In this document: piece after piece, positions 1 through 64,000 of the stretch
Numbering within the stretch: the stretch's first letter is position 1
Layout of the letters: each line of letters opens with the position of its first letter
NCBI RefSeq assembly: GCF_002939785.1
Contig: NZ_MDEC01000004.1
Coordinates: 124,001 to 188,000 of the forward strand
Direction of reading: 5' to 3'
DNA: 64,000 nucleotides
Origin: Xanthomonas codiaei
GTDB lineage: Bacteria; Pseudomonadota; Gammaproteobacteria; Xanthomonadales; Xanthomonadaceae
Program-made: the position numbers and the translations under genes
The notes under the pieces: generated by a model
What the model was told of the DNA's origin: nothing
What the model saw: the letters and a program-made list of their open reading frames with translations, nothing else
Databases searched by the model: none

Positions 1-153
1 CTGGTACTGGACTTCGACTTCATCGAAAGCGGGGTCGCGCAGGGCGCGCCCAAGCACATGGAGTGGTATGGCGCGTTCGGCCTGATGGTCACGCTGGTGT
101 GGCTGTACATCGAGTTCCTGCGCTTGCTGTCGAAGCTGCAGTCGCGGAATTGA
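1..153 (+). CDS. Bax inhibitor-1/YccA-like membrane protein (3' end only)
   Basis: The window opens inside this gene, and only the last 50 residues are present. They read LVLDFDFIESG, then a KHMEWYGAFG turn, then a hydrophobic helix (LMVTLVWLYIEFLRLL) and a short basic tail. That ending is characteristic of the long bacterial Bax1-I family, multi-helix inner-membrane proteins of uncertain role, possibly ion or pH homeostasis. The 5' end lies outside the window, so length and start cannot be judged. The gene converges on icd. A 26-bp palindromic terminator lies between them, and a short heptad repeat begins three bases after the stop codon. The family assignment comes from motif recall on a short fragment. 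Confidence 0.75.
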   Translation: MVLDFDFIESGVAQGAPKHMEWYGAFGLMVTLVWLYIEFLRLLSKLQSRN

Positions 154-156
154 GCT

Positions 157-184
157 GGGAGTCGGGAATCGGGATTGGGGAATC
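157..184 (+). repeat. Four GGGANTC-type heptads after a stop codon
   Basis: Four 7-bp units (GGGAGTC, GGGAATC, GGGATTG, GGGAATC) run head to tail from three bases after the Bax1-like stop codon. The four GGG tracts with 4-nt spacers could in principle form a G-quadruplex on the sense strand. Related arrays lie at 1513, 4067, 10182 and 31268. Confidence 0.8.
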
Positions 185-244
185 GTAAAAGCGGTTTTCT
201 GCAGTCGATGAGCGGATGCGGCTTCTCAGCAACTTCCGAGCAAA

Positions 245-270
245 ACAAAAGGCGCCTAGGCGCCTTTTGT
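245..270. terminator. Bidirectional terminator between the Bax1-like gene and icd
   Basis: A perfect 26-bp palindrome is centred on CCTAGG, with stem AAAAGGCGCC and T-rich flanks on both strands. It lies between convergent genes, so it can stop transcription from either side. Confidence 0.85.
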
Positions 271-293
271 TTTTGTGCATTCGACCCGCCCAC

Positions 294-1301
294 TCAGAGG
301 CGGCTGGCGATGGCCTTGGCGAAGCCCATGGTGTTGCCGGTGCCGCCTAGGTCGGGGGTCAGCGAATCCTTGGCTTCCAGGGTAGCCACGATAGCCTCGC
401 GCAGGCGCTCGGCGTTCTGCGGCTGGCCGATATGGTCCAGCATCTGCGCCGCGCCCAGCAGCAGCGCACACGGGTTGGCCTTGCCCTGCCCGGCGATATC
501 CGGCGCCGAGCCGTGCACGGCCTCGAAGATGGCCGCGTCGACACCGATATTGGCGCCCGGCGCCAGACCCAGACCGCCCACCAGACCGGCGCACAGGTCG
601 GAGATGATGTCGCCGAAAAGGTTGGTGGTCACGATGATGTCGAACTGCTCCGGACGCATCACCAGCTGCATGCAGGTGTTGTCGACGATCATTTCCTGGA
701 ATTCGATTTCCGGGTATTGCGCGGCCACATCGCGGGCCACCTTCAGGAACAGGCCCGAGGTGGACTTGATGATGTTGGCCTTGTGCACCGCGGTGACCTT
801 CTTACGGCCGGTGGCGCGCGCCAGGTCGAAGGCGTAGCGCACTATGCGCTCGGAGCCCTTGCGGGTGATGCGGGTGCCGGAGAACGCGGTCTCGCCATCC
901 TCGGACACGGTCTGGCCTTCGCTCAGGTACGCGCCTTCGGTGTTCTCGCGCACGGTGATCAGGTCCACGCCATCGGCGAAGCGCGACTTGGTGTTCGGGA
1001 ATGACTTGGCCGGACGCACATTGGCGTACAGGTCGAACTTGCGACGCATGGCCACGTTGATCGAGCTGAAACCCTCGCCGACCGGCGTGGTCAGCGGGCT
1101 CTTCAGGGCGACCTTGTTCTTGGTGATCGAGGCCAGGGTGGACTCGGGCAGCAGATCGCCATGCTTTTCCAGCGCGACCAGGCCGGCATCGGCGTATTCG
1201 TAGGTCAGGCCAGCCTGCAGCGCGTCGAGCACGAACAGCGTGGCATCCATGATCTCCGGGCCAATACCGTCGCCGCGGATGACCGTGATTGTCTGCGTCA
1301 T
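294..1301 (-). CDS. icd: NAD-dependent isocitrate dehydrogenase
   Basis: This 335-residue protein of the isocitrate/isopropylmalate dehydrogenase family oxidatively decarboxylates isocitrate to 2-oxoglutarate in the TCA cycle. The N-terminus TITVIRGDGIGPEI is the family signature, and the substrate-arginine region RRKFDLYANVRP follows. The metal-binding aspartates lie in TTNLFGDIISDL. Cofactor choice can be read from HGSAPDIAG near residue 265: the Asp-Ile pair stands where NADP enzymes carry Lys-Tyr, so NAD is predicted. The length fits the short NAD-type enzymes of xanthomonads rather than the roughly 416-residue E. coli enzyme. An in-frame extension upstream to 1355 exists, but the ATG at 1301 directly precedes the conserved fold. 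Homoisocitrate or tartrate dehydrogenases are near relatives and cannot be fully excluded. Confidence 0.9.
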   Translation of the reverse strand: MTQTITVIRGDGIGPEIMDATLFVLDALQAGLTYEYADAGLVALEKHGDLLPESTLASITKNKVALKSPLTTPVGEGFSSINVAMRRKFDLYANVRPAKSFPNTKSRFADGVDLITVRENTEGAYLSEGQTVSEDGETAFSGTRITRKGSERIVRYAFDLARATGRKKVTAVHKANIIKSTSGLFLKVARDVAAQYPEIEFQEMIVDNTCMQLVMRPEQFDIIVTTNLFGDIISDLCAGLVGGLGLAPGANIGVDAAIFEAVHGSAPDIAGQGKANPCALLLGAAQMLDHIGQPQNAERLREAIVATLEAKDSLTPDLGGTGNTMGFAKAIASRL

Positions 1302-1512
1302 AACGTTGGGTTTCCGAACTTGAAGGGGGGAGCGCCAGCCGGAAGCCCGGCTCACCGGCGCAAGGAGGTTTCACAGGCAATTATGCCCGATGCCGGTGAA
1401 GGCGCCCAAACCGACCTTGGTCTAAGGCATGGACGGCATGCGGGCAGCCCGCCCGGGACCGACCATCCAAACGCAACGCGCCGCCTCGACTGCGGCGCGA
1501 TCGGCCCTTCGC

Positions 1513-1533
1513 GAATCCCCAATTCCCAATCCC
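1513..1533 (-). repeat. Three degenerate heptads downstream of the AhpD-like gene
   Basis: On the minus strand, three units close to GGGATTG, GGAATTG and GGGATTC follow about 30 bp after the stop codon of the AhpD-like gene. This is the same family as the arrays at 157, 4067 and 10182, and again the G-rich strand is the sense strand of the gene just ended. Confidence 0.65.
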
Positions 1534-1563
1534 GAACGTCAGTCACCCGCTCAGCCGCAGCCA

Positions 1564-1959
1564 TCAACCATGCGCGTGCTGGACCGGTGGCGGTGCGCCG
1601 CCTTCGAGCTGGTCGAGGAAATCCACCGCGCGGCGCAGGTGCGGGATCACGATCGAACCGCCTACCACCAGGCCGACCGAGAAGGTCTCGAAGAACTCCT
1701 CACGGCTCACCCCGGCCTCCTTGCACTGGGCGACGTGATAGCTGATGCAGTCATCGCAGCGCAGCACCATCGAAGCGACCAGGCCAAGCAGTTCCTTGGT
1801 CTTCACGTCCAGCGCGCCGGCCTGGTAGGTCTGGGTGTCAAGCGCGAAGAAGCGCCGCACGACCTGATTGGGCTCGGCCAGGATGCGCTGGTTCATGCGC
1901 TGGCGGAACTCGGTGAACTCGCGCAGGCGGTCGGCGCTGCCGTCGTCGGAACCACTCAT
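1564..1959 (-). CDS. AhpD/carboxymuconolactone decarboxylase-family peroxidase-like protein
   Basis: This 131-residue cytosolic protein carries the AhpD active-site pattern E-x11-C-x2-C-x3-H: Glu56, Cys68, Cys71 and His75 (LRCDDCISYH). In AhpD these residues form a redox-active disulfide and proton relay used to reduce peroxides or recharge AhpC. It is single-domain, so it probably works as an oligomer. Its ATG overlaps the stop codon of the upstream glutaredoxin gene by four bases (ATGA), so the two are translationally coupled. The pairing suggests the glutaredoxin may reduce this protein, which is inference. The true substrate is unknown, because many family members are annotated only as CMD domain proteins. 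Confidence 0.85.
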   Translation of the reverse strand: MSGSDDGSADRLREFTEFRQRMNQRILAEPNQVVRRFFALDTQTYQAGALDVKTKELLGLVASMVLRCDDCISYHVAQCKEAGVSREEFFETFSVGLVVGGSIVIPHLRRAVDFLDQLEGGAPPPVQHAHG

Positions 1960-2261
1960 GCCTGACCGCCCGTGCCGGTGAACAGCGGCTCCAGCTTGCC
2001 GGCGCGATGCATGGCCATCATGTCGTCGTAGCCGCCCACGTGGACGTCGCCGACGAAGATCTGCGGCACGCTGGTGCGCCGCGCCAGCGCGACCATCTTC
2101 TCGCGCTCGGCCGGGTCCAGGTCGATCCGCACCTCGGTCCAGGTCTGGCCCTTGCTCTTGAGGAAATTCTTGGCCGCCACGCAGTACGGGCAGATGGCGG
2201 TGGAATACAAGGTGATCTGCGGGCCGGCGGCCGCGTCCTGCCCGGTGTGGTCTTGGCTCAC
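1956..2261 (-). CDS. grxC: Glutaredoxin (GrxC type)
   Basis: This 101-residue thiol-disulfide oxidoreductase has the dithiol active site CPYC at residues 24-27. The glutathione-binding TSVPQIFVG (cis-Pro) and GGYDDM motifs are typical of glutaredoxin 3. It would reduce protein disulfides or mixed disulfides with glutathione in the cytoplasm. The start is taken as GTG at 2261 because GGAG lies seven bases upstream. A further in-frame ATG at 2321 would add a 20-residue leader and reach into the divergent promoter region of the BepA-like gene. Four-base overlap with the following AhpD-like gene indicates one operon. Confidence 0.9.
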   Translation of the reverse strand: MSQDHTGQDAAAGPQITLYSTAICPYCVAAKNFLKSKGQTWTEVRIDLDPAEREKMVALARRTSVPQIFVGDVHVGGYDDMMAMHRAGKLEPLFTGTGGQA

Positions 2262-2410
2262 AGGAAACTCCGTGGTTGGTCTGAGGTCTGACACATGGTA
2301 ACGGGCGACTGGAATTTCCACCTCGCCACCGCAACACTGTGGATTAATAGCCGATTCACGCCGCCGTGCCTGCTGCCCCGCATGCTCCGCGCACCACCTG
2401 GGAGTTCTAC

Positions 2411-4057
2411 TTGCGCCTGCTTCCGCTCGCTACCGCCCTGACCCTGGCCGTCGCCATGGGCGTGGCACCCGCGCAGGAGAACCGCCTGCCCGATATCGGT
2501 TCGTCGGCCGGCGAACTGCTGACGCCGGCGCGCCAGGCCGAGTACGGCAAGATGATGCTGGCCGAGCTGCGCAACTACGACTACGTGCTGGACGACCCGT
2601 TGATCAGCGACTGGCTGCAGACCATGGGCACCCGCCTGGGCGCCAACAGCGATCAGCCGCAGCAGCCGTTCACCTTCTTCATGCTGCGCGACCGCCAGAT
2701 CAACGCGTTCGCCACGCTGGGCGGCTACATCGCGGTCAACGCCGGGCTGGTGCTGACCGCCGAGCGCGAGGACGAAGTGGCGGCGGTGCTGTCGCACGAA
2801 ATCGCCCATGTCACCCAGCAGCACGTACTGCGCGGGGTGGAACGCGCGCAGCGCGACCAGATTCCGATCCTGCTCGGCATGCTGGCCGCGGTGGTGGCGG
2901 CGCAGCAGGCCGGTGGCAACTCCAAGGGCGATGCCACCATGGCCACCATCACCAGCGCCATGGGGCTGATGCAGCAGCGCCAGATCGACTACACCCGCTC
3001 CAATGAATCCGAGGCCGACCGACTGGGCATCCGCACCCTGGTACGCAGCGGCTACGACGTCGATGCGATGGCCGGCTTCTTCGAACGCATGTCGGTGGCG
3101 ATGCGCGCCAACGAGGGCGGCTACAGCGCACCGGATTTCCTGCAGACCCACCCGGTCACCACCACCCGCATCAGCGAAGCCAAGGCGCGCGCCGAGCAGA
3201 TGAAAAAGAACACCGTGGTGCTGACCACCTCGGTACCGGGCGGCACGCGCCATGAACGCGTGGACCCGGCCGACCCGTCGCTATCGGAGCCGTTGAGCCG
3301 CAACGGCAACGCACTGCTGCCCTACGCGCTGCGGTTGCCGGTGGACGCGCTCAGCCGCGGCGGCGACCAGCAGGGCTTCGATTGGGCCAAGGAGCGCCTG
3401 CGCGTGCTCAGCGCCACCACGCCGGATGCGGCCATCCGCGAATACGAGAACCTGCGCCGCAGCGCCAAGCATGGCCTGAGCGATGCGCAGCGCTATGGGC
3501 TGGCGCTGGCCAGGCTGCGCAACAGCGGCGGCCGGCCCGGCGAACCGGTGTCCGAACTGACCAGCCTGCTGGAGACGCACCCGGACAATCTGTGGCTGGC
3601 GCTGGGCCTGAGCGAGGCGCAGGCACGCGTCGGCCAGCGCGAGGCGGCCAATGCGCGTTTCGATGCCTTGCTCAAGCGGTTGCCGAACAATCGCGCGGTG
3701 GCGCTGACCTACGCCGGCGCGCTCAACGAGCAGGCCAACAAGCAATCCGGCCAGCGCGCACGCCAGGTGCTGGAGCCGCTGCTGCATCGCAGTGGCGAGG
3801 ACCCGTTGCTGCAGCAGACCTATGCCCGCGCCTGCGAGCTGGCCGGGGACCATCTGCGCGCCAGCGAGGCCTATGCCGAGTCCGCGTATCTGAACGGGCG
3901 CCCGGAGCAGGCCTTGCTGCAGCTAGAGGCGCTGAAGAAGAAGGATCTGGACTATGTGACACGGGCGCGGGTGGATGCGCGCATCGCCGCGATCACGCCC
4001 ACGGTGCTGGAACTGCGCCGGCAGGGAATTCGCGACCCGGATCTGTCGACGCAGTGA
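2411..4057 (+). CDS. bepA: Periplasmic M48 metalloprotease with TPR region (BepA/YfgC-like)
   Basis: The product has 548 residues with a Sec signal peptide (MRLLPLATALTLAVAMGVAPA). The zinc protease domain has HEIAH at residues 129-133 and the third ligand Glu201 in SNESEADRLG, and a THPVTTTRI segment follows that may supply the BepA-type regulatory histidine. The C-terminal half is helical and Ala/Leu-rich with TPR-like repeats. In E. coli, BepA assists LptD assembly and degrades stalled outer-membrane proteins. The start is taken as TTG 2411 because GGGAG ends six bases before it and the signal peptide then begins correctly. An in-frame GTG at 2366 would add 15 residues before the signal. 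The gene diverges from grxC. Confidence 0.9.
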   Translation: MRLLPLATALTLAVAMGVAPAQENRLPDIGSSAGELLTPARQAEYGKMMLAELRNYDYVLDDPLISDWLQTMGTRLGANSDQPQQPFTFFMLRDRQINAFATLGGYIAVNAGLVLTAEREDEVAAVLSHEIAHVTQQHVLRGVERAQRDQIPILLGMLAAVVAAQQAGGNSKGDATMATITSAMGLMQQRQIDYTRSNESEADRLGIRTLVRSGYDVDAMAGFFERMSVAMRANEGGYSAPDFLQTHPVTTTRISEAKARAEQMKKNTVVLTTSVPGGTRHERVDPADPSLSEPLSRNGNALLPYALRLPVDALSRGGDQQGFDWAKERLRVLSATTPDAAIREYENLRRSAKHGLSDAQRYGLALARLRNSGGRPGEPVSELTSLLETHPDNLWLALGLSEAQARVGQREAANARFDALLKRLPNNRAVALTYAGALNEQANKQSGQRARQVLEPLLHRSGEDPLLQQTYARACELAGDHLRASEAYAESAYLNGRPEQALLQLEALKKKDLDYVTRARVDARIAAITPTVLELRRQGIRDPDLSTQ

Positions 4058-4066
4058 CGCTTTGGC

Positions 4067-4094
4067 GGGATTTGGGATTTGGGATTTGGGATTC
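4067..4094 (+). repeat. Four GGGATTY heptads after bepA
   Basis: Three GGGATTT units and one GGGATTC start ten bases after the bepA stop codon. It has four GGG tracts on the sense strand, as after the Bax1-like gene and ppx. No conventional hairpin terminator was seen in this gap. Confidence 0.85.
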
Positions 4095-4191
4095 GGATGA
4101 CAGTGTGCCGTGCGACGTACTGGACCTTGTCACGCTTTTCCAGTCCAGTTTGTTTGCTAGGGCCGTGCGCCGCCCATAGGCTGCGCCGACC

Positions 4192-4209
4192 ATGTCACAT
4201 TAGAGTCAC
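4192..4209 (+). promoter_or_regulatory. Pho box upstream of phoB
   Basis: Two 7-bp direct repeats, ATGTCAC and GAGTCAC, are separated by ATTA, which gives the 11-bp period of the Pho box (consensus CTGTCAT-n4-CTGTCAT). The site lies 49 bp before the phoB start codon, as expected for PhoB autoregulation. The -10 element is not clear (TCTACT at 4220 is at the usual distance). Confidence 0.75.
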
Positions 4210-4257
4210 AAAACCGTAGTCTACTGGCGACCACCAAAGCCAGACGGTACGCCCCGC

Positions 4258-4947
4258 GTGCAGAAACGCATTCTGATCGTCGATGACGAACCCGCGATTC
4301 GCGACATGGTGGCGTTCGCGCTGCGCAAAGGCGAGTTCGAGCCCATCCATGCCGGCGACGCGCGCGAGGCGCAGACCGCCATCGCCGACCGGGTGCCGGA
4401 TCTGATCTTGCTGGACTGGATGCTGCCCGGCACCAGCGGCCTGGACCTGGCACGGCGCTGGCGCAAGGAACAGCTGACGCGCGAGATTCCGATCATCATG
4501 CTGACCGCGCGCGGCGAAGAGAACGACCGTGTCGGCGGCCTGGAAGCCGGCGTCGACGACTATGTGGTCAAGCCGTTCTCGGCCCGTGAGTTGCTGGCAC
4601 GTATCCGTGCGGTGATGCGGCGTACCCGCGATGACGATGAGGACGGCAGCGTGGCAGTGGGCCGCCTGCGGATCGATGGCGCGGCGCACCGCGTGTTCGC
4701 CGGCGATGCGCCGGTGCCGATCGGCCCGACCGAATACCGCCTGCTGCACTTCTTCATGACCCATCCCGAGCGCGTGTATACGCGTACCCAGCTGCTGGAC
4801 CATGTCTGGGGCGGCAGCGTGTACGTGGAAGAGCGCACCATCGACGTGCACATCCGCCGCCTGCGCAAGACGCTGGAACCGTTCGGCCTGGAAAACATGG
4901 TGCAGACCGTGCGTGGCTCGGGCTATCGCTTTTCCTCGGCAACCTGA
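4258..4947 (+). CDS. phoB: Phosphate regulon response regulator PhoB
   Basis: This 229-residue OmpR-family regulator is the transcriptional activator of phosphate-starvation genes. The receiver domain has the acidic pair Asp9/Asp10, the phosphoacceptor Asp53 (LLDWMLPG), Thr83 and Lys105. The C-terminal winged helix contains the VYTRTQLLDHVWG and RTIDVHIRRLRKTL segments typical of PhoB. The start is GTG at 4258, so the protein begins MQKRILIVDDEP as in the family. A Pho box lies 49 bp upstream, and phoR follows after 79 bp. Identification as PhoB rather than another OmpR-type regulator is supported by the phoR-ppk-ppx context and the Pho box. Confidence 0.95.
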   Translation: MQKRILIVDDEPAIRDMVAFALRKGEFEPIHAGDAREAQTAIADRVPDLILLDWMLPGTSGLDLARRWRKEQLTREIPIIMLTARGEENDRVGGLEAGVDDYVVKPFSARELLARIRAVMRRTRDDDEDGSVAVGRLRIDGAAHRVFAGDAPVPIGPTEYRLLHFFMTHPERVYTRTQLLDHVWGGSVYVEERTIDVHIRRLRKTLEPFGLENMVQTVRGSGYRFSSAT

Positions 4948-5026
4948 TCGTTGCCGCACAGCCGCCGGGCCGCCACATTGGATGGCCGGGCAGCTGCCTA
5001 CCTGACGCTTCGTGGTAACGCCTTCC

Positions 5027-6355
5027 ATGCCTCAACATATCCGTTCCGCCTGGCTCAAGACGCTCGGCACCCTTGCGCTGTTGTTGGGCGCTGCCGTCGT
5101 GGTGGGCGTGTTGATCGAGCATGTGTGGATGGCACTGACGCTCACCGCGCTGGGCGTGCTGAGCTGGCATTACTGGCGGCTGCGCCAGGTGCTGCGCCGG
5201 CTCACTGCGCGCCAGCGCGCCGAACCCGCCGCCGGCGTCGGCGCCTGGAACGAACTGGACCGCCTGCTGTACCGCAGCCAGGCCGAAATGCGCGGGCGCA
5301 AGCGGCGCCTGATCGACATGCTGCGCACCTACCGCGCCGCCGCGCAGGCGCTGCCCGATGCGGTGGTGGTGGTAGACCGCAACAGCCAGCGCGTGCAGTG
5401 GTTCAACAAGGCCGCCGGCGGCCTGCTTGGCCTGCACCATCCCGGCGACATGGGCGTGTCGGTGGTGGAACGCCTGCAACCGCTGCCGCTGGCACATTGG
5501 CTGGCGGCCGGGCGCAATGCAGAACCAATGCTCGATGCGGCCTCGCCGGTGGATCCGGACCTGCGCCTGAACCTGCGACTGATCCCTTATTCGGACGATT
5601 ACTGGCTGCTGGTGGCGCGCGATGTCAGCAAGCTGCTGCGCCTGGAGCAGGTCCGCCGCGACTTCGTGGCCAATGTCTCGCACGAGCTGCGCACCCCGCT
5701 GACGGTGGTGCACGGCTACCTGGACATGCTCGACCCGGAGGACTTCCCGGACTCGGGCCCGATGCTGGCGGAGATGCGCAAGCAGTCCCAGCGCATGGCG
5801 CAGCTGGTGGAAGACCTGCTGACCCTGTCGCGACTGGAATCGCAGGAAGAACTCGGCGAAGAACACGTGGCGATGGCGCCGATGCTGTCCACCCTGCGCC
5901 GCGAGGCCGAGGCGCACAGCCAGGGCCGGCACACGGTGGAAGTGATCGACGAGGCCGGCGTGGATCTGCTCGGCTCCAACAAGGAACTGCACAGCGCTTT
6001 CTCCAACCTGGTGACCAACGCGGTGCGCTACACGCCCGGCGGCGGCACGGTCACGATCCATTTCCTGCGCGAAGGCGACGGCGCGGCGCTGGCGGTGCGC
6101 GACACCGGCTACGGCATCCCCGCCTCGCATCTTCCGCGCATCACCGAACGCTTCTATCGCGTCTCCAGCAGCCGCTCGCGCGAGAGCGGCGGCACCGGGC
6201 TGGGGCTGTCGATCGTCAAGCACATCCTGGGCCTGCACCAGGCGCGGCTGGAGATCGAAAGCGAGGTGGGACGCGGCAGCGAATTCTCGTGCCATTTCGT
6301 GGCCGCCCGTGTCGTGCAACGCGAACAGTCCCTGCCACTGTCACGCTCGGCGTGA
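5027..6355 (+). CDS. phoR: Phosphate regulon sensor histidine kinase PhoR
   Basis: This 442-residue inner-membrane kinase pairs with PhoB. Two hydrophobic segments (about residues 12-30 and 34-48) anchor a short N-terminus with almost no periplasmic loop, as in PhoR, which senses the Pst transporter rather than phosphate itself. A PAS-like region spans about 95-200. The dimerisation/phosphoacceptor box is VANVSHELRTPL with His219, followed by the N box (NLVTNAVRYTPGGG), DTGYGIP and GTGLGLSIV of the ATPase domain. The ATG at 5027 starts the protein just before the first membrane helix, and a GTG at 5012 is possible. A small perfect hairpin (stem TCACGC) overlaps the stop codon. Confidence 0.93.
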   Translation: MPQHIRSAWLKTLGTLALLLGAAVVVGVLIEHVWMALTLTALGVLSWHYWRLRQVLRRLTARQRAEPAAGVGAWNELDRLLYRSQAEMRGRKRRLIDMLRTYRAAAQALPDAVVVVDRNSQRVQWFNKAAGGLLGLHHPGDMGVSVVERLQPLPLAHWLAAGRNAEPMLDAASPVDPDLRLNLRLIPYSDDYWLLVARDVSKLLRLEQVRRDFVANVSHELRTPLTVVHGYLDMLDPEDFPDSGPMLAEMRKQSQRMAQLVEDLLTLSRLESQEELGEEHVAMAPMLSTLRREAEAHSQGRHTVEVIDEAGVDLLGSNKELHSAFSNLVTNAVRYTPGGGTVTIHFLREGDGAALAVRDTGYGIPASHLPRITERFYRVSSSRSRESGGTGLGLSIVKHILGLHQARLEIESEVGRGSEFSCHFVAARVVQREQSLPLSRSA

Positions 6356-6464
6356 TATGTAAGAGGTGCAGGCCGCAGCGCGGCGCGATGCACCGGCGTC
6401 ATCCGTGTCGCATCGCCTGCGCCGCGGCCCGCGCGCCGCACACAACGCACACCCATTCGCCTTG

Positions 6465-8579
6465 ATGACCGACTCCATGGGACACGCCAAAGAACTGCAC
6501 GACGTCACACCCGGTGACGACATCGCCACCGATCCGCTGCGTGATCCGGCGCTGTACATCAATCGCGAGCTGTCGCAGCTGGACTTCAATTTCCGGGTAT
6601 TGGCGCAGGCGCTGGACGAACAGGTACCGCTGCTGGAACGCCTGCGTTTCCTGTGCATTTCCTGCACCAACCTGGACGAATTCTTCGAGATCCGCGCGGC
6701 CACCGTGCGGCATGCGCAGGAGTTCGGCCTGCCGCCGGCACCGGATGGCCTGAGCCCCACCGCCATCCTCAATGCCGTGCACGATCGCGCGGCCAAGCTG
6801 GTGGAGCAGCAGTACCACGCCTGGAACGAGGTACTGCGCCCGGCGATGGAAGAGGCCGGCGTGGCGGTGCTCAGCCGTACCGCATGGACGGCGCGGCAGA
6901 AGCGCTGGCTGCGCGCCTATTTCCGCAACGAGATCATGCCGGTGCTCTCGCCGCTGGGGCTGGACCCGGCGCATCCGTTTCCGAAGATCCTCAACAAGAC
7001 ACTGAACATCGTGGTGGTGCTGGAAGGACAGGATGCGTTCGGACGCGCCGGCCACCTTGCCATCGTGCGGGCGCCGCGTTCGTTGCCGCGCATCATCCAG
7101 TTGCCGTCCAGCCTGTCGCCGGAAGGCGCGCAGAGTTTCGTGTTCCTGTCCTCGGTGCTGTCCGAGTTCGTGGACGAGCTGTTCCCGGGCATGCAGGTCA
7201 AGGGGTCCTACCAGTTCCGCGTCACCCGCAATTCCGAGTTGGTGGTGGACGAGGAAGAGGTCGAAAATCTTGCGCTCGCCCTGCGCGATGAGCTGGTCAC
7301 GCGCGGCTACCGGCCGGCGGTCCGCCTGGAAATCGCGCACGATTGTCCGGCGCCGATCATGCGCACCCTGCTGCAGAACTTCGGCCTGAACGAGAACGCC
7401 GTGTACCGCATCGTCGGCCCGGTCAACCTCAGCCGCGTCACCCAGGTCTACGACCTGGTGCAGCGCCCCGAACTGAAGTATCCCTCGTTCAATCCGCGCA
7501 CCCTGCGCGACAGCGAGGGCATCTTCGATATCGTCGGCAAGGGCGATGTGCTGCTGCACCACCCCTTCGACGCGTTCACCGCGGTGCTGGACGTGATCCG
7601 GCAGGCGGCGGTCGATCCGAACGTACTGGCCATCAAGCAGACCCTCTACCGTACCGGCAAGGATTCGTTGATCGTCGATGCGCTGATCCTGGCCGCGCGC
7701 AACGGCAAGGACGTCACCGTGGTGGTGGAGCTGCGCGCGCGCTTCGACGAAGAGGCCAACCTGGGGCTGGCCGACAAGTTGCAGGAAGCCGGTGTGCAGG
7801 TGGTCTACGGCGTGGTCGGCTACAAGACCCATGCCAAGATGCTGCTGATCGTGCGCCGCGAGGGACGCAAGCTCAAACGCTATGTGCATCTGGGCACCGG
7901 CAATTACCACAGCGGCACCGCGCGGATATACACCGACATCAGCCTGATCACCGCCGATGCGGAGATCGGCAACGATGTGCACATGCTGTTCCAGCAACTG
8001 TCCGGGCTGGCCCCGCGCATGAAGCTGGATCAGCTGCTGCAATCGCCGTTCACCCTGCATGCCGGCGTGCTGAAACGCATCGAACGCGAAACCCGCCTGG
8101 CCCGCAACGGCCGCCCGGGCCGCATCATCGCCAAGATGAACGCACTCAACGAACCGCAGGTGGTGCGTGCCCTGTATGCCGCGTCGCAAGCCGGCGTGCA
8201 GATCGACCTGATCATCCGCGGGGCGTGCACGCTGCGGCCGGGCGTGCCGGGCGTGTCCGACAATATCCGCGTGCGTTCGATCGTGGGGCGTTTTCTCGAA
8301 CACAGCCGCGTGTACTGGTTCGGCAACGACGGCGCGGCCGAGCTGTATTGCGCCAGCGCCGACTGGCTGGAACGCAACCTGTTGCGCCGGGTGGAAACCT
8401 GTTTCCCGATCCTGGAGCCGGATCTGGCCAGGCGCGTGTATCGCGAGGTGCTGCAGAACTATCTGGACGACAACGTCAGCGCCTGGGAACTGGATGCCGA
8501 GGGCGTCTACCACAAGCGCACCCCTGCGCCCGGAGAACCGCCACATTCGGCGCAGATGACGCTGCTCGATCGGATCTGA
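6465..8579 (+). CDS. ppk: Polyphosphate kinase 1
   Basis: This 704-residue enzyme reversibly transfers the gamma-phosphate of ATP to polyphosphate. The N-terminal INRELSQLDFNFRVL and SCTNLDEFFEIR segments are family signatures. The catalytic half contains YKTHAKMLLIVRR and HLGTGNYHSGTARIYTD, the PLD-like HxK regions that carry the autophosphorylated histidine and its partner. Length matches PPK1 (about 690-720). The frame is open to 6366, but the start is placed at ATG 6465 because the upstream residues resemble no part of the family. The gene lies 109 bp after phoR, and ppx follows on the same strand, so synthesis and breakdown of polyphosphate are encoded beside the phosphate sensor. No Pho box was found directly before ppk. 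Confidence 0.95.
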   Translation: MTDSMGHAKELHDVTPGDDIATDPLRDPALYINRELSQLDFNFRVLAQALDEQVPLLERLRFLCISCTNLDEFFEIRAATVRHAQEFGLPPAPDGLSPTAILNAVHDRAAKLVEQQYHAWNEVLRPAMEEAGVAVLSRTAWTARQKRWLRAYFRNEIMPVLSPLGLDPAHPFPKILNKTLNIVVVLEGQDAFGRAGHLAIVRAPRSLPRIIQLPSSLSPEGAQSFVFLSSVLSEFVDELFPGMQVKGSYQFRVTRNSELVVDEEEVENLALALRDELVTRGYRPAVRLEIAHDCPAPIMRTLLQNFGLNENAVYRIVGPVNLSRVTQVYDLVQRPELKYPSFNPRTLRDSEGIFDIVGKGDVLLHHPFDAFTAVLDVIRQAAVDPNVLAIKQTLYRTGKDSLIVDALILAARNGKDVTVVVELRARFDEEANLGLADKLQEAGVQVVYGVVGYKTHAKMLLIVRREGRKLKRYVHLGTGNYHSGTARIYTDISLITADAEIGNDVHMLFQQLSGLAPRMKLDQLLQSPFTLHAGVLKRIERETRLARNGRPGRIIAKMNALNEPQVVRALYAASQAGVQIDLIIRGACTLRPGVPGVSDNIRVRSIVGRFLEHSRVYWFGNDGAAELYCASADWLERNLLRRVETCFPILEPDLARRVYREVLQNYLDDNVSAWELDAEGVYHKRTPAPGEPPHSAQMTLLDRI

Positions 8580-8637
8580 GAACGCCGCGGCCGGGGCCTC
8601 TCACGTAGCCAACGGCCCATCGGCTACCATGCGGCCC

Positions 8638-10164
8638 ATGCCAACATCCTCCCCCACGATTGCCCCCCTGCGTGATGGCGATTTTCTTGCCGCCATCGAT
8701 CTAGGTTCCAACAGTTTCCACATGGTCATCGCGCGCTACCTGATGGGTCAGCTGCGCGTCGTGGACCGCCTGCGCGAAACCGTGCGCATGGCCGATGGTC
8801 TGGATGGCAAGGGCGGCCTGTCCAACGAGGCGCGTCAGCGCGCGCTGGAGTGTCTGGCGCGCTTCGGGCAGCGCATCCGCGACGTGCCTTCGCTGCGCGT
8901 GCGCGCCCTGGCCACCAATACGGTGCGTCAGCTGCGCTCGCCGCAGACGTTTCTGATGCCGGCCGAAACCGCGCTCGGGCATGCGATCGAAGTGGTGAGC
9001 GGCCGCGAGGAGGCGCGCCTGATCTATCTCGGCGTCACCCACGCACAACCGCCCAAGCCCGACCAGCGCCGGCTGGTGATCGACATCGGCGGCGGCTCCA
9101 CGGAATTCATCATCGGCCGCGGCTTCCAGACCCTGGAGCGCGAAAGCCTGCAGGCAGGCTGCATCGCCAGCACCCGGCGGTTCTTTCCCGGCGGCAAGTT
9201 GTCCAAGAAGAAATGGAAGGACGCGCTGACCGAGATCGGTGCCGAATTCCAGCAGTTCGCCGGCCAGTACAAGGCGTTGGGTTGGCACGAAGCGATCGGT
9301 TCGTCGGGCACGCACAAGGCCATCGGCGAGATCTGCGCGGCGATGAAGCTCACCAAGGGCGCGATCACCGCGCAGGCGCTGCCGGCACTGCGCGAGGAGC
9401 TGCTCAAGGCCAAACGCATCGAAGACATCCAGCTGCCCGGGCTGGCCGCCGAACGCCGGCCGATCATTGCCGGCGGCATCCTGGTGCTCGAAGCGGCCTT
9501 CCAGGCGCTGGGGCTGGAGAAGCTGATGGTCAGCAAGGCGGCGATGCGCGAAGGCATCCTGTACGACATGCTTGGCCGCGCCGGCCAGAACGACCCGCGC
9601 GACAGTTCGGTGGCCTCGCTGGTGCAGCGCTATGGCATCGACGAAGTGCAGGCGCAGCGCGTGGAGGCCACCGCCTGCCGCCTGTTCGACCAGGTGTGCG
9701 ACTCCTGGCAACTGGACGGCGACGATGCGCAGGTGCTGCGTCGCGCCGCGCGCCTGCACGAACTGGGCCTGATCATCGCGCACAGCCAGTACCACGTACA
9801 CGGCAGCTACATCCTGGAGCACTCCGATATCGCCGGCTTCTCGCGGCAGGAACAGCAGGTGCTGGCTGCGCTGGTGCGCACGCATCGGCGCAACGTGCCC
9901 AAGACCGCCTTCGACGCCCTGCCCGACCGCCTGCTGCTGCCCACCCGCCGCAAGGCCGCGCTGCTGCGCCTGGCAGTGCTGCTGCACCGCGCGCACGAAG
10001 CGGACCCGATTCCGACCCTGGAACTCACCGCCGAAGACACACGGCTGTCATTGATCCTGTCGCAAAGCTGGATCGACTCACGCCCGCTGCTGCGCGCCGA
10101 CCTGATCGGCGAAGTGGAAAGCATGGCCGGCCTGGGTATCGTCTTCAAACCGTTTGTGACCTGA
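8638..10164 (+). CDS. ppx: Exopolyphosphatase (Ppx/GppA family)
   Basis: This 508-residue hydrolase releases phosphate from polyphosphate ends. The ASKHA nucleotide-binding fold is shown by AAIDLGSNSFHMVIA near the N-terminus and VIDIGGGSTEFIIG in the middle, and an HD-like helical domain follows (RLHELGLIIAHSQYHVHGSY). Length fits Ppx (about 500-513) better than the near-identical family of pppGpp phosphatases, although dual activity is common. Two ATGs, 8629 and 8638, are close together, and neither has a strong ribosome-binding site. The last codons (GIVFKPFVT, stop) are copied twice more downstream within a tandem repeat. Confidence 0.93.
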   Translation: MPTSSPTIAPLRDGDFLAAIDLGSNSFHMVIARYLMGQLRVVDRLRETVRMADGLDGKGGLSNEARQRALECLARFGQRIRDVPSLRVRALATNTVRQLRSPQTFLMPAETALGHAIEVVSGREEARLIYLGVTHAQPPKPDQRRLVIDIGGGSTEFIIGRGFQTLERESLQAGCIASTRRFFPGGKLSKKKWKDALTEIGAEFQQFAGQYKALGWHEAIGSSGTHKAIGEICAAMKLTKGAITAQALPALREELLKAKRIEDIQLPGLAAERRPIIAGGILVLEAAFQALGLEKLMVSKAAMREGILYDMLGRAGQNDPRDSSVASLVQRYGIDEVQAQRVEATACRLFDQVCDSWQLDGDDAQVLRRAARLHELGLIIAHSQYHVHGSYILEHSDIAGFSRQEQQVLAALVRTHRRNVPKTAFDALPDRLLLPTRRKAALLRLAVLLHRAHEADPIPTLELTAEDTRLSLILSQSWIDSRPLLRADLIGEVESMAGLGIVFKPFVT

Positions 10165-10180
10165 GGCCGGAGGCCTCAGG
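10160..10180 (+). terminator. Hairpin overlapping the ppx stop codon
   Basis: The inverted repeat CCTGAGGCC-GGA-GGCCTCAGG contains the ppx TGA in its left arm. There is no T-tract, so it may be a weak terminator, an RNA 3'-end stabiliser or simply a repeat element. Identical copies occur at 10460 and 10704 in the downstream repeat units. Confidence 0.6.
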
Positions 10181-10181
10181 T

Positions 10182-10279
10182 GGGATTCGGGATTCGGGAT
10201 TTGGGATTTGGGATTTGGGATTTGGGATTTGGGATTCGGGATTCGGGATTCGGGATTCGGGATTCGGGATTCGGGATTA
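10182..10279 (+). repeat. Array of 14 perfect-length GGGATTY heptads
   Basis: Fourteen 7-bp units follow without interruption: two GGGATTC, five GGGATTT, six GGGATTC and a final GGGATTA. With 14 GGG tracts this is the longest potential G-quadruplex array of the window. Shorter versions stand at 10482 (five units) and 10726 (about four) in the same repeat family. Such arrays are expected to vary in copy number by slippage. Confidence 0.95.
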
Positions 10280-10939
10280 GTTTGGCATGGGCTCTGATGT
10301 CTTTGCCTGACAGCCAGCGGTCACGTTAAACGCTGGCAGTGCACCGCTTCTGCGAATCTCCAATCCCGAATCTCGAATCCCGAATTCCCAATCCCGTCGC
10401 GCTTGTCACTACCGCGACTTGTCGGCACACCATCGGTATCGCGTTCAAACCGTTTGTGACCTGAGGCCGGAGGCCTCAGGCGGGATTCGGGATTCGGGAT
10501 TCGGGATTCGGGATTAGTTTGGCATTGGGCTCTGATGTCTTTGCCTGACAGCCAGCGGTCGCGTTAAACGCTGGCAGTGCACCGCTTCTGCGAATCTCCA
10601 ATCCCAAATCTCGAATCTCCAATCCCGAATTCCCATCCCGTCGCGCTTGTCACTATCGCGACTTGTCGGCACACCATCGGTATCGCCTTCAAAACATTTG
10701 TGACCTGAGGCCGGAGGCCTCAGGTGGGATTTGGGAGTGGGGATTCGGGATTTGTTTGGCATGGGCTCTGATGTCTTTGCCTGACAGCCAGCGGTCGCGT
10801 TAAACGCTGGCAGCGCACCGCTTTTGCGAATCTCGAATCTCGAATCCCCACTCCCGTCGCGCTTGTCACTACCGCGACTTGTCGGCGCAACATCAATGCC
10901 ATCGCGCTCCCGGAAGCTAGCGAAAACGGGAGAACGGGC

Positions 10940-12082
10940 ATGCGCTACGCGATCGTTACCGAAACCTATCCCCCCGAAGTCAACGGCGTGGCACTCACGG
11001 TGCATGGCCTGGAAACCGGGCTGCGCGCGCGCGGGCACCAGGTGGACGTGGTGCGGCCACGCCAGAACAACGATTCGGCCGAGGCCGCCGCCGATGCCTT
11101 GCTGGTGCGTGGCGCTGCGCTGCCGCGTTATCCGGGGCTGAAGTTCGGGTTGCCGGCCACCCAGCGCCTGGTCCGCCACTGGCGCACGAGCCAACCGGAT
11201 GCGATCTACATCGCCACCGAAGGCCCGTTGGGCTGGTCGGCGATGCGGGCCGCGCGCCGGCTGGGCATTCCGGTGGCCAGTGGCTTCCATACCCGCTTCG
11301 ACGAATACCTGCCCGACTACGGCGCGGCCTGGCTGCAAGGCGCCGCACTGCGCTGGATGCGGCGCTTCCACAACCAGGCCGAAGCCACCCTGGTACCCAC
11401 CCGCGAGCTGCAGCAGACCCTGCGCGATGACGGCTTCCAGCACGTGCAGGTGCTGGCGCGCGCGGTCGACAGCCAGCAGTTCGATCCGGCACGGCGCGAT
11501 CCGGTGTTGCGGGCGCAATGGGGGATCGAAGGCGAAGGGTTTGCGGCGATCTATGTCGGGCGCATCGCCAACGAAAAGAACCTGCCGTTGGCCGTGCATG
11601 CATTCCGCAAGCTACAGCAGGTCCGCCCGAAGGCGCGCTTCGTCTGGGTAGGCGATGGCCCGGCGCGCGAGAAGATCGCGCATGAAAACCCCGACTTCAT
11701 CTTCAGCGGCATCCAGCGCGGCGACGCGCTGGCGCGCCACTTCGCCAGCGGCGATCTGTTCCTGTTTCCCAGCCGCAGCGAGACCTTCGGCAATGTGACC
11801 CTGGAGGCCATGGCCAGCGGTGTGGCCACGGTCGCCTTCGACTACGGCGCCGCACGCGAGTACCTGCGCAATGGCCAGAACGGCGCGGCGGTGGAGACCG
11901 ATGAGGCCTTCGTCCAGGCCGCCGTGGCGCTGGCCCAGGACGATGCACTGCGCCAGCGCCTGGGTATGGCCGCCGCGCAGGCGATGAAGAAACTGCACCC
12001 GGACACTGTGGTGTCGGACTTCGAAGCCCTGCTGCTGGGCATCACCGCTGCACGGGGGCGCTATGTCGTCGACGCGGCTTGA
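10940..12082 (+). CDS. GT4-family glycosyltransferase
   Basis: This 380-residue GT-B glycosyltransferase resembles MgtA mannosyltransferases and sulfolipid/glycolipid synthases of the SqdX type. The N-terminus has the acceptor-side pattern YAIVTETYPPEVNGVA, a glycine-rich GLRARGH follows, and FHTRFDEYLPDYG is conserved in that subgroup. The donor-binding C-terminal domain has VGRIANEKN and the E-x7-E region SRSETFGNVTLEAMASG. No membrane helix is seen, so it probably acts at the inner face of the membrane. It overlaps the next gene (PAP2 phosphatase) by 20 bases, implying a shared function in lipid or glycolipid metabolism. The acceptor cannot be told from sequence. Confidence 0.85.
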   Translation: MRYAIVTETYPPEVNGVALTVHGLETGLRARGHQVDVVRPRQNNDSAEAAADALLVRGAALPRYPGLKFGLPATQRLVRHWRTSQPDAIYIATEGPLGWSAMRAARRLGIPVASGFHTRFDEYLPDYGAAWLQGAALRWMRRFHNQAEATLVPTRELQQTLRDDGFQHVQVLARAVDSQQFDPARRDPVLRAQWGIEGEGFAAIYVGRIANEKNLPLAVHAFRKLQQVRPKARFVWVGDGPAREKIAHENPDFIFSGIQRGDALARHFASGDLFLFPSRSETFGNVTLEAMASGVATVAFDYGAAREYLRNGQNGAAVETDEAFVQAAVALAQDDALRQRLGMAAAQAMKKLHPDTVVSDFEALLLGITAARGRYVVDAA

Positions 12083-12605
12083 GGTATGGCGCGGTCACGA
12101 AGCGCGCTGGTGCCGGCGCGCCAACCACTGGTGCCGTCGCCACCCGGTGCGGCGCACGTTTGCCGCGATCAGCCGGCTGGGCGACGGCGTGTTCTGGTAC
12201 AGCCTGATGGGGCTGCTGGTGCTGCTCGACGGCATGGACGGCGTGCGTGCCTCCGCGCACATGGCCGCGACCGGCGTGCTGGCGCTGACGCTGTACAAGG
12301 CGCTCAAGCGCTGGACCCGCCGCCCGCGCCCCTACGCGGCCGACGTGCGCATCCGCGCCTGGGTGGCGCCGCTGGACGAGTTCAGCTTTCCGTCCGGGCA
12401 CACCCTGCACGCGGTGTCCTTCAGCATCGTGGCACTGGCCTACTACCCGTGGCTGGCTCCGCTGCTGGTGCCGTTCTCTGCAGGTGTTGCGCTGTCGCGC
12501 GTGGTGCTGGGGCTGCATTATCCCAGCGACGTGCTGGCCGCCACCGCGATCGGTGTGGTGCTGGCCAGCCTGTCACTGTGGGGGCTGCCTGCGCTGCTGG
12601 GGTAA
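12063..12605 (+). CDS. PAP2-family membrane phosphatase
   Basis: This 180-residue membrane protein has the three acid-phosphatase motifs of the type 2 phosphatidic acid phosphatase family: K-x6-RP (Lys82-Pro90), PSGH (110-113) and SR-x5-H-x3-D (Ser145 to Asp156, SRVVLGLHYPSD). Hydrophobic helices flank them, and the catalytic site should face the periplasm. Possible substrates are phosphatidate, undecaprenyl pyrophosphate or lipid A phosphates. The 20-base overlap with the preceding glycosyltransferase suggests coupled translation, perhaps with the phosphatase supplying diacylglycerol or recycling a lipid carrier (inference). Confidence 0.88.
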   Translation: MSSTRLEVWRGHEARWCRRANHWCRRHPVRRTFAAISRLGDGVFWYSLMGLLVLLDGMDGVRASAHMAATGVLALTLYKALKRWTRRPRPYAADVRIRAWVAPLDEFSFPSGHTLHAVSFSIVALAYYPWLAPLLVPFSAGVALSRVVLGLHYPSDVLAATAIGVVLASLSLWGLPALLG

Positions 12606-12709
12606 GCGATAGAGGCTTGCGTGAGAACCGGTTTTCTGACCGACCGGCGCAATGCGGGCGAACAGGGAGCCAAGACGAACCCAGCAAATTTCAGAGCGTC
12701 CCCGCTGTT

Positions 12710-12833
12710 CCTTCTCCCTGCGGGAGAAGGTGCCCCACAGGGGCGGATGAGGGTGCGTGCGAGGCCTGGTGTTATCGATTGCCGAGTGGCTTCGCCCGTA
12801 CCTCACCCCAACCCCTCTCCCGCAGGAGAGGGG
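12710..12833. repeat. Pair of REP-like palindromes in inverted arrangement
   Basis: The first hairpin is CCTTCTCCC-TGC-GGGAGAAGG (12710-12730). The second is CCCCTCTCC-CGCA-GGAGAGGGG (12812-12833). They face each other across about 80 bp between the PAP2 gene and lpxH. The same CTTCTCCCGC-type palindrome recurs in the 213-bp units after the TonB-receptor gene. The first hairpin may also end the glycosyltransferase-PAP2 transcript. Confidence 0.8.
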
Positions 12834-12876
12834 CTTGCTGCATTCCCGTCCCGCGCTCCCGCCGTACAATGACGCG

Positions 12877-13620
12877 ATGACGACCCTGTTCATTTCCGAT
12901 CTGCATCTGGATCCGGCCCGGCCGGCGATCACCGAGTTGTTCCTGGAGTTCCTGCGCACGCAGGTGCCCGGCAGCGATGCGCTGTACATCCTCGGCGACC
13001 TGTTCGAAGCCTGGATCGGCGACGACACCCCGTCGACTGCGGCTGATGCGATCGCGCTGGCGCTGCATGCGGTGGCCGATGCAGGCGTACCGGTGTTCTT
13101 CATGGCCGGCAATCGCGACTTCCTGGTTGGCGAACACTATGCGCAGCGCGCAGGTTTCCGCATCCTGCCCGACCCCACGGTGATCGACCTGTACGGGCAC
13201 ACCACCTTGTTGATGCACGGCGACCTGTTGTGCACCGACGACACCGCGTACCAGGCCTTCCGCGCGCAAACGCGCGACCCGGTATTTCAGGCGCAATTCC
13301 TGTCGCAACCGCTGGCAGCGCGCGTGGCCTTTGCACAGCAGGCGCGTGCCGCAAGCCAGGCCCGCTACGCCGAACTCCAGCAAGGCGATCAGGCACAGCT
13401 GGAAACCGTCACCGATGTCTCCCAGACCGAAGTGGAGACCACCTTCGTGCGTTACGGTGTGGATCGCCTGATCCATGGGCATACCCACCGCCCCGCCATC
13501 CATACCGTGCAGGCCGGCGATCGCACCTGCACGCGCATCGTGCTGGGCGACTGGTACGAACAGGGCTCGGTGCTGCGCGTGGATGCCGACGGCGTTGCGC
13601 TGGAACAACTGCCACTGTAG
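12877..13620 (+). CDS. lpxH: UDP-2,3-diacylglucosamine diphosphatase LpxH
   Basis: This 247-residue metallophosphoesterase cleaves UDP-2,3-diacylglucosamine to lipid X in lipid A synthesis, at the cytosolic face of the inner membrane. The dinuclear-metal motifs are in order: SDLHL (Asp8, His10), [29 protein letters not shown] and HGHTHRP. The DDTAYQAFR segment after the fourth motif marks LpxH rather than other calcineurin-like enzymes. The start is ATG 12877, immediately before the conserved TLFISDLH strand. The frame is open further upstream, but that part consists of repeat sequence. Confidence 0.95.
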
Positions 13621-13744
13621 TTGCGCCGCCGGTGTGTTGCCAGCGGCCGACATGCCGCTCACGTATCAGCGAGCACTACTTTCGCGCTGCGGCCGGGAAT
13701 CGGCACCGGCCGGTATTGAAGACGCGTGTGGTGAGCGCAAGGCG

Positions 13745-14164
13745 CTACTGCAGGCTGCGCGCGCGCTCGGCGTAGTCGACGAAATCGGCGTTGACCACGT
13801 CGTACCACTGCACCGTGCCGTCGGCCTGCACGCGGAAGCGATCGCGCACCGGGCTGGTCTGCGGGTCGCCGGGGCAGCCGTTGCCATGGCGCTCGTGGAC
13901 GGCAAATTCAAATGTACCCGCAGCAGGCGCATCGCCGGCTTCGGTGAGAATGCTGATGCAGTTGTCCGGATAGGCGTGATCGCGCTGCAGCTGCGCTTCG
14001 AGCACGTGCAGCGCGCGGGCCTCGGCATCGTTGCCGGTCACGGCCGCCGGCGCTGACGCGGCAGGCGTGGGCGTGGTGGCAGCGGGCTCGGCCGGCTGCT
14101 GCCGGCAGCCGAGCACCGCCAGCGCAACCAGGCACGCGACGGCATAACGCGAGGATGTAGACAT
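13745..14164 (-). CDS. Putative small lipoprotein of unknown function
   Basis: This 139-residue protein has a signal peptide ending in the lipobox VLGC (Cys20), followed by a Pro/Ala/Thr-rich linker to about residue 45. The mature domain carries LEAQLQRDHAYPDNCISIL and VQWYDVVNADFVDYAERA, and two cysteines could pair in the periplasm. It is probably anchored in the outer membrane. I do not recognise the family, and it looks like a conserved xanthomonad protein. The neighbours, lpxH (convergent) and a secreted protease (same strand, 130 bp upstream, with a terminator between), say little about its role. Confidence 0.75.
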   Translation of the reverse strand: MSTSSRYAVACLVALAVLGCRQQPAEPAATTPTPAASAPAAVTGNDAEARALHVLEAQLQRDHAYPDNCISILTEAGDAPAAGTFEFAVHERHGNGCPGDPQTSPVRDRFRVQADGTVQWYDVVNADFVDYAERARSLQ

Positions 14165-14246
14165 GAGGACTCCGCTCGACAGGACGTGGCCGGCTGGCGC
14201 CGGCGGTGCCTCTAGTCTGCGCGATCATCGCGTGCGGGAGTAGCGC

Positions 14247-14278
14247 CCCGTCCCGGCACCTGACGGTGTCGGGACGGG
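14247..14278 (-). terminator. Terminator-like hairpin after the metalloprotease gene
   Basis: A 14-bp stem (CCCGTCCCGGCACC against GGTGTCGGGACGGG, one G-U pair) closes on a TGAC loop, just after the protease stop codon at 14295. There is no clear T-tract. Confidence 0.7.
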
Positions 14279-14294
14279 AGCTGCAGGCACGGCC

Positions 14295-15548
14295 TCAGCG
14301 GAAGCCGGCGATCGTGGCCTTAGTGTTGACCAGCACGCGCTGGTTGTCGGCGGTGCTGGCATTGCCCATCGGCACGCCGTTGTAGCTGATGTTGGGATTG
14401 GACCAGTAGTTCAGGCGCGGGCAACCACTGTTGCAGTCGTAGGCCATGATGGTGCGCCAGCTGTTGCCGTAGCGATACCCGTGGCCGTAGGCGTACGGCG
14501 AAGTGCTCGGGTCGTTGGTGGCATCGTGACGCGCGCTCTGCAAGTGGCCGATTTCATGCGCGAAACTGTAGTAGCCGGTGGCGCAATCCCAGTACACCGA
14601 GGCGAATGCACTGGCCGCATTCGAACCGATGCCCGAGGCCAGGCCGCAGTAACTGCTGTTGTCCAGCACGATCACGCCCACGTCCGCGGTGTAGGTATTG
14701 CGGCTTGTGTGGATGCTGTCCATGTAACCGTCGTTGGTCACGCGGAAGCGTTGCAGATCGGTGGTGAAGTTGCCGGATTCGGTGTAACTGGTGGTCTCGT
14801 AGCGCGCCAGCTGCAAGGCGATGCCGACGTTGCTGTTGATATAGCCCTGGTTGGCTTCGGCCACCGCCAGCTGCACCAGCGATTGCATGTTGCCGCCGTA
14901 CGCATTGACCGCCTTGTTGGTGGCGACCACCAGCACGCGAATGGTGGCCGGGCTACCGGACGAGGCAGCCGCAGTGGTGACGCGCCCGTCGCCCGGCATG
15001 TCGAACTTGGGCAACAGGCTGTACTCGGCCGGATGCTCCTGCGGCATGCGCTGCTCGTCGACCTGCACCAGCACGTGGCGGCCATCGGCCAGCGGACGCA
15101 GGCGATACAGCTTGCCGGCATAGCGGATGGTGCCGGTGACGGTGTCGCCACTACGCACCAGGATGGCCGAGTTCAGCGGATCCACGCCGGACAACGTGCG
15201 CGCACGGGTGCCGGCACGCGGGCCGAGATTGCCGTACCAGACGCTGTCGCCGCCTTCCAGCGCGTCCACCTTGGCCTGGGTGGCGGTGATGATCTGCCCA
15301 TCCAGCTGCAATTCCAGCAGCTTCTCGCCCGCTGCCACCGCGCCGGCATCGAGCTGGACCACCTGGGCATTGGCGGTGGACGGTGCGCTCAACAGGCGTT
15401 GCAGCGAGGGTTCGGTGGTGACCGTGGCAGCGGCGCTGCGGCTGAGCGCCGGACCGGCCTGGTATAGCGGCTTGCCCGCAGCGGCGGCGGTGCCGGCCAG
15501 GCACATGGCAATCAGGCCCACCGTGGTGCACATCGACTTCGACTTCAT
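14295..15548 (-). CDS. Secreted zinc metalloprotease (metzincin, M12-like)
   Basis: The protein has 417 residues with a Sec signal peptide (cleavage near AGTAAAA, residues 18-24). A propeptide-like region of about 170 residues precedes the catalytic domain. The zinc site HEIGHLQSARH (His331, Glu332, His335, His341) and the Met-turn TIMAY about 35 residues later define a metzincin of the reprolysin type. Several cysteines (CGLASG, DCATGYY, DCNSGC) suggest disulfides in an exported enzyme. The start ATG has AGGAGAGAG close upstream. Xanthomonads secrete many proteases by the type II system, so export beyond the outer membrane is plausible but not shown. Confidence 0.88.
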   Translation of the reverse strand: MKSKSMCTTVGLIAMCLAGTAAAAGKPLYQAGPALSRSAAATVTTEPSLQRLLSAPSTANAQVVQLDAGAVAAGEKLLELQLDGQIITATQAKVDALEGGDSVWYGNLGPRAGTRARTLSGVDPLNSAILVRSGDTVTGTIRYAGKLYRLRPLADGRHVLVQVDEQRMPQEHPAEYSLLPKFDMPGDGRVTTAAASSGSPATIRVLVVATNKAVNAYGGNMQSLVQLAVAEANQGYINSNVGIALQLARYETTSYTESGNFTTDLQRFRVTNDGYMDSIHTSRNTYTADVGVIVLDNSSYCGLASGIGSNAASAFASVYWDCATGYYSFAHEIGHLQSARHDATNDPSTSPYAYGHGYRYGNSWRTIMAYDCNSGCPRLNYWSNPNISYNGVPMGNASTADNQRVLVNTKATIAGFR

Positions 15549-16090
15549 CGTCTCTCTCTCCTAAGACATGGAAGTAACGGATGCAAAGCACCGGGCCCCT
15601 GTCCCCGGAACGCCATTAGGGCGCGCACGAATGTATTTTTTGCAAGTTGTTACAAAAGAAGATTACGTTTATGTGATGAATAGCGACCACTGGATGCGAT
15701 TCCGGCGGCGCCAGGAAGGGAACCAGCGCACAGTCCGGTCCGGCAGGCCGCGCTCGTCGCATGACAGAGCGGCCGGGCGGCGCGCGATCAGGCAGCACGC
15801 AATCGCAGCGGGCAGCGGCCACACCGGCAGCGGTCTCGTCTTCGTGCCGGGCAGCTGGCGAGCGAGGCCCGGTGCAATGCCGCGTGCGCGTTGCCACGCG
15901 GCACCATCGCGATCCGGCGCGTGGTCCCGCACTCCGGCCTGCCCGTCGCACGGTCCCGCGGCGCCACCACCGCGCGCAGCCGAAGCCGAATCGCCCTCGA
16001 TCGTCGGCCTGCAGCAGGCGCAGCGCCGCAGCCGATTCATCCACGCAGCGGACCGGCGTCGACCGCACGAAGGCCAGTCGCTTCGCGTCG
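15549..16090. other. Intergenic region upstream of the metalloprotease
   Basis: The first 100 bp, toward the protease, are AT-rich for this genome (runs of T and A at 15630-15675) and likely hold the protease promoter. TACATT on the minus strand near 15632 could be its -10. The remaining 390 bp are GC-rich, and I see no reading frame with protein-like composition and no known repeat. Confidence 0.5.
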
Positions 16091-16897
16091 CTAGCCGGCC
16101 TGCTCCACCAGGCTGGCCAACTCGTCCTCGTCGAAGCCGGCAAGTAGGCGTGCCTGGATATTGAACGGACCATGCAGATAGCCGCCGGCATACTCGCGCA
16201 GCAACGTCTTGAAGCGGGCACGCGGCTCGATGCCGGCCCGCTCGCAATACCAGCGGTACCAGCGCGAGCCGGCCGCCACATGCGCCACTTCTTCGCGCAG
16301 GATGACGTCGAGCACATCGGCAGTGTCGGCATCGCCCAAGGAGCGCAGCTTGACGATCATCGCTGGTGTCACATCCAGCCCGCGCGCCTCCAGCACGCGC
16401 GGCACCAGCGCCATCCGCGCCAGTCCGTCGTGTGCGGTCTTCTCGCACATTTCCCACAGCCCGTTATGCGCGGCGAAGTCGCCGTAGTCGCGAGCGTGCG
16501 CCTGCAATCGCGCGCGCAGCAGCATGAAATGCCGCGATTCGTCGTCGGCCACCGCCACCCAATCGGCGTAGAACGCGTCGGGCAGCCCGCGGAAGCGGTA
16601 CACCGCATCCCAGGCCAGATCGATCGCATTGAGTTCGATATGCGCAATGGCGTGGATGAAGGCCGCACGCCCGTCCGGCGTGCCCAGCCCGCGCCGCGGC
16701 AGCTCGCGCGGGTGCACCAGGATCGGCGTGGCAGGACGGCCCGGCATGCGGATCGGCGCCGGCGGCGGCGCTGCCGGATCGATCCTCAATTGGCCTTCGC
16801 GAAACGCCGCTGCGTAGTGCTGCGTCAACGCGACTTTTTGCAGCGGATCGGCAGCGTCCAGGCATGCGCATGCGGCGTCGAACAGATCCGTGATCAT
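16091..16897 (-). CDS. Ferritin-like DUF455 protein
   Basis: This 268-residue helical protein belongs to the DUF455 group of the ferritin-like superfamily. Probable di-iron ligands lie in paired motifs: AHIELNAID (Glu88), DDESRHF (Glu120, His123) and REEVAHV (Glu203, His206), each separated by helices as in a four-helix bundle. Members include subunits near tRNA-hydroxylase MiaE and oxidases, but the substrate of DUF455 is not known to me. The ATG overlaps the stop of the upstream lipoprotein gene by four bases, and that gene in turn overlaps purF, so all three are probably transcribed from the folC-dedD-cvpA-purF direction. Confidence 0.85.
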   Translation of the reverse strand: MITDLFDAACACLDAADPLQKVALTQHYAAAFREGQLRIDPAAPPPAPIRMPGRPATPILVHPRELPRRGLGTPDGRAAFIHAIAHIELNAIDLAWDAVYRFRGLPDAFYADWVAVADDESRHFMLLRARLQAHARDYGDFAAHNGLWEMCEKTAHDGLARMALVPRVLEARGLDVTPAMIVKLRSLGDADTADVLDVILREEVAHVAAGSRWYRWYCERAGIEPRARFKTLLREYAGGYLHGPFNIQARLLAGFDEDELASLVEQAG

Positions 16898-17499
16898 TTT
16901 GCCTGCCGCAGTGATGGCTGGCTCAGCGCTGCGAGCGATGCGGCACGTACCCGCTCGCACGCGTTTGCCTTGATCCGCAACTCGCAGGCGGTGCGGTTGG
17001 CACACACCAGCCCGAACAGACGCGTGCGATCGGCCTGCGCAGGCGCCGGCACCGATGGAGACAACGCGCCGGGCAGGCCTGCGCCAATACCGATTCCTGC
17101 ACCGAGCAAGCGCGTCCGCTGGCTGCGGCAATCCACCGCGTACGTCCATTCCGCCAGGCCCGCTGGCGCTGCGCCCGCGGCCGCCGCCTCGCGCAGACGC
17201 ACCACCACGATCGCCTCGCCCACGCGTGTGGCGCCGGCAAGATCCAGCCGCCGCGCGCCTGCAGGCGTGGCGAATGCGGGATCCAGCGCGGCCTGCTGCT
17301 GCCAATCCAGTTGCATGTCCAGCGTGGTGCTCAGCGCCACGGGCGGTTGTCCGTTGCCCAGGCGATGGTCGTCTACCGAGCGCACTGCCGCCGTGTCGTT
17401 GGCCGCGCAACCCACCAGCTGCGCCGCCACTCCAGCCGCGAGCACGGCCAGCCGGCGACAGCGCCGCTGGGATTCATGCGCGGCGACGCTTCTTGGCAT
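16894..17499 (-). CDS. Putative lipoprotein of unknown function
   Basis: This 201-residue protein begins with an arginine-rich stretch and a hydrophobic segment that ends in the lipobox LVGC (near residue 31). The mature part is Ala-rich, contains [14 protein letters not shown] and [16 protein letters not shown], and has several cysteines ([21 protein letters not shown]) that may form disulfides. No family is recognised. Its start lies 26 bases inside the 3' end of purF, and its stop overlaps the DUF455 start (ATGA), a tight arrangement that implies coupled expression. A start further downstream is possible, since the N-terminal 15 residues are unusually basic for a signal peptide. Confidence 0.7.
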
Positions 17500-18940
17500 C
17501 GTCCGAGCGCAGCTGCTGGATGCGTTCGAAATATCCCGGCTCGATGCCGGTGATGTACTCGCCGTTGAAGCACGAGGAATCGAACTGCTTGATGTCCGGG
17601 TTGCCTTCGCGCACCGCCACTTCCAGGTCTTCCAGGTCCTGGTAGATCAGCCAGTCGCAGCCCAAAAAGTCCTGGATCTCCTGCTCGCTGCGGCCATGCG
17701 CGATCAGTTCTTCGGCGGCCGGCATGTCGATGCCGTAGATGTTGGGATAGCGCACCGGCGGCGCGGCCGAGGCCAGATACACCTTGCGCGCACCGGCATC
17801 GCGCGCCATCTGCACGATCTGCCGGCTGGTGGTGCCGCGCACGATGGAATCGTCCACCAGCAGCACCACGCGGTTGCGGAATTCCAGGTGGATCGGATTG
17901 AGCTTGCGGCGTACCGATTTCTGCCGTTCGCCCTGCCCCGGCATGATGAAGGTGCGGCCCACGTAGCGATTCTTGACGAAGCCTTCGCGGTACTTCACGC
18001 CGAGCACGTTGGACATCTCCAGCGCCACGTCGCGCGAGGTGTCCGGAATCGGGATGATGGTGTCGATGTCGTGATCCGGACGCAGGCGCAGGATCTTTTC
18101 GCCCAGCTTCAGGCCCATGCGCATGCGCGCCTTGTGCACCGAGATGTTGTCGATCATCGAATCGGGACGCGCGAAGTACACGTACTCGAAAATGCACGGC
18201 GCATGGTCGGTGGGCGCGGCGCAGACTTCCGAGAACAGCTCGCCGCGCGCGGTGATCACCAGCGCCTCGCCCGGGCGCACGTCGCGCACGCGCTGATAGC
18301 CGAGGATGTCCAGCGCTGCCGACTCGGACGACACGATGTATTCGGTGCCTTCGGCGTGTTCGCGCTTGCCCAGCACCAGCGGGCGAATGCCGTGCGGGTC
18401 GCGGAACGCGACCAGGCCCAGGCCCAGCACCACGCTGACCACCGCATAGCCGCCCTTGCAGCGGCGGTGCACGCCGGCCACGGCACGGATCGCCGCTTCC
18501 GGGGTGAGCATGCGCTGCGCGTCCAGCTCGTAGGCGAACACGTTCAACAGCACTTCGCTGTCCGAATCGGTGTTGATGTTGCGGCGGTCGGCTTCGAACA
18601 CCTGCTGGCGCAGCGCCTCGGTATTGATCAGGTTGCCGTTGTGCGCCAGCGCGATTCCGTAGGGCGAATTGACGTAGAACGGCTGCGCTTCGTCCATGCC
18701 TTCCGACCCGGCGGTGGGGTAGCGGCAATGCGCGATGCCGACACGGCCCTCAAGCACCGCCATCTTCCTTTCGTCGAAGACATCGCGTACCAGGCCGTTG
18801 GCCTTCTGCACGCGCAACCGCGTGCCGTCGGCGGTGGCGATGCCTGCGGCGTCCTGCCCACGATGCTGCAGGACGGTCAAGCCGTCATACAGCTGCCCGG
18901 CGACGTTCTGGTTGCCGACAATACCGACGATGCCACACAT
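17474..18940 (-). CDS. purF: Amidophosphoribosyltransferase
   Basis: This 488-residue enzyme makes 5-phosphoribosylamine from PRPP and glutamine, the first step of purine synthesis. The N-terminal nucleophile is Cys2 (MCGIVGIVG), exposed by removal of Met1 with no propeptide, and the glutaminase residues follow in [10 protein letters not shown] and AHNGNL. The PRPP loop is [15 protein letters not shown] near residue 350. The absence of a propeptide and the length match the E. coli type without an iron-sulfur cluster. The gene lies 30 bp after cvpA in the conserved folC-dedD-cvpA-purF order. Confidence 0.97.
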
Positions 18941-18970
18941 GGTGCGTGTTCTCCGCTTCGGCTTGCGCCG

Positions 18971-19720
18971 TTACTGTGAAGGTGGCCGTGCCTGGCCTTG
19001 GGACTCGACCCGCGCGGGGTCGCTTTCTCCGCCGCGAACCTGCGCCGGATCGATATTGGCCGGCATCGCCTGCGCCGGATCGCGTCCGTCGCTGGCGGCC
19101 TTGCCGGGCTGCTTGCCGAGCGCACGCGTGATGGTGTCGCTCAGCCCGGAGCCGGCAAGCGCCTTGCCCAGGTCGGCATTATCGCCTGCCGAGGGCAACT
19201 TCCCCAACTCCGCTGGCAGGTTGCGCAGTTCCATCGACGGCATCTCCATCGATGGCATCCGCCAGCCCGGCAGCTGCGCCCGCATCCAGCCCGCACCGGG
19301 CTCCAGCACCGGCAACAGCACCGACTGGCGCCATGCCGGTTCGCGCGGCAGCGGGGTGAACCCCATCAGCAACACCAGCACGCTGGCCAGGAATGCGCCG
19401 CGCACTACGCCCAGCCCGAACCCGAGCATACGATCGGTACCGCCCAGCTTGACCGCGTCGACGCCGGCGCGGATCACCATGCCGGTCACTGCCACAGTGA
19501 TCAGCACGCCGACGAACACCATGGCGTAACCGCCGAACGATTCGGTCGCAGACGGATGCTTGCCATCGGCCAGCCAGCGCGCGGCCGCCGCGCCGAACTG
19601 GAACGTGGCCCAACCGGCAAGCAACCACGACAAGGTTCCCACCACGATCGCGACGAAGCCGCGCAGCAGCCCCAGCAGGGCCGACACCAGGATGATGACG
19701 CCCAGCACCATGTCGATCAT
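18971..19720 (-). CDS. cvpA: CvpA-family inner-membrane protein
   Basis: This 249-residue protein has four hydrophobic segments in the first 120 residues (MIDMVLGVIILVSALLG, AIVVGTLSWLLAG, AMVFVGVLITVAVTG and the segment around FLASVLVLLMG). These match the E. coli colicin V production protein, which in E. coli is 162 residues. The extra C-terminal part from about residue 130 is soluble, contains a short MPSMEMPSMEL repeat and ends in a Pro/Gln-rich tail. CvpA is needed for purF expression and envelope robustness in E. coli, but its mechanism is unclear. The start is ATG 19720, where the first membrane helix begins. Confidence 0.9.
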   Translation of the reverse strand: MIDMVLGVIILVSALLGLLRGFVAIVVGTLSWLLAGWATFQFGAAAARWLADGKHPSATESFGGYAMVFVGVLITVAVTGMVIRAGVDAVKLGGTDRMLGFGLGVVRGAFLASVLVLLMGFTPLPREPAWRQSVLLPVLEPGAGWMRAQLPGWRMPSMEMPSMELRNLPAELGKLPSAGDNADLGKALAGSGLSDTITRALGKQPGKAASDGRDPAQAMPANIDPAQVRGGESDPARVESQGQARPPSQ

Positions 19721-19947
19721 TGGCGAGGTCTCCGCGCGGCATGCGGGCCGCTTGTGCAACGTGGCGAGCTGATCATGGCCTTCCCCTCCCTGGGCGTGAG
19801 GCTGTCGAACGATTCGGTGCAACAGATGCGTGCTGAACGCATGCATTGGTCAAGACGGCGTCTGCTTTACGTGGATAGCGTAGACAGCATGCTACGCCCT
19901 CGTGCCGCCGCAACCGCCGGGCGACGGCGCGACGCATTGCGCTGATC

Positions 19948-21012
19948 TCAAGGATGCGGGCGCACCATGCCGGAAATGCCGACCTTGGCCGCTACCTGCG
20001 CACGCAACTGTTCGGCATCGCCGCGGTTGGCCACCGGACCGACGCGCACGCGATTGAGCGCACCCTTGTCGGTGCGGACCTGTTCGACGAACGCGCTGAA
20101 GCCGGCGGCGCGCACACGGTCGCGCAGCGCATTGGCGTCTTCGGCGCGGCCGAAGGCGCCCAGCTGTACCGCAAACCCGACGCCGCTGGCAGCCGGCGCT
20201 GCCGGAGCGGTGGGGGCAGGCGCAGCGGGTTTGGCCGGTGCCGGCGTTGCCGGGGTGGTCTTGGCGACCTCGGGCTTGGCCGGTGCCGGCTTCGCGGTCT
20301 CGACCGGCTTGGGCGCGGCGGCGACCGGCTTGGCTGGCTCCGGCGGCAGGCTTTCGGTCCTGGTAGCGGCAAGCGTGCCAGCGGCGGTGCCGCTGCTGGC
20401 CGGCTTGGGCGCCGCCGCCGGGGTCGGGGCTGCCACCGGCGGCGGCGCGCTGGCGCTCGCATCCAGTGTCACTACCTGGGCATTGACGTCGCTGCGGACC
20501 TTCACCGCCTGCAGCCGGGCCGATTCGGCCTGGGCCTGATCGGCATACGGGCCCACGCGCACGCGCCAGGCCTCACGGCCACTGATCTGGGTCTTCTCGC
20601 TGAAGCCGGGCAACTGCGCCTGCTTGAGCCGGGCGATCACCGCATCGGCATCGGCGCTGGTGGCGTAGGCGCCGAAATTGACCGCGTAGTTGCCGGCCGC
20701 CACTTCCGGCGCGGACGGTGCGCTGGACGGCGTGGCCAGATCGGCGGCGTCGGGGTTGTCCTGCACCGCTGCCGGGGCGCCGGGAGCGCCGGCCATGCCC
20801 AGCGCACCACCGGCTGGGGCATCGCCCGGCGTCACCAACGGCAGCTCACGGGTTTCGAATTCGCCCTTGCCGGGCGCGGCGGGCGCCTCCAACGGAACGT
20901 CGGCCACGCCGCTGGACGGCGCAGGGCCCTTGACCAGCATCGGCAGGAAGATCACGGCAAGCGCCACCAGAACGATGGCGCCAATCAATCGCTGTTTCAG
21001 AGCAGTGTCCAC
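19948..21012 (-). CDS. dedD: DedD-like division protein with two SPOR domains
   Basis: This 354-residue protein has a short cytoplasmic N-terminus, one membrane helix (IGAIVLVALAVIFLPML, residues 10-26) and a long periplasmic part. There are two peptidoglycan-binding SPOR domains: residues 108-184 (NYAVNFGAYATSADADAV, VRVGPYADQAQAE) and 277-354 (GVGFAVQLGAFGRAEDAN, VRVGPVANRGDAE). Between them lies a Pro/Ala/Lys-rich linker of about 90 residues. E. coli DedD (220 residues) has a single SPOR domain and acts at the septum. Position between folC and cvpA supports orthology, and the duplicated SPOR is the unusual point. Confidence 0.9.
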   Translation of the reverse strand: MDTALKQRLIGAIVLVALAVIFLPMLVKGPAPSSGVADVPLEAPAAPGKGEFETRELPLVTPGDAPAGGALGMAGAPGAPAAVQDNPDAADLATPSSAPSAPEVAAGNYAVNFGAYATSADADAVIARLKQAQLPGFSEKTQISGREAWRVRVGPYADQAQAESARLQAVKVRSDVNAQVVTLDASASAPPPVAAPTPAAAPKPASSGTAAGTLAATRTESLPPEPAKPVAAAPKPVETAKPAPAKPEVAKTTPATPAPAKPAAPAPTAPAAPAASGVGFAVQLGAFGRAEDANALRDRVRAAGFSAFVEQVRTDKGALNRVRVGPVANRGDAEQLRAQVAAKVGISGMVRPHP

Positions 21013-21080
21013 AGAAGAGAGCTAGAGGCGGCGTGGCGGGGTGCCGCGGCGATTATAAGGCCGGCGCCCGCTCGCCGACC

Positions 21081-22349
21081 CTAACGGGCTGAACGAAGTG
21101 CGCTCAGCGCGTCGGCAACGGTATGGAACGAGCCGAACACCAGTATCCGATCGCCGGCCTGGGCGGCGGCCAGCACCGCCTGCAGCGCGCCAGCAACGTC
21201 GGCGTGGCAAGCGGCCTGGGCGGCGGCGGTGCCGTGCAGGCGTTGCTGCAGGGCCTGGGCCGATTGACCGCGCGCACCGTCCAATCCTGTCAGCGTCCAG
21301 TGGTCGACCTGCGCCGCCAGGGCCTCGACCACGCCTGGCGCATCCTTGTCGGCCAGCGCGGCGTAGACGGCGTAGGTGCTGCCGGCGACAGGCTGCGCGG
21401 CCAGCGCCTGGGCCAGCGCGCGCGCCGCCTGCGGGTTGTGCCCCACATCCAGCAAGACTTCCACGCCGGCCACATCCAGGCGCTGCAAACGCCCTGCCAC
21501 CTGCGCCGCGACGATTCCCTGCGCCCACGCCGCCTGCGGCACCTCCACCGGCAGCGCCTGCAAGGCAGCAATCGCTGCGGCCGCATTGGCCAGCTGCACC
21601 GGCGCCTGCAGCGCAGGCATCGGCAATTCCAGGCTCACCGCCACATCGCGCCAGCGCCAGTGCTGCGCATCGACCGGTTCATGGAAATAATCGCTGCCGG
21701 CACGGATCGCATTGGCGCCCAGCAGGTAGGCGCGGCGCAGCACGCTCGACGGCGGGTCGATCTCGCCCAGCACCACCGGCTTCCACGCGCGGATGATGCC
21801 GGCCTTCTCGGCGCCGATCGCTTCGCGGTCCTCGCCCAGCCAGTCGGTGTGGTCGATATCGACCGTGGTGATCACCGCCACATCCGAGTCGACGAGATTG
21901 ACCGCATCCAGCCGTCCGCCCAGGCCGACTTCCAGCACCGCCAGATCCAGCGCTGCGCGCTGGAACAGCCACAAGGCCGCCAGCGTGCCGAATTCGAAAT
22001 AGGTCAGCGCGGTGTCGCCACGCGCGGCCTCTACAGCAGCAAACGCATCGACCAGCTGCGCATCGCCGGCCTCCTCGCCATCGATGCGCACGCGCTCGTT
22101 GTAGCGCAGCAGATGCGGCGAGGTGTAGGCACCCACCTTCCACCCGGCAGCACGCCCGATCGCCTCGATGAAGGCCACCGTCGAGCCCTTGCCGTTGGTG
22201 CCGCCCACCACGATGACGTGCCTGGCCGGCGTCTCCAGCTGCAGACGCGCGGCAACCTCGCGTACGCGTTCCAGACCCATCGCGATGGCGCTGGGATGCT
22301 GCTGCTCGATGTAGGCGAGCCAGTCGGAGAGTGTGGTGGGAGTGGTCAC
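21081..22349 (-). CDS. folC: Folylpolyglutamate synthase / dihydrofolate synthase
   Basis: This 422-residue Mur-ligase-family enzyme adds glutamate to dihydropteroate and to folates. The P-loop GTNGKGST is preceded by HVIVVGG, followed by TSPHLLRYNERVRIDG, and the metal/nucleotide motifs EVGLGGRLDAVN and TTVDIDHTDWLG are present. DVGHNPQAA belongs to the C-terminal ligase domain. It is the first gene of the folC-dedD-cvpA-purF run. The accD gene that precedes folC in E. coli is not adjacent here. Confidence 0.96.
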   Translation of the reverse strand: MTTPTTLSDWLAYIEQQHPSAIAMGLERVREVAARLQLETPARHVIVVGGTNGKGSTVAFIEAIGRAAGWKVGAYTSPHLLRYNERVRIDGEEAGDAQLVDAFAAVEAARGDTALTYFEFGTLAALWLFQRAALDLAVLEVGLGGRLDAVNLVDSDVAVITTVDIDHTDWLGEDREAIGAEKAGIIRAWKPVVLGEIDPPSSVLRRAYLLGANAIRAGSDYFHEPVDAQHWRWRDVAVSLELPMPALQAPVQLANAAAAIAALQALPVEVPQAAWAQGIVAAQVAGRLQRLDVAGVEVLLDVGHNPQAARALAQALAAQPVAGSTYAVYAALADKDAPGVVEALAAQVDHWTLTGLDGARGQSAQALQQRLHGTAAAQAACHADVAGALQAVLAAAQAGDRILVFGSFHTVADALSALRSAR

Positions 22350-22821
22350 GGGGTTACCTGATGTCGTGCGTCGCGCCGCGCATTATCGCGCTTGCGATGC
22401 CGCTGTGGTCTTTGAATCACCACAGCGGTTACTGCATCGGAGTCGCGTGGCGCCAACGATGCAATCCACTTCGATTGACGCGTCTGTCGGCAGAGAAAAC
22501 TGATATCTGGCACGCACGCAATGTCAGGAAGATCGACAGACTTTTGAGTTCCACCCGATGGCATCGCCGGTTGCCGGTGCGCTGACTCCTTCGATGCTGG
22601 GCCGGAGACCGAGCCCTCTCAACGCCGTGACTTAGCACGCACGCGGTTGCTTCCTGCCGGACGCGCTACCCGTCAGATCGCCTTCGAGCGGCTATCAACA
22701 CGTAAAGAGCGGGCGTCAGGTGCGTACGCCGCGGAGGAACCGGCGTGCATGCGTGGCACATGAGGATTCGAGCACCGGCGGCGCCCGCCTGGCAGCCGCC
22801 GAGTCGTTTTTCTAGCTGCTC
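22350..22821. other. Intergenic region with one strong inverted repeat
   Basis: No coding frame is convincing in these 470 bp. At 22400-22428 there is a perfect 10-bp inverted repeat (CCGCTGTGGT against ACCACAGCGG, 9-nt loop), 50-80 bp upstream of the folC start. It could be a hairpin in the folC leader or a regulator site. The rest shows nothing recognisable. Confidence 0.55.
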
Positions 22822-23466
22822 TTATAGCGCCCGATGCTTGGCCTCACCGAAGAACGGCGTGTGGTGGGCGCAGTCGTTGAGACGCACCACGTCCAGATGA
22901 TCGACGTCGTCGCCTTCGAGCAGGTTGAGCGTGGTCGGGGCCTGGCGGAAGGTCCACAGCCTGGACAACGGCAGGCCCAGGATCTTGCACAGGATGACGC
23001 GATTGACCGCGTCGTGCGCGACCACCAGCAGGGTGTCGTCGGCGCCCAGTCTGTCGGCGGCGCGCGCAAGACCGCGCCAGCTGCGGTCCAGCACCTGGCG
23101 CAGCGATTCGCCGCCGGGCATCAGCACGGTATCGGGTTCCTCGCGCCAGGCGCGCAGGCGTGCCGGGTCCTTGTCGTGGATTTCGCTTGCAAGCAACCCT
23201 TCCCATTCGCCGTGCGCGATTTCCTGCAGGTCGGCATCGGTCTGCAGCAGCGATGCGCGCGACGCGCCAAGGGCGGCCTTGGCCGTGGCCTGCGCGCGTG
23301 ACAGCGGCGAGGCGACCGCGCGTGTGATCTGCAAGGTCTGCAGCCGTTCGCCCAATGCACGCGCCTGGTCTTCGCCGACCGGCGACAGCGGAATATCGAT
23401 CTGGCCCTGATAACGGCCTTCGGCGTTCCACGGCGTCTCGCCGTGACGAGCAAGCAGGATGCGCAT
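22822..23466 (-). CDS. Histidine phosphatase family protein (phosphoglycerate-mutase-like)
   Basis: This 214-residue protein of the branch-1 histidine phosphatase superfamily has the phosphoacceptor motif LLARHGETPWN (His9) and the partner residues in ASPLSRAQATA, EIAHGEWEG (proton donor Glu) and VVAHDAVNR (second His). Length fits cofactor-independent members such as GpmB or CobC (alpha-ribazole phosphatase) rather than the glycolytic mutase GpmA (about 250). The physiological substrate cannot be decided. The gene stands alone on the minus strand, with a 470-bp gap downstream. Confidence 0.88.
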   Translation of the reverse strand: MRILLARHGETPWNAEGRYQGQIDIPLSPVGEDQARALGERLQTLQITRAVASPLSRAQATAKAALGASRASLLQTDADLQEIAHGEWEGLLASEIHDKDPARLRAWREEPDTVLMPGGESLRQVLDRSWRGLARAADRLGADDTLLVVAHDAVNRVILCKILGLPLSRLWTFRQAPTTLNLLEGDDVDHLDVVRLNDCAHHTPFFGEAKHRAL

Positions 23467-23572
23467 GCGCTGAGAGTTCCTTGGGGGAGGGGCCGGCTCG
23501 CAGCAGCGAAACCGGACCGCATCATAACCGCTCCTCGCCCCGCGCCCGGCCGACTCAGCGCACGCCCAGCTC

Positions 23573-23740
23573 CTACAGCAGCTGCGGCGCTGGCGCCACC
23601 TCGGTCATGATCCGGCACAGGCCGCGGCTGTCCACGGCGATCGCGCAAAGCACGGCCGGGGCGACCATTCCCTTGCCGCTGCCCCACTCGCACCGCCATC
23701 CAGGCCCCGCCCGCATGTTCCGCATGTCCCGCGCGTCCAT
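23573..23740 (-). CDS. Possible small protein downstream of the phospholipase C gene
   Basis: A 55-codon frame begins MDARDMRNMRAGPG, continues with WRCEWGSGKGMVAPAVLCAIAVDSRG and ends CRIMTEVAPAPQLL. Composition is less Arg-heavy than in shadow frames of this GC-rich DNA, and a WxCxxG pattern and two further cysteines give it some protein character. It starts 77 bp after the phospholipase stop codon on the same strand. No ribosome-binding site stands out, and I do not recognise a family. It may be a gene remnant. Confidence 0.3.
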   Translation of the reverse strand: MDARDMRNMRAGPGWRCEWGSGKGMVAPAVLCAIAVDSRGLCRIMTEVAPAPQLL

Positions 23741-23816
23741 TGCCGAGGAGCCAGAGTTGCCGTTGGCGATCTGCGGTTGAAGCGCAACTGGAAGCGCGCG
23801 ATGCGGCCGTCGTGGC

Positions 23817-25898
23817 TCAGGCGCGCCCGAAGCTGGGGTCGCTGCGACTGGGTCGCCCGGTTTCCAGGTGGCCGGCCAGGCGGCGGCGGAAGGCCGCACC
23901 CGGCTGCTCGACCATCAGGTCGTACCAGTGATCGCTCGCCGCCAGCGGCAGGCGGATGCTCTGCCGCTGACCGGCGGCCAGGTGCAGCGGCCGCGGAGTC
24001 GGGTCGCCATGGTCCAGCGCGCGCAATTGCAGCGCGCAGGACTGTGGCCCGGCGTTGCCGATCTCCAGCACCAGCGCCTCGCCGTCCTGTCGCGCTTGAA
24101 CCCAGGGCCCGGCCTGCTGCGCCGCATCGGGGTGGAGTTCGCCGGCGAACTCGCGCAGGAAACCGTTGGGCCCATGCACGCGCAGCGCGTACGTCCCCTC
24201 GTGCAGCGCACCTGGCGGGACATCGTCGAGCTGCGTGCCCGGCAGCACGGTGTAATACCAGGGGCCACCGCTGGGCTTGCTGGTGTAGACGTTGAACGCC
24301 ACCGCCGCGGTGCCGCTGTTGACGAACTGCAACTGCAGCGCGTTGCCGGCGTGCACGCGCGCATGCACCTGCAGGGCGTATGGCAACGCGCGCGCGGGGC
24401 GTTGGCCCGGCTCCTGCCGCGGCATGCCGGGGTCGCTCGGCGGCACCGGTAGCGGCTTGTTGCGCAACGCAGCGGTACGCGCGCGGTAGTCGTCGATCGC
24501 TGGCAACGCGCTCAGCGCCGAATCGTCCGGCTTGCGGAAATCGAACACGCTGGTCAGATCGCCGCTGACCGCGCGGCGCCACGGGCTGATGTTCGGCTCG
24601 GCCACGCCGAAGCGGCGCTCCAGCAGGCGCAGCACCGAGGTGTGGTCGAACACCTGCGAGTTGACCCAGCCACCGCGGGTCCACGGCGAGATCACCAGCA
24701 TCGGCACGCGGATGCCCAGACCGACCGGCACGCCGTCATGGGCTTCGCCGCGCACATCGACATTGCTGCGCCCCATGCGCGCATCCAGCGCCGGCAACGG
24801 CGCCGGCACATGATCGAAGAAGCCGTCGTTCTCGTCGTAGTTGATGATCAGCGCGGTCCTGGCCCAGACCTGCGGATTGGAGGTCAACGCATCGATCAGC
24901 CGCGCCACCAGCGACTCACCGTAGGCCGGCGGCGCTTCGGGATGTTCGCAGTACGCGGTGGGTGGAATGATCCACGACACCTGCGGCAGGCGATTGCCCT
25001 GCACGTCGGCCGCAATCGCGGCGATCAGATGATCGGCCTGAGTGGTGGCCGCGTTGTCTGCGCTGGACCCCGGCACATAGGCACGTGCGCGCCGATAACG
25101 TTCGTCGGCGGGATCGAGCCCACGGTAATGGGAAAAATACGCCAGCGAGTTGCAGCCGAAGTTGTCGTATTCCTGGTACACGCGCCAGTCGATGCCGGCC
25201 GCCTGCAAGCGCTGCGCATAGGTGGTCCAGCCCATCGCCGCGTAACCGGGTTTGTCGCGCGCCATGTCGGCGGTCCAGTTGCCGTCGTCGGCGTTGCTGA
25301 CCACCTGTGCGCGGGTGTCGCCCACGGTCAGCCCGCTGGTACCGGTAAACAGATACATGCGATTGGGATTGGTGGGCCCATGCATGGAACAGAAGTAGCC
25401 GTCGCAGATGGTGAAGGCGTCGGCAAGCGCGTGGTAGTACGGGATGTCCTGGCGCTGGAAATAGCCCATCGTCAGCTCGCCCTTGTACGGCACCCAGGCA
25501 TCGTATTCGGCCCAGCGTGTCGGGTCCTGCCCATGGCCGGCCTTCCAGGAGTGATCCAGGCTCTTGATCAACGGCGCGCTGGTGTTGTGCGAATCGAACG
25601 CGAACGGCAACAGCCGGCGTCCATCGGCGGCAGGCTGGCTCCAGACCGGGTTGCCGTCGCGCAGCTGCAGCGCGTGCGGGTCGCCGAAGCCGCGCACGCC
25701 GCGCAGCGCGCCGAAGTAATGATCGAACGAGCGGTTTTCCTGCATCAGGATCACCACATGCTCGATGTCGCGCAGCGTGCCGGTGCGCGCATTGGCAGGC
25801 AGCGCCAGCGCGCGACCGATCGACGACGGTAGCGCGCCGGCGGCGGTAAGCGCGGCAACCCGCTTGAGGAAATCGCGGCGCGAAGAAGAAGACGTCAT
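23817..25898 (-). CDS. Tat-exported phosphocholine-type phospholipase C
   Basis: This 693-residue enzyme of the PlcH/PlcN (phosphoesterase) family hydrolyses phospholipid headgroups. The N-terminus MTSSSSRRDFLKRVAAL is a twin-arginine signal (SRRDFLK, residues 6-12), so it is exported folded. ILMQENRSFDHYFG (residues 50-63), HGPTNPNRMY and INYDENDGFFDHV are family signatures with metal and catalytic residues. The C-terminal 200 residues form the two DUF756-type beta domains. The start at 25898 is the one that gives the Tat signal. A strong Pho box with correctly spaced -10 lies 75 bp upstream, so induction by phosphate starvation is predicted, as known for the Pseudomonas enzymes. Headgroup specificity is inferred only from family. 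Confidence 0.92.
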   Translation of the reverse strand: MTSSSSRRDFLKRVAALTAAGALPSSIGRALALPANARTGTLRDIEHVVILMQENRSFDHYFGALRGVRGFGDPHALQLRDGNPVWSQPAADGRRLLPFAFDSHNTSAPLIKSLDHSWKAGHGQDPTRWAEYDAWVPYKGELTMGYFQRQDIPYYHALADAFTICDGYFCSMHGPTNPNRMYLFTGTSGLTVGDTRAQVVSNADDGNWTADMARDKPGYAAMGWTTYAQRLQAAGIDWRVYQEYDNFGCNSLAYFSHYRGLDPADERYRRARAYVPGSSADNAATTQADHLIAAIAADVQGNRLPQVSWIIPPTAYCEHPEAPPAYGESLVARLIDALTSNPQVWARTALIINYDENDGFFDHVPAPLPALDARMGRSNVDVRGEAHDGVPVGLGIRVPMLVISPWTRGGWVNSQVFDHTSVLRLLERRFGVAEPNISPWRRAVSGDLTSVFDFRKPDDSALSALPAIDDYRARTAALRNKPLPVPPSDPGMPRQEPGQRPARALPYALQVHARVHAGNALQLQFVNSGTAAVAFNVYTSKPSGGPWYYTVLPGTQLDDVPPGALHEGTYALRVHGPNGFLREFAGELHPDAAQQAGPWVQARQDGEALVLEIGNAGPQSCALQLRALDHGDPTPRPLHLAAGQRQSIRLPLAASDHWYDLMVEQPGAAFRRRLAGHLETGRPSRSDPSFGRA

Positions 25899-25956
25899 GA
25901 CCAAAGCCTTGCCGAAGTCAGTGCGATGCAGCGCGTGTCGCGATGCGCAGCGCACA

Positions 25957-25990
25957 CGTATAGCCGCCGTGCACGACAGTTTTGCGACAG
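25957..25990 (-). promoter_or_regulatory. Pho box and -10 of the phospholipase C promoter
   Basis: On the minus strand the site reads CTGTCGC-AAAA-CTGTCGT (25990 to 25973), matching 14 of 18 positions of CTGTCATAAAACTGTCAT. Ten bases further stands TATACG (25962 to 25957), the spacing normal between a Pho box and the -10 of PhoB-activated promoters. The phospholipase ATG follows 58 bases after the -10. The divergent TonB-receptor gene begins 102 bp on the other side. Confidence 0.85.
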
Positions 25991-26092
25991 CGGCCGTCAT
26001 CAATGTTTCATGAGCCGTTGACACCCTGCGTCGCGAAACGCCGGTCTTGCGCCGCGCGTCCGCCCCCAGCCGTGCTCGAACAGGATTCCCCC

Positions 26093-28417
26093 ATGACTTC
26101 CGCTCGTCGTTTTGATGTCACTCCGTTGGCGCTGGCCCTGACTGCGCTGCTTCCCGTCGTCGCGCTTGCCGCCGAGCCGGTTGCTGCCGGCGGTGCAGAT
26201 GCCCCGGCCGCAGTGGCCGATGCCGCCGGCAACCCGACCCAACTGGATGCCATCAACGTGGTGTCGCAAGGCAGCACGCGCCAGGTACAGCGCATCAGCC
26301 GGCAGGACATCGAGCAGCTGACGCCGGGCAGCAGTGCCCTCAAGGCGGTGGAAAAACTGCCAGGCGTGCAGTTCCAGTCCGCCGATCCGTTCGGTACCTA
26401 CGAGTGGTCCACGCAGGTCACCCTGCACGGCTTCGATCAGAGCCGCCTGGGTTACACGCTGGATGGTATTCCGCTGGGCAACATGAGCTACGGCGTCACC
26501 AACGGCCTGCACATCACCCGCGCCATCATTTCCGAAAACCTCGGCTCGGTGGAGATCGCGCAAGGCGCCGGCGCGCTGGGCACCGCCTCCAACACCAATC
26601 TCGGCGGCACCATGCAGTTCTACTCGGCCGATCCGCAGACCACGCCCGGTGCGCGGCTGGTGCAGACGGTGGGCAGCGATGCGACGCGCCGCACCTTCGT
26701 GCGCGCCGACACCGGCGATCGCAATGGACTGTCGGCGTACCTGTCCTACGCCAACGCCAGTACCGACAAGTGGAAGGGCTTCGGCGACCAGACCTCCGAA
26801 CAGGCCAACCTCAAGACCGTGTACCAGTGGGGCGACGGCAATCGCCTGAGCCTGTTCCTGGATACCTCGCGGCGCAAGGAATACGACTACATGGACCTGT
26901 CCTTGACCAGCCAGCGCGTGCTGGGCTGGGACTTCGACTACCTGCAGCCGGATTGGGCCACCGCGGTGCAGATGGCGCGTGCCTACCAGAGCACCGGCGC
27001 CACCAGCGGTGTGGCCAACGGGTATCCGCAATCGCTGGCAAGCCTGCCCAGCGACTACAGCTGGCTGGATGCCAGCTACTACGCCGGTGGTGGCCTGCGT
27101 CGCGACAATCTGGCCGGCCTGTCCGGCACCTTCGTGTTCGGAGGCGCCACCCTGGATGCCACCGGCTACTACCACGCCAATCGTGGCGAAGGCCAATGGG
27201 TGACCCCGTACGTTGTCACCTCGGCGCAGATTCCTCTCTCCATGCGTACCACCGACTACGGGCTGGATCGTTTTGGCGGCACCAGCGCCCTGAAGTGGTC
27301 GTGGGGCAATCACGATCTGGAAGTGGGCCTATGGGCCGAGAATGCGCGCACCACGCAGGGCCGCAACTATTTCGCGCTCGGCAACGAGGGCTATACCTCG
27401 CTGTACAACGTGTACGAAGCGCAGACCCCGTTCCGCCGCGACTTCCTGCAGCGCTACACCACCCAGATGCGCATGCTCTACCTGCAGGACACCGTGCGCC
27501 TGCTCGATGACCGCCTCGCGTTGAACTACGGCGCAAAAGCGCTCGACACCACCACGCGCGCGCAATCGCTGGTGTCGACCACCGCGCTGGCGCAAGGCCG
27601 CATCCGCGCCGAAGACGGCTTCCTGCCGCAGGTGGGCATCAACTACAAGCTCGACGAGCGCCAGGACCTGTACGCCTCCTACAGCAAGAACATCGCCGCA
27701 TTCGGGTTCACCCCGTTCGCCACCTCGCAGGCCGCCTTCGACCGCAGCCGCGCCACGCTGGAGCCGGAACAATCGCAGACCGTGCAGGTGGGCTACCGTG
27801 TGCAGGACGCGCAGTTCCAGCTCTCGGCCGATGCCTACTTCACCAAATTCTCCAACCGCCTGCTGACCACCTCGCCGTGTACTGCGGTGCAGACCTGCGC
27901 GGCGATCCTGAGCAACGTCGGCGCCGTGCATAGCGCCGGTGCCGATCTGGCGCTGATGTGGCGCCCGGTGGAAGGCCTGAGCTGGTTGAACTCGCTGTCG
28001 TGGAATCGCTCGCGCTACCAGGACGATTACCTCAACAATGGCGTGGTCGCCACCTCGGGCAAGGACGTGGTCGGCATCCCGGCGCTGATGTTCTCCTCCA
28101 GCGCCAGCTATCAGATCGGCAACCTGCGCCTGGACCTGGACGGCAAGTACGTCGACAAGCGCTACATCACCTTCCTCAACGATTCGCAGGTGCCTTCGTA
28201 CTGGCTGTTCAACGCCGGCGCGCGTTACGACTTCGGCCGCCTCGGCGGGGTGGCGGACGTGGCCCTGGCGCTCAACATCACCAACCTCACCGACAAGCGC
28301 TACTTCGCCAGCACCGGCACCAACGGCTACGTCGCCTCCGATCCGGATGGCTACAACCAGACCATGGTGGTTGGCGCACCGCGGCAGACCTTCCTGAGCC
28401 TGGATGTGAAGTTCTGA
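26093..28417 (+). CDS. TonB-dependent outer-membrane receptor
   Basis: This 774-residue protein has a signal peptide (ending VVALAAEP, about residue 24). A TonB-box-like stretch (DAINVVSQ, about 50-57) is followed by a plug domain (IEQLTPGSSALKAVEKLPGVQ onward) and a 22-strand-type barrel rich in aromatic residues. It ends LSLDVKF, with the C-terminal phenylalanine used for outer-membrane assembly. Length is typical. The ligand is unknown. It is divergent from a phospholipase C with a Pho box, so an uptake role for a phosphorus compound is possible (inference). The 3' end of the gene is partly copied twice in the following repeat array. Confidence 0.93.
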   Translation: MTSARRFDVTPLALALTALLPVVALAAEPVAAGGADAPAAVADAAGNPTQLDAINVVSQGSTRQVQRISRQDIEQLTPGSSALKAVEKLPGVQFQSADPFGTYEWSTQVTLHGFDQSRLGYTLDGIPLGNMSYGVTNGLHITRAIISENLGSVEIAQGAGALGTASNTNLGGTMQFYSADPQTTPGARLVQTVGSDATRRTFVRADTGDRNGLSAYLSYANASTDKWKGFGDQTSEQANLKTVYQWGDGNRLSLFLDTSRRKEYDYMDLSLTSQRVLGWDFDYLQPDWATAVQMARAYQSTGATSGVANGYPQSLASLPSDYSWLDASYYAGGGLRRDNLAGLSGTFVFGGATLDATGYYHANRGEGQWVTPYVVTSAQIPLSMRTTDYGLDRFGGTSALKWSWGNHDLEVGLWAENARTTQGRNYFALGNEGYTSLYNVYEAQTPFRRDFLQRYTTQMRMLYLQDTVRLLDDRLALNYGAKALDTTTRAQSLVSTTALAQGRIRAEDGFLPQVGINYKLDERQDLYASYSKNIAAFGFTPFATSQAAFDRSRATLEPEQSQTVQVGYRVQDAQFQLSADAYFTKFSNRLLTTSPCTAVQTCAAILSNVGAVHSAGADLALMWRPVEGLSWLNSLSWNRSRYQDDYLNNGVVATSGKDVVGIPALMFSSSASYQIGNLRLDLDGKYVDKRYITFLNDSQVPSYWLFNAGARYDFGRLGGVADVALALNITNLTDKRYFASTGTNGYVASDPDGYNQTMVVGAPRQTFLSLDVKF

Positions 28418-28996
28418 GCGTCTGCCGGCGGCGCCCCTCATCCGGCGCTGCGCGCCACCTTCTCCCGCATGCGAGAAAAGGGTGAAGAAGGAAGTGATGA
28501 CCTCCATCCGGCGCTGCGCCCCCCTTTCCCCGCCCGCGGGGGAAGGTGCCCGAAGGGCGGATGGGGGCAGCGGCGAACGTGGCCCTGGCGCTCGACATCA
28601 CCAACCTCACCGACAGATGTGAAGTTCTGAGCACCTGCCCGTGGCGCCCCTCATCCGGCGCTGCGCGCCACCTTCTCCCGCAAGCGGGAGAAGGGTGAAG
28701 AAGGCAGTGATGACTTCCATCAGGCGCTGCACACTCCTTCCCCCGCACGCGGGGGAAGATGCCCGAAGGGCAGATGGGGGCAGCGGCGAACGTAGCCCTG
28801 GCGCTCAACATCACCAACCTCACCGACAGATGTGAAGTTCTGAGCACCTGCCGGTGGCGCCCCTCATCCGGCGCTGCGCGCCACCTTCTCCCGCAAGCGG
28901 GAGAAGGGTGAAGGCGGTGATGAGCTCCATCCGGCGCTGCGCCCCCGCTTCCCCCGCACGCGGGGGAAGGTGCCCGAAGGGCGGATGGGGGCAGCG
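28257..28996 (+). repeat. 213-bp tandem array carrying copies of the TonB-receptor 3' end
   Basis: Stop codons at 28415, 28628 and 28841 are exactly 213 bp apart. Copies 2 and 3 contain gene positions 28257-28295 joined directly to 28403-28417, so 107 bp of the gene are missing from each copy. After each stop comes about 150 bp of REP-like sequence with hairpins such as CCTTCTCCCGC-AA-GCGGGAGAAGG and CCCCCGC-AC-GCGGGGG. The third unit ends near 28996 without a further gene tail. Apart from the receptor 3' end at 28257-28417, nothing here codes for protein. Confidence 0.93.
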
Positions 28997-29123
28997 CGCG
29001 AAGTAGCCCCCTGCCCGGCTCGTGATTGCCCGCTCGTGCACCGCCTGCTCCCGCCTCCCGGCAGGCGCCGGAGCAAGGTGGCGGCCGTCCTGCACTGCCG
29101 CATGGCGGATGCGGCATCGAGCA

Positions 29124-29129
29124 TATAAT
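29124..29129 (+). promoter_or_regulatory. Candidate -10 element before tdh
   Basis: A perfect TATAAT lies 46 bp upstream of the tdh ATG at 29175. No good -35 is seen 16-18 bp before it, so the promoter may depend on an activator. Confidence 0.5.
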
Positions 29130-29174
29130 TGCCGACTTATTTCACTTAGCAGGCCTCGCCACATGGCGCAGACG

Positions 29175-30197
29175 ATGAAGGCGCTGGTCAAGCGCGATGC
29201 GGGAAAAGGGATCTGGATGGAGCAGGTACCGGTTCCCACCCCCGGCCCCAACGAGGTGCTGATCAAGCTGGAAAAGACCGCCATCTGTGGCACCGATCTG
29301 CACATCTACCTGTGGGACGAGTGGAGCCAGCGCACCATCAAACCCGGCCTGACCATTGGCCATGAATTCGTCGGCCGCGTGGCCGAGCTCGGTTCGGCAG
29401 TGACCGGCTACCAGGTGGGCCAGCGCGTCTCGGCCGAAGGCCATATCGTCTGCGGCCATTGCCGCAACTGTCGCGGTGGCCGCCCGCACCTGTGCCCGAA
29501 CACGGTGGGCATCGGCGTCAACGTCAACGGCGCCTTTGCCGAATACATGGTGATGCCGGCCTCCAACCTGTGGCCGATCCCGGACCAGATCCCGTCCGAA
29601 CTGGCGGCATTCTTCGACCCGTACGGCAACGCCGCCCATTGCGCGCTGGAATTCGACGTCATCGGCGAGGACGTGCTGATCACCGGCGCCGGGCCGATCG
29701 GCATCATTGCGGCAGGCATCTGCAAACACATCGGTGCGCGCAACGTGGTGGTCACCGACGTCAACGATTTCCGTCTCAAGCTGGCCGCCGACATGGGCGC
29801 CACCCGCGTGGTCAACGTGTCCAACACTTCGTTGAAGGACGTGATGAAGGACCTGCACATGGAGGGCTTCGACGTCGGCCTGGAGATGAGCGGCAACCCG
29901 CGCGCGTTCAACGACATGCTCGATTGCATGTACCACGGCGGCAAGATCGCCATGCTCGGCATCATGCCGCGCGGCGCCGGTTGCGACTGGGACAAGATCA
30001 TCTTCAAGGGCCTGACCGTGCAGGGCATCTACGGCCGCAAGATGTACGAGACCTGGTACAAGATGACCCAGCTGGTGCTGTCGGGTTTCCCATTGCAAAA
30101 GGTGCTGACCCACCAGCTGCCGATCGACGACTTCCAGAAGGGCTTCGACCTGATGGAAGAAGGCAAGGCCGGCAAGGTCGTGTTGAGCTGGAACTGA
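29175..30197 (+). CDS. tdh: L-threonine 3-dehydrogenase
   Basis: This 340-residue zinc-dependent alcohol dehydrogenase oxidises threonine to 2-amino-3-ketobutyrate with NAD. Catalytic zinc ligands are Cys38 ([10 protein letters not shown]), His63 and Glu64 (GHEFVG). The structural zinc uses Cys94, Cys97, Cys100 and Cys108. The NAD-binding glycine motif is [11 protein letters not shown]. The [15 protein letters not shown] segment is specific to Tdh. The start at 29175 (MKALVK) gives the family length, and an ATG four codons upstream (29163) is also possible. The product is the substrate of kbl, which lies 5.4 kb downstream on the same strand. A strong terminator follows. Confidence 0.96.
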
Positions 30198-30218
30198 TCG
30201 GCTGATCCTGCAGATACG

Positions 30219-30244
30219 CAAAAGGCGCCGCGAGGCGCCTTTTG
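30219..30244 (+). terminator. Rho-independent terminator of tdh
   Basis: The stem CAAAAGGCGCC pairs with GGCGCCTTTTG around a GCGA loop, 20 bp after the tdh stop codon. A/T runs on both sides let it serve the opposite strand too. Confidence 0.9.
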
Positions 30245-30356
30245 TATGTCCATTGCCTGACGTCGCCTGGATGCAGGGACCGAAGACGCTGCGCACGACG
30301 CTTCGCTACGCACGGCGACGCAGCGAAGGTGAGGGAGTCGCTTCAGCCAATCGCAC

Positions 30357-31073
30357 TTACGGCCAGGTGACCGTTGCCGTCGCCACCAGGTGGTTCTGCG
30401 AATTCTGCTGCCCGAAGCCGAATTCGGCCGCTTCGCTGGTGTCGTAATACCCAACGCTCAAGCCCAGCGGGCCGAAGGTCTTGCCGACATTCACGCCGAA
30501 ATCGTTGTAGTCGTGATCCACCTGCCTGAGCGCCGAGGTATAGATGCTGTGCCCGGCGTGCGCCCCGATGGTGAAGTTGTGCGGCAGTGACCAGTTGGCA
30601 TCCAGCGCGTAGTAATACCCATCCGTCTTCGAGCCGTACAGATCGTTGGTGTACGCCAGGGTCAGGCTATAGGTTTTCAGGAACGTGGTCTTGGTGATCA
30701 GCTCGGCGTAGTTGGAGGCACCGGCACCGAGGTAGTGATAGCGGTTGACCATCACGTCCAGATTGAAATTCGCGCTGAGGTCGGTGTTGTAGCCGACAAA
30801 CCCATCCACCTCCCAGTCCGGATCGCCCGCGCCGAAGTCGACGTTGGAGCCCCAGGTCCCGACGTAGAAACCATACGGCAGCTTGTAGGTCAGGCCCGCC
30901 TGGAACGCAGGCTCTTCGTTGGTCTGCGAGATGCCGCGGAACAGGTAATCGCTGGTCAGCGCGAACGTGCCGCTGAGCGGCGGCGCGGGCGCCTCTTCGT
31001 CCTGCGCCTGTGCCAGCGGCACGACGCCAGACAACAGCAACGACAGACAACAAGCGAGCGAGGACGGCTTCAT
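30357..31073 (-). CDS. TorF-family putative outer-membrane porin
   Basis: This 238-residue protein has a signal peptide (cleavage after PLAQA, residue 23), a short acidic/proline linker and then a beta-barrel with alternating aromatic residues. The first barrel motif, TFALTSDYLFRGISQTNEEPAFQ, is the hallmark of the TorF/TIGR02001 family (LTSDYxFRGxSQT). The C-terminus VATATVTWP lacks the usual terminal phenylalanine. The ATG has AGGAG seven bases upstream. Substrate is unknown. The adjacent sulfate importer suggests, weakly, an anion. Confidence 0.85.
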   Translation of the reverse strand: MKPSSLACCLSLLLSGVVPLAQAQDEEAPAPPLSGTFALTSDYLFRGISQTNEEPAFQAGLTYKLPYGFYVGTWGSNVDFGAGDPDWEVDGFVGYNTDLSANFNLDVMVNRYHYLGAGASNYAELITKTTFLKTYSLTLAYTNDLYGSKTDGYYYALDANWSLPHNFTIGAHAGHSIYTSALRQVDHDYNDFGVNVGKTFGPLGLSVGYYDTSEAAEFGFGQQNSQNHLVATATVTWP

Positions 31074-31533
31074 GGGGCTTCTCCTGGAGCGGCGGGCGGT
31101 CGGATGGCGCGAAGCGGGGGCTGCAATGAATTCTTAGTCGGACTGTCGCTGCAGCGCAACATAAAAGTCGCGCTCGCTTGATCCAGCGCACATCCTTCGC
31201 CTGGCGATGCGCCGATCCGATAGGCGTTTCATCGACCACTGCTGTGGAATCTTGATGTTGGAGATTCGGGATTCGGGATTCGGGATTCGGGAGTCGGGAG
31301 TCCGCGTCCGGGACCTGGCGTCTGGAATGCGTACTGACAGTCTCGGGCAGGCCTGTAGAGATGTGTCGTTCGCAAAGCGCCCCCGCTCCGCACGCAGCGC
31401 GGCCAGCTGGCGTCGATCGCTTGCCGGTCGGTCCTTGGGATTTCGTATTCACAGGCACGGCAAGCCGGGGGCTCTCTCAGCGATCCCCGGCACTTGCATC
31501 ACGCACTGAGTGAGACGCCCCCGAGGCGGCTTC
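31074..31533. other. Intergenic region between the porin and cysA
   Basis: No credible gene is seen in these 460 bp. It contains the promoter region of the porin gene (31074 onward) and a heptad repeat at 31268-31302. The remainder shows no conserved signal that I recognise, and no clear terminator for cysA. Confidence 0.5.
31268..31302 (+). repeat. Five GGGATTC/GGGAGTC heptads
   Basis: Three GGGATTC and two GGGAGTC units stand in uninterrupted register, giving five GGG tracts on the plus strand. Unlike the other arrays, the G-rich strand here is antisense to both flanking genes. Confidence 0.9.
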
Positions 31534-32565
31534 TCAGGCCGGAAACACCCCGTAGTGGCGTGCGGCCAGTCGCAGCTGTTGGCCGGGCTGGAAATTGCCG
31601 GCCGAGGCCGGCAGTTCCACTTCCACCTCGTTGCCCGCCGGCTGCAGGGTGGCGCGCAGCCGCAGCCGTGGGCCGCTGCGCTGCGACCAGGCCACCGTGG
31701 CCGGCCAGCCGGCGTCATCGGGTACAAGATCCTCGGGGCGCACGTAGACTTCCACCGGACCGGCGGCCAATGCCGCATTGGCCACCGGCAAGGCATGACC
31801 GGCCACCTGGATCTGCCCCTGCTCCAGCACGCCGGGGATGCGGTTGACTGCCCCCACGAAGGAATACACGAACGGCGAGGCCGGTGTGTCGTAGATCGCC
31901 GCCGGGGTGTCGAGCTGTTCGATGCGTCCGCGGTTGAGGATGGCGACCCGGTCTGCCAGTTCCAGCGCTTCTTCCTGGTCGTGGGTCACGAACACCGTGG
32001 TCAGGCCGGTGCGCTCGTGCAACTCGCGCAACCAGCGCCGCAGGTCGCGGCGCACCTGCGCATCCAGCGCGCCGAAGGGTTCGTCCAGCAACAGCACGCG
32101 CGGTTCGATCGCCAGCGCCCGCGCCAGCGCCACGCGCTGTCGCTGGCCGCCGGAGAGCTGGGTGGGATAACGCTGCTCCAGTCCCTGCAACTGCACCAGC
32201 GCCAGCAGCTCTTCCACCCGCGCACGGATGCGCGCTTCGGCCCAGCGTTCGTTGCCGCGCCGCACGCGCAGCCCGAAGGCGATGTTCTCGAATACGTCCA
32301 TGTGCTTGAACAGCGCGTAATGCTGGAACACGAAGCCGACCCGGCGCGACTGCACGCTCATGCCGGTGGCGTCCTCGTCGCCGAACAGCACCTGGCCGCC
32401 GTCGGCGTGCTCCAGCCCGGCCATGATCCGCAACAAGGTGGTCTTGCCCGACCCGGACGGCCCCAGCAGCGCCAGCAGCTCGCCCTGGCGCACGTCCAGG
32501 CTGATGTCGTCCAGCGCGGTGAAATTCTCGAACTGCTTGCGCAGGCGGTGGATACGGATGCCCAT
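31534..32565 (-). CDS. cysA: Sulfate/thiosulfate ABC transporter ATPase CysA
   Basis: This 343-residue ATPase energises sulfate import with CysT and CysW. Walker A is GPSGSGKTT (residues 35-43), the Q-loop is [11 protein letters not shown], the signature is [15 protein letters not shown], Walker B is [12 protein letters not shown], and the switch is [14 protein letters not shown]. The C-terminal 100 residues form a TOBE-like regulatory domain ([10 protein letters not shown]). It is the last gene of sbp-cysT-cysW-cysA, seven bases after cysW. ALFKHM and EVYVRPED are typical of CysA rather than of sugar or polyamine ATPases. Confidence 0.95.
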
Positions 32566-32572
32566 GGTGACC

Positions 32573-33526
32573 TCAGTGGCGGTGGTTGGCGGCCAGCGAA
32601 TCGCCGTGCCGCCATTCCAGATACGTCTTCAGCGCCAGCGTCAGCAGCGCGGTCAGAGCCAGCAACGAGGCGCACGCGAATGCCGCGCTGTAGGCGTATT
32701 CGTTGTAGAGAATTTCCACATGCAGCGGCAGCGTATTGGTGCGCCCGCGGATATGCCCGGACACCACCGACACCGCGCCGAACTCGCCCATCGCCCGCGC
32801 CGCGCACAACAGCACCCCATACAGCAGGCCCCAACGGATATTGGGCAGGGTCACCCGCCAGAACATCTGCCAGCCATTGGCGCCCAGGCTCAGCGCAGCC
32901 AGCTCCTCGTCGCTGCCCTGCTGCTCCATCAACGGCATCAGTTCGCGCGCGATGAACGGGAAAGTGACAAACGTCGTTGCCAGCACGATGCCCGGCAACG
33001 CGAACACGATGCGTGGCAGCTGGATCAGCGTCTCGCCCAGCAGCGGCAACTGCACGCGCCAGCCCTCGTCGATCAGCGGCCAAGCCCAGCCGTTGCGGCC
33101 GAAAATCAGCACGAAGATCAGCCCGGCCACCACCGGCGACACCGAGAACGGCAGGTCAATCAGGCTGACTAGCAGGCGCTTGCCGCGGAACTGGTGCTTG
33201 CTCACTGCCCAGGCAGCGGCCACCCCGAAGACCAGGTTCAACGGCAGCACGAAGGCCGTCACCAGCAGCGTCAGCTTGATCGCCGACAGCGCATCCGGGT
33301 CGACCACCGCACGCAGGAAGGTCTCCCAGCCGCCGCGCAGCGCTTCGGCGAACACCAGCACCAACGGCAGCAACAAGAACGCCAGCAGAAATCCCAGTGC
33401 GCCCAGGATCATCAGCCACTGCACCCAGCGCGGCTCGTTGGTGGCCGAATCGGTGATGCGGCGCGCCTGCTCGGTCATCGCACGGGTCTGCAGCATCGAG
33501 GGCAGCGAGGAAACAGCATCAGTCAT
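32573..33526 (-). CDS. cysW: Sulfate ABC transporter permease CysW
   Basis: This 317-residue inner-membrane permease has six predicted helices, for example [20 protein letters not shown] and LLGVTAFV-type segments in the first half. The cytoplasmic EAA-like loop ([23 protein letters not shown]) docks CysA. The motif [22 protein letters not shown] is typical of CysW. The start ATG at 33526 overlaps the cysT stop by four bases. The frame is open a further 255 bp upstream, but that is antisense-like sequence inside cysT. Confidence 0.94.
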
Positions 33527-34386
33527 GCCGGCCTCCGTTGATAGCGCAACAGGCGTGCCTGCAACGTGTTGACCACCAACAGGATCACCAGCGACAGCAA
33601 CAGCATTGCCGCGGCGATCGCGGTGGCGCCGGCATAGTCGAACTCTTCCAGCCGGATGGTGATCAGCAACGGCGCGATCTCGGTGGCGTTGGGCAGGTTG
33701 CCGGCGATGAAGATCACCGAACCGTACTCCCCCACCCCGCGCGCGAACGCCAGCGCAAACCCTGTCAGCACCGCCGGCCACAGCCCCGGCAACACCACCC
33801 GCCAGACCGTCTGCCAGCGCGAGGCGCCCAGCGTGGCGGCAGCAGCCTCCATTTCACGATCGCTTTCGGCCAGCACCGGCTGCACCACCCGCACCACGAA
33901 GGGCAGGCCCACGAACACCAGCGCGATCACGATGCCGAGCTGGGTATAGGCCACCTTGATGCCGGCCGCCTCCAGCCAGCGCCCGATCCAGCCGTTGCCG
34001 CCATACAACGCGGTCAGCGCAATACCGGCCACCGCGGTAGGCAACGCGAACGGCAGGTCGATCACCGCGTCGAAGAAGCGTTTGGCCGGGAAGCGATAGC
34101 GCACGAATACCCAGGCCACCCAGGTCCCCATCACCGCATTGAAGGCACCTGCCGCCAGCGCGGTGCCGAAGCTCAACCGCAACGCCGCCAGCACGCGCGG
34201 TTCGCTCCAGACCTTCCACAACCCTTCCCAGCCCAGCCCGCTGGTCTTGATGAAGGTGCCCAGCAACGGGATCAGCACGATCAGGCCGAGCCAGGTCAGG
34301 GTGATGCCCAGACTCAGGCCCAGTCCGGGCATCACACGGCGGCGGCGCGCTGGCGACACCGGGCGGGGTGCAACCGAGGTCTGCAT
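33523..34386 (-). CDS. cysT: Sulfate ABC transporter permease CysT
   Basis: This 287-residue membrane permease is the partner of CysW. An Arg-rich N-terminus precedes the first helix ([22 protein letters not shown]), and six helices are evident. The EAA loop is [27 protein letters not shown] (cut here into its recognisable parts: [10 protein letters not shown] and WRVVLPG). [14 protein letters not shown] matches CysT/CysU. The start lies two bases after the sbp stop codon and the stop overlaps cysW, so the transporter genes are translated as one coupled unit. Confidence 0.94.
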
Positions 34387-34388
34387 GC

Positions 34389-35405
34389 CTACTTCTTGGC
34401 CTGGATCTGGTCGAACAGGCCGCCGTCGGCGAAGTGTTCCTGCTGCGCCTTGTCCCAGGACCCGAACGCCTGCTGGATGGTCACCAGCTTGATGTCCGGG
34501 AAGCGGGCCAGATCCGCGGGGTCGGCAAACTCCCGATGCCGCGGGCGATAGAAATGCCTGGCCGCCAGTTTCTGCCCTTCCGGCGCATACAGATAGCGCA
34601 GATAGGCCTCAGCCACCTCGCGGGTGCCGTGCCTGTCGACGTTCTTGTCCACCAGCGCCACCGAGGGCTCGGCCAGGATCGACAGCTTCGGCACCACGAT
34701 CTCGAACTTGTCCTTGCCCAGTTCCTCGCGCGCCAGCAGCGCCTCGTTCTCCCAGGCCAGCAGCACGTCGCCGATACCGCGCTGGACGAAGGTGGTGGTG
34801 GCGCCGCGCGCGCCGGTATCGAGCACCGGCACATTGCGGAACAGCGCCTGCATGTAGCGCAGGATGCGCTCGCGGTCGCCCTTGAAGATGTGGTCGGCAT
34901 ACGCCCAGGCGGCCAGGTAGTTCCAACGCGCCCCGCCGGAGGTCTTGGGGTTGGGCGTCACCACCGCCACGCCCGAGCGCAGCAGGTCCGGCCAGTCCTT
35001 GATGTTCTTCGGGTTGCCCTTGCGGACCAGGAACACGATGGTGGAGGTGTACGGCGCGCTGTTGTCCGGCAGCCGCTTTTCCCAATCGCTGTCGATCAGC
35101 TTGGCCTTCTGCGCGATCGCATCCACGTCGTAGGCCAGCGCCAGGGTCACCACGTCCGCCTCGATGCCGTCGATGACCGCGCGCGCCTGCTTGCCGGAAC
35201 CACCGTGCGAGGTCTCCACGGTGACCGTGTCCTGCGGGTGCTGCTGCTTCCACTGCGCCGCGAAGGCGGTGTTGAAATCGCGATAGAACTCGCGGGTCGG
35301 GTCGTAGCTCACATTGAGCAAGCCGATATCGCGTGCAGCCGCCGGGCCGGCCAGGGCCAGCAGGATGCACACGAGGGAAACAAGGCGGAAGCGGGGGTGT
35401 GTCAC
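34389..35405 (-). CDS. sbp: Periplasmic sulfate-binding protein
   Basis: This 338-residue protein has a signal peptide ([17 protein letters not shown]), and the mature form begins near [17 protein letters not shown], the signature start of Sbp/CysP proteins. Sulfate-binding segments [12 protein letters not shown] and [16 protein letters not shown] are present. It delivers sulfate to CysT/CysW. The start is taken as GTG at 35405 because AGGAG lies six bases before it. Upstream in-frame codons to 35531 would prepend a non-signal stretch. Divergent from kbl across 170 bp, where a CysB-type site is expected but could not be identified with confidence. Confidence 0.94.
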
Positions 35406-35575
35406 AACGATCTCCTGGCCGGGGGCACAGCTGAACAGCAAGCATGCCATGCTGCGCAGCGGCACGCAGGCGGTGAAATGACATCCGCGCTGCTGCTTAT
35501 GCCGATATTGCATGACGTAGTGGTATGCCATGGTGATCGTTAAGATTGCGCTTCTTCCATGCCACTGCGACCGCC

Positions 35576-36784
35576 ATGACCCGTCCGCCTACCGCGCTCA
35601 CCGCCCACTACGCCGCCGAACTGGATGCCATCCAGTCCCAGGGCCTGTTCAAGTCCGAGCGCATCATCACCGGCCCGCAGTCGGCACGGATCACGCTGGC
35701 CGACGGCCGCAGCGTGCTGAACTTCTGCGCCAACAACTATCTTGGCCTGGCCGACCATCCGGACATCATCCAGGCCGCCAAGGATGCGCTGGACAGCCAT
35801 GGCTTCGGCATGGCCTCGGTGCGCTTCATCTGCGGCACCCAGGACCTGCACAAGCAGCTCGAGCGCACCATCGCCGCGTTCTTCGGCACCGAAGACACCA
35901 TCCTCTACGCGGCCTGCTTCGACGCCAACGGCGGCCTGTTCGAACCGTTGCTCGGCGAGCACGATGCGATCATTTCCGACGCGCTGAACCACGCCTCCAT
36001 CATCGACGGCGTGCGCCTGTGCAAGGCCAGGCGCTTCCGCTACGCCAACTGCGACATGGCCGACCTGGAGGCGCAGCTGCAGGCCGCCGATGCGGCCGGC
36101 TGCAAGACCAAGCTGATCACCAGCGATGGCGTGTTCTCGATGGACGGCTTCATCGCGCCGCTGGACGAGATCACCGCCCTGGCCCGCAAGTACAACGCGC
36201 TGGTGCATATCGACGAATGCCATGCCACCGGCTTCCTGGGCGCCACCGGGCGCGGCTCGGCCGAGGTCAAGGGCGTACTGGACCAGATCGACATCTTCAC
36301 CGGCACGCTGGGCAAGGCCATGGGCGGTGCACTGGGCGGCTTCACCACCGCCAGGCGCGAGGTGATCGAGCTGCTGCGCCAGCGTTCGCGCCCCTACCTG
36401 TTCTCCAATTCGTTGCCGCCGCACGTGGTGGCTGCCGGCATCAAGGCCTTCGAGATGCTGGACGCGGCCGGCGAGCTGCGCACGCAACTGGTGGAAAACA
36501 CCCGCTACTTCCGCGAACGCATGACCGCCGCCGGCTTCGACCTCAAGCCCGGCGTGCACCCGATCAGCCCGGTGATGCTCTACGACGCACCGCTGGCGCA
36601 GAAGTTCGCCGAGCGGCTGCTGGAAGAAGGCATCTACGCGATCGGCTTCTTCTTCCCGGTGGTGCCCAAGGGCCAGGCGCGCATCCGTACCCAGATCAGC
36701 GCCGCGCATACCCGCGCGCAGCTGGATCAGGCGATCGACGCCTTCATCAAGATCGGCCAAGAACTGGACGTCATCAAGGCCTGA
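35576..36784 (+). CDS. kbl: Glycine C-acetyltransferase (2-amino-3-ketobutyrate CoA ligase)
   Basis: This 402-residue PLP enzyme of the alpha-oxoamine synthase family converts 2-amino-3-ketobutyrate and CoA to glycine and acetyl-CoA, completing threonine breakdown after Tdh. Signatures are [14 protein letters not shown], the CoA/PLP region [24 protein letters not shown], and the PLP lysine in [11 protein letters not shown]. Length matches E. coli Kbl (398). The ATG at 35576 has no strong ribosome-binding site. In many bacteria kbl and tdh are adjacent, but here about 5.4 kb with a porin and the sulfate importer separates them. An HNH gene follows after two bases. Confidence 0.95.
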
Positions 36785-36786
36785 GC

Positions 36787-37191
36787 ATGCGGACAGTGCT
36801 GCGCCAACGGCTCCTGCTCGCGGCGCACACCGATGCCCAGGCGCGGCTGCTGGATGGCAGCTGGGAAACCCGCTGCCTGCATTGCCGGCGGCGCCTGCAC
36901 GTCGGCATCGACGGCGAACCGCTGGGGCACACCACGCTGGAACACGTGGTACCGCAGGCCTGGTTCGGCCGGCGTGCGGCCGCCGCGCTCTGCGCGCTGG
37001 TGGGTGACGACCCCAACGACGCGCGCAATCTGGCGCTGGCCTGTGCCAGCTGCAATCACGCCAAGGGCCGGCGCCATGACGCCAACGGCGCCGGCGACGC
37101 GCGCGCGGTGGAAGTGGTGAGTGCCTTGCTCAGCGCGCGCCTGGCGCGCTGGCGCGAGCCGGCGTCAGCGCCAGGACTTCCGCCGCACTGA
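36787..37191 (+). CDS. HNH nuclease-family protein
   Basis: This 134-residue small protein has a zinc-ribbon HNH fold. CLHC (Cys30, Cys33) and CASC (Cys86, Cys89) form the structural zinc site. LEHVVPQAWF supplies the first His (His53), and NLALACASCNHAKG carries the Asn (Asn81) and the last His (His91). The family includes nicking endonucleases of phages, restriction-like proteins and repair-linked proteins such as YajD, and the role here is unknown. It starts two bases after the kbl stop codon, so it is translationally coupled. Its 3' end overlaps the convergent pseudouridine synthase gene by 62 bp. Confidence 0.82.
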   Translation: MRTVLRQRLLLAAHTDAQARLLDGSWETRCLHCRRRLHVGIDGEPLGHTTLEHVVPQAWFGRRAAAALCALVGDDPNDARNLALACASCNHAKGRRHDANGAGDARAVEVVSALLSARLARWREPASAPGLPPH

Positions 37192-37990
37192 GCATCCGCC
37201 AGGCGCCCTTGCCCAGCTCGCCGATTGCCAGCGGCCCGATCGCCACGCGCACCAGCCGCAGCACGCCGATGTCCAGCGCCGCCAGCAACCGGCGGATCTG
37301 CCGGTTACGGCCTTCGTCCAGCACGATTTCCAGCCAGGCATTGCGCTCGCCTTCGCGCAGCACCTCGACCCGCTTGGCGCGCAGCAACCCACCCTCGCCT
37401 TGCGGATCGGGATCGATCACGCCGGCCTGCAGCTGCGCCAGTTGCGCAGCGCTCGGGCGGCAATCGATCTGCACGTGATAGGTCTTGTCCGGCCCGCTGG
37501 CAGGATCGGTCACCGCCGCCGCCCATTGCGGATCGTTGCTGAACAGCAGCAGGCCTTCGCTGGCCTTGTCCAGCCGCCCCACCGGTGCGAGCCACGGCAG
37601 GCCCGCGCCATCGAAACAGCGGTACACGGTGTCCCTGCCCTGCTCGTCGCGCACCGTGGTGAGCACGCCGCGCGGCTTGTTGAGCATCAGATACAGCCGC
37701 GAAGGTCCAGCCAGGGGTTGGCCATCGATGGCGATGGCCGCGTGCTGCTCGGTGCGGATCGGACATTCGGGGTCGCGGATCACCCGTCCATCGACGCTGA
37801 CCCGCCCATCGGCGATCCAGCGGGCCGCCTCGGTGCGCGAGCACACACCCAGCTTGGACAGCACCCGCGCCAGTCCGTGTCGCGGCGCGGAATTGCCCTG
37901 TGCGGCAGTGGACGCGCGCGCGGCGCGCGCCGGCGGTGCCGGGCCGCGCGTGCGAGGCCGGGACGTCGCCGGCGTAGGCCGCCGGGTCAT
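37130..37990 (-). CDS. RsuA-family pseudouridine synthase
   Basis: This 286-residue protein begins with a basic, low-complexity stretch of about 37 residues and continues with an S4 RNA-binding domain (GLARVLSKLGVCSRTEAARWI, residues 39-85). The catalytic domain follows: YLMLNKPRGVLTT, GRLDKASEGLLLFSND with catalytic Asp141, KTYHVQ, and DEGRNRQIRRLLAALD. These mark the RsuA/RluB/RluE/RluF group, which modifies uridines in 16S or 23S rRNA. The exact target cannot be told. It lies 19 bp downstream of an exported-protein gene on the same strand. Confidence 0.9.
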   Translation of the reverse strand: MTRRPTPATSRPRTRGPAPPARAARASTAAQGNSAPRHGLARVLSKLGVCSRTEAARWIADGRVSVDGRVIRDPECPIRTEQHAAIAIDGQPLAGPSRLYLMLNKPRGVLTTVRDEQGRDTVYRCFDGAGLPWLAPVGRLDKASEGLLLFSNDPQWAAAVTDPASGPDKTYHVQIDCRPSAAQLAQLQAGVIDPDPQGEGGLLRAKRVEVLREGERNAWLEIVLDEGRNRQIRRLLAALDIGVLRLVRVAIGPLAIGELGKGAWRMLSAAEVLALTPARASAPGAR

Positions 37991-38009
37991 GCCGTCCCGA
38001 CCGCGTGGA

Positions 38010-38516
38010 TTACTTGTTCTCGACCGGCTTGGCGTCGGCTGCCGGCGCCGCTGCAGCAGGAGCCGCAGCGGGGGCCGGACGCGCCTTGACCACGCGCACG
38101 CCGCGCGCCTTCATCCAGGCGTCGAATTCTTCGGCCGTCATGCGCTTGCCGTTCTGGCTCATGTCGAAGCGCCACGGAGTGTTGTCGAAGGCGGTGGTGG
38201 CCTTGTAGGCGGCCGGATCGTTCGGGTTGACCGCGCCACCCGGCGGAATCACCTTGGCCACGTCCTGGCAGCCTTCCACGCGCAGGCGCAGCAGCACGCG
38301 GTCCACCGACTGATCGCTGCTGTAGGGCTGGGCCAGCACGCCGGTCGGCATGCCCAGCTGCACGCTGCGGGTGTAGAACTCGGCGGCCGCCGGCGCAATC
38401 ACGGTGGCGGGCAACGGCAGCGGCTGGGACACCATGCTGCCGGCGCAGTTCGGAGCGGCGTAGGCGGCGGGAATCAGAGCGAGACAGAGCAGTCCTGCCG
38501 TAGCGGTACGCAGCAT
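38010..38516 (-). CDS. Exported protein of unknown function
   Basis: This 168-residue protein has a clear signal peptide (MLRTATAGLLCLALIPAAYA). The mature domain contains RSVQLGMPTGVLAQPYSSDQSVDRVLL and WRFDMSQNGKRMTAEEFDAWM, and the C-terminal 30 residues are Ala/Pro-rich. Two cysteines (Cys24 and one in EGCQDV) could form a disulfide. I do not recognise the family, though it has the look of a conserved xanthomonad periplasmic protein. The start ATG has GGAAGAA upstream, and a TTG five codons earlier is less likely. The pseudouridine synthase follows after 19 bp. Confidence 0.75.
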   Translation of the reverse strand: MLRTATAGLLCLALIPAAYAAPNCAGSMVSQPLPLPATVIAPAAAEFYTRSVQLGMPTGVLAQPYSSDQSVDRVLLRLRVEGCQDVAKVIPPGGAVNPNDPAAYKATTAFDNTPWRFDMSQNGKRMTAEEFDAWMKARGVRVVKARPAPAAAPAAAAPAADAKPVENK

Positions 38517-38665
38517 CGTTGGTTCTTCCAATAAGAGTATGTGTCGACGCGGCGAGTGTAGGCAGCGATGAACGCTGTTTCAACAGGAACCGTGCCGGAA
38601 GGGCAACACAGACAGCATCGCAGCCTGTATGCGAAGGAATCGGGGGACGTTCGGTGCACACATAG

Positions 38666-38694
38666 ACAAAACCCGGCGCAAGGCCGGGTTTTGT
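38666..38694 (-). terminator. Rho-independent terminator of the OmpA gene
   Basis: A perfect 12-bp stem (ACAAAACCCGGC against GCCGGGTTTTGT) with a five-base loop lies 22 bp after the ompA-like stop codon, with a T-run on the transcribed strand. Confidence 0.92.
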
Positions 38695-38716
38695 ATGAAG
38701 CAGACTGGCGGTCCGA

Positions 38717-39814
38717 TTAGTTCTGGACGTTCAGCTCGGTACGACGGTTCTTCGCACGGCCTTCCGGATTGTCGGAACCATCCGGGTTGGCGTTCGGAGC
38801 GATCGGACGGCTCTCGCCGTAGCCGATCGGGCCGACCAGACGCGACGCATCGACGCCGTTCTTGGTCAGGTAGTCGTACACGGTGGTCGCACGACGCTCG
38901 GACAGCTTCTGGTTGTACGCGTCGGTACCCTTCGAGTCGGTGTGACCGGCAACCTCGACCTTCAGGTCGGGGTAGCGCTTCAGGATCTCGGTCGCTTCGC
39001 TCAGGATCGACACGGCATCCGGACGCAGGGTCGACTTGTTGAAGTCGAAGTTCACGCCCTTCAGGTCGATCGACACCGGCACCGGGCAGCCGTCCGGACC
39101 GATGGTCTGGCCAGGCTGCGAAGCCGGGCACTTGTCGTCGCAGTTGTTGACGCCGTCACCGTCGTCATCCAGGTCTGCGCAGCTCGGGGCAACCGGAGCC
39201 GGAGCCGGCGGCGGAGCGGTCGACGGAGCAGGTCCCAGCGGGATCACGACGCCGACCGAAGCCAGCACGTCGCCGAACCAGTCTTCCTGCGGAGCGGCAA
39301 CGCTCTGGTCGTTGAAGTCAGCGCGGTAAGCCACTTCGGCACGCACGGCAACGCGCTTGTCGAAGGTGGTCTGCAGACCCACACCAGCCTTGGCGGCAAA
39401 GTTGCCGTCCTTCTGCTGGCCCGGCGACACCGGGTTCGGGGTGGCGTCGAACTCTTCTTCCGAGCGCTGGTAGCCCAGGCCGAACAGCAGGTACGGGTTC
39501 CAGCCGCGGCCTTCCTGGATGAAGTGACGACGCAGATCGAACGAGATGCCGTACTGGCTCCAGTTCTGGTCCTGGTTGGCGTCGAAGTTCGGGTTCTGGT
39601 AGTTCAGCTCACCGTCGATCGACCAGTTCGGGCTGACGAACTTGCCCAGGCCCAGGGTGACGAACGGAGCATCATTGGTCAGACGGTCGTTGTCCTGGAA
39701 GTTGAAGCCAGCGCCACCGGTCAGGTACCAACGGTCATCGAACTCCTGCGCGGAAGCAGCCTGGGCCACTGCCAGACCGCCGAGCAACGCGGCAGTGAGA
39801 ATTTTCTTGTTCAT
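38717..39814 (-). CDS. ompA: OmpA-family outer-membrane protein
   Basis: This 365-residue protein has a signal peptide (MNKKILTAALLGGLAVAQAASA). An eight-strand-type beta-barrel follows, about residues 23-195, and then a proline-rich hinge. Next comes a short acidic calcium-binding repeat of the thrombospondin-3 kind (DLDDDGDGVNNCDDKCP). The C-terminal OmpA domain has VNFDFNKSTLRPDA and EVAGHTDSKGTDAYNQKLSERRA, which bind peptidoglycan. The ATG has AAGGAG upstream, fitting an abundant structural protein, and a strong terminator follows. Confidence 0.94.
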   Translation of the reverse strand: MNKKILTAALLGGLAVAQAASAQEFDDRWYLTGGAGFNFQDNDRLTNDAPFVTLGLGKFVSPNWSIDGELNYQNPNFDANQDQNWSQYGISFDLRRHFIQEGRGWNPYLLFGLGYQRSEEEFDATPNPVSPGQQKDGNFAAKAGVGLQTTFDKRVAVRAEVAYRADFNDQSVAAPQEDWFGDVLASVGVVIPLGPAPSTAPPPAPAPVAPSCADLDDDGDGVNNCDDKCPASQPGQTIGPDGCPVPVSIDLKGVNFDFNKSTLRPDAVSILSEATEILKRYPDLKVEVAGHTDSKGTDAYNQKLSERRATTVYDYLTKNGVDASRLVGPIGYGESRPIAPNANPDGSDNPEGRAKNRRTELNVQN

Positions 39815-40228
39815 TTATACAGCTCCTTCTTTGGGAGATAAAACCGATAGAGGCGGTGTTCTTGGTAAAGATGCTCGTCACATCCAGAGCCATCGGGGCG
39901 CAGATTAAGCCGGCCTCAGTGAAGATCGCGTTAACGGTCATATAACATGTGAAAGCAATCGCCAGGGCTGCAAACCCTAGCCAATACTACGTATACAGTT
40001 TCATGAAGAAAAGGACCGGGCACCCACTTCTGCCGATCACGCGATATGAACGAGAGCCGAATCGAGCACATTGGAGACGGTTACAACACGGTCCGGTTTT
40101 GACCTTGCTGAGCGCTGGAAAAACCACATTGGTGAATGCCAGGCCCCGTCCGAGCTGAATTGTGGGGTCCATGGTTGCAGCCAACTTGCTTCACAACGCA
40201 CCCTGAACTCCCCACCAGGAGCGTCCCG
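39815..40228. other. Divergent intergenic region between ompA and an oxidoreductase
   Basis: These 414 bp hold no convincing gene. The AT content is higher than around it, especially at 39900-40000, as expected for the strong ompA promoter and its leader. The last bases carry the AGGAG of the oxidoreductase. No repeat or hairpin stands out. Confidence 0.5.
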
Positions 40229-41251
40229 ATGAAAGCTGTGGTCCTCACCCGTTATCTTCCGATCGACGATCCGGCGTCGTTGCTCGACATGGAGCTTCCG
40301 GCTCCCGGAGCGCCGTCGGGGTATGACTTGTTGGTACGAGTGGAAGCGATCTCGGTGAATCCGGTCGACACCAAGGTCCGCGCGCCCAAGCCGCAAACCC
40401 TGGAAGCACCTAAGATCCTGGGCTACGACGCTGCCGGCGTGATCGAGGCAGTGGGTCCGGACGTCACGGCGTTTGCGGTGGGCGACGAGGTCTATTACGC
40501 CGGCGACATCAGCCGGCCGGGCAGCAACGCGCAGTACCAATGGGTAGATGCACGCATCGCCGGCTGCAAACCCACCTCACTGAGCTTTGCCCAGGCCGCG
40601 GCGCTGCCGTTGACCACGCTCACCGCGTGGGAGCTGCTGTTCCAGCGCATGCCGTTCGCCTTCGACGGCGCACGCAACCGCGGCCGGCATCTGCTGATCA
40701 TCGGCGGCGCCGGCGGGGTTGGCTCCATCGCGATCCAGCTGGCGCGGCATGCCGGCTTCACGGTGATCGCCACCGCATCGCGGCCGGAGAGCATCGAATG
40801 GGTGCGGCAGATGGGCGCCCAGCATGTGATCGACCATCACCAGCCGCTGCACCCACAGTTGCAGGCGCTGGGCCTGCACAGCGTGGATGCGGCGCTGAAC
40901 CTGGCCGACACCGATCGCTACTGGCAACCGCTGGGCGAGATCCTGGCGCCGCAGGGGCATGTCGGCCTGATCGTCGAGCCCCGCGGTCCGTTGCCGATCG
41001 GCGACCCATACAAGTCCAAGTGCATCGGCATTCATTGGGAGCTGATGTTCGCCCGCTCGCGCTACGCCACCGACGACATCGTGGAACAGCATCGCATCCT
41101 CAACCGTGCGGCGAGCCTGATCGACGCGGGCGAGTTGCGCACGACACATACCGAAACGCTGTCGCCGATCAATGCCGGCACCTTGCGTGAAGCGCACCGT
41201 CGGCTGGAAAGCGGCAGCACCATCGGCAAGCTAACCTTGGCCGGCTGGTAG
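40229..41251 (+). CDS. Zinc-type medium-chain dehydrogenase/quinone oxidoreductase
   Basis: This 340-residue MDR-superfamily protein begins MKAVVLTRYLPIDDPASLLD, with the domain ISVNPVDTKVRAPK and ILGYDAAGVIEAVG. The nucleotide motif LLIIGGAGGVGSIAIQLARHAG predicts NADPH binding. It lacks the cysteine-rich structural zinc loop, so it is the quinone-oxidoreductase type (the group called zinc-binding alcohol dehydrogenase family despite the missing zinc). The substrate is unknown. AGGAG stands about eight bases before the ATG. It is followed by the fadH-like gene on the same strand after 290 bp. Confidence 0.88.
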   Translation: MKAVVLTRYLPIDDPASLLDMELPAPGAPSGYDLLVRVEAISVNPVDTKVRAPKPQTLEAPKILGYDAAGVIEAVGPDVTAFAVGDEVYYAGDISRPGSNAQYQWVDARIAGCKPTSLSFAQAAALPLTTLTAWELLFQRMPFAFDGARNRGRHLLIIGGAGGVGSIAIQLARHAGFTVIATASRPESIEWVRQMGAQHVIDHHQPLHPQLQALGLHSVDAALNLADTDRYWQPLGEILAPQGHVGLIVEPRGPLPIGDPYKSKCIGIHWELMFARSRYATDDIVEQHRILNRAASLIDAGELRTTHTETLSPINAGTLREAHRRLESGSTIGKLTLAGW

Positions 41252-43582
<2,331 letters not shown>

Positions 43583-43932
43583 CGTCTGCGCCGGTGCCGC
43601 CGCCCTGCGTTTGACGGCGCGACCGTTGGCGCATACCGGCTGACCAGGCCCGGTCGACGGGCAATCGGCGGAATCCCTTCGTTCTGGAGGGGCACTGGCC
43701 TCTGTCGCGCCATCGCCGCTCTGCGGCAATGGCGGCGGGCCGTGCCCCAGGCCGCATGCCGGTCGCGCACGCCCGGCCCGCCGCGGCGAAGCAATTGATA
43801 GCGCCAGCGCTGGTGTTGTGGACCGAAACAGATCCAAGCCGCCCCCCCCCTTGCCGACGCCCGAGGCAGGCATTGCAACCGCGCGCGGCGGCGGCATCAC
43901 GCGGCCTTCTTCTTGTTGTCGCAGAACACGTC

Positions 43933-43938
43933 TATAAC
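43933..43938 (+). promoter_or_regulatory. Candidate -10 of a leaderless transcript
   Basis: TATAAC ends six bases before the ATG at 43945, so transcription would begin at or beside the start codon. TTGTTG lies 14 bp upstream. No ribosome-binding site precedes the ATG. Confidence 0.45.
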
Positions 43939-43944
43939 CGGCCC

Positions 43945-45255
43945 ATGCCAGCCTCGACGACAGCGCCGCCGCCCCTCACCCTGCCGCTGTCGGCGATGCT
44001 GGCGTACGCGGCTGCGCACTTCGGCAAGAGCCTGCTCTGGTACACCGGCGAGCTGTTGCTGATCTTTGCCCTGACCGAATACGTGCAGCTGAGCGCCACC
44101 GCCGCCGGCGTGTCGGTCGCAGCGGGCCTGGTGGTGAGTGCAGTGATGGGCGTGCTCGCTGCACGTCGCTGGCAGGCAAGCAGCAGCCTGGCCTGGGCCG
44201 GTCATGCGCAATGGCGCGGCGTGGCCATCGCCGCCGTGGCGATGGCGCTGCTGTTCCTGGTGCCGTGGTTGCCTGCGCCCACGCGCCTGGCCTGCGTGTT
44301 GCTCTTCAGCCTGTTGTTCCGCGTGGCATACGCAATGGGAGATGTTGCGCAGAACACCTTGCTTGGCCTGGGCCGTTGGCCATGGCGGGGCGCCAAGGGC
44401 GTCAGCGCACTGCGGTTGGTCGGCAGTGGCCTGGCCGCATTGTCGGTCAGTGCGACGATCGGGATGCTGGTGCATTCCAGACCGCATGCAGGCGCCTGCC
44501 TCGCGATGGCGGTGGTGGCTGCCGTCAGCACGCTGGCCATGCTGACGGCATGGCGGCTGCGCCAAGCACTATTGCCGCATGCGCAGCTCATTGCAGGCCC
44601 GGCAGACATACCGCGTGCAGTCCTGTGCAGCGCATCTGTGCTGCCACTGCTGGTGATCGCAGTGTTATCGCTGGCCCTGCCCACCTTCACCAAACTGGCG
44701 CCGTATCTGGCGCAAACGCTGCTCCCTTCGCCACGCTGGGGCAGCGCCGTTCTGATCAGCTACGCCGTCGGTACCGTGGTCATACAGCCGCTTGCGGCGC
44801 GGTTGCAGACCGGCGCTGTCCAGCGGCTGGGATGCAGCGGGCTCGCGTTGGTCGTGTTCGGGCTGCTGTTTGCGATGAAGACAACACGCAGCGTATGGCC
44901 CGACGCCACGCTGGCATTCGGCATGGGGATGGCAGCCGGCGCAGCCGGGCAGTGGGCGTGGGCACGACATGCCGAACTGGCCACGCACTATGGCCCCGCG
45001 CAACAGGCACGCGGCGTCGCAATCCTGACGGCCGTCGCCCAACTCGCGCTTGCATCAGGCAGCGTGCTGATCGGCCTGTTGCTGCACTTGAATAACGATC
45101 ATGCCGCCGGTCATGCACAGTTGGCATGGTCGATGGCGATCGGCCCTGTGCTCTGCGGTGCGGCATGCGTGTTGCTGGCCTGCGGCAACCCATCCCGCAT
45201 GACGCCCCGACGGCAGCGGCATCTTGAAAGAGCGAACCTGCCGCAACGAGCCTGA
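43945..45255 (+). CDS. MFS-type transporter
   Basis: This 436-residue membrane protein has about twelve hydrophobic helices and short loops, consistent with the major facilitator superfamily (sugar-cation symporter-like). The N-terminal helix AMLAYAAAHFGKSLLWYTGELLLIFAL and the RVAYAMGDVAQNTLLGLGRW loop are distinctive, but I cannot name a substrate. The first 120 residues contain few charged loops. The gene appears monocistronic, between fadH and a long non-coding stretch. The ATG at 43945 lacks a ribosome-binding site and may be leaderless. Part of the 360-bp gap before it (43583-43944) shows nothing else recognisable. Confidence 0.82.
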   Translation: MPASTTAPPPLTLPLSAMLAYAAAHFGKSLLWYTGELLLIFALTEYVQLSATAAGVSVAAGLVVSAVMGVLAARRWQASSSLAWAGHAQWRGVAIAAVAMALLFLVPWLPAPTRLACVLLFSLLFRVAYAMGDVAQNTLLGLGRWPWRGAKGVSALRLVGSGLAALSVSATIGMLVHSRPHAGACLAMAVVAAVSTLAMLTAWRLRQALLPHAQLIAGPADIPRAVLCSASVLPLLVIAVLSLALPTFTKLAPYLAQTLLPSPRWGSAVLISYAVGTVVIQPLAARLQTGAVQRLGCSGLALVVFGLLFAMKTTRSVWPDATLAFGMGMAAGAAGQWAWARHAELATHYGPAQQARGVAILTAVAQLALASGSVLIGLLLHLNNDHAAGHAQLAWSMAIGPVLCGAACVLLACGNPSRMTPRRQRHLERANLPQRA

Positions 45256-46003
45256 ACGCTGCTCGCCAGAGCCGTGCATACCTATCTTTTGACGGCCCGA
45301 CGCAAGAGCGCGCATCGGTTGCAGCGAGCGGCCAACTCGAACGCATGACTGATCAGAAGACGCAATCGTGGCCGAGTCGCGCCCTGCGCTTCATCTGGTG
45401 GTGACGAATTGGTTCAAACTGGGTGCGACGCCGATACAGCGCGAGCGGCGTCGGCGGCTTCTCTGCTCACGCTCGTCAGTCATGCACAGGCATGAATGCG
45501 CAGCTGACGGCGTGTGTTGCCAGGCAGCTGCGTGAGGCCGCGCATCGGTTACCCGCTACACCTGTCCCACAACTGTCCAGCCGATACGATCGGCCTGCGA
45601 CGCTTGGCAGATGCTGCATGCCGTCATGCCTGAATCCCTCCACCCATTGCCATGCGCGTTGCCATTGCAGAGATATGCAGACGGATGCGGCGACGCCACC
45701 GGTCCGTCGCTGTGCCGATGCGACGCGGCTGCGCTGCCACAGTGCGTTGTGCACGACTGCGCAAAGCAGGCACAGCAGCCCCTGCGCTGCGTCAACCCCG
45801 TCCATTCAGCCTCGATTGTGTGATCGCCGCCTACCTTGCGCCAACTTTTTGACCCACCCACTTGGTGGGCACCTTCGGCAACTCTCTTTCGCCGGAGACC
45901 GGGCGGCCCGTGACAGGTCGCCTCCCCATGACGCCAAGCCTTTCGCACTGGTGCATCCACCTTGGATGCCCTGCGGACCGGCCCATACGGAGCAAGGAGT
46001 TGT
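45256..46003. other. Long non-coding stretch before a cell-wall hydrolase gene
   Basis: About 750 bp without a credible coding frame. The last 160 bp (from 45841) may be a structured leader of the next gene: CCCAC-TTG-GTGGG at 45857-45869 and GCATCCA-CCT-TGGATGC near 45953-45969 can both fold. The rest holds no repeat or known site that I can see. Confidence 0.45.
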
Positions 46004-46465
46004 ATGAAGATGATTTGGATTTTCTGGCTGGCGCAATTGATGCCGCAGCCAGCTGCAGATTCGCTGTGCTTGAGTACCACCGTGTACCTGGAAGCGCGCG
46101 ACCAGACCTTGCGCGGCCAGCAGGCTGTCGCCGAAGTCGCATTGCGCCGGCTGGACAGCGGTCTGTGGGGCGATTCGATGTGCGAAGTGGTTACCGCACG
46201 CAAGCAGTTCGCACCGACCATCGTGGCGCCGGGCACGCAGCTGAAGAACGATGACGCCTGGAACAAGGCGCTCGGTGTCGCACTGGCTGCAGAACGCAAT
46301 TGGGCATTGCCGGCTGGTCAGCGCAAGGAAATCGTGCCGGGTGCCAGCCACTTTGCCGCCAGCGCGATTGCAAGCCCGAGCTGGCGCAATGCGTATCAGG
46401 TGGCCACCATTGGCGACCACACGTTCTATCGCGTGCAGAAGCTGCGTCCGCGCACAGCGTCGTAA
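46004..46465 (+). CDS. Cell-wall hydrolase (SleB-like, Hydrolase_2)
   Basis: This 153-residue protein is of the family of SleB/CwlJ-type lytic transglycosylases. The signature is STTVYLEARDQTLRGQQAVAEVALRRL, in which the Glu of YLEAR is catalytic. Later come QFAPT and GASHFAAS, in the place of the usual cell-wall-binding turn. The N-terminal 20 residues (MKMIWIFWLAQLMPQPAADS) look like a short signal peptide. Length is small for a full SleB but normal for Gram-negative members. AAGGAG lies about seven bases before the ATG. It faces the convergent CLC gene across 43 bp. Confidence 0.87.
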   Translation: MKMIWIFWLAQLMPQPAADSLCLSTTVYLEARDQTLRGQQAVAEVALRRLDSGLWGDSMCEVVTARKQFAPTIVAPGTQLKNDDAWNKALGVALAAERNWALPAGQRKEIVPGASHFAASAIASPSWRNAYQVATIGDHTFYRVQKLRPRTAS

Positions 46466-46508
46466 GCGACACACCGCACCATGCTGCGGCGTGTCGCTAC
46501 CGCCGCCG

Positions 46509-48302
46509 TCACGCCTCTGGAATTGCCTGCGCTGTCTTTGCCCGCATTGGGCCGCGCGCAGTGCTTCGCACGATTTCCCTGGCGGCGCGCAGGCGGCCGC
46601 CATGCGCCGCGAGCAGATCGCTACGCGTGATGATGCCGATGACACGCAAGGTCTGCGGCCCATCCACGACCACCAACCTGCCGACACCGGCATCGCTCAT
46701 GTGATCGGCGGCTTCGCGGAGCGAGTGCTCTTCGCCGATGACCACCGGAGCACGCTGCAGCAGCGCAGCCAGCGGTACGTCATCGCCCAGACGCAGGTCG
46801 AGCAGATCGCGGCGTGTCAGCACGCCACGCAGCACACCCTCCGCGCCGGTGACCGGAAAGCCCTGGTGGCTGACCTCCGCACCGCCACCGCGCAACCACT
46901 GGCGCACCTCGCCCAGCGTCTGCGTTGTCTGCAGGCTCACCACGTCGCGACTGCACACCGTGCCTACTGCGATCTGATCCAGATGATCGGCACTGTAGTC
47001 GGATGGAACGCGAACGCCGCGGCGCACGATCTTCTCGGTCATGATGGTGTGGCGCATCATCAAACCGGAGACCAGATACGCCGCAGCGCAGCCGCCCAGC
47101 AGTGGCAGCAGTCCGTGCGTCTGCTGTGTCGCTTCGAAGGCAAAGATCACCGAGGCCAGGAACGCGCGCGATGCGCCGGCGAACATGGCCGCCATGCAGA
47201 CCAGCGCTGCCATCCGTGGGTCGACGCCGAGCCAGGGTGCATGGCTCGCCACGGCAATCCCGAGCACGCCACCCAGCGCACCTCCGATGGTGAACAACGG
47301 CGCCAGTGTGCCGCCAGAGGTTCCACTGCCCAGCGCCACCGACCACGACACCAGTTTGGCCACGCACAGGATCAACATCGTGCCCAGCCCCACGCCACCG
47401 CCCAATACCAGAATGATGTTGTCGTATCCCACGCCCAAGGTCCGCGGCACCCAGTAGCCGACGACGCCCACCACCACGCCACCGATCGCCGGCCACCACA
47501 TCCAGTGCAGCGGAATCCGTTCGAATGCATCTTCGATGCCGTAAGTCAGGCGTGTCACGCCGACGCTGATCGCGCCGACCACGGCTCCCATCGCCACATA
47601 GGCGAACAAGGCACTCAACGCCGCCGGCGGCAGCGTCGGCATGGGAAATACCGGGCCAGTGCCTTCGAACACGCCGTGCATCGCGGCCCCGACCATCGCC
47701 GCCAGCGCCACCGGAATCAGCGAGCGCGCGCGGCGTTCGAACAACAGCAGCTCCACCGCCAACACCACCGCCGCGATCGGGGTTGCAAAGATCGCGGCCA
47801 TGCCGGCGGCAGCACCTGCGGCAAGCAGGGTCTTGCGTTCGTCGGCAGTGACATGCAGTCGTTGCCCCAGCAGCGATCCGAGTGCGCCGCCGGTGGCGAT
47901 GATGGGTCCTTCCGCACCGAATGGCCCGCCGGTGCCGATCGCCACGGCCGACGATGTCGGTTTGAGCCAGGTCATGATGGGCGGAATGCGGCTGTCGTTA
48001 CGCAGCACCTGTTCCATCGCCTCGGGAATGCCGTGCCCCCGAATCGCACGCGACCCGTAGCGCGCCATCGCACCGACGATCACGCCACCGACCACCGGCA
48101 CCGCAATCGCCCAGGCTCCCAAGACTTGCTTTGCCGGGCTGACCATCTCCACGCTCAGACGCCCGAAATACGCCAGGTTGGTGACCAACCCGATCAGCGC
48201 CGTCAGCACCTGCGCAACGCCCGCCACGACGAAGGCCAACATCAGGCAGAGACCGGCGATCCAGACCACGCGGCGATCCAGCGGCCGAAACCGAGCCGGC
48301 AT
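46509..48302 (-). CDS. CLC-type chloride channel/antiporter with CBS domains
   Basis: A 597-residue membrane protein. The CLC filter regions are GHGIPE (where E. coli has GSGIP), GGPFGAEGP with the gating glutamate, and GSGTSGGTLAPL. A pair of CBS domains follows at the C-terminus (VCSRDVVSLQTTQTL and PVVIGEEHSLREAADHMSDAG), likely binding nucleotides. The protein probably moves chloride in exchange for protons, aiding acid survival. The start is uncertain. I chose ATG 48302, which precedes the first helix, and in-frame GTG and TTG codons upstream (to 48416) give up to 38 more residues, none with a good ribosome-binding site. Confidence 0.9.
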   Translation of the reverse strand: MPARFRPLDRRVVWIAGLCLMLAFVVAGVAQVLTALIGLVTNLAYFGRLSVEMVSPAKQVLGAWAIAVPVVGGVIVGAMARYGSRAIRGHGIPEAMEQVLRNDSRIPPIMTWLKPTSSAVAIGTGGPFGAEGPIIATGGALGSLLGQRLHVTADERKTLLAAGAAAGMAAIFATPIAAVVLAVELLLFERRARSLIPVALAAMVGAAMHGVFEGTGPVFPMPTLPPAALSALFAYVAMGAVVGAISVGVTRLTYGIEDAFERIPLHWMWWPAIGGVVVGVVGYWVPRTLGVGYDNIILVLGGGVGLGTMLILCVAKLVSWSVALGSGTSGGTLAPLFTIGGALGGVLGIAVASHAPWLGVDPRMAALVCMAAMFAGASRAFLASVIFAFEATQQTHGLLPLLGGCAAAYLVSGLMMRHTIMTEKIVRRGVRVPSDYSADHLDQIAVGTVCSRDVVSLQTTQTLGEVRQWLRGGGAEVSHQGFPVTGAEGVLRGVLTRRDLLDLRLGDDVPLAALLQRAPVVIGEEHSLREAADHMSDAGVGRLVVVDGPQTLRVIGIITRSDLLAAHGGRLRAAREIVRSTARGPMRAKTAQAIPEA

Positions 48303-48731
48303 CTGTGCCTGCGCCAGTGCTGGATCCAACGATGGGGCGAGCGGAATCGCCACGCGCGAGTGCGTGCTGGAGGTGGAATCAATCAAGGGGAGGACGCCAG
48401 AAGTGGGACGCGGCAAAGGCTACGCCGATCGTCTCGCAGTAGCTGGCTCAAACTTAAACCCGTGCGTCATGCGTCTGTCGGGACAAGCGTGCCTGGAACG
48501 GTCCGTGTGCATCCACCGCACCGCCACGATAGCCACTGCCGCAACACCGGCGGCGGCATCTGCGAAGGACCACATCGGCCTCGTCCTTGCCGCGTCTGTC
48601 GCGCCGCCTGCATCGAGGCACGCCGTCACGCCCATCCGTCTCCAGTGGTGCGCCGCGCGCCGCTCGTTCGGCGCCACAGCTCGCAGGGCAACCCGGCTAA
48701 GCTTGCGGTCCTGTTCCTCACTGGATTGACC
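48303..48731. other. Divergent intergenic region between the CLC gene and a GST gene
   Basis: About 430 bp (less if the CLC protein starts upstream). It is GC-rich, with no reading frame of protein-like composition and no clear promoter or hairpin that I can recognise. Confidence 0.45.
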
Positions 48732-49346
48732 ATGAAGCTCTACACCAAGCCCGGCGCCTGCTCGCTCGCTGACCACATCGTCCTGCGCTGGTCCGGGTTG
48801 CCGTTCGACCTGGTGGTGGTCGATGCCTCCACCATGAAGTCGCCCGACTATCTGCAACTCAATCCGGCAGGTGCCGTGCCGTTGCTGGTCATCGACGATT
48901 GGGCGCTCACGCAGAACGCCGCCATCCTGAATTACATCGCCGATATCGCGCCGCTGACCGGCCTGGGCGGCGATGGCAGCGCGCGCAGCCGCGCCGAGAT
49001 CAATCGCTGGATCGCATTTTGCAATGCCGATGTCCACCCCACCTTCAAGCCGATCTTCGGCAGCACCGCCTACCTGCAGGATCAGGCATTGATCGCGCGC
49101 AGCCACGACGATGCGCGCAGCAAGTTGCGCACGCTCTACGCACGTGCCGATGCGCATCTGCAGGGCCGCCAGTGGCTGGCCGGCGACAGCCATACCGGCG
49201 CCGATGCGTATCTGTTCGTGACCTTGCGCTGGGCCCGCAAGGCCGGCGTGGACGTGAGTGGGCTGACGGCACTGGATGCCTTCTTCCAGCGCATGCAGGC
49301 CGATGCCGACGTGCAGGCAGCGCTGAAGGCCGAAGGCCTGGAATAA
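48732..49346 (+). CDS. Glutathione S-transferase (beta class)
   Basis: This 204-residue cytosolic enzyme conjugates or reduces with glutathione. The N-terminal thioredoxin-like domain starts MKLYTKPGACSLADHIVL with Cys10, the catalytic residue of beta-class GSTs. NPAGAVPLLVIDD (cis-Pro) and the SNAIL-like element TQNAAILNYIAD follow. The C-terminal domain is helical. The substrate is unknown. The gene diverges from the CLC gene and is followed by a strong inverted repeat at 49492. Confidence 0.93.
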   Translation: MKLYTKPGACSLADHIVLRWSGLPFDLVVVDASTMKSPDYLQLNPAGAVPLLVIDDWALTQNAAILNYIADIAPLTGLGGDGSARSRAEINRWIAFCNADVHPTFKPIFGSTAYLQDQALIARSHDDARSKLRTLYARADAHLQGRQWLAGDSHTGADAYLFVTLRWARKAGVDVSGLTALDAFFQRMQADADVQAALKAEGLE

Positions 49347-49491
49347 GAGCGACTGACAGAACGACTGCAGCCGTGAGGCCTACACGGCCGGTACCCGGTG
49401 CGGCATGTACCACGCGCACCCTCCCGAGCGCGCCGTCCACACCCGCCTGCCGACGGCTCGCGACGTCCTGTTAGCCACTCCACGCGATGAC

Positions 49492-49517
49492 GCGGCCAAG
49501 GCACGTACCTTGGCCGC
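49492..49517. terminator. Strong hairpin after the GST gene
   Basis: Perfect 10-bp inverted repeat GCGGCCAAGG/CCTTGGCCGC around CACGTA, 145 bp after the GST stop. No T-tract, so its role as terminator is only possible. Confidence 0.5.
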
Positions 49518-49627
49518 CGAATCACCCAGCGCACGTGCGGCGCGTTGTCGCTGCACACAGCGCACTCCACGCAGCACCGCCGCGATGCCCACCCGCTGGT
49601 GTCACCGCTGGTGAGCAGACACAAAAA

Positions 49628-49650
49628 AACGCCGGGCAATGCCCGGCGTT
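49628..49650 (-). terminator. Rho-independent terminator of mdh
   Basis: Stem AACGCCGGGC with AAT loop, perfectly paired, followed on the minus strand by a run of T. It lies 24 bp after the mdh stop codon. Confidence 0.93.
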
Positions 49651-49673
49651 CTGACTTGCAGCAACCCTGGTAC

Positions 49674-50675
<1,002 letters not shown>

Positions 50676-50743
50676 CTAAAAAGCGTTGGTGGGGGTGGCG
50701 CGCTGGCGGGGCCGCAAGGCCTGGCGGCACGCATTGACAAGCA

Positions 50744-50766
50744 AACGGCCGCACGAGGCGGCCGTT
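50744..50766 (-). terminator. Hairpin between ppiB and mdh
   Basis: Perfect 9-bp stem AACGGCCGC/GCGGCCGTT with a five-base loop, 15 bp after the ppiB stop codon. It ends in a short T-run on the minus strand, so a terminator or attenuator is likely. Confidence 0.75.
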
Positions 50767-50781
50767 CGACGGGGGTGGCGA

Positions 50782-51276
50782 TCAGGCGGCGAGGATCTTG
50801 TTCCACTCCGCAACGCGGTCGGCCTTGGCGGCCAGCACGGCGTCGGTATCGCCTTCGATGGTGAGCGTGTTGATGGTGTCGCCCTGGGCAACGCTGTCCA
50901 CCACGTCCAGGCCCTGGGTGACCTTGCCGAACACGGTGTGCTTGCCGTCCAGCCACGGGGTGGCGGTGTGGGTGATGAAGAACTGGCTGCCGTTGGTGTT
51001 GGGGCCGGCATTGGCCATGGACAGCACGCCGCGCTCGTGGCCCACGCCGTTATTGGTCTCGTCTTCGAAACGGTAGCCCGGGCCGCCGCGGCCGGAACCT
51101 TCCGGGCAACCGCCCTGGATCATGAAGTCGGCGATGACGCGGTGGAAGCTCAGGCCGTTGTAGAAGCCGCGCTTGGCCAGGTTGACGAAGTTGGCAACCG
51201 TCAGCGGAGCCTTTTCCGGGTACAGCTCGACAACGATCGGGCCGCGGGAGGTGTCGAAGGTGGCGATCAGGGACAT
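50782..51276 (-). CDS. ppiB: Peptidyl-prolyl cis-trans isomerase (cyclophilin B type)
   Basis: This 164-residue cyclophilin catalyses proline isomerisation. [19 protein letters not shown] contains the active-site Arg and Phe, followed by [31 protein letters not shown] with the conserved Gln, Phe, Trp and His. No signal peptide, so it is the cytosolic PpiB form rather than periplasmic PpiA. The start is ATG 51276, since an upstream extension to 51324 consists of non-family residues. Divergent from typA. Confidence 0.95.
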
Positions 51277-51462
51277 GGAAATCCTTGCAGGTTCTGGGAT
51301 GATCAACAGCCCATTAGGATACACCCGGGCGCGTGGCCGGCCGCGCGGTTACGACCATGGTCCAACGCTCGTGGCCGCCTGGAGACCAAGCCCGTCACGC
51401 TGGCTGAATGGGCGATCTGAACCGACTTGCGCCAATCCACAACGGCAACGCAACGAAACCGC

Positions 51463-51468
51463 TATAAT
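51463..51468 (+). promoter_or_regulatory. Candidate -10 of the typA promoter
   Basis: A perfect TATAAT stands 50 bp upstream of the typA ATG. No -35 better than CAACGG is seen at 17 bp spacing. Confidence 0.55.
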
Positions 51469-51518
51469 GTCGGGCTTACCTCATCTCAAGACTGGCGCCA
51501 GACAGGGGCCCTTTCCGC

Positions 51519-53348
51519 ATGTCCATCGAAAAACTCCGCAATATCGCCATCGTCGCGCACGTCGACCATGGCAAGACCACCCTCGTCGACTGCCTGCTGA
51601 AGCAGTCCGGCACCCTGTCCGAACGCACCGTCCTGGCTGAGCGCGTGATGGACAGCAACGACCAGGAAAAGGAACGTGGCATCACGATCCTGGCCAAGAA
51701 CACCGCCATCACCTGGCAAGGCAACCGCATCAACATCGTCGACACCCCGGGACACGCCGACTTCGGTGGCGAAGTCGAGCGCGTGCTGTCGATGGTGGAC
51801 TCGGTGCTGATCCTGGTCGACGCGATGGACGGCCCGATGCCGCAGACCCGCTTCGTCACCCAGAAGGCCTTCGCGATGGGCTTCAAGCCGATCGTGGTGG
51901 TCAACAAGATCGACCGTCCCGGCGCACGCCCGGACTGGGTGATCGACCAGGTGTTCGACCTGTTCGACAAGCTCGGTGCCACCGACGAGCAGTTGGACTT
52001 CCCGATCGTCTACACCTCGGCACTGAATGGCTACGCCAGCCTGGATTCGAACGTGCGCGACGGCGACATGACCCCGCTGTACGAAGCGATCATGCAGCAC
52101 GTCTCGGCACCGGACGTCGATCCGGACGGCCCGTTCCAGATGCGCATCAGCCAGCTGGACTACAACAACTTCGTCGGCGTGATCGGCATCGGCCGCATCC
52201 AGCGCGGCGTGCTGAAGAAGAACATGCCGGTCAGCGTGATCGACCGCGAAGGCAAGAAGCGCCAGGGCAAGGTGCTGCAGGTGCTGGGCTTCCTGGGCCT
52301 GGAGCGCATCGAGCAGGACAGCGCCGAAGCCGGCGACATCGTCGCCATCTCGGGCATCCAGGAACTGACCATTTCCGACACCGTGTGCGCGCTCGACCAC
52401 CCCGAGGCGCTGCCGGCGCTGACGGTGGACGAGCCCACCATCTCGATGACCTTCCAGGTCAACAACTCTCCGTTCGCCGGCAACAAGGACCTGTCCGGTG
52501 GCAAGTTCCTGACCAGCCGCCAGCTGCGCGACCGCCTGGACCGCGAGAAGGTGCACAACGTGGCGCTGAAGGTCGAGGAAGGCTCCGACGCCGACAAGTT
52601 CCTGGTCTCCGGCCGTGGCGAACTGCACTTGTCGGTGCTGATCGAGAACATGCGTCGTGAAGGCTATGAGCTGGCCGTGTCGCGCCCGGAAGTGATCATC
52701 AAAGAAATCGACGGCAAGCTGATGGAGCCGATCGAGCAGCTGGTGGTGGACATCGAAGAACAGCACCAGGGCGGCGTGATGGAAAAGCTGGGCACCCGCA
52801 AGGGCCAGCTGAAGAACATGGAACCGGACGGCAAGGGCCGCGTGCGCCTTGACTACATGATCCCGGCGCGCGGCCTGATCGGCTTCCAGAACGAGTTCCG
52901 CACCCTGACCCAGGGCTCGGGCCTGCTGTTCCACGTGTTCGACCATTACGGCCCGAAGGAACAGGGCGCCATCGCCAAGCGCCAGAACGGCGTGATGATC
53001 GCCAATGCACCGGGTGCAACCCCGGCCTATGCATTGGGGCCGCTGGAAGAGCGTGGCCGCCTGTTCGCCGCCGAAGGCGACAACGTGTACGAAGGCCAGC
53101 TGGTCGGCATCCACTCCAAGGACAACGACCTGACCGTCAACGCGATCAAGACCAAGCCGCTGACCAACATGCGCGCGTCGGGCAAGGATGATGCGATCAA
53201 GCTGACCCCGGCCATCAAGTACACGCTGGAGCAGGCCCTGGACTTCATCGAGGACGACGAGCTGGTCGAAGTCACTCCGAAGGAAATCCGCCTGCGCAAG
53301 AAGCACCTGACCGAGAACGAGCGCAAGCGCGCCGGCCGTTCCGGCTAA
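51519..53348 (+). CDS. typA: Ribosome-associated GTPase TypA/BipA
   Basis: This 609-residue translational GTPase of the EF-G/LepA class acts on the ribosome in stress response and 50S assembly. GTPase motifs are [38 protein letters not shown] and [12 protein letters not shown]. The beta-barrel domain II and the C-terminal region with [18 protein letters not shown] and [29 protein letters not shown] are specific to BipA. Length matches the E. coli protein (607). A DUF2127-like gene follows 18 bp after the stop. Confidence 0.97.
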
Positions 53349-53366
53349 GCCCTGGCGTTCACGCTC

Positions 53367-53834
53367 GTGCAGCGCAAGCCCTATAGCCCGGATCCGCGTG
53401 CGCATCCGGGCCTTCATGCGATCGCCTTGCTCGAGGCGGTCAAGGGGGCGCTTGCGCTGTTGGCGGCGACGGGCCTGGAAATTCTGGGCCCACTCCCGCT
53501 GCAGAATGCGGTCAGTACGCTGATCCGCCGTTTCAATCTGGATCCCGAGCACGGCGCGCTGCCGTCGTTGCTCAAGACCATCAACCCCGATGCCGTGCAT
53601 CTGGCTGCCGCAGCGATGCTGGCCTACGGCCTGCTGCATGTGGTGGAAGCCTGGGGCCTGTGGCGCGCCAAGGCCTGGGCCTCGCTGCTGGGCTGTCTGT
53701 CGGCCGCCATCTATTTGCCTTTCGATATCTACGCCATCGTCCGCCATCCCGGCTGGACCGCCTGGGCCGTGCTGGCGATCAACCTGATCGTGGTCGGCGT
53801 GCTGGCACGCGATCTGGTCCGGCGTCGCCGCTGA
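53367..53834 (+). CDS. DUF2127-family membrane protein
   Basis: This 155-residue protein has three or four hydrophobic helices (LHAIALLEAVKGALALLAATGLEIL, HLAAAAMLAYGLLHVVEAWGLW and AWAVLAINLIVVGVLARDLV among them). The LHAIALLEAVKGALALLA opening and the YGLLHVVEAWGLWRAKAWA segment are typical of DUF2127, small inner-membrane proteins of unknown function. The start is GTG at 53367, only 18 bp after typA, so the two genes may share a transcript. No functional residues can be named. Confidence 0.82.
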   Translation: MQRKPYSPDPRAHPGLHAIALLEAVKGALALLAATGLEILGPLPLQNAVSTLIRRFNLDPEHGALPSLLKTINPDAVHLAAAAMLAYGLLHVVEAWGLWRAKAWASLLGCLSAAIYLPFDIYAIVRHPGWTAWAVLAINLIVVGVLARDLVRRRR

Positions 53835-53927
53835 CCCACCCTGCCCTGTCCACGCGGACGCGGCCATCCGTTGTCACCCCGATCCTGCGCCGTTAGCCTG
53901 CGCAGACTTCCCGGGGAACCCGCGCCG

Positions 53928-55556
53928 ATGCGATCCACCACCTTGTCCCTTGCATTGCTGCTGGCGCTGTGCGGCTGTGCGCATGCCGACGCCCCGACGC
54001 GCCACACACCCGCCACGGCGGCCGGCGCCGAACCGCTCGATCTGGTCGAAGCCGATGTGGCCGGCCTGCAGGCGCGCATGCAGTCCGGCACCGCCACCAG
54101 CCTGGACCTGACCCGCGCCTACCTGCAACGCATCGCCAGCATCGACCGCGCCGGCCCGCGACTCAATGCGGTGATCGAACTCAATCCGCAGGCCGAAGCC
54201 GAGGCGCGCCGAATCGACGAGGAACGCCGCGCCGGCCGCGTGCGCGGCCCGCTGCACGGTATCCCGGTGCTGCTCAAGGACAATATCGACGCCGTGCCGA
54301 TGGTCAACAGCGCCGGCTCGCTGGCACTGGCCGCGTTCCGCCCGGACCGCGATGGCTTCCTGGTGCAGCGCCTGCGCGCGGCCGGCGCAGTGATCCTGGG
54401 CAAGACCAACCTGAGCGAATGGGCCAACTTCCGCTCCACCCAGTCCAGCTCCGGCTGGAGCGCCCGCGGCGGGCTGACCCGCAATCCCTACGCGCTCGAC
54501 CGCAACCCGTGCGGCTCCAGCGCCGGCACCGGCGCCGCCATCGCCGCCAGCCTGGCCACGGTGGGGATCGGCACCGAGACCGACGGCAGCATCGCCTGCC
54601 CGGCATCGGTCAACGGCCTGGTCGGACTCAAGCCGACCGTGGGCCTGGTCAGCCGCGACGGCATCATCCCGATCTCGGCCAGCCAGGACACCGCCGGGCC
54701 GATGACGCGCAACGTGGCCGACGCGGCCGCGGTGTTGCAGGCGATCGCCGCGCCCGATCCACAGGACCCGGCCACGCGCAGTGCGCCGTCGTCCCCTCCA
54801 GACTATCTCGCCCACCTCAAACCCGATGGCCTGCGCGGCGCGCGCCTGGGCCTGCTGCGCAATCCATTGCGCGAGGATCCCGCGATCGCTGCCGCACTGG
54901 ATCGCGCCGTACAGACCTTGCGTGCGGCAGGTGCCACGGTGATTGAGACTGCCCTGGTCACGGATGGCAAGTGGGATGCTGCCGAGCAGATGGTCTTACT
55001 GGTCGAATTCAAGGCCGGCGTGAACGCCTATCTGCGCAGCCATGCGGCGCCGGTCAAGGACCTGGACGCGCTGATTGCCTTCAATCGCGCCAATGCGCAG
55101 CGCGAACTGCCTTACTTCGGCCAGGAGTTGTTCGAGCAGGCGCAGGCCGCGCCGGGCCTGGAAGACCTGGGCTATCTGAGCGCGCGCGCCAACGCCAGAC
55201 GGCTCGCCGGCGAACAAGGTATCGACGCAGCCCTGAAGGCCGACCGCCTGGACGCGCTGATCGTACCGACCACCGGCGCTGCCTGGGTGACCACGCTAGG
55301 CAAAGGCGACACCTTTCCCGGTGCCGGCTACGGCGCCGCGGCAGTGGCCGGATATCCCAGCCTGAGCGTGCCGATGGGGCAGACCCAAGGCTTGCCGCTC
55401 GGATTGCTGTTCATGGGTACCGCCTGGAGCGAGCCACGGCTGATCGAGCTGGCCTACGCCTACGAGCAGCGTAGCCACGCGCGGTTCGCGCCCGGCTACG
55501 CGCCGAGCGCACCGCCAGCGACACCAGGCGCATCGCAACCGAAGACGGCAGACTGA
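53928..55556 (+). CDS. Peptide-amidase-like lipoprotein of the amidase signature family
   Basis: This 542-residue protein carries a lipoprotein signal (LLLALCGC, acylated Cys17). The amidase signature domain has the Ser-Ser-Lys triad Lys117 (LLKDNID), Ser197 (NPCGSSAGT) and Ser221 (TETDGSIACPAS). Over its length it strongly resembles the peptide amidase of Stenotrophomonas maltophilia, which removes C-terminal amide groups from peptides (spacing 80 and 24 residues here, 79 and 24 there as I recall). The lipobox suggests it acts at the envelope. It lies 93 bp after DUF2127, probably with its own promoter. Substrate assignment is by family only. Confidence 0.88.
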   Translation: MRSTTLSLALLLALCGCAHADAPTRHTPATAAGAEPLDLVEADVAGLQARMQSGTATSLDLTRAYLQRIASIDRAGPRLNAVIELNPQAEAEARRIDEERRAGRVRGPLHGIPVLLKDNIDAVPMVNSAGSLALAAFRPDRDGFLVQRLRAAGAVILGKTNLSEWANFRSTQSSSGWSARGGLTRNPYALDRNPCGSSAGTGAAIAASLATVGIGTETDGSIACPASVNGLVGLKPTVGLVSRDGIIPISASQDTAGPMTRNVADAAAVLQAIAAPDPQDPATRSAPSSPPDYLAHLKPDGLRGARLGLLRNPLREDPAIAAALDRAVQTLRAAGATVIETALVTDGKWDAAEQMVLLVEFKAGVNAYLRSHAAPVKDLDALIAFNRANAQRELPYFGQELFEQAQAAPGLEDLGYLSARANARRLAGEQGIDAALKADRLDALIVPTTGAAWVTTLGKGDTFPGAGYGAAAVAGYPSLSVPMGQTQGLPLGLLFMGTAWSEPRLIELAYAYEQRSHARFAPGYAPSAPPATPGASQPKTAD

Positions 55557-55734
55557 GCGCACCGCAAGGCAGTACGCAGGCGGTACACGCATCGACGTCA
55601 TGAGACAGCATCACCTGGACGTCGCGCTGCCAGCCGCCATGGCAGCTGCGCACCGCGAGCCGGCGACGTGCAGCATCGCGAACCGGTTGACCGCCCGCGC
55701 GCACCGACGCGACCACGCACGTCTGCGGGCAACG

Positions 55735-56862
55735 CTAGACCGATGCGGCAGGCTCGCCGTCTTCTGCGCCCGGCGAACGCACGCCGTCCGGCGCGATCGG
55801 CGCTGCGGCGCGCAGGGCCGGCTTTTCCTGCGCGGCGATCTCTGCACGGATCCTGGGCAAGGCGTAGGGATGTTCGCGGGTCAAAAAATCGATCATGCGC
55901 TCGCGCACCAGGCAGCGCAGGTCGAAGGCATCGCCGGAGTTGCGCGCACTCACCAGCAGGCGCACCTGGATGGTGTTGTCGCTGGTATCGGTGATCTGGG
56001 TGACGCACACGCGCCCGTCCCATAGCGGCTCGCCCTGGCAGATGCGCTCCAGCTCCGCACGCACCGCCGCGATCGGGGTGCGGTAATCCAGCCACAGGAA
56101 GGCGGTACCGAGCAGATCCGCGCTGGCGCGCGTCCAGTTCTGGAACGGGTTCTCGATGAACCAGGTGAGCGGCACCACCATGCGCCGCTCGTCCCAGATC
56201 CGCACCACCACATACGAGCTACCGATCTCCTCGATCCGGCCCCACTCGCCTTCCACGATCACCACATCGTCCAGCCGGATCGGCTGGGTCAAGGCGATCT
56301 GCAGGCCGGCGATCAGATTGCCGAATACCGGCTTGGCCGCGATGCCGGCCACCAGCCCGATGATGCCGGCCGAGGCCAGCAGCGTCTTGCCGATCTGGCG
56401 CACCTGCTCGAAGCCGAGCAGCACCACCGAGATGCCAAGCAGGATCACCGCGCCCATCACCACGCGGCTCAGCACCCGGGTCTGGGTCTGGATGCGGCGC
56501 GCGGTGAGATTGTCCGCTACTTCGATCGGGTTGCTGCGCAGGATCGCCGCCTCGCCAGCCGCCACCGCGCGCACCAGCAGCCAGGTCACGCAGCCGACGA
56601 TGCCGACATGCAGCAGGTGCTGCACCGCCGCCAGTGCCTTGCCGGTCAATGGCGTGGCCTCGGTGGCCACGCCCAGAAACAGCAGCGGCAGGATGAAGGC
56701 CGCCGGCAAGGTGATCACGCGAATGATGCGTGCGCGTCGGTAATCGCGCCCTTGCATGCGGCGGAACAGCCACAGCATCAGCGACCAGGTGACGACGCCG
56801 GCAAGCAGCGCGGCGCCCAGCGGAATTGCGTATTCGCGAATGACGTTCCAATCGGCAGTCAA
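55735..56862 (-). CDS. MscS-family mechanosensitive channel
   Basis: This 375-residue membrane protein has several N-terminal helices followed by the pore-lining region VVMGAVILLGISVVLLGFEQ and ASAGIIGLVAGIAAKPVFGNLIAGLQIALTQPI, a glycine/alanine-rich TM3 with the family's kink. The cytoplasmic beta domain and C-terminal region follow (GRIEEIGSSYVVVRIWDERRMVVPLTWFIENPFQNWTR, seen in parts). It would release solutes on osmotic down-shock. The start is TTG at 56862 because AGGAGGA lies five bases before it, an almost perfect ribosome-binding site, while the frame also extends to 56913. Confidence 0.9.
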   Translation of the reverse strand: MTADWNVIREYAIPLGAALLAGVVTWSLMLWLFRRMQGRDYRRARIIRVITLPAAFILPLLFLGVATEATPLTGKALAAVQHLLHVGIVGCVTWLLVRAVAAGEAAILRSNPIEVADNLTARRIQTQTRVLSRVVMGAVILLGISVVLLGFEQVRQIGKTLLASAGIIGLVAGIAAKPVFGNLIAGLQIALTQPIRLDDVVIVEGEWGRIEEIGSSYVVVRIWDERRMVVPLTWFIENPFQNWTRASADLLGTAFLWLDYRTPIAAVRAELERICQGEPLWDGRVCVTQITDTSDNTIQVRLLVSARNSGDAFDLRCLVRERMIDFLTREHPYALPRIRAEIAAQEKPALRAAAPIAPDGVRSPGAEDGEPAASV

Positions 56863-56947
56863 ACCGTTCCTCCTGTGGGGGGAAAGAGGGATGGCTGCAG
56901 CAGCATGCCGCAAGCGGCATGAGCATCACGTCATGCGCACAGTCCGG

Positions 56948-58345
56948 TCAGCTTCCCAGCGGCTGCGATGCGGCCTGTTGCTGCTTGCGCACGATCGCCA
57001 TCGCGATCTCCAGCGACTGCTCGTAGTTCAGGCGCGGATCCACGCTGGAGCGGTAGGCACGCTCCAGATCGCGCTCGGTCAACTCGCGCGCGCCGCCGGT
57101 GCACTCGGTGACATCTTCGCCGGTGAGCTCCAGATGCACACCGCCCAGCCGCGTACCGGCAGCGGCATGCAGGTCGAACGAGGTCTCCACCTCACCGCGG
57201 ATGTTGTCGAAACGCCGGGTCTTGTAGCCATTCCCGGTGCTTTCGGTATTGCCGTGCATCGCATCGCACACCCACAGTACCCGGCGCCCGTCGCGCTTGA
57301 CCGCATCCAGCAGCGGCGGCAACTTCTCGGCGATCTGTGCCGCGCCCATGCGATGGATGAAGCTCAGCCGTCCGGGTTCGTCCTCGGGATTGAGTACGTC
57401 GATCAACCGCAACAGCTGGTCCGGCTGCACCGACGGCCCCACCTTGATGGCGATCGGGTTGCGCACGCCGCGCAGATATTCCACATGCGCGCCATCCAGC
57501 GCCGCGGTGCGCATGCCGATCCACGGATAGTGCGTGCTGAGGTTGAACCAGCCCCATTGGCGCGGCACCTGGCGGGTCAGGCATTCCTCGTAGGGCAGCA
57601 GCAGCGCCTCGTGCGAGGTGTAGAAGTCGATGCGGTTGAGGTTGTAGACCTCGGCCCCGGACAGGGTTTCCATGAAGCGCACCGCATCGCCGATCGAGGA
57701 CACCATCTTCTGGTAGTCCGCCGCCAGCGGCGAATAGCCCACCCAGTCCAGATTCCAGTATTCGGGGTGATGCAGGTCGGCAAAACCGCCATCGATCAGG
57801 GCACGCACGAAGTTCATCGTCATCGCCGAGCGCGAGTGCGCGGTGATCATGCGGCGTGGATCGGGCACCCGCGCGGCCTCGGTGAAAGCCGGTGCGTTGA
57901 TCACATCGCCGCGATAGCTGGGCAAGGTCACCCCGTCGCGCGTTTCCGTATCGGCCGAGCGCGGCTTGGCATACTGCCCGGCAAAGCGCCCCACCCGCAC
58001 CACCGGCAAGCGCAGGCCGTGCACCAGCACCAGGCTCATCTGCAGCAACACCTTCAGGCGGTTGGAAATGGTGCCCGATTCGCAATCGCTGAAATTCTCC
58101 GCGCAATCGCCACCCTGCAGCAGGAAGCGCTTGCCCTCCTGCGCTTCGGCCAGCTGGCGCTTGAGTGCGAAGATTTCCCACGAGGTCACCAGCGGCGGCA
58201 ACTGACCCAACTCGTCCATTGCCGCCTGCAGCGCCACCTGGTCCGGATACGCTGGCAGCTGCAGCGCAGGTTTGCCACGCCAGCTCCCGGGTGCCCAGGT
58301 CAAGGCGGCGGGATCGCAGGCGGTTATCGGGGCGGAACGATTCAT
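56948..58345 (-). CDS. Class II (plant-type) DAHP synthase
   Basis: This 465-residue enzyme joins phosphoenolpyruvate and erythrose 4-phosphate, the first step of the shikimate pathway. The type II signatures LQGGDCAENFSDCESG, VRVGRFAGQYAKPRS, and DPRRMITAHSRSAMTMNFVRALIDGGFADLHHPEYW (seen in parts) are clear. Length fits AroAII (about 450-470). The ATG at 58345 has AGGAG seven bases before it. Downstream on the same strand is the mscS gene after 85 bp. Upstream lies an empty 550-bp stretch in which a leader or regulatory region could sit. Confidence 0.94.
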   Translation of the reverse strand: MNRSAPITACDPAALTWAPGSWRGKPALQLPAYPDQVALQAAMDELGQLPPLVTSWEIFALKRQLAEAQEGKRFLLQGGDCAENFSDCESGTISNRLKVLLQMSLVLVHGLRLPVVRVGRFAGQYAKPRSADTETRDGVTLPSYRGDVINAPAFTEAARVPDPRRMITAHSRSAMTMNFVRALIDGGFADLHHPEYWNLDWVGYSPLAADYQKMVSSIGDAVRFMETLSGAEVYNLNRIDFYTSHEALLLPYEECLTRQVPRQWGWFNLSTHYPWIGMRTAALDGAHVEYLRGVRNPIAIKVGPSVQPDQLLRLIDVLNPEDEPGRLSFIHRMGAAQIAEKLPPLLDAVKRDGRRVLWVCDAMHGNTESTGNGYKTRRFDNIRGEVETSFDLHAAAGTRLGGVHLELTGEDVTECTGGARELTERDLERAYRSSVDPRLNYEQSLEIAMAIVRKQQQAASQPLGS

Positions 58346-58893
58346 GACGGATCTCCTGGACAGCCTGCGATGGTGGCAGAGCCGGCGCGCCACGCAAAGC
58401 GCCGCCGCCGTGGCCGGGGCTTTGGCAGGGCGACGCCGTCCAGTCGCCGCCGGGTGAGCGCGACCGGACGGCAAGCGGCACACGGACACAGGCTCGGCGT
58501 TCGGCAGACACCACGCCGACCGCTGCGCGCCAGCGTCATGCCGCCGCGCCGTGCTGTCCGAAATGGCCCGCGCCAGCACAGGCCGTCGACCCACGCTATG
58601 GGCGCACAGGCGTCGTCAGCGGCGCCCCATCGACGGTGAGGCCATCGGTCCGTGTTCCTGGCGTGTCGCCGCACCCGACGGCAATCCAGCCATGCCGCGG
58701 CGACCTCACGCGACGTGCCGCATCCCGCTCCAGCCCTGCCGGCTTGGGACGACGCGCCTTCGCACCCTGCGCGGCGACGCACCGCCATCTGCTAGGTCTC
58801 TCACCAACCTGGCGCCTCTTGTGCGCCCGCAGCCAAACGCCCAGCCCAACGTCCTCCAGCCCCCCGGCCGGCGCCACCCCCAGGCATCGGGCC
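58346..58893. other. Non-coding stretch between dsbB and the DAHP synthase gene
   Basis: About 550 bp, GC-rich throughout. The open frames here have arginine-rich, non-protein-like composition. I see no repeat, hairpin or leader-peptide-like run of aromatic codons near the DAHP synthase start. Confidence 0.45.
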
Positions 58894-59412
58894 TCAGCGG
58901 TGCCCAGAACCGCGCCGTGCCCTGAAACCGGCGTACAGTGCCCACAGGGCCAATGCCACGAACCACACCATGCTCCACATCGGCATGCTCAGGCCCAGGA
59001 AGCGCCAGTCGATGTTGCCGCAGTCGCCGGTACCGGTCAGCACCGTGCGGAACACCTCGAACGGTCCCATCGTCTCGCTCAGAAAACTCAGCGGCGGGCC
59101 GCATGAAGACATCATGTCCTTGGGCCGGATCTGCACCCAGACGTGCCGCGTGGCGATGCCCATGCCCACGCCGGCGGCGATGAAGCTCAACACCCCATAG
59201 GCCTTATGCCCACCAGCTGCACGCGGCCCATGCAGGGCACCGAGCAGGAACAACACCGCCAGTGCCGCAAACGCGATCCGCTGGAAGATACACAGCGGGC
59301 AAGGCTCCAGCGCCAGATGCAGCTGCACATAGATCGCATAGGCCAGCAGTCCCGCACAGGCCAGAAAGCCCAGTAGAAACTGCGCCCGAAACCCCCAACG
59401 CAATGGATTCAT
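58894..59412 (-). CDS. dsbB: Disulfide bond formation protein B
   Basis: This 172-residue inner-membrane protein re-oxidises DsbA and passes electrons to quinone. Four hydrophobic helices are evident. The first periplasmic loop holds the CPLC pair (Cys38, Cys41), the second loop the pair Cys104 (SSCGPP) and Cys131 (GDCGN), nearly the same positions as in E. coli (41, 44, 104, 130). The quinone-near LCIFQRIAFAAL segment is conserved. The gene stands alone on the minus strand. Confidence 0.95.
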   Translation of the reverse strand: MNPLRWGFRAQFLLGFLACAGLLAYAIYVQLHLALEPCPLCIFQRIAFAALAVLFLLGALHGPRAAGGHKAYGVLSFIAAGVGMGIATRHVWVQIRPKDMMSSCGPPLSFLSETMGPFEVFRTVLTGTGDCGNIDWRFLGLSMPMWSMVWFVALALWALYAGFRARRGSGHR

Positions 59413-59714
59413 CGTGACTGCTTGCCTAGGATCGAATCCGGATTATCAATCATCGCTGCGGCCCTGACCACGCATGCCCGGCCCTGCTCCGTCGCACACC
59501 GCAAAGCGCCATGCACCACCGCGGCTTCGCACTGCCAGGCGATGAGCTGCATGACCATCGGACAGGCATCAACGCGACCACGCCGGCAAGGAACCTTCGC
59601 ATCCACCATCATGGCAACGCCACCGCCCTGGGCTCGGCCGGCACCCCAGGCGAGCATTGGCCAGGACGCCCCCACTTCCCCGAACGGCCGGTCCGACTCG
59701 GTGCCGCGCGTAAC

Positions 59715-59741
59715 AAAAAGCCCGGCAATGCCGGGCTTTTT
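59715..59741 (-). terminator. Terminator of the alpha ribosomal operon
   Basis: Perfect 12-bp stem AAAAAGCCCGGC/GCCGGGCTTTTT with an AAT loop, 25 bp after the rplQ stop codon, with T-run on both strands. The 300 bp between it and dsbB (59413-59714) show nothing else recognisable. Confidence 0.93.
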
Positions 59742-59765
59742 GGGAATCTTGATGGAGCGATCCTA

Positions 59766-60149
59766 TTACTCGGCCACTTCCTCAGCCACGACCGGACGGT
59801 CGACCAGCTCCACATACGCCATCGGCGCATTGTCGCCAGCACGGAAACCGGCCTTCAGGATGCGCAGGTAGCCGCCGGGACGGGTCGCGTAACGCGGGCC
59901 CAGTTCGACGAACAGCTTGCCCACCGCTTCCTTGTCACGCAAGCGAGCGAACGCCAGACGACGATTGGCAACGCCATCGACCTTGCCGATGGTGATCAGC
60001 GGCTCGGCGACACGACGCAGTTCCTTGGCCTTCGGCAAGGTGGTCTTGATCAGCTCGTGCTTGAACAGCGAAGCGGCCATATTGCGGAACATGGCTTCGC
60101 GGTGCGCGCTGGTGCGGTTGAACTTACGACCGGATTTCTGGTGACGCAT
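59766..60149 (-). CDS. rplQ: 50S ribosomal protein L17
   Basis: This 127-residue ribosomal protein begins [28 protein letters not shown], the family signature. [23 protein letters not shown] and VELVDRP follow. Last gene of the alpha operon. The 179-bp gap from rpoA contains hairpins (60263-60319). Confidence 0.98.
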
Positions 60150-60262
60150 GAGTGTGATTTCCTAAGGAATGTTGAGACTGCTTGAGAGACGTTGTCGCCA
60201 TCCTGGCGCTGTTGAATGGACTGCGGTTGGTCCGAACCGGCCGTCCCTCGACCGGTGTCACC

Positions 60263-60319
60263 GCGGGCTTCGGCCCGTCGATGAGGGAAAACGGCATGGG
60301 CGCCCGAAGACGCCCATGC
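60263..60319 (-). promoter_or_regulatory. Two hairpins between rpoA and rplQ
   Basis: One hairpin has stem CGGGC/GCCCG around a four-base loop (60263-60276). The other pairs GCATGGGCG with CGCCCATGC around eight bases (60294-60319). Placed inside the operon, they could attenuate or process the transcript. Confidence 0.5.
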
Positions 60320-60328
60320 AGTGACGCA

Positions 60329-61327
60329 TCAACCAAGCATGCCGTGCTGGGCGACACCGGCCGGCGGCCAGTTCTCCAGCTTCATGCCCAATGCAAGGCC
60401 GCGCTGTGCCAGCACTTCCTTGATTTCGGTGAGCGACTTCTTGCCCAGATTCGGGGTCTTGAGCAGCTCCACTTCGGTCTTCTGGATCAGATCGCCGATG
60501 TAGTAGATGCTTTCGGCCTTCAGGCAGTTGGCCGAGCGCACGGTCAGCTCGAGGTCGTCGATCGGGCGCAGAAGCACCGGATCCACGCCGCTGGCAGCCG
60601 GCTTGGCCGCACCGCGATCGCGGTGGGTGAAATCGCCGAACACCGACAGCTGATCGCTAAGGATGTCGGCGGCGGTGCGCACGGCTTCCTCGGCATCGAT
60701 CGTGCCGTTGGTTTCGATATCGATGACCAGCTTGTCGAGGTCGGTACGCTGTTCGACGCGCGCAGCTTCCACGGCGTAGGCAACGCGACGCACCGGCGAG
60801 AACGACGCATCCAGCATCAGACGACCGATGGTACGGGTCTCCTCATCCGGACGACGACGCGCAGCAGCCGGCTGATAGCCGAAGCCACGCTCGATCTTCA
60901 GGCGCATGTTCAGCGCGGTGTCCTTGGTCAGGTGGCAGATCACGTGGTCGCCGTTGATGATCTCAACGTTGTGATCGGTCCTGATGTCGGCCGCAGTGAC
61001 CGTGCCCGGACCCTGCTTGGACAACGACAGCGTCGCGCTGTCGCCACTATGCATGCGAATGGCCACGTCTTTCAGGTTGAGCAGGACGTCCAGCACGTCT
61101 TCCTGCAAACCCTCGACCGTGGTGTACTCGTGCAGCACGCCGTCGATCTCGACCTCGGTGATCGCAAAACCGGGGATCGACGACAACAGCACACGACGCA
61201 GGGCATTGCCCAGCGTGTGCCCGTAACCGCGCTCCAAGGGTTCGATCACGACCTTGGCACGGTTGTCGGTAAGACGTTCGATCTGCGGACCACGAGGGCG
61301 CAGAACCTGGTTGGCGGTAACCGTCAT
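60329..61327 (-). CDS. rpoA: RNA polymerase alpha subunit
   Basis: This 332-residue subunit starts polymerase assembly and contacts activators. The N-terminal domain contains [25 protein letters not shown], the dimerisation region. After the linker near residue 240, the C-terminal domain ([41 protein letters not shown]) contacts UP elements and regulators. Length is close to E. coli (329). It lies 53 bp after rpsD in the conserved order rpsM-rpsK-rpsD-rpoA-rplQ. Confidence 0.98.
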
Positions 61328-61380
61328 GTTGCGGGGTCTCCTGCGAACCTCCGGCAGTGCCGGAGGTTCTCCAATGTGAA

Positions 61381-62007
61381 TTACTTCGAATACAACTCGA
61401 CGATCAGCGCTTCGTTGATATCCGAAGGCAGGTCAGCGCGATCCGGAACGGCCTTGAACACGCCGCTGAACTTCTTCGAATCGACTTCAACCCACGACGG
61501 CGTCATGTCGTGCTGCTCAGCCACGGTCAGGGCTTCCTGCACGCGGAGCTGTTTCTGTGCCTTTTCCGACAGCGTGATCGCATCGCCAGCCTTGATCTGG
61601 TACGAGGCCAGATTCACCGACTTGCCATTGACCAGCACGCCACGGTGCGACACCAGCTGGCGCGCGGCCGGACGGGTGACGGCAAAGCCCATGCGATAGC
61701 AGACGTTGTCCAGACGGGTTTCCAGCAACTGCAGCAGGTTCTCGCCGGTGTTGCCCTTCTTGGTCGAGGCCTTCTTGTAGTAGTTGCGGAACTGACGTTC
61801 CAGCAGACCGTAGATACGCTTGACCTTCTGCTTCTCGCGCAGCTGGGTGGCGTAGTCGGAGAGCTTGCCCTTGCGAGCCGCGCCGTGCTGGCCGGGCTTC
61901 TGCTCAAGCTTGCACTTGGAGTCCAGCGCACGCGCCGGGCTCTTGAGGGAAAGGTCGGCGCCTTCGCGGCGGGCGAGCTTACAGGTAGGACCGATATAAC
62001 GAGCCAT
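61381..62007 (-). CDS. rpsD: 30S ribosomal protein S4
   Basis: This 208-residue primary assembly protein begins [19 protein letters not shown]. The S4 RNA-binding domain is [32 protein letters not shown] (recognised in parts). In E. coli S4 also represses its own operon by binding the rpsM leader, and whether that holds here is not visible. It lies 15 bp after rpsK. Confidence 0.98.
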
Positions 62008-62022
62008 TTCTTATCGCTCCCT

Positions 62023-62415
62023 TTAGACGCGACGCTTCTTCGGCGGACGGCACCCGTTGTGCGGGATTGGCGTCACGTCGATGATGTTGGTGATCTTGTA
62101 GCCCACGTTGTTCAACGAACGCACGGCCGACTCACGGCCCGGACCCGGACCCTTGATACGTACTTCCAGCGACTTCACGCCGTAGTCGAGCGCAGCGCGG
62201 CCAGCCTTTTCGGCGGCAACCTGGGCAGCGAACGGGGTCGACTTGCGCGAACCACGGAAACCGGCGCCGCCGGAGGTAGCCCACGACAGCGCATTGCCCT
62301 GGCGATCGGTGATGGTGACGATGGTGTTGTTGAACGAAGCGTGGACGTGAGCAACGCCGTCGGTGATGACGCGCTTGATCTTCTTCTTCGTTTTCTTTTC
62401 TGCTGGCTTGGCCAT
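62023..62415 (-). CDS. rpsK: 30S ribosomal protein S11
   Basis: This 130-residue protein of the 30S platform has the signatures [39 protein letters not shown] and [20 protein letters not shown]. The N-terminus is lysine-rich ([15 protein letters not shown]). It lies 10 bp after rpsM. Confidence 0.98.
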
Positions 62416-62425
62416 GATCTATCCC

Positions 62426-62782
62426 TTACTTCCTGATCGCCTTGCGCGGACCCTTGCGGGTGCGGGCGTTGGTACGGGTGCGCTGACCACGCAGCGGGAG
62501 ACCACGGCGATGACGCAGACCGCGATAGCAGCCCAGGTCCATCAGTCGCTTGATCGCGATACCGATTTCGCGGCGCAGGTCGCCTTCGACGACATACTTA
62601 CCCACTTCGGCGCGCAGGCGCTCGATTTCGGGTTCGGACAGATCACGGATCTTCGTGGTCGAGGTCACACCTGCGGCTTCGCAGAGCTTCTTCGAACGGG
62701 TACGGCCGATGCCGTAAATGCTTTGCAACCCGACCCAGACATGCTTCTGGGCTGGCAGGTTGACGCCTGCAATACGCGCCAT
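62426..62782 (-). CDS. rpsM: 30S ribosomal protein S13
   Basis: This 118-residue protein of the 30S head begins [30 protein letters not shown] and ends in the basic tail [25 protein letters not shown]. The start is ATG 62782, which gives the family N-terminus, while the frame is open to 62830. It is the first gene of the alpha operon, with a candidate promoter about 80 bp upstream. Confidence 0.98.
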
Positions 62783-62860
62783 GACGCGATTCTCCAACTG
62801 AGTGATGGCCCGACGGCGCACAGGCGCCATCCGGCAGGATGGATCAAAAGTGAACTCGGA

Positions 62861-62889
62861 ATTGTAGCAAGGCCTCGGATTGCTTTGAA
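62861..62889 (-). promoter_or_regulatory. Candidate promoter of the alpha operon
   Basis: On the minus strand TTCAAA (62889 to 62884) and TACAAT (62866 to 62861) are 17 bp apart, matching four and five of six consensus bases. Transcription would begin about 70 bp before the rpsM ATG. Confidence 0.6.
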
Positions 62890-63019
62890 GCCCGTGAAAC
62901 CAGAGGTTCCATGGACCCGGCGTGGGGAGTGTGCCCTCGCTCCGGCGCCGGACGGTGTTGATCCAGAAAACTGCTCCGAATCGCCTGTGCTACTCCCGCA
63001 CAGGACCACCCCGTCACAC

Positions 63020-63058
63020 CCGCGCGCGAGACGTCGCGCGAGCCGCCCTTCTGATCGG
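63020..63058 (-). repeat. Degenerate copy of the secY 3' end
   Basis: This 39-bp stretch resembles the end of secY (63120-63158). CGCGCGAGCCGCCCTT at 63035-63050 is identical to 63135-63150, exactly 100 bp away, and most flanking bases agree as well. On the minus strand it reads KGGSR, as in the SecY tail KGGSRGG. It is not part of a gene. The rest of the 330-bp gap 62783-63114 contains only the candidate promoter. Confidence 0.65.
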
Positions 63059-63114
63059 AAGACCGTGGCCCGGGAACCAGGCCGTCTTCACGCAATGAAG
63101 ATCTAGTGTACCAC

Positions 63115-64000
63115 TTAACCGCGCGCAAGACCGCCGCGCGAGCCGCCCTTCAGGTTGGCCTTCTTCAGCAAGCTCTCATACTGGTGCGACATCAGGTGCG
63201 CCTGGATCTGCGCAATGAAGTCCATCACCACCACGACTGCGATCAGCAGCGAGGTGCCGCCGAAGTGGAACGAGGTGCCCAGCTGGGTCCGCATGATTTC
63301 CGGCAGCAGGCAGACGATCACCAGGTACAGCGAACCGGCCGCGGTCAGGCGGGTCAGCACGCCATCCACATAGTCGGCGGTCGCCTTGCCCGGACGGATA
63401 CCCGGGATCAGCGCGCCCGACTTCTTGAGGTTGTCGGCGGTTTCCTGCGAGTTGAACACCAGCGCGGTGTAGAAGAACGCAAAACCGATGATCAGCGCAG
63501 CAAAGACCAGCATGTGCACCGGCTCGCCTGGCCCAAGCGCGTTGGCGATCTTCTGCAGCCACGATCCCACCCCACCCGACGCCGCCTGGCCCGACCACAT
63601 CGACAGCGTGGCCGGGAAGGCCAGGATGCTGGAGGCGAAGATCGGCGGGATCACGCCAGCCATGTTGAGCTTGAGCGGCAGGAACGAGGTCTGGTTCATA
63701 TACGCATTGCGACCGCCCTGTCGGCGCGCGTAGTTGACCGTGATGCGTCGCTGCCCACGCTCGACGAACACCACGAACAGCGTGAAAGCCAGAATGGTGA
63801 TGACGATCAGCAGCAACGAAATGAAGCTCAGGTTGCCTTCGCGGAACGCTTCAACGGTCTGGATCGCTGCCGACGGAAGGCCTGCCACGATACCGGCGAA
63901 GATGATCAGCGACACGCCGTTGCCGATGCCGCGCTCGGTGACCTGCTCGCCGACCCACATCAGGAAGATGGTGCCCGCCGTCAGGGCGATCACCGCGGTC
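63115..64000 (-). CDS. secY: Protein translocase subunit SecY (3' part)
   Basis: The C-terminal 294 residues of the protein-conducting channel are present, and the gene continues beyond the window end. Recognisable are [20 protein letters not shown], the cytoplasmic loop [38 protein letters not shown], and a helix ending in [25 protein letters not shown]. About six membrane helices lie in this part. It normally closes the spc operon. The tail is Gly/Arg-rich ([11 protein letters not shown]). Confidence 0.97.

Follow-up and report, generated by a model that had tools for sequence, protein, structure and literature searches.

Why should the end of a gene be copied, stop codon included, behind the gene itself? 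This question is raised by ppx of Xanthomonas codiaei, whose gap to the following glycosyltransferase gene holds three tandem units at positions 10135 to 10894 of the window, by which we mean the whole stretch of 64,000 nucleotides that was analysed. Every unit contains, in the same order, the last ten ppx codons with the stop codon, a perfect hairpin at the stop, heptad repeats in the sense direction, a core of 73 to 74 nt, opposing heptads, and a right flank of 42 nt. The locus is composed as follows.

8629–10164, plus strand: ppx, of the exopolyphosphatase family; intact, its 3′ end forming the start of unit 1 (Pfam Ppx-GppA, 3.1e-66; domain III, 3.8e-44; open reading frame call)
10135–10434, plus strand: unit 1, 300 bp (unit comparison)
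10135–10159: tail of unit 1, up to the palindrome
10160–10180, plus strand: stop-codon palindrome of unit 1, CCTGAGGCCGGAGGCCTCAGG
10181–10278: heptads of unit 1 (14)
10279–10351: core of unit 1
10352–10392: opposing heptads of unit 1
10393–10434: right flank of unit 1
10435–10678, plus strand: unit 2, 244 bp (unit comparison, fold)
10435–10459: tail copy of unit 2
10460–10480: palindrome of unit 2
10481–10515: heptads of unit 2 (5)
10516–10589: core of unit 2
10590–10636: opposing heptads of unit 2
10637–10678: right flank of unit 2
10679–10894, plus strand: unit 3, 216 bp (unit comparison, relatives' joint, fold)
10679–10703: tail copy of unit 3
10704–10724: palindrome of unit 3
10725–10752: heptads of unit 3 (4)
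10753–10825: core of unit 3
10826–10852: opposing heptads of unit 3
10853–10894: right flank of unit 3
10940–12082, plus strand: next gene, glycosyltransferase family 4/group 1 (Pfam PF13439, PF13692)

The first-pass annotation had described a three-unit array at this place, with each unit opening on the last ten ppx codons and only the first belonging to a gene, and comparison of the units bore out both its position and its content. The lengths given there for units 1 and 2 were correct, while the third unit, put at about 230 bp, measures 216 bp when taken in register. Units 1 and 2 differ in length by 56 bp, which is, as had been proposed, mostly a matter of heptad number (63 bp of heptads minus 7 bp elsewhere). 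Translation gave the same tails as before, namely GIVFKPFVT, GIAFKPFVT and GIAFKTFVT in units 1, 2 and 3, each followed by the stop. The heptads are of the type GGGATTY, with one variant (GGGAGT) in unit 3; the first of them begins 17 nt past the ppx stop, and the opposing array lies 3′ of the core. Two further heptad arrays were seen in the window, at 4067–4093 (close behind a stop codon) and at 31263–31299, with no tail copies by eye.

The variant tails could be imagined as silent cassettes able to rewrite the C terminus of ppx by recombination. The copies do differ from the gene in the window, and the ppx tails of relatives mostly read GIAFKPFV. However, the exchange would affect no more than the last nine residues of a housekeeping enzyme, with no sign of selection for variety, and we find this explanation scarcely credible.

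The array was scored at 977 by TRF (10244–10839), and a three-heptad pattern with at most one mismatch was matched 475 times in the genome, on both strands, versus once for its reversed control. These results indicate that the array is not due to chance. An error of assembly might be suspected in a draft genome of 110 contigs, and gap repeats of such a kind do occur in one relative, G011. However, no N run lies within the array, the units differ at 4 to 9 of 161 sites as well as in heptad number, and the longest exact match between any two of them is 52 nt, so that reads of ordinary length can tell them apart. An artefact is therefore very unlikely.

The locus was compared among 35 Xanthomonas genomes (the window's own, G000, and 34 others), and ppx was found at its locus in all of them. 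Between ppx and the glycosyltransferase gene lie 775 bp here versus 197 to 383 bp in the 34 relatives, each of which has a single ppx tail in its gap versus three here, and the array is restricted to one of the 35 genomes. Exactly one heptad cassette is present in 33 of the 34 relatives and none in G024. It had been reasoned earlier that relatives with neither tail copy nor heptads would make the array a single accident; the tail copy is indeed missing from them, yet the heptads are there in all but one. The nearest relative on the ppx–glycosyltransferase tree, built with 5 of its 35 rows reduced to a third of the columns, is G017 (SH-aLRT 98).

Collectively, these results suggest that the array probably arose when a hairpin-rich gene end was duplicated in tandem in this lineage alone, with the tail as a passenger. 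First, the stop hairpin and the long stem of heptads and anti-heptads would have stalled or slipped the polymerase during copying of the ppx end; synthesis would then have re-engaged about ten codons upstream of the stop, joining the right flank (..CACACCATC) to GGTATCGC and giving rise to the first extra unit. Second, unequal exchange or slippage between units may have produced another duplication: the new joint is common to units 1 and 2, between which 4 of 161 non-heptad sites differ, whereas unit 3, which has the ancestral right joint, differs from each of them at 9. The joint of unit 3 to the downstream DNA is that of the relatives, and units 1 and 2 lack it. This divergence, together with the occurrence of the relatives' joint in unit 3 alone, suggests that the array most likely grew in two steps, new units being added on the gene side of unit 3. 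Third, slippage would have let the heptad numbers drift to 14, 5 and 4.

When a tandem duplication has one end inside a gene and the other past the gene, the gene itself stays whole in unit 1 and every further unit brings a dead tail; with the gene whole, the dead tails would cost nothing. The copied tails are therefore best read as dead passengers, which can be accounted for without a function. The joint itself counts against the explanation as it stands, as long microhomology is absent and the one shared string seen by eye is a nearby ATCGCG.

The hairpin at the stop has a longer history than the array. Its 9-bp stem is perfect in 23 of 34 relatives and has at least 8 pairs in 27 of 34, and eight different loops are found among the genomes that keep it, this one included; G013 and G017, close relatives of the source genome, have lost the palindrome. 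This pattern of substitution argues that the palindrome is an old hairpin, in which the stem has been kept while the loop varies. As RNA, the units are predicted to fold into the stop hairpin and a long heptad stem (unit 3, −108.7 kcal/mol, z −7.6; unit 2, −111.3 kcal/mol, z −5.8). A scan for U-tract terminators in 9900–11100 found none, with a mean of 1.4 in shuffled sequences; the stem is present and the T run is absent. Searching Rfam gave no family above the cut-off, the one match being a chance match of 23.6 bits versus a cut-off of 95. The conserved part is the stop hairpin with the paired heptads, which would most likely serve as a 3′-end structure of the ppx mRNA in termination or protection.

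Such a role would also allow the extra units to be selected for themselves, repeated hairpins strengthening 3′-end processing or insulating the downstream glycosyltransferase gene. The three copies of the 21-nt palindrome do not differ at all (0 of 21) while the tails differ at 2 to 3 of 25 positions, the hairpin is conserved in the genus, and transcripts start or stop more commonly at G4-forming repeats than at controls, according to the part of PMC4692102 available. However, the numbers are small, and the extra units occur in one genome, with one tail in each of the 34 relatives. Selection for the extra units appears improbable, and duplication with a passenger tail is kept as the preferred reading.

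A different answer was given by the first-pass annotation, in which the tail was carried as part of a mobile or recombining RNA 3′ structure marked by the conserved palindrome. Part of this idea has been strengthened, as the hairpin is old, being perfect in 23 relatives, and the cassette is a recombining block exchanged between species (see below). Mobility of the ppx structure as the reason for the tail is not supported: no second site was found in the source genome for the tail (40 of 148 candidates scored) or for the palindrome (all sites with up to two mismatches taken in), and the gaps of the 34 relatives contain no second tail. The core was likewise not found outside the ppx locus in this genome. 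The ppx unit as a MITE or other transposable element was rejected, as tail (among the 40 of 148 candidates scored), core and palindrome were found at this locus only. Furthermore, when a tandem duplication starts a few codons upstream of the stop, the tail is copied along passively.

Other gene ends in this genome have been copied as well. In a sample of 464 kb (the window plus twenty 20-kb stretches of contigs 1 and 4), TRF detected five arrays with a period of at least 50, three of which hold gene tails, those of ppx, a TonB receptor and pilB. The second of these has three units.

28403–29009, plus strand: second three-unit array, behind a TonB-dependent receptor gene (TRF, sequence comparison)

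Its tails are chimeric, a piece of the gene interior (about 28252–28295) being fused to the last codons and the stop, between palindromic blocks. No tail copies were found at this locus in six relatives examined in full. The palindromic block CCTCATCCGCCCTTCGGGCACCTTCTCCCG has 100 sites with at most two mismatches in the source genome and none for its reversed control. Among 19 block clusters, picked from the 100 sites with same-direction sites first, so that other clusters may exist, four have gene tails next to blocks or between them (pilB, TonB, GH94 and an M23-type peptidase, the last named by eye), one has a gene head (ArgE-like, by eye), and one a relocated pilB tail; the remaining 13 contain intergenic DNA repeated only, or no clear match. 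The GH94, peptidase and ArgE-like copies are placed as follows.

L395, 2652–3440: GH94 gene tail in four extra copies, with five palindromic blocks about 172 bp apart
L396, 2207–2850, and L397, 1993–2380: M23-type peptidase gene tail copies and an ArgE-like gene head copy, beside palindromic blocks

An automatic scan of sampled stretches from four genomes, at a score of at least 17, returned five tail copies versus seven head copies as the control. Two of the five tails are real (ppx and pilB), one is weak, and two are artefacts of gaps in G011; the seven heads include false genes and one G011 gap artefact. An apparent tail copy in L111 had a score of only 17. The G011 cases (L167 and L180) are repeats that flank N positions, scaffold-gap duplicates that mimic gene-tail copies. 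An excess of tail over head copies, 5 versus 7, was hence not shown. No real tail copy turned up among 834 genes in 1.2 Mb sampled from three other genomes, which suggests that the duplication process is not frequent everywhere. Gene-end duplication recurs in this genome and at pilB, and neither a genus-wide rate nor a preference for tails is supported.

The pilB locus allows the joints of such duplications to be compared between species.

L123, 12095–12647 (own genome, contig 1): pilB (TIGR02538) tail and palindromic block in tandem
L161, about 927–1140 (own genome, contig 2): transplanted pilB tail unit between two blocks 184 bp apart, with other genes around

The pilB tail was matched in 33 of 35 genomes and occurs in more than one copy in 8 of these 33, the second copy in G025 being a 40-nt match on another contig. 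Several species have arrays of two to four tail copies (L131–L160), and their joints are of different kinds. In the first kind, found in G000, G027, G011, G012 and G009, the block is followed closely by a tail that opens 135 nt upstream of the stop; the third copies in G027 and G011 start at 124 and 131. This 135-nt joint lies at GAAGG, a string that also ends the block (with two bases between in G000). In the second kind, the tail starts at 84 nt (G013) or 92 nt (G030) and about 50 nt of other sequence follow the block; these two joints may be one event. The third kind belongs to G032, in which weaker tail copies, from 93 and 65 nt, form a heptad-like tandem with a heptad-like spacer and no block. 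A separate inverted-repeat element, about 150 bp long and bounded by sequences like AGAGCGGCTAACAAAAC..GTTTTGTTAGCTGCTCT, was observed in the ppx gap of G030 and in the pilB regions of G009 and G033, and it looks like a dispersed miniature element.

One pilB unit has moved. No counterpart of the copy on contig 2 was seen in any other of the 35 genomes, and the empty site can be seen in G013, G026 and G010, where the flanks abut over a single block with 167, 191 and 191 bp less between the aligned flanks. The insert corresponds to about one unit of the pilB array (period 185) and lies at a block. We infer that the unit was likely relocated by recombination between dispersed palindromes, through an excised circle or a double exchange. 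The ppx array looks like more than an accident because gene-end duplication recurs at other loci and because this one unit was transplanted.

These observations revive the idea of mobility in a wider form, as a tail-plus-palindrome unit did relocate at pilB. Tail, hairpin and cassette of ppx might accordingly be seen as a mobile 3′-end module, units of which leave the array, perhaps as circles, and re-enter by recombination between palindromic blocks. The pilB unit on another contig, of array-unit size and found in this genome only, and the three relatives with one block and no tail at the insertion site fit this proposal. However, the one known relocation concerns pilB and another palindrome, no second locus was found for the tail or palindrome of ppx, and plain gene conversion or a double crossover between blocks would suffice with no dedicated element. 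A mobile module is thus doubtful as the origin of the ppx array, for which we retain tandem duplication in place.

The heptad cassette of ppx has a history of its own. The cores of 34 genomes fall into eight clusters. Clusters 1/2/3 and 4/5 show weak likeness (mean scores of 0.26–0.31 versus 0.13 for shuffled sequences), clusters 3/6 less (0.25), and most other comparisons are near the shuffled level. The clusters conflict with the tree: cores are unrelated in the sisters G005 and G015 and in the close pair G020 and G023, and identical in the distant G003 and G011. This conflict shows that the cassette has been swapped as a block between species. In a site-by-site comparison, with a small number of conflicting sites and gap columns scattered through each genome's tract, the replaced tracts run, counted from the ppx stop, from −58 to 165 in G023, −34 to 182 in G021 and −6 to 171 in G005; the tract in G003 and G011 covers 700 to 800 bp. 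The short tracts in G005, G021 and G023 coincide with the heptad cassette. An ectopic origin of the cores, by exchange among loci within one genome, was rejected, as each class matches the ppx locus, with two weak matches elsewhere (32 of 35 genomes with a match).

Exchange was also assessed by pairs. At ppx (528 pairs among 33 relatives, with G000 and G024 left out), cassettes are different in 7 of 19 close pairs; in distant pairs, they are at least as alike as the flanks in 17 of 473 and at least 95% alike in 1 of 473. Locus C13, a single array, is highly variable without shared classes (3 of 6 close pairs different, 2 of 281 distant pairs with cassettes at least as alike as the flanks), and locus C9, an inverted pair, gave 0 of 14 and 0 of 340. 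A general exchange of cassettes at heptad loci is therefore unsupported by these two loci. The arm types at ppx agree in 31 of 33 relatives, and about 9 of 10 independent pairs show a joint change of both arms, none an opposite one, as is expected if cassettes move whole. At C9, the arms are mismatched in 7 of 28 genomes, although the association is still present (p 0.008). Strict arm matching as proof of a selected stem is weakened by these mismatches and by the arrival of arms with whole cassettes.

It is tempting to draw these loci together. Gene ends of Xanthomonas fused to palindromic or heptad hairpins might be duplicating, relocatable modules, which are captured, tandemly amplified with joints that differ between species, and able to re-enter singly at distant palindromes, with ppx cassettes traded between species, some in tracts of less than 250 bp. 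We consider this general picture unlikely at present; if true, intergenic DNA would carry a continuing flow of dead gene ends. The ppx locus offers a three-copy record of cassette copying for heptads whose function is left open in the available part of PMC4692102, and the 35-genome series presents whole cassettes replaced between fixed boundaries. At pilB, a tail duplicated with different joints in several species, with one unit transplanted, makes the mechanism testable by sequencing alone. Annotators should be aware that a stop-ended tail behind a gene can duplicate the end of that gene, and that in some cases an apparent tail is an artefact of a scaffold gap.

Compared to known repeats, the ppx locus belongs, by the sequence of its heptads, to a class already described in Xanthomonas. 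Heptads of the GGGNATC type were reported in Xanthomonas and Nostoc by Rehm et al. 2015 (PMC4692102). According to the available part of that study, GGGANTN heptads are intergenic, occupy the sense strand no more than 50 bp from a stop codon, vary in unit number, form 70 convergent inverted pairs in Xcc and 75 in Xac, and as oligonucleotides form G-quadruplexes in vitro, in addition to the transcript starts and stops mentioned above. The 14, 5 and 4 ppx heptads have GGGA, T at position 6 and at least four units, as in the GGGANTN class. While the repeats in that part of PMC4692102 show conserved positions and length variation, ppx adds a copied gene tail, tandem copies of the whole cassette and exchange between species; as far as this source goes, tail copying and tandem whole cassettes are new beside the known heptads.

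REP and BIME sequences with RAYT transposases have dispersed intergenic palindromes and clustered repeats in common with the blocks described here, as far as the available part of PMC2817692 describes them. However, the GTRG/GTAG head (GTAG in Xanthomonas REPs; Nunvar et al. 2010, in the same part of PMC2817692) is absent, by reading, from the ppx palindrome and from the CCTCATCCGCCCTTCGGGCACCTTCTCCCG and CCTCATCCG blocks. REPs are dispersed, whereas the ppx palindrome is not. In the literature searched, which mostly leaves out subscription papers, we recognised no description of gene-tail arrays of the ppx kind. The CCTCATCCG..CTTCTCCCG block may resemble rhizobial intergenic mosaic elements.

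Slippage or template switching at palindromes is a general mechanism of tandem duplication. The loci described here share with it short units, hairpins near the joint and, at pilB, a short string common to joint and block. Unlike in plain slippage, gene ends have been copied together with their hairpin at several loci, and one unit has been transplanted.
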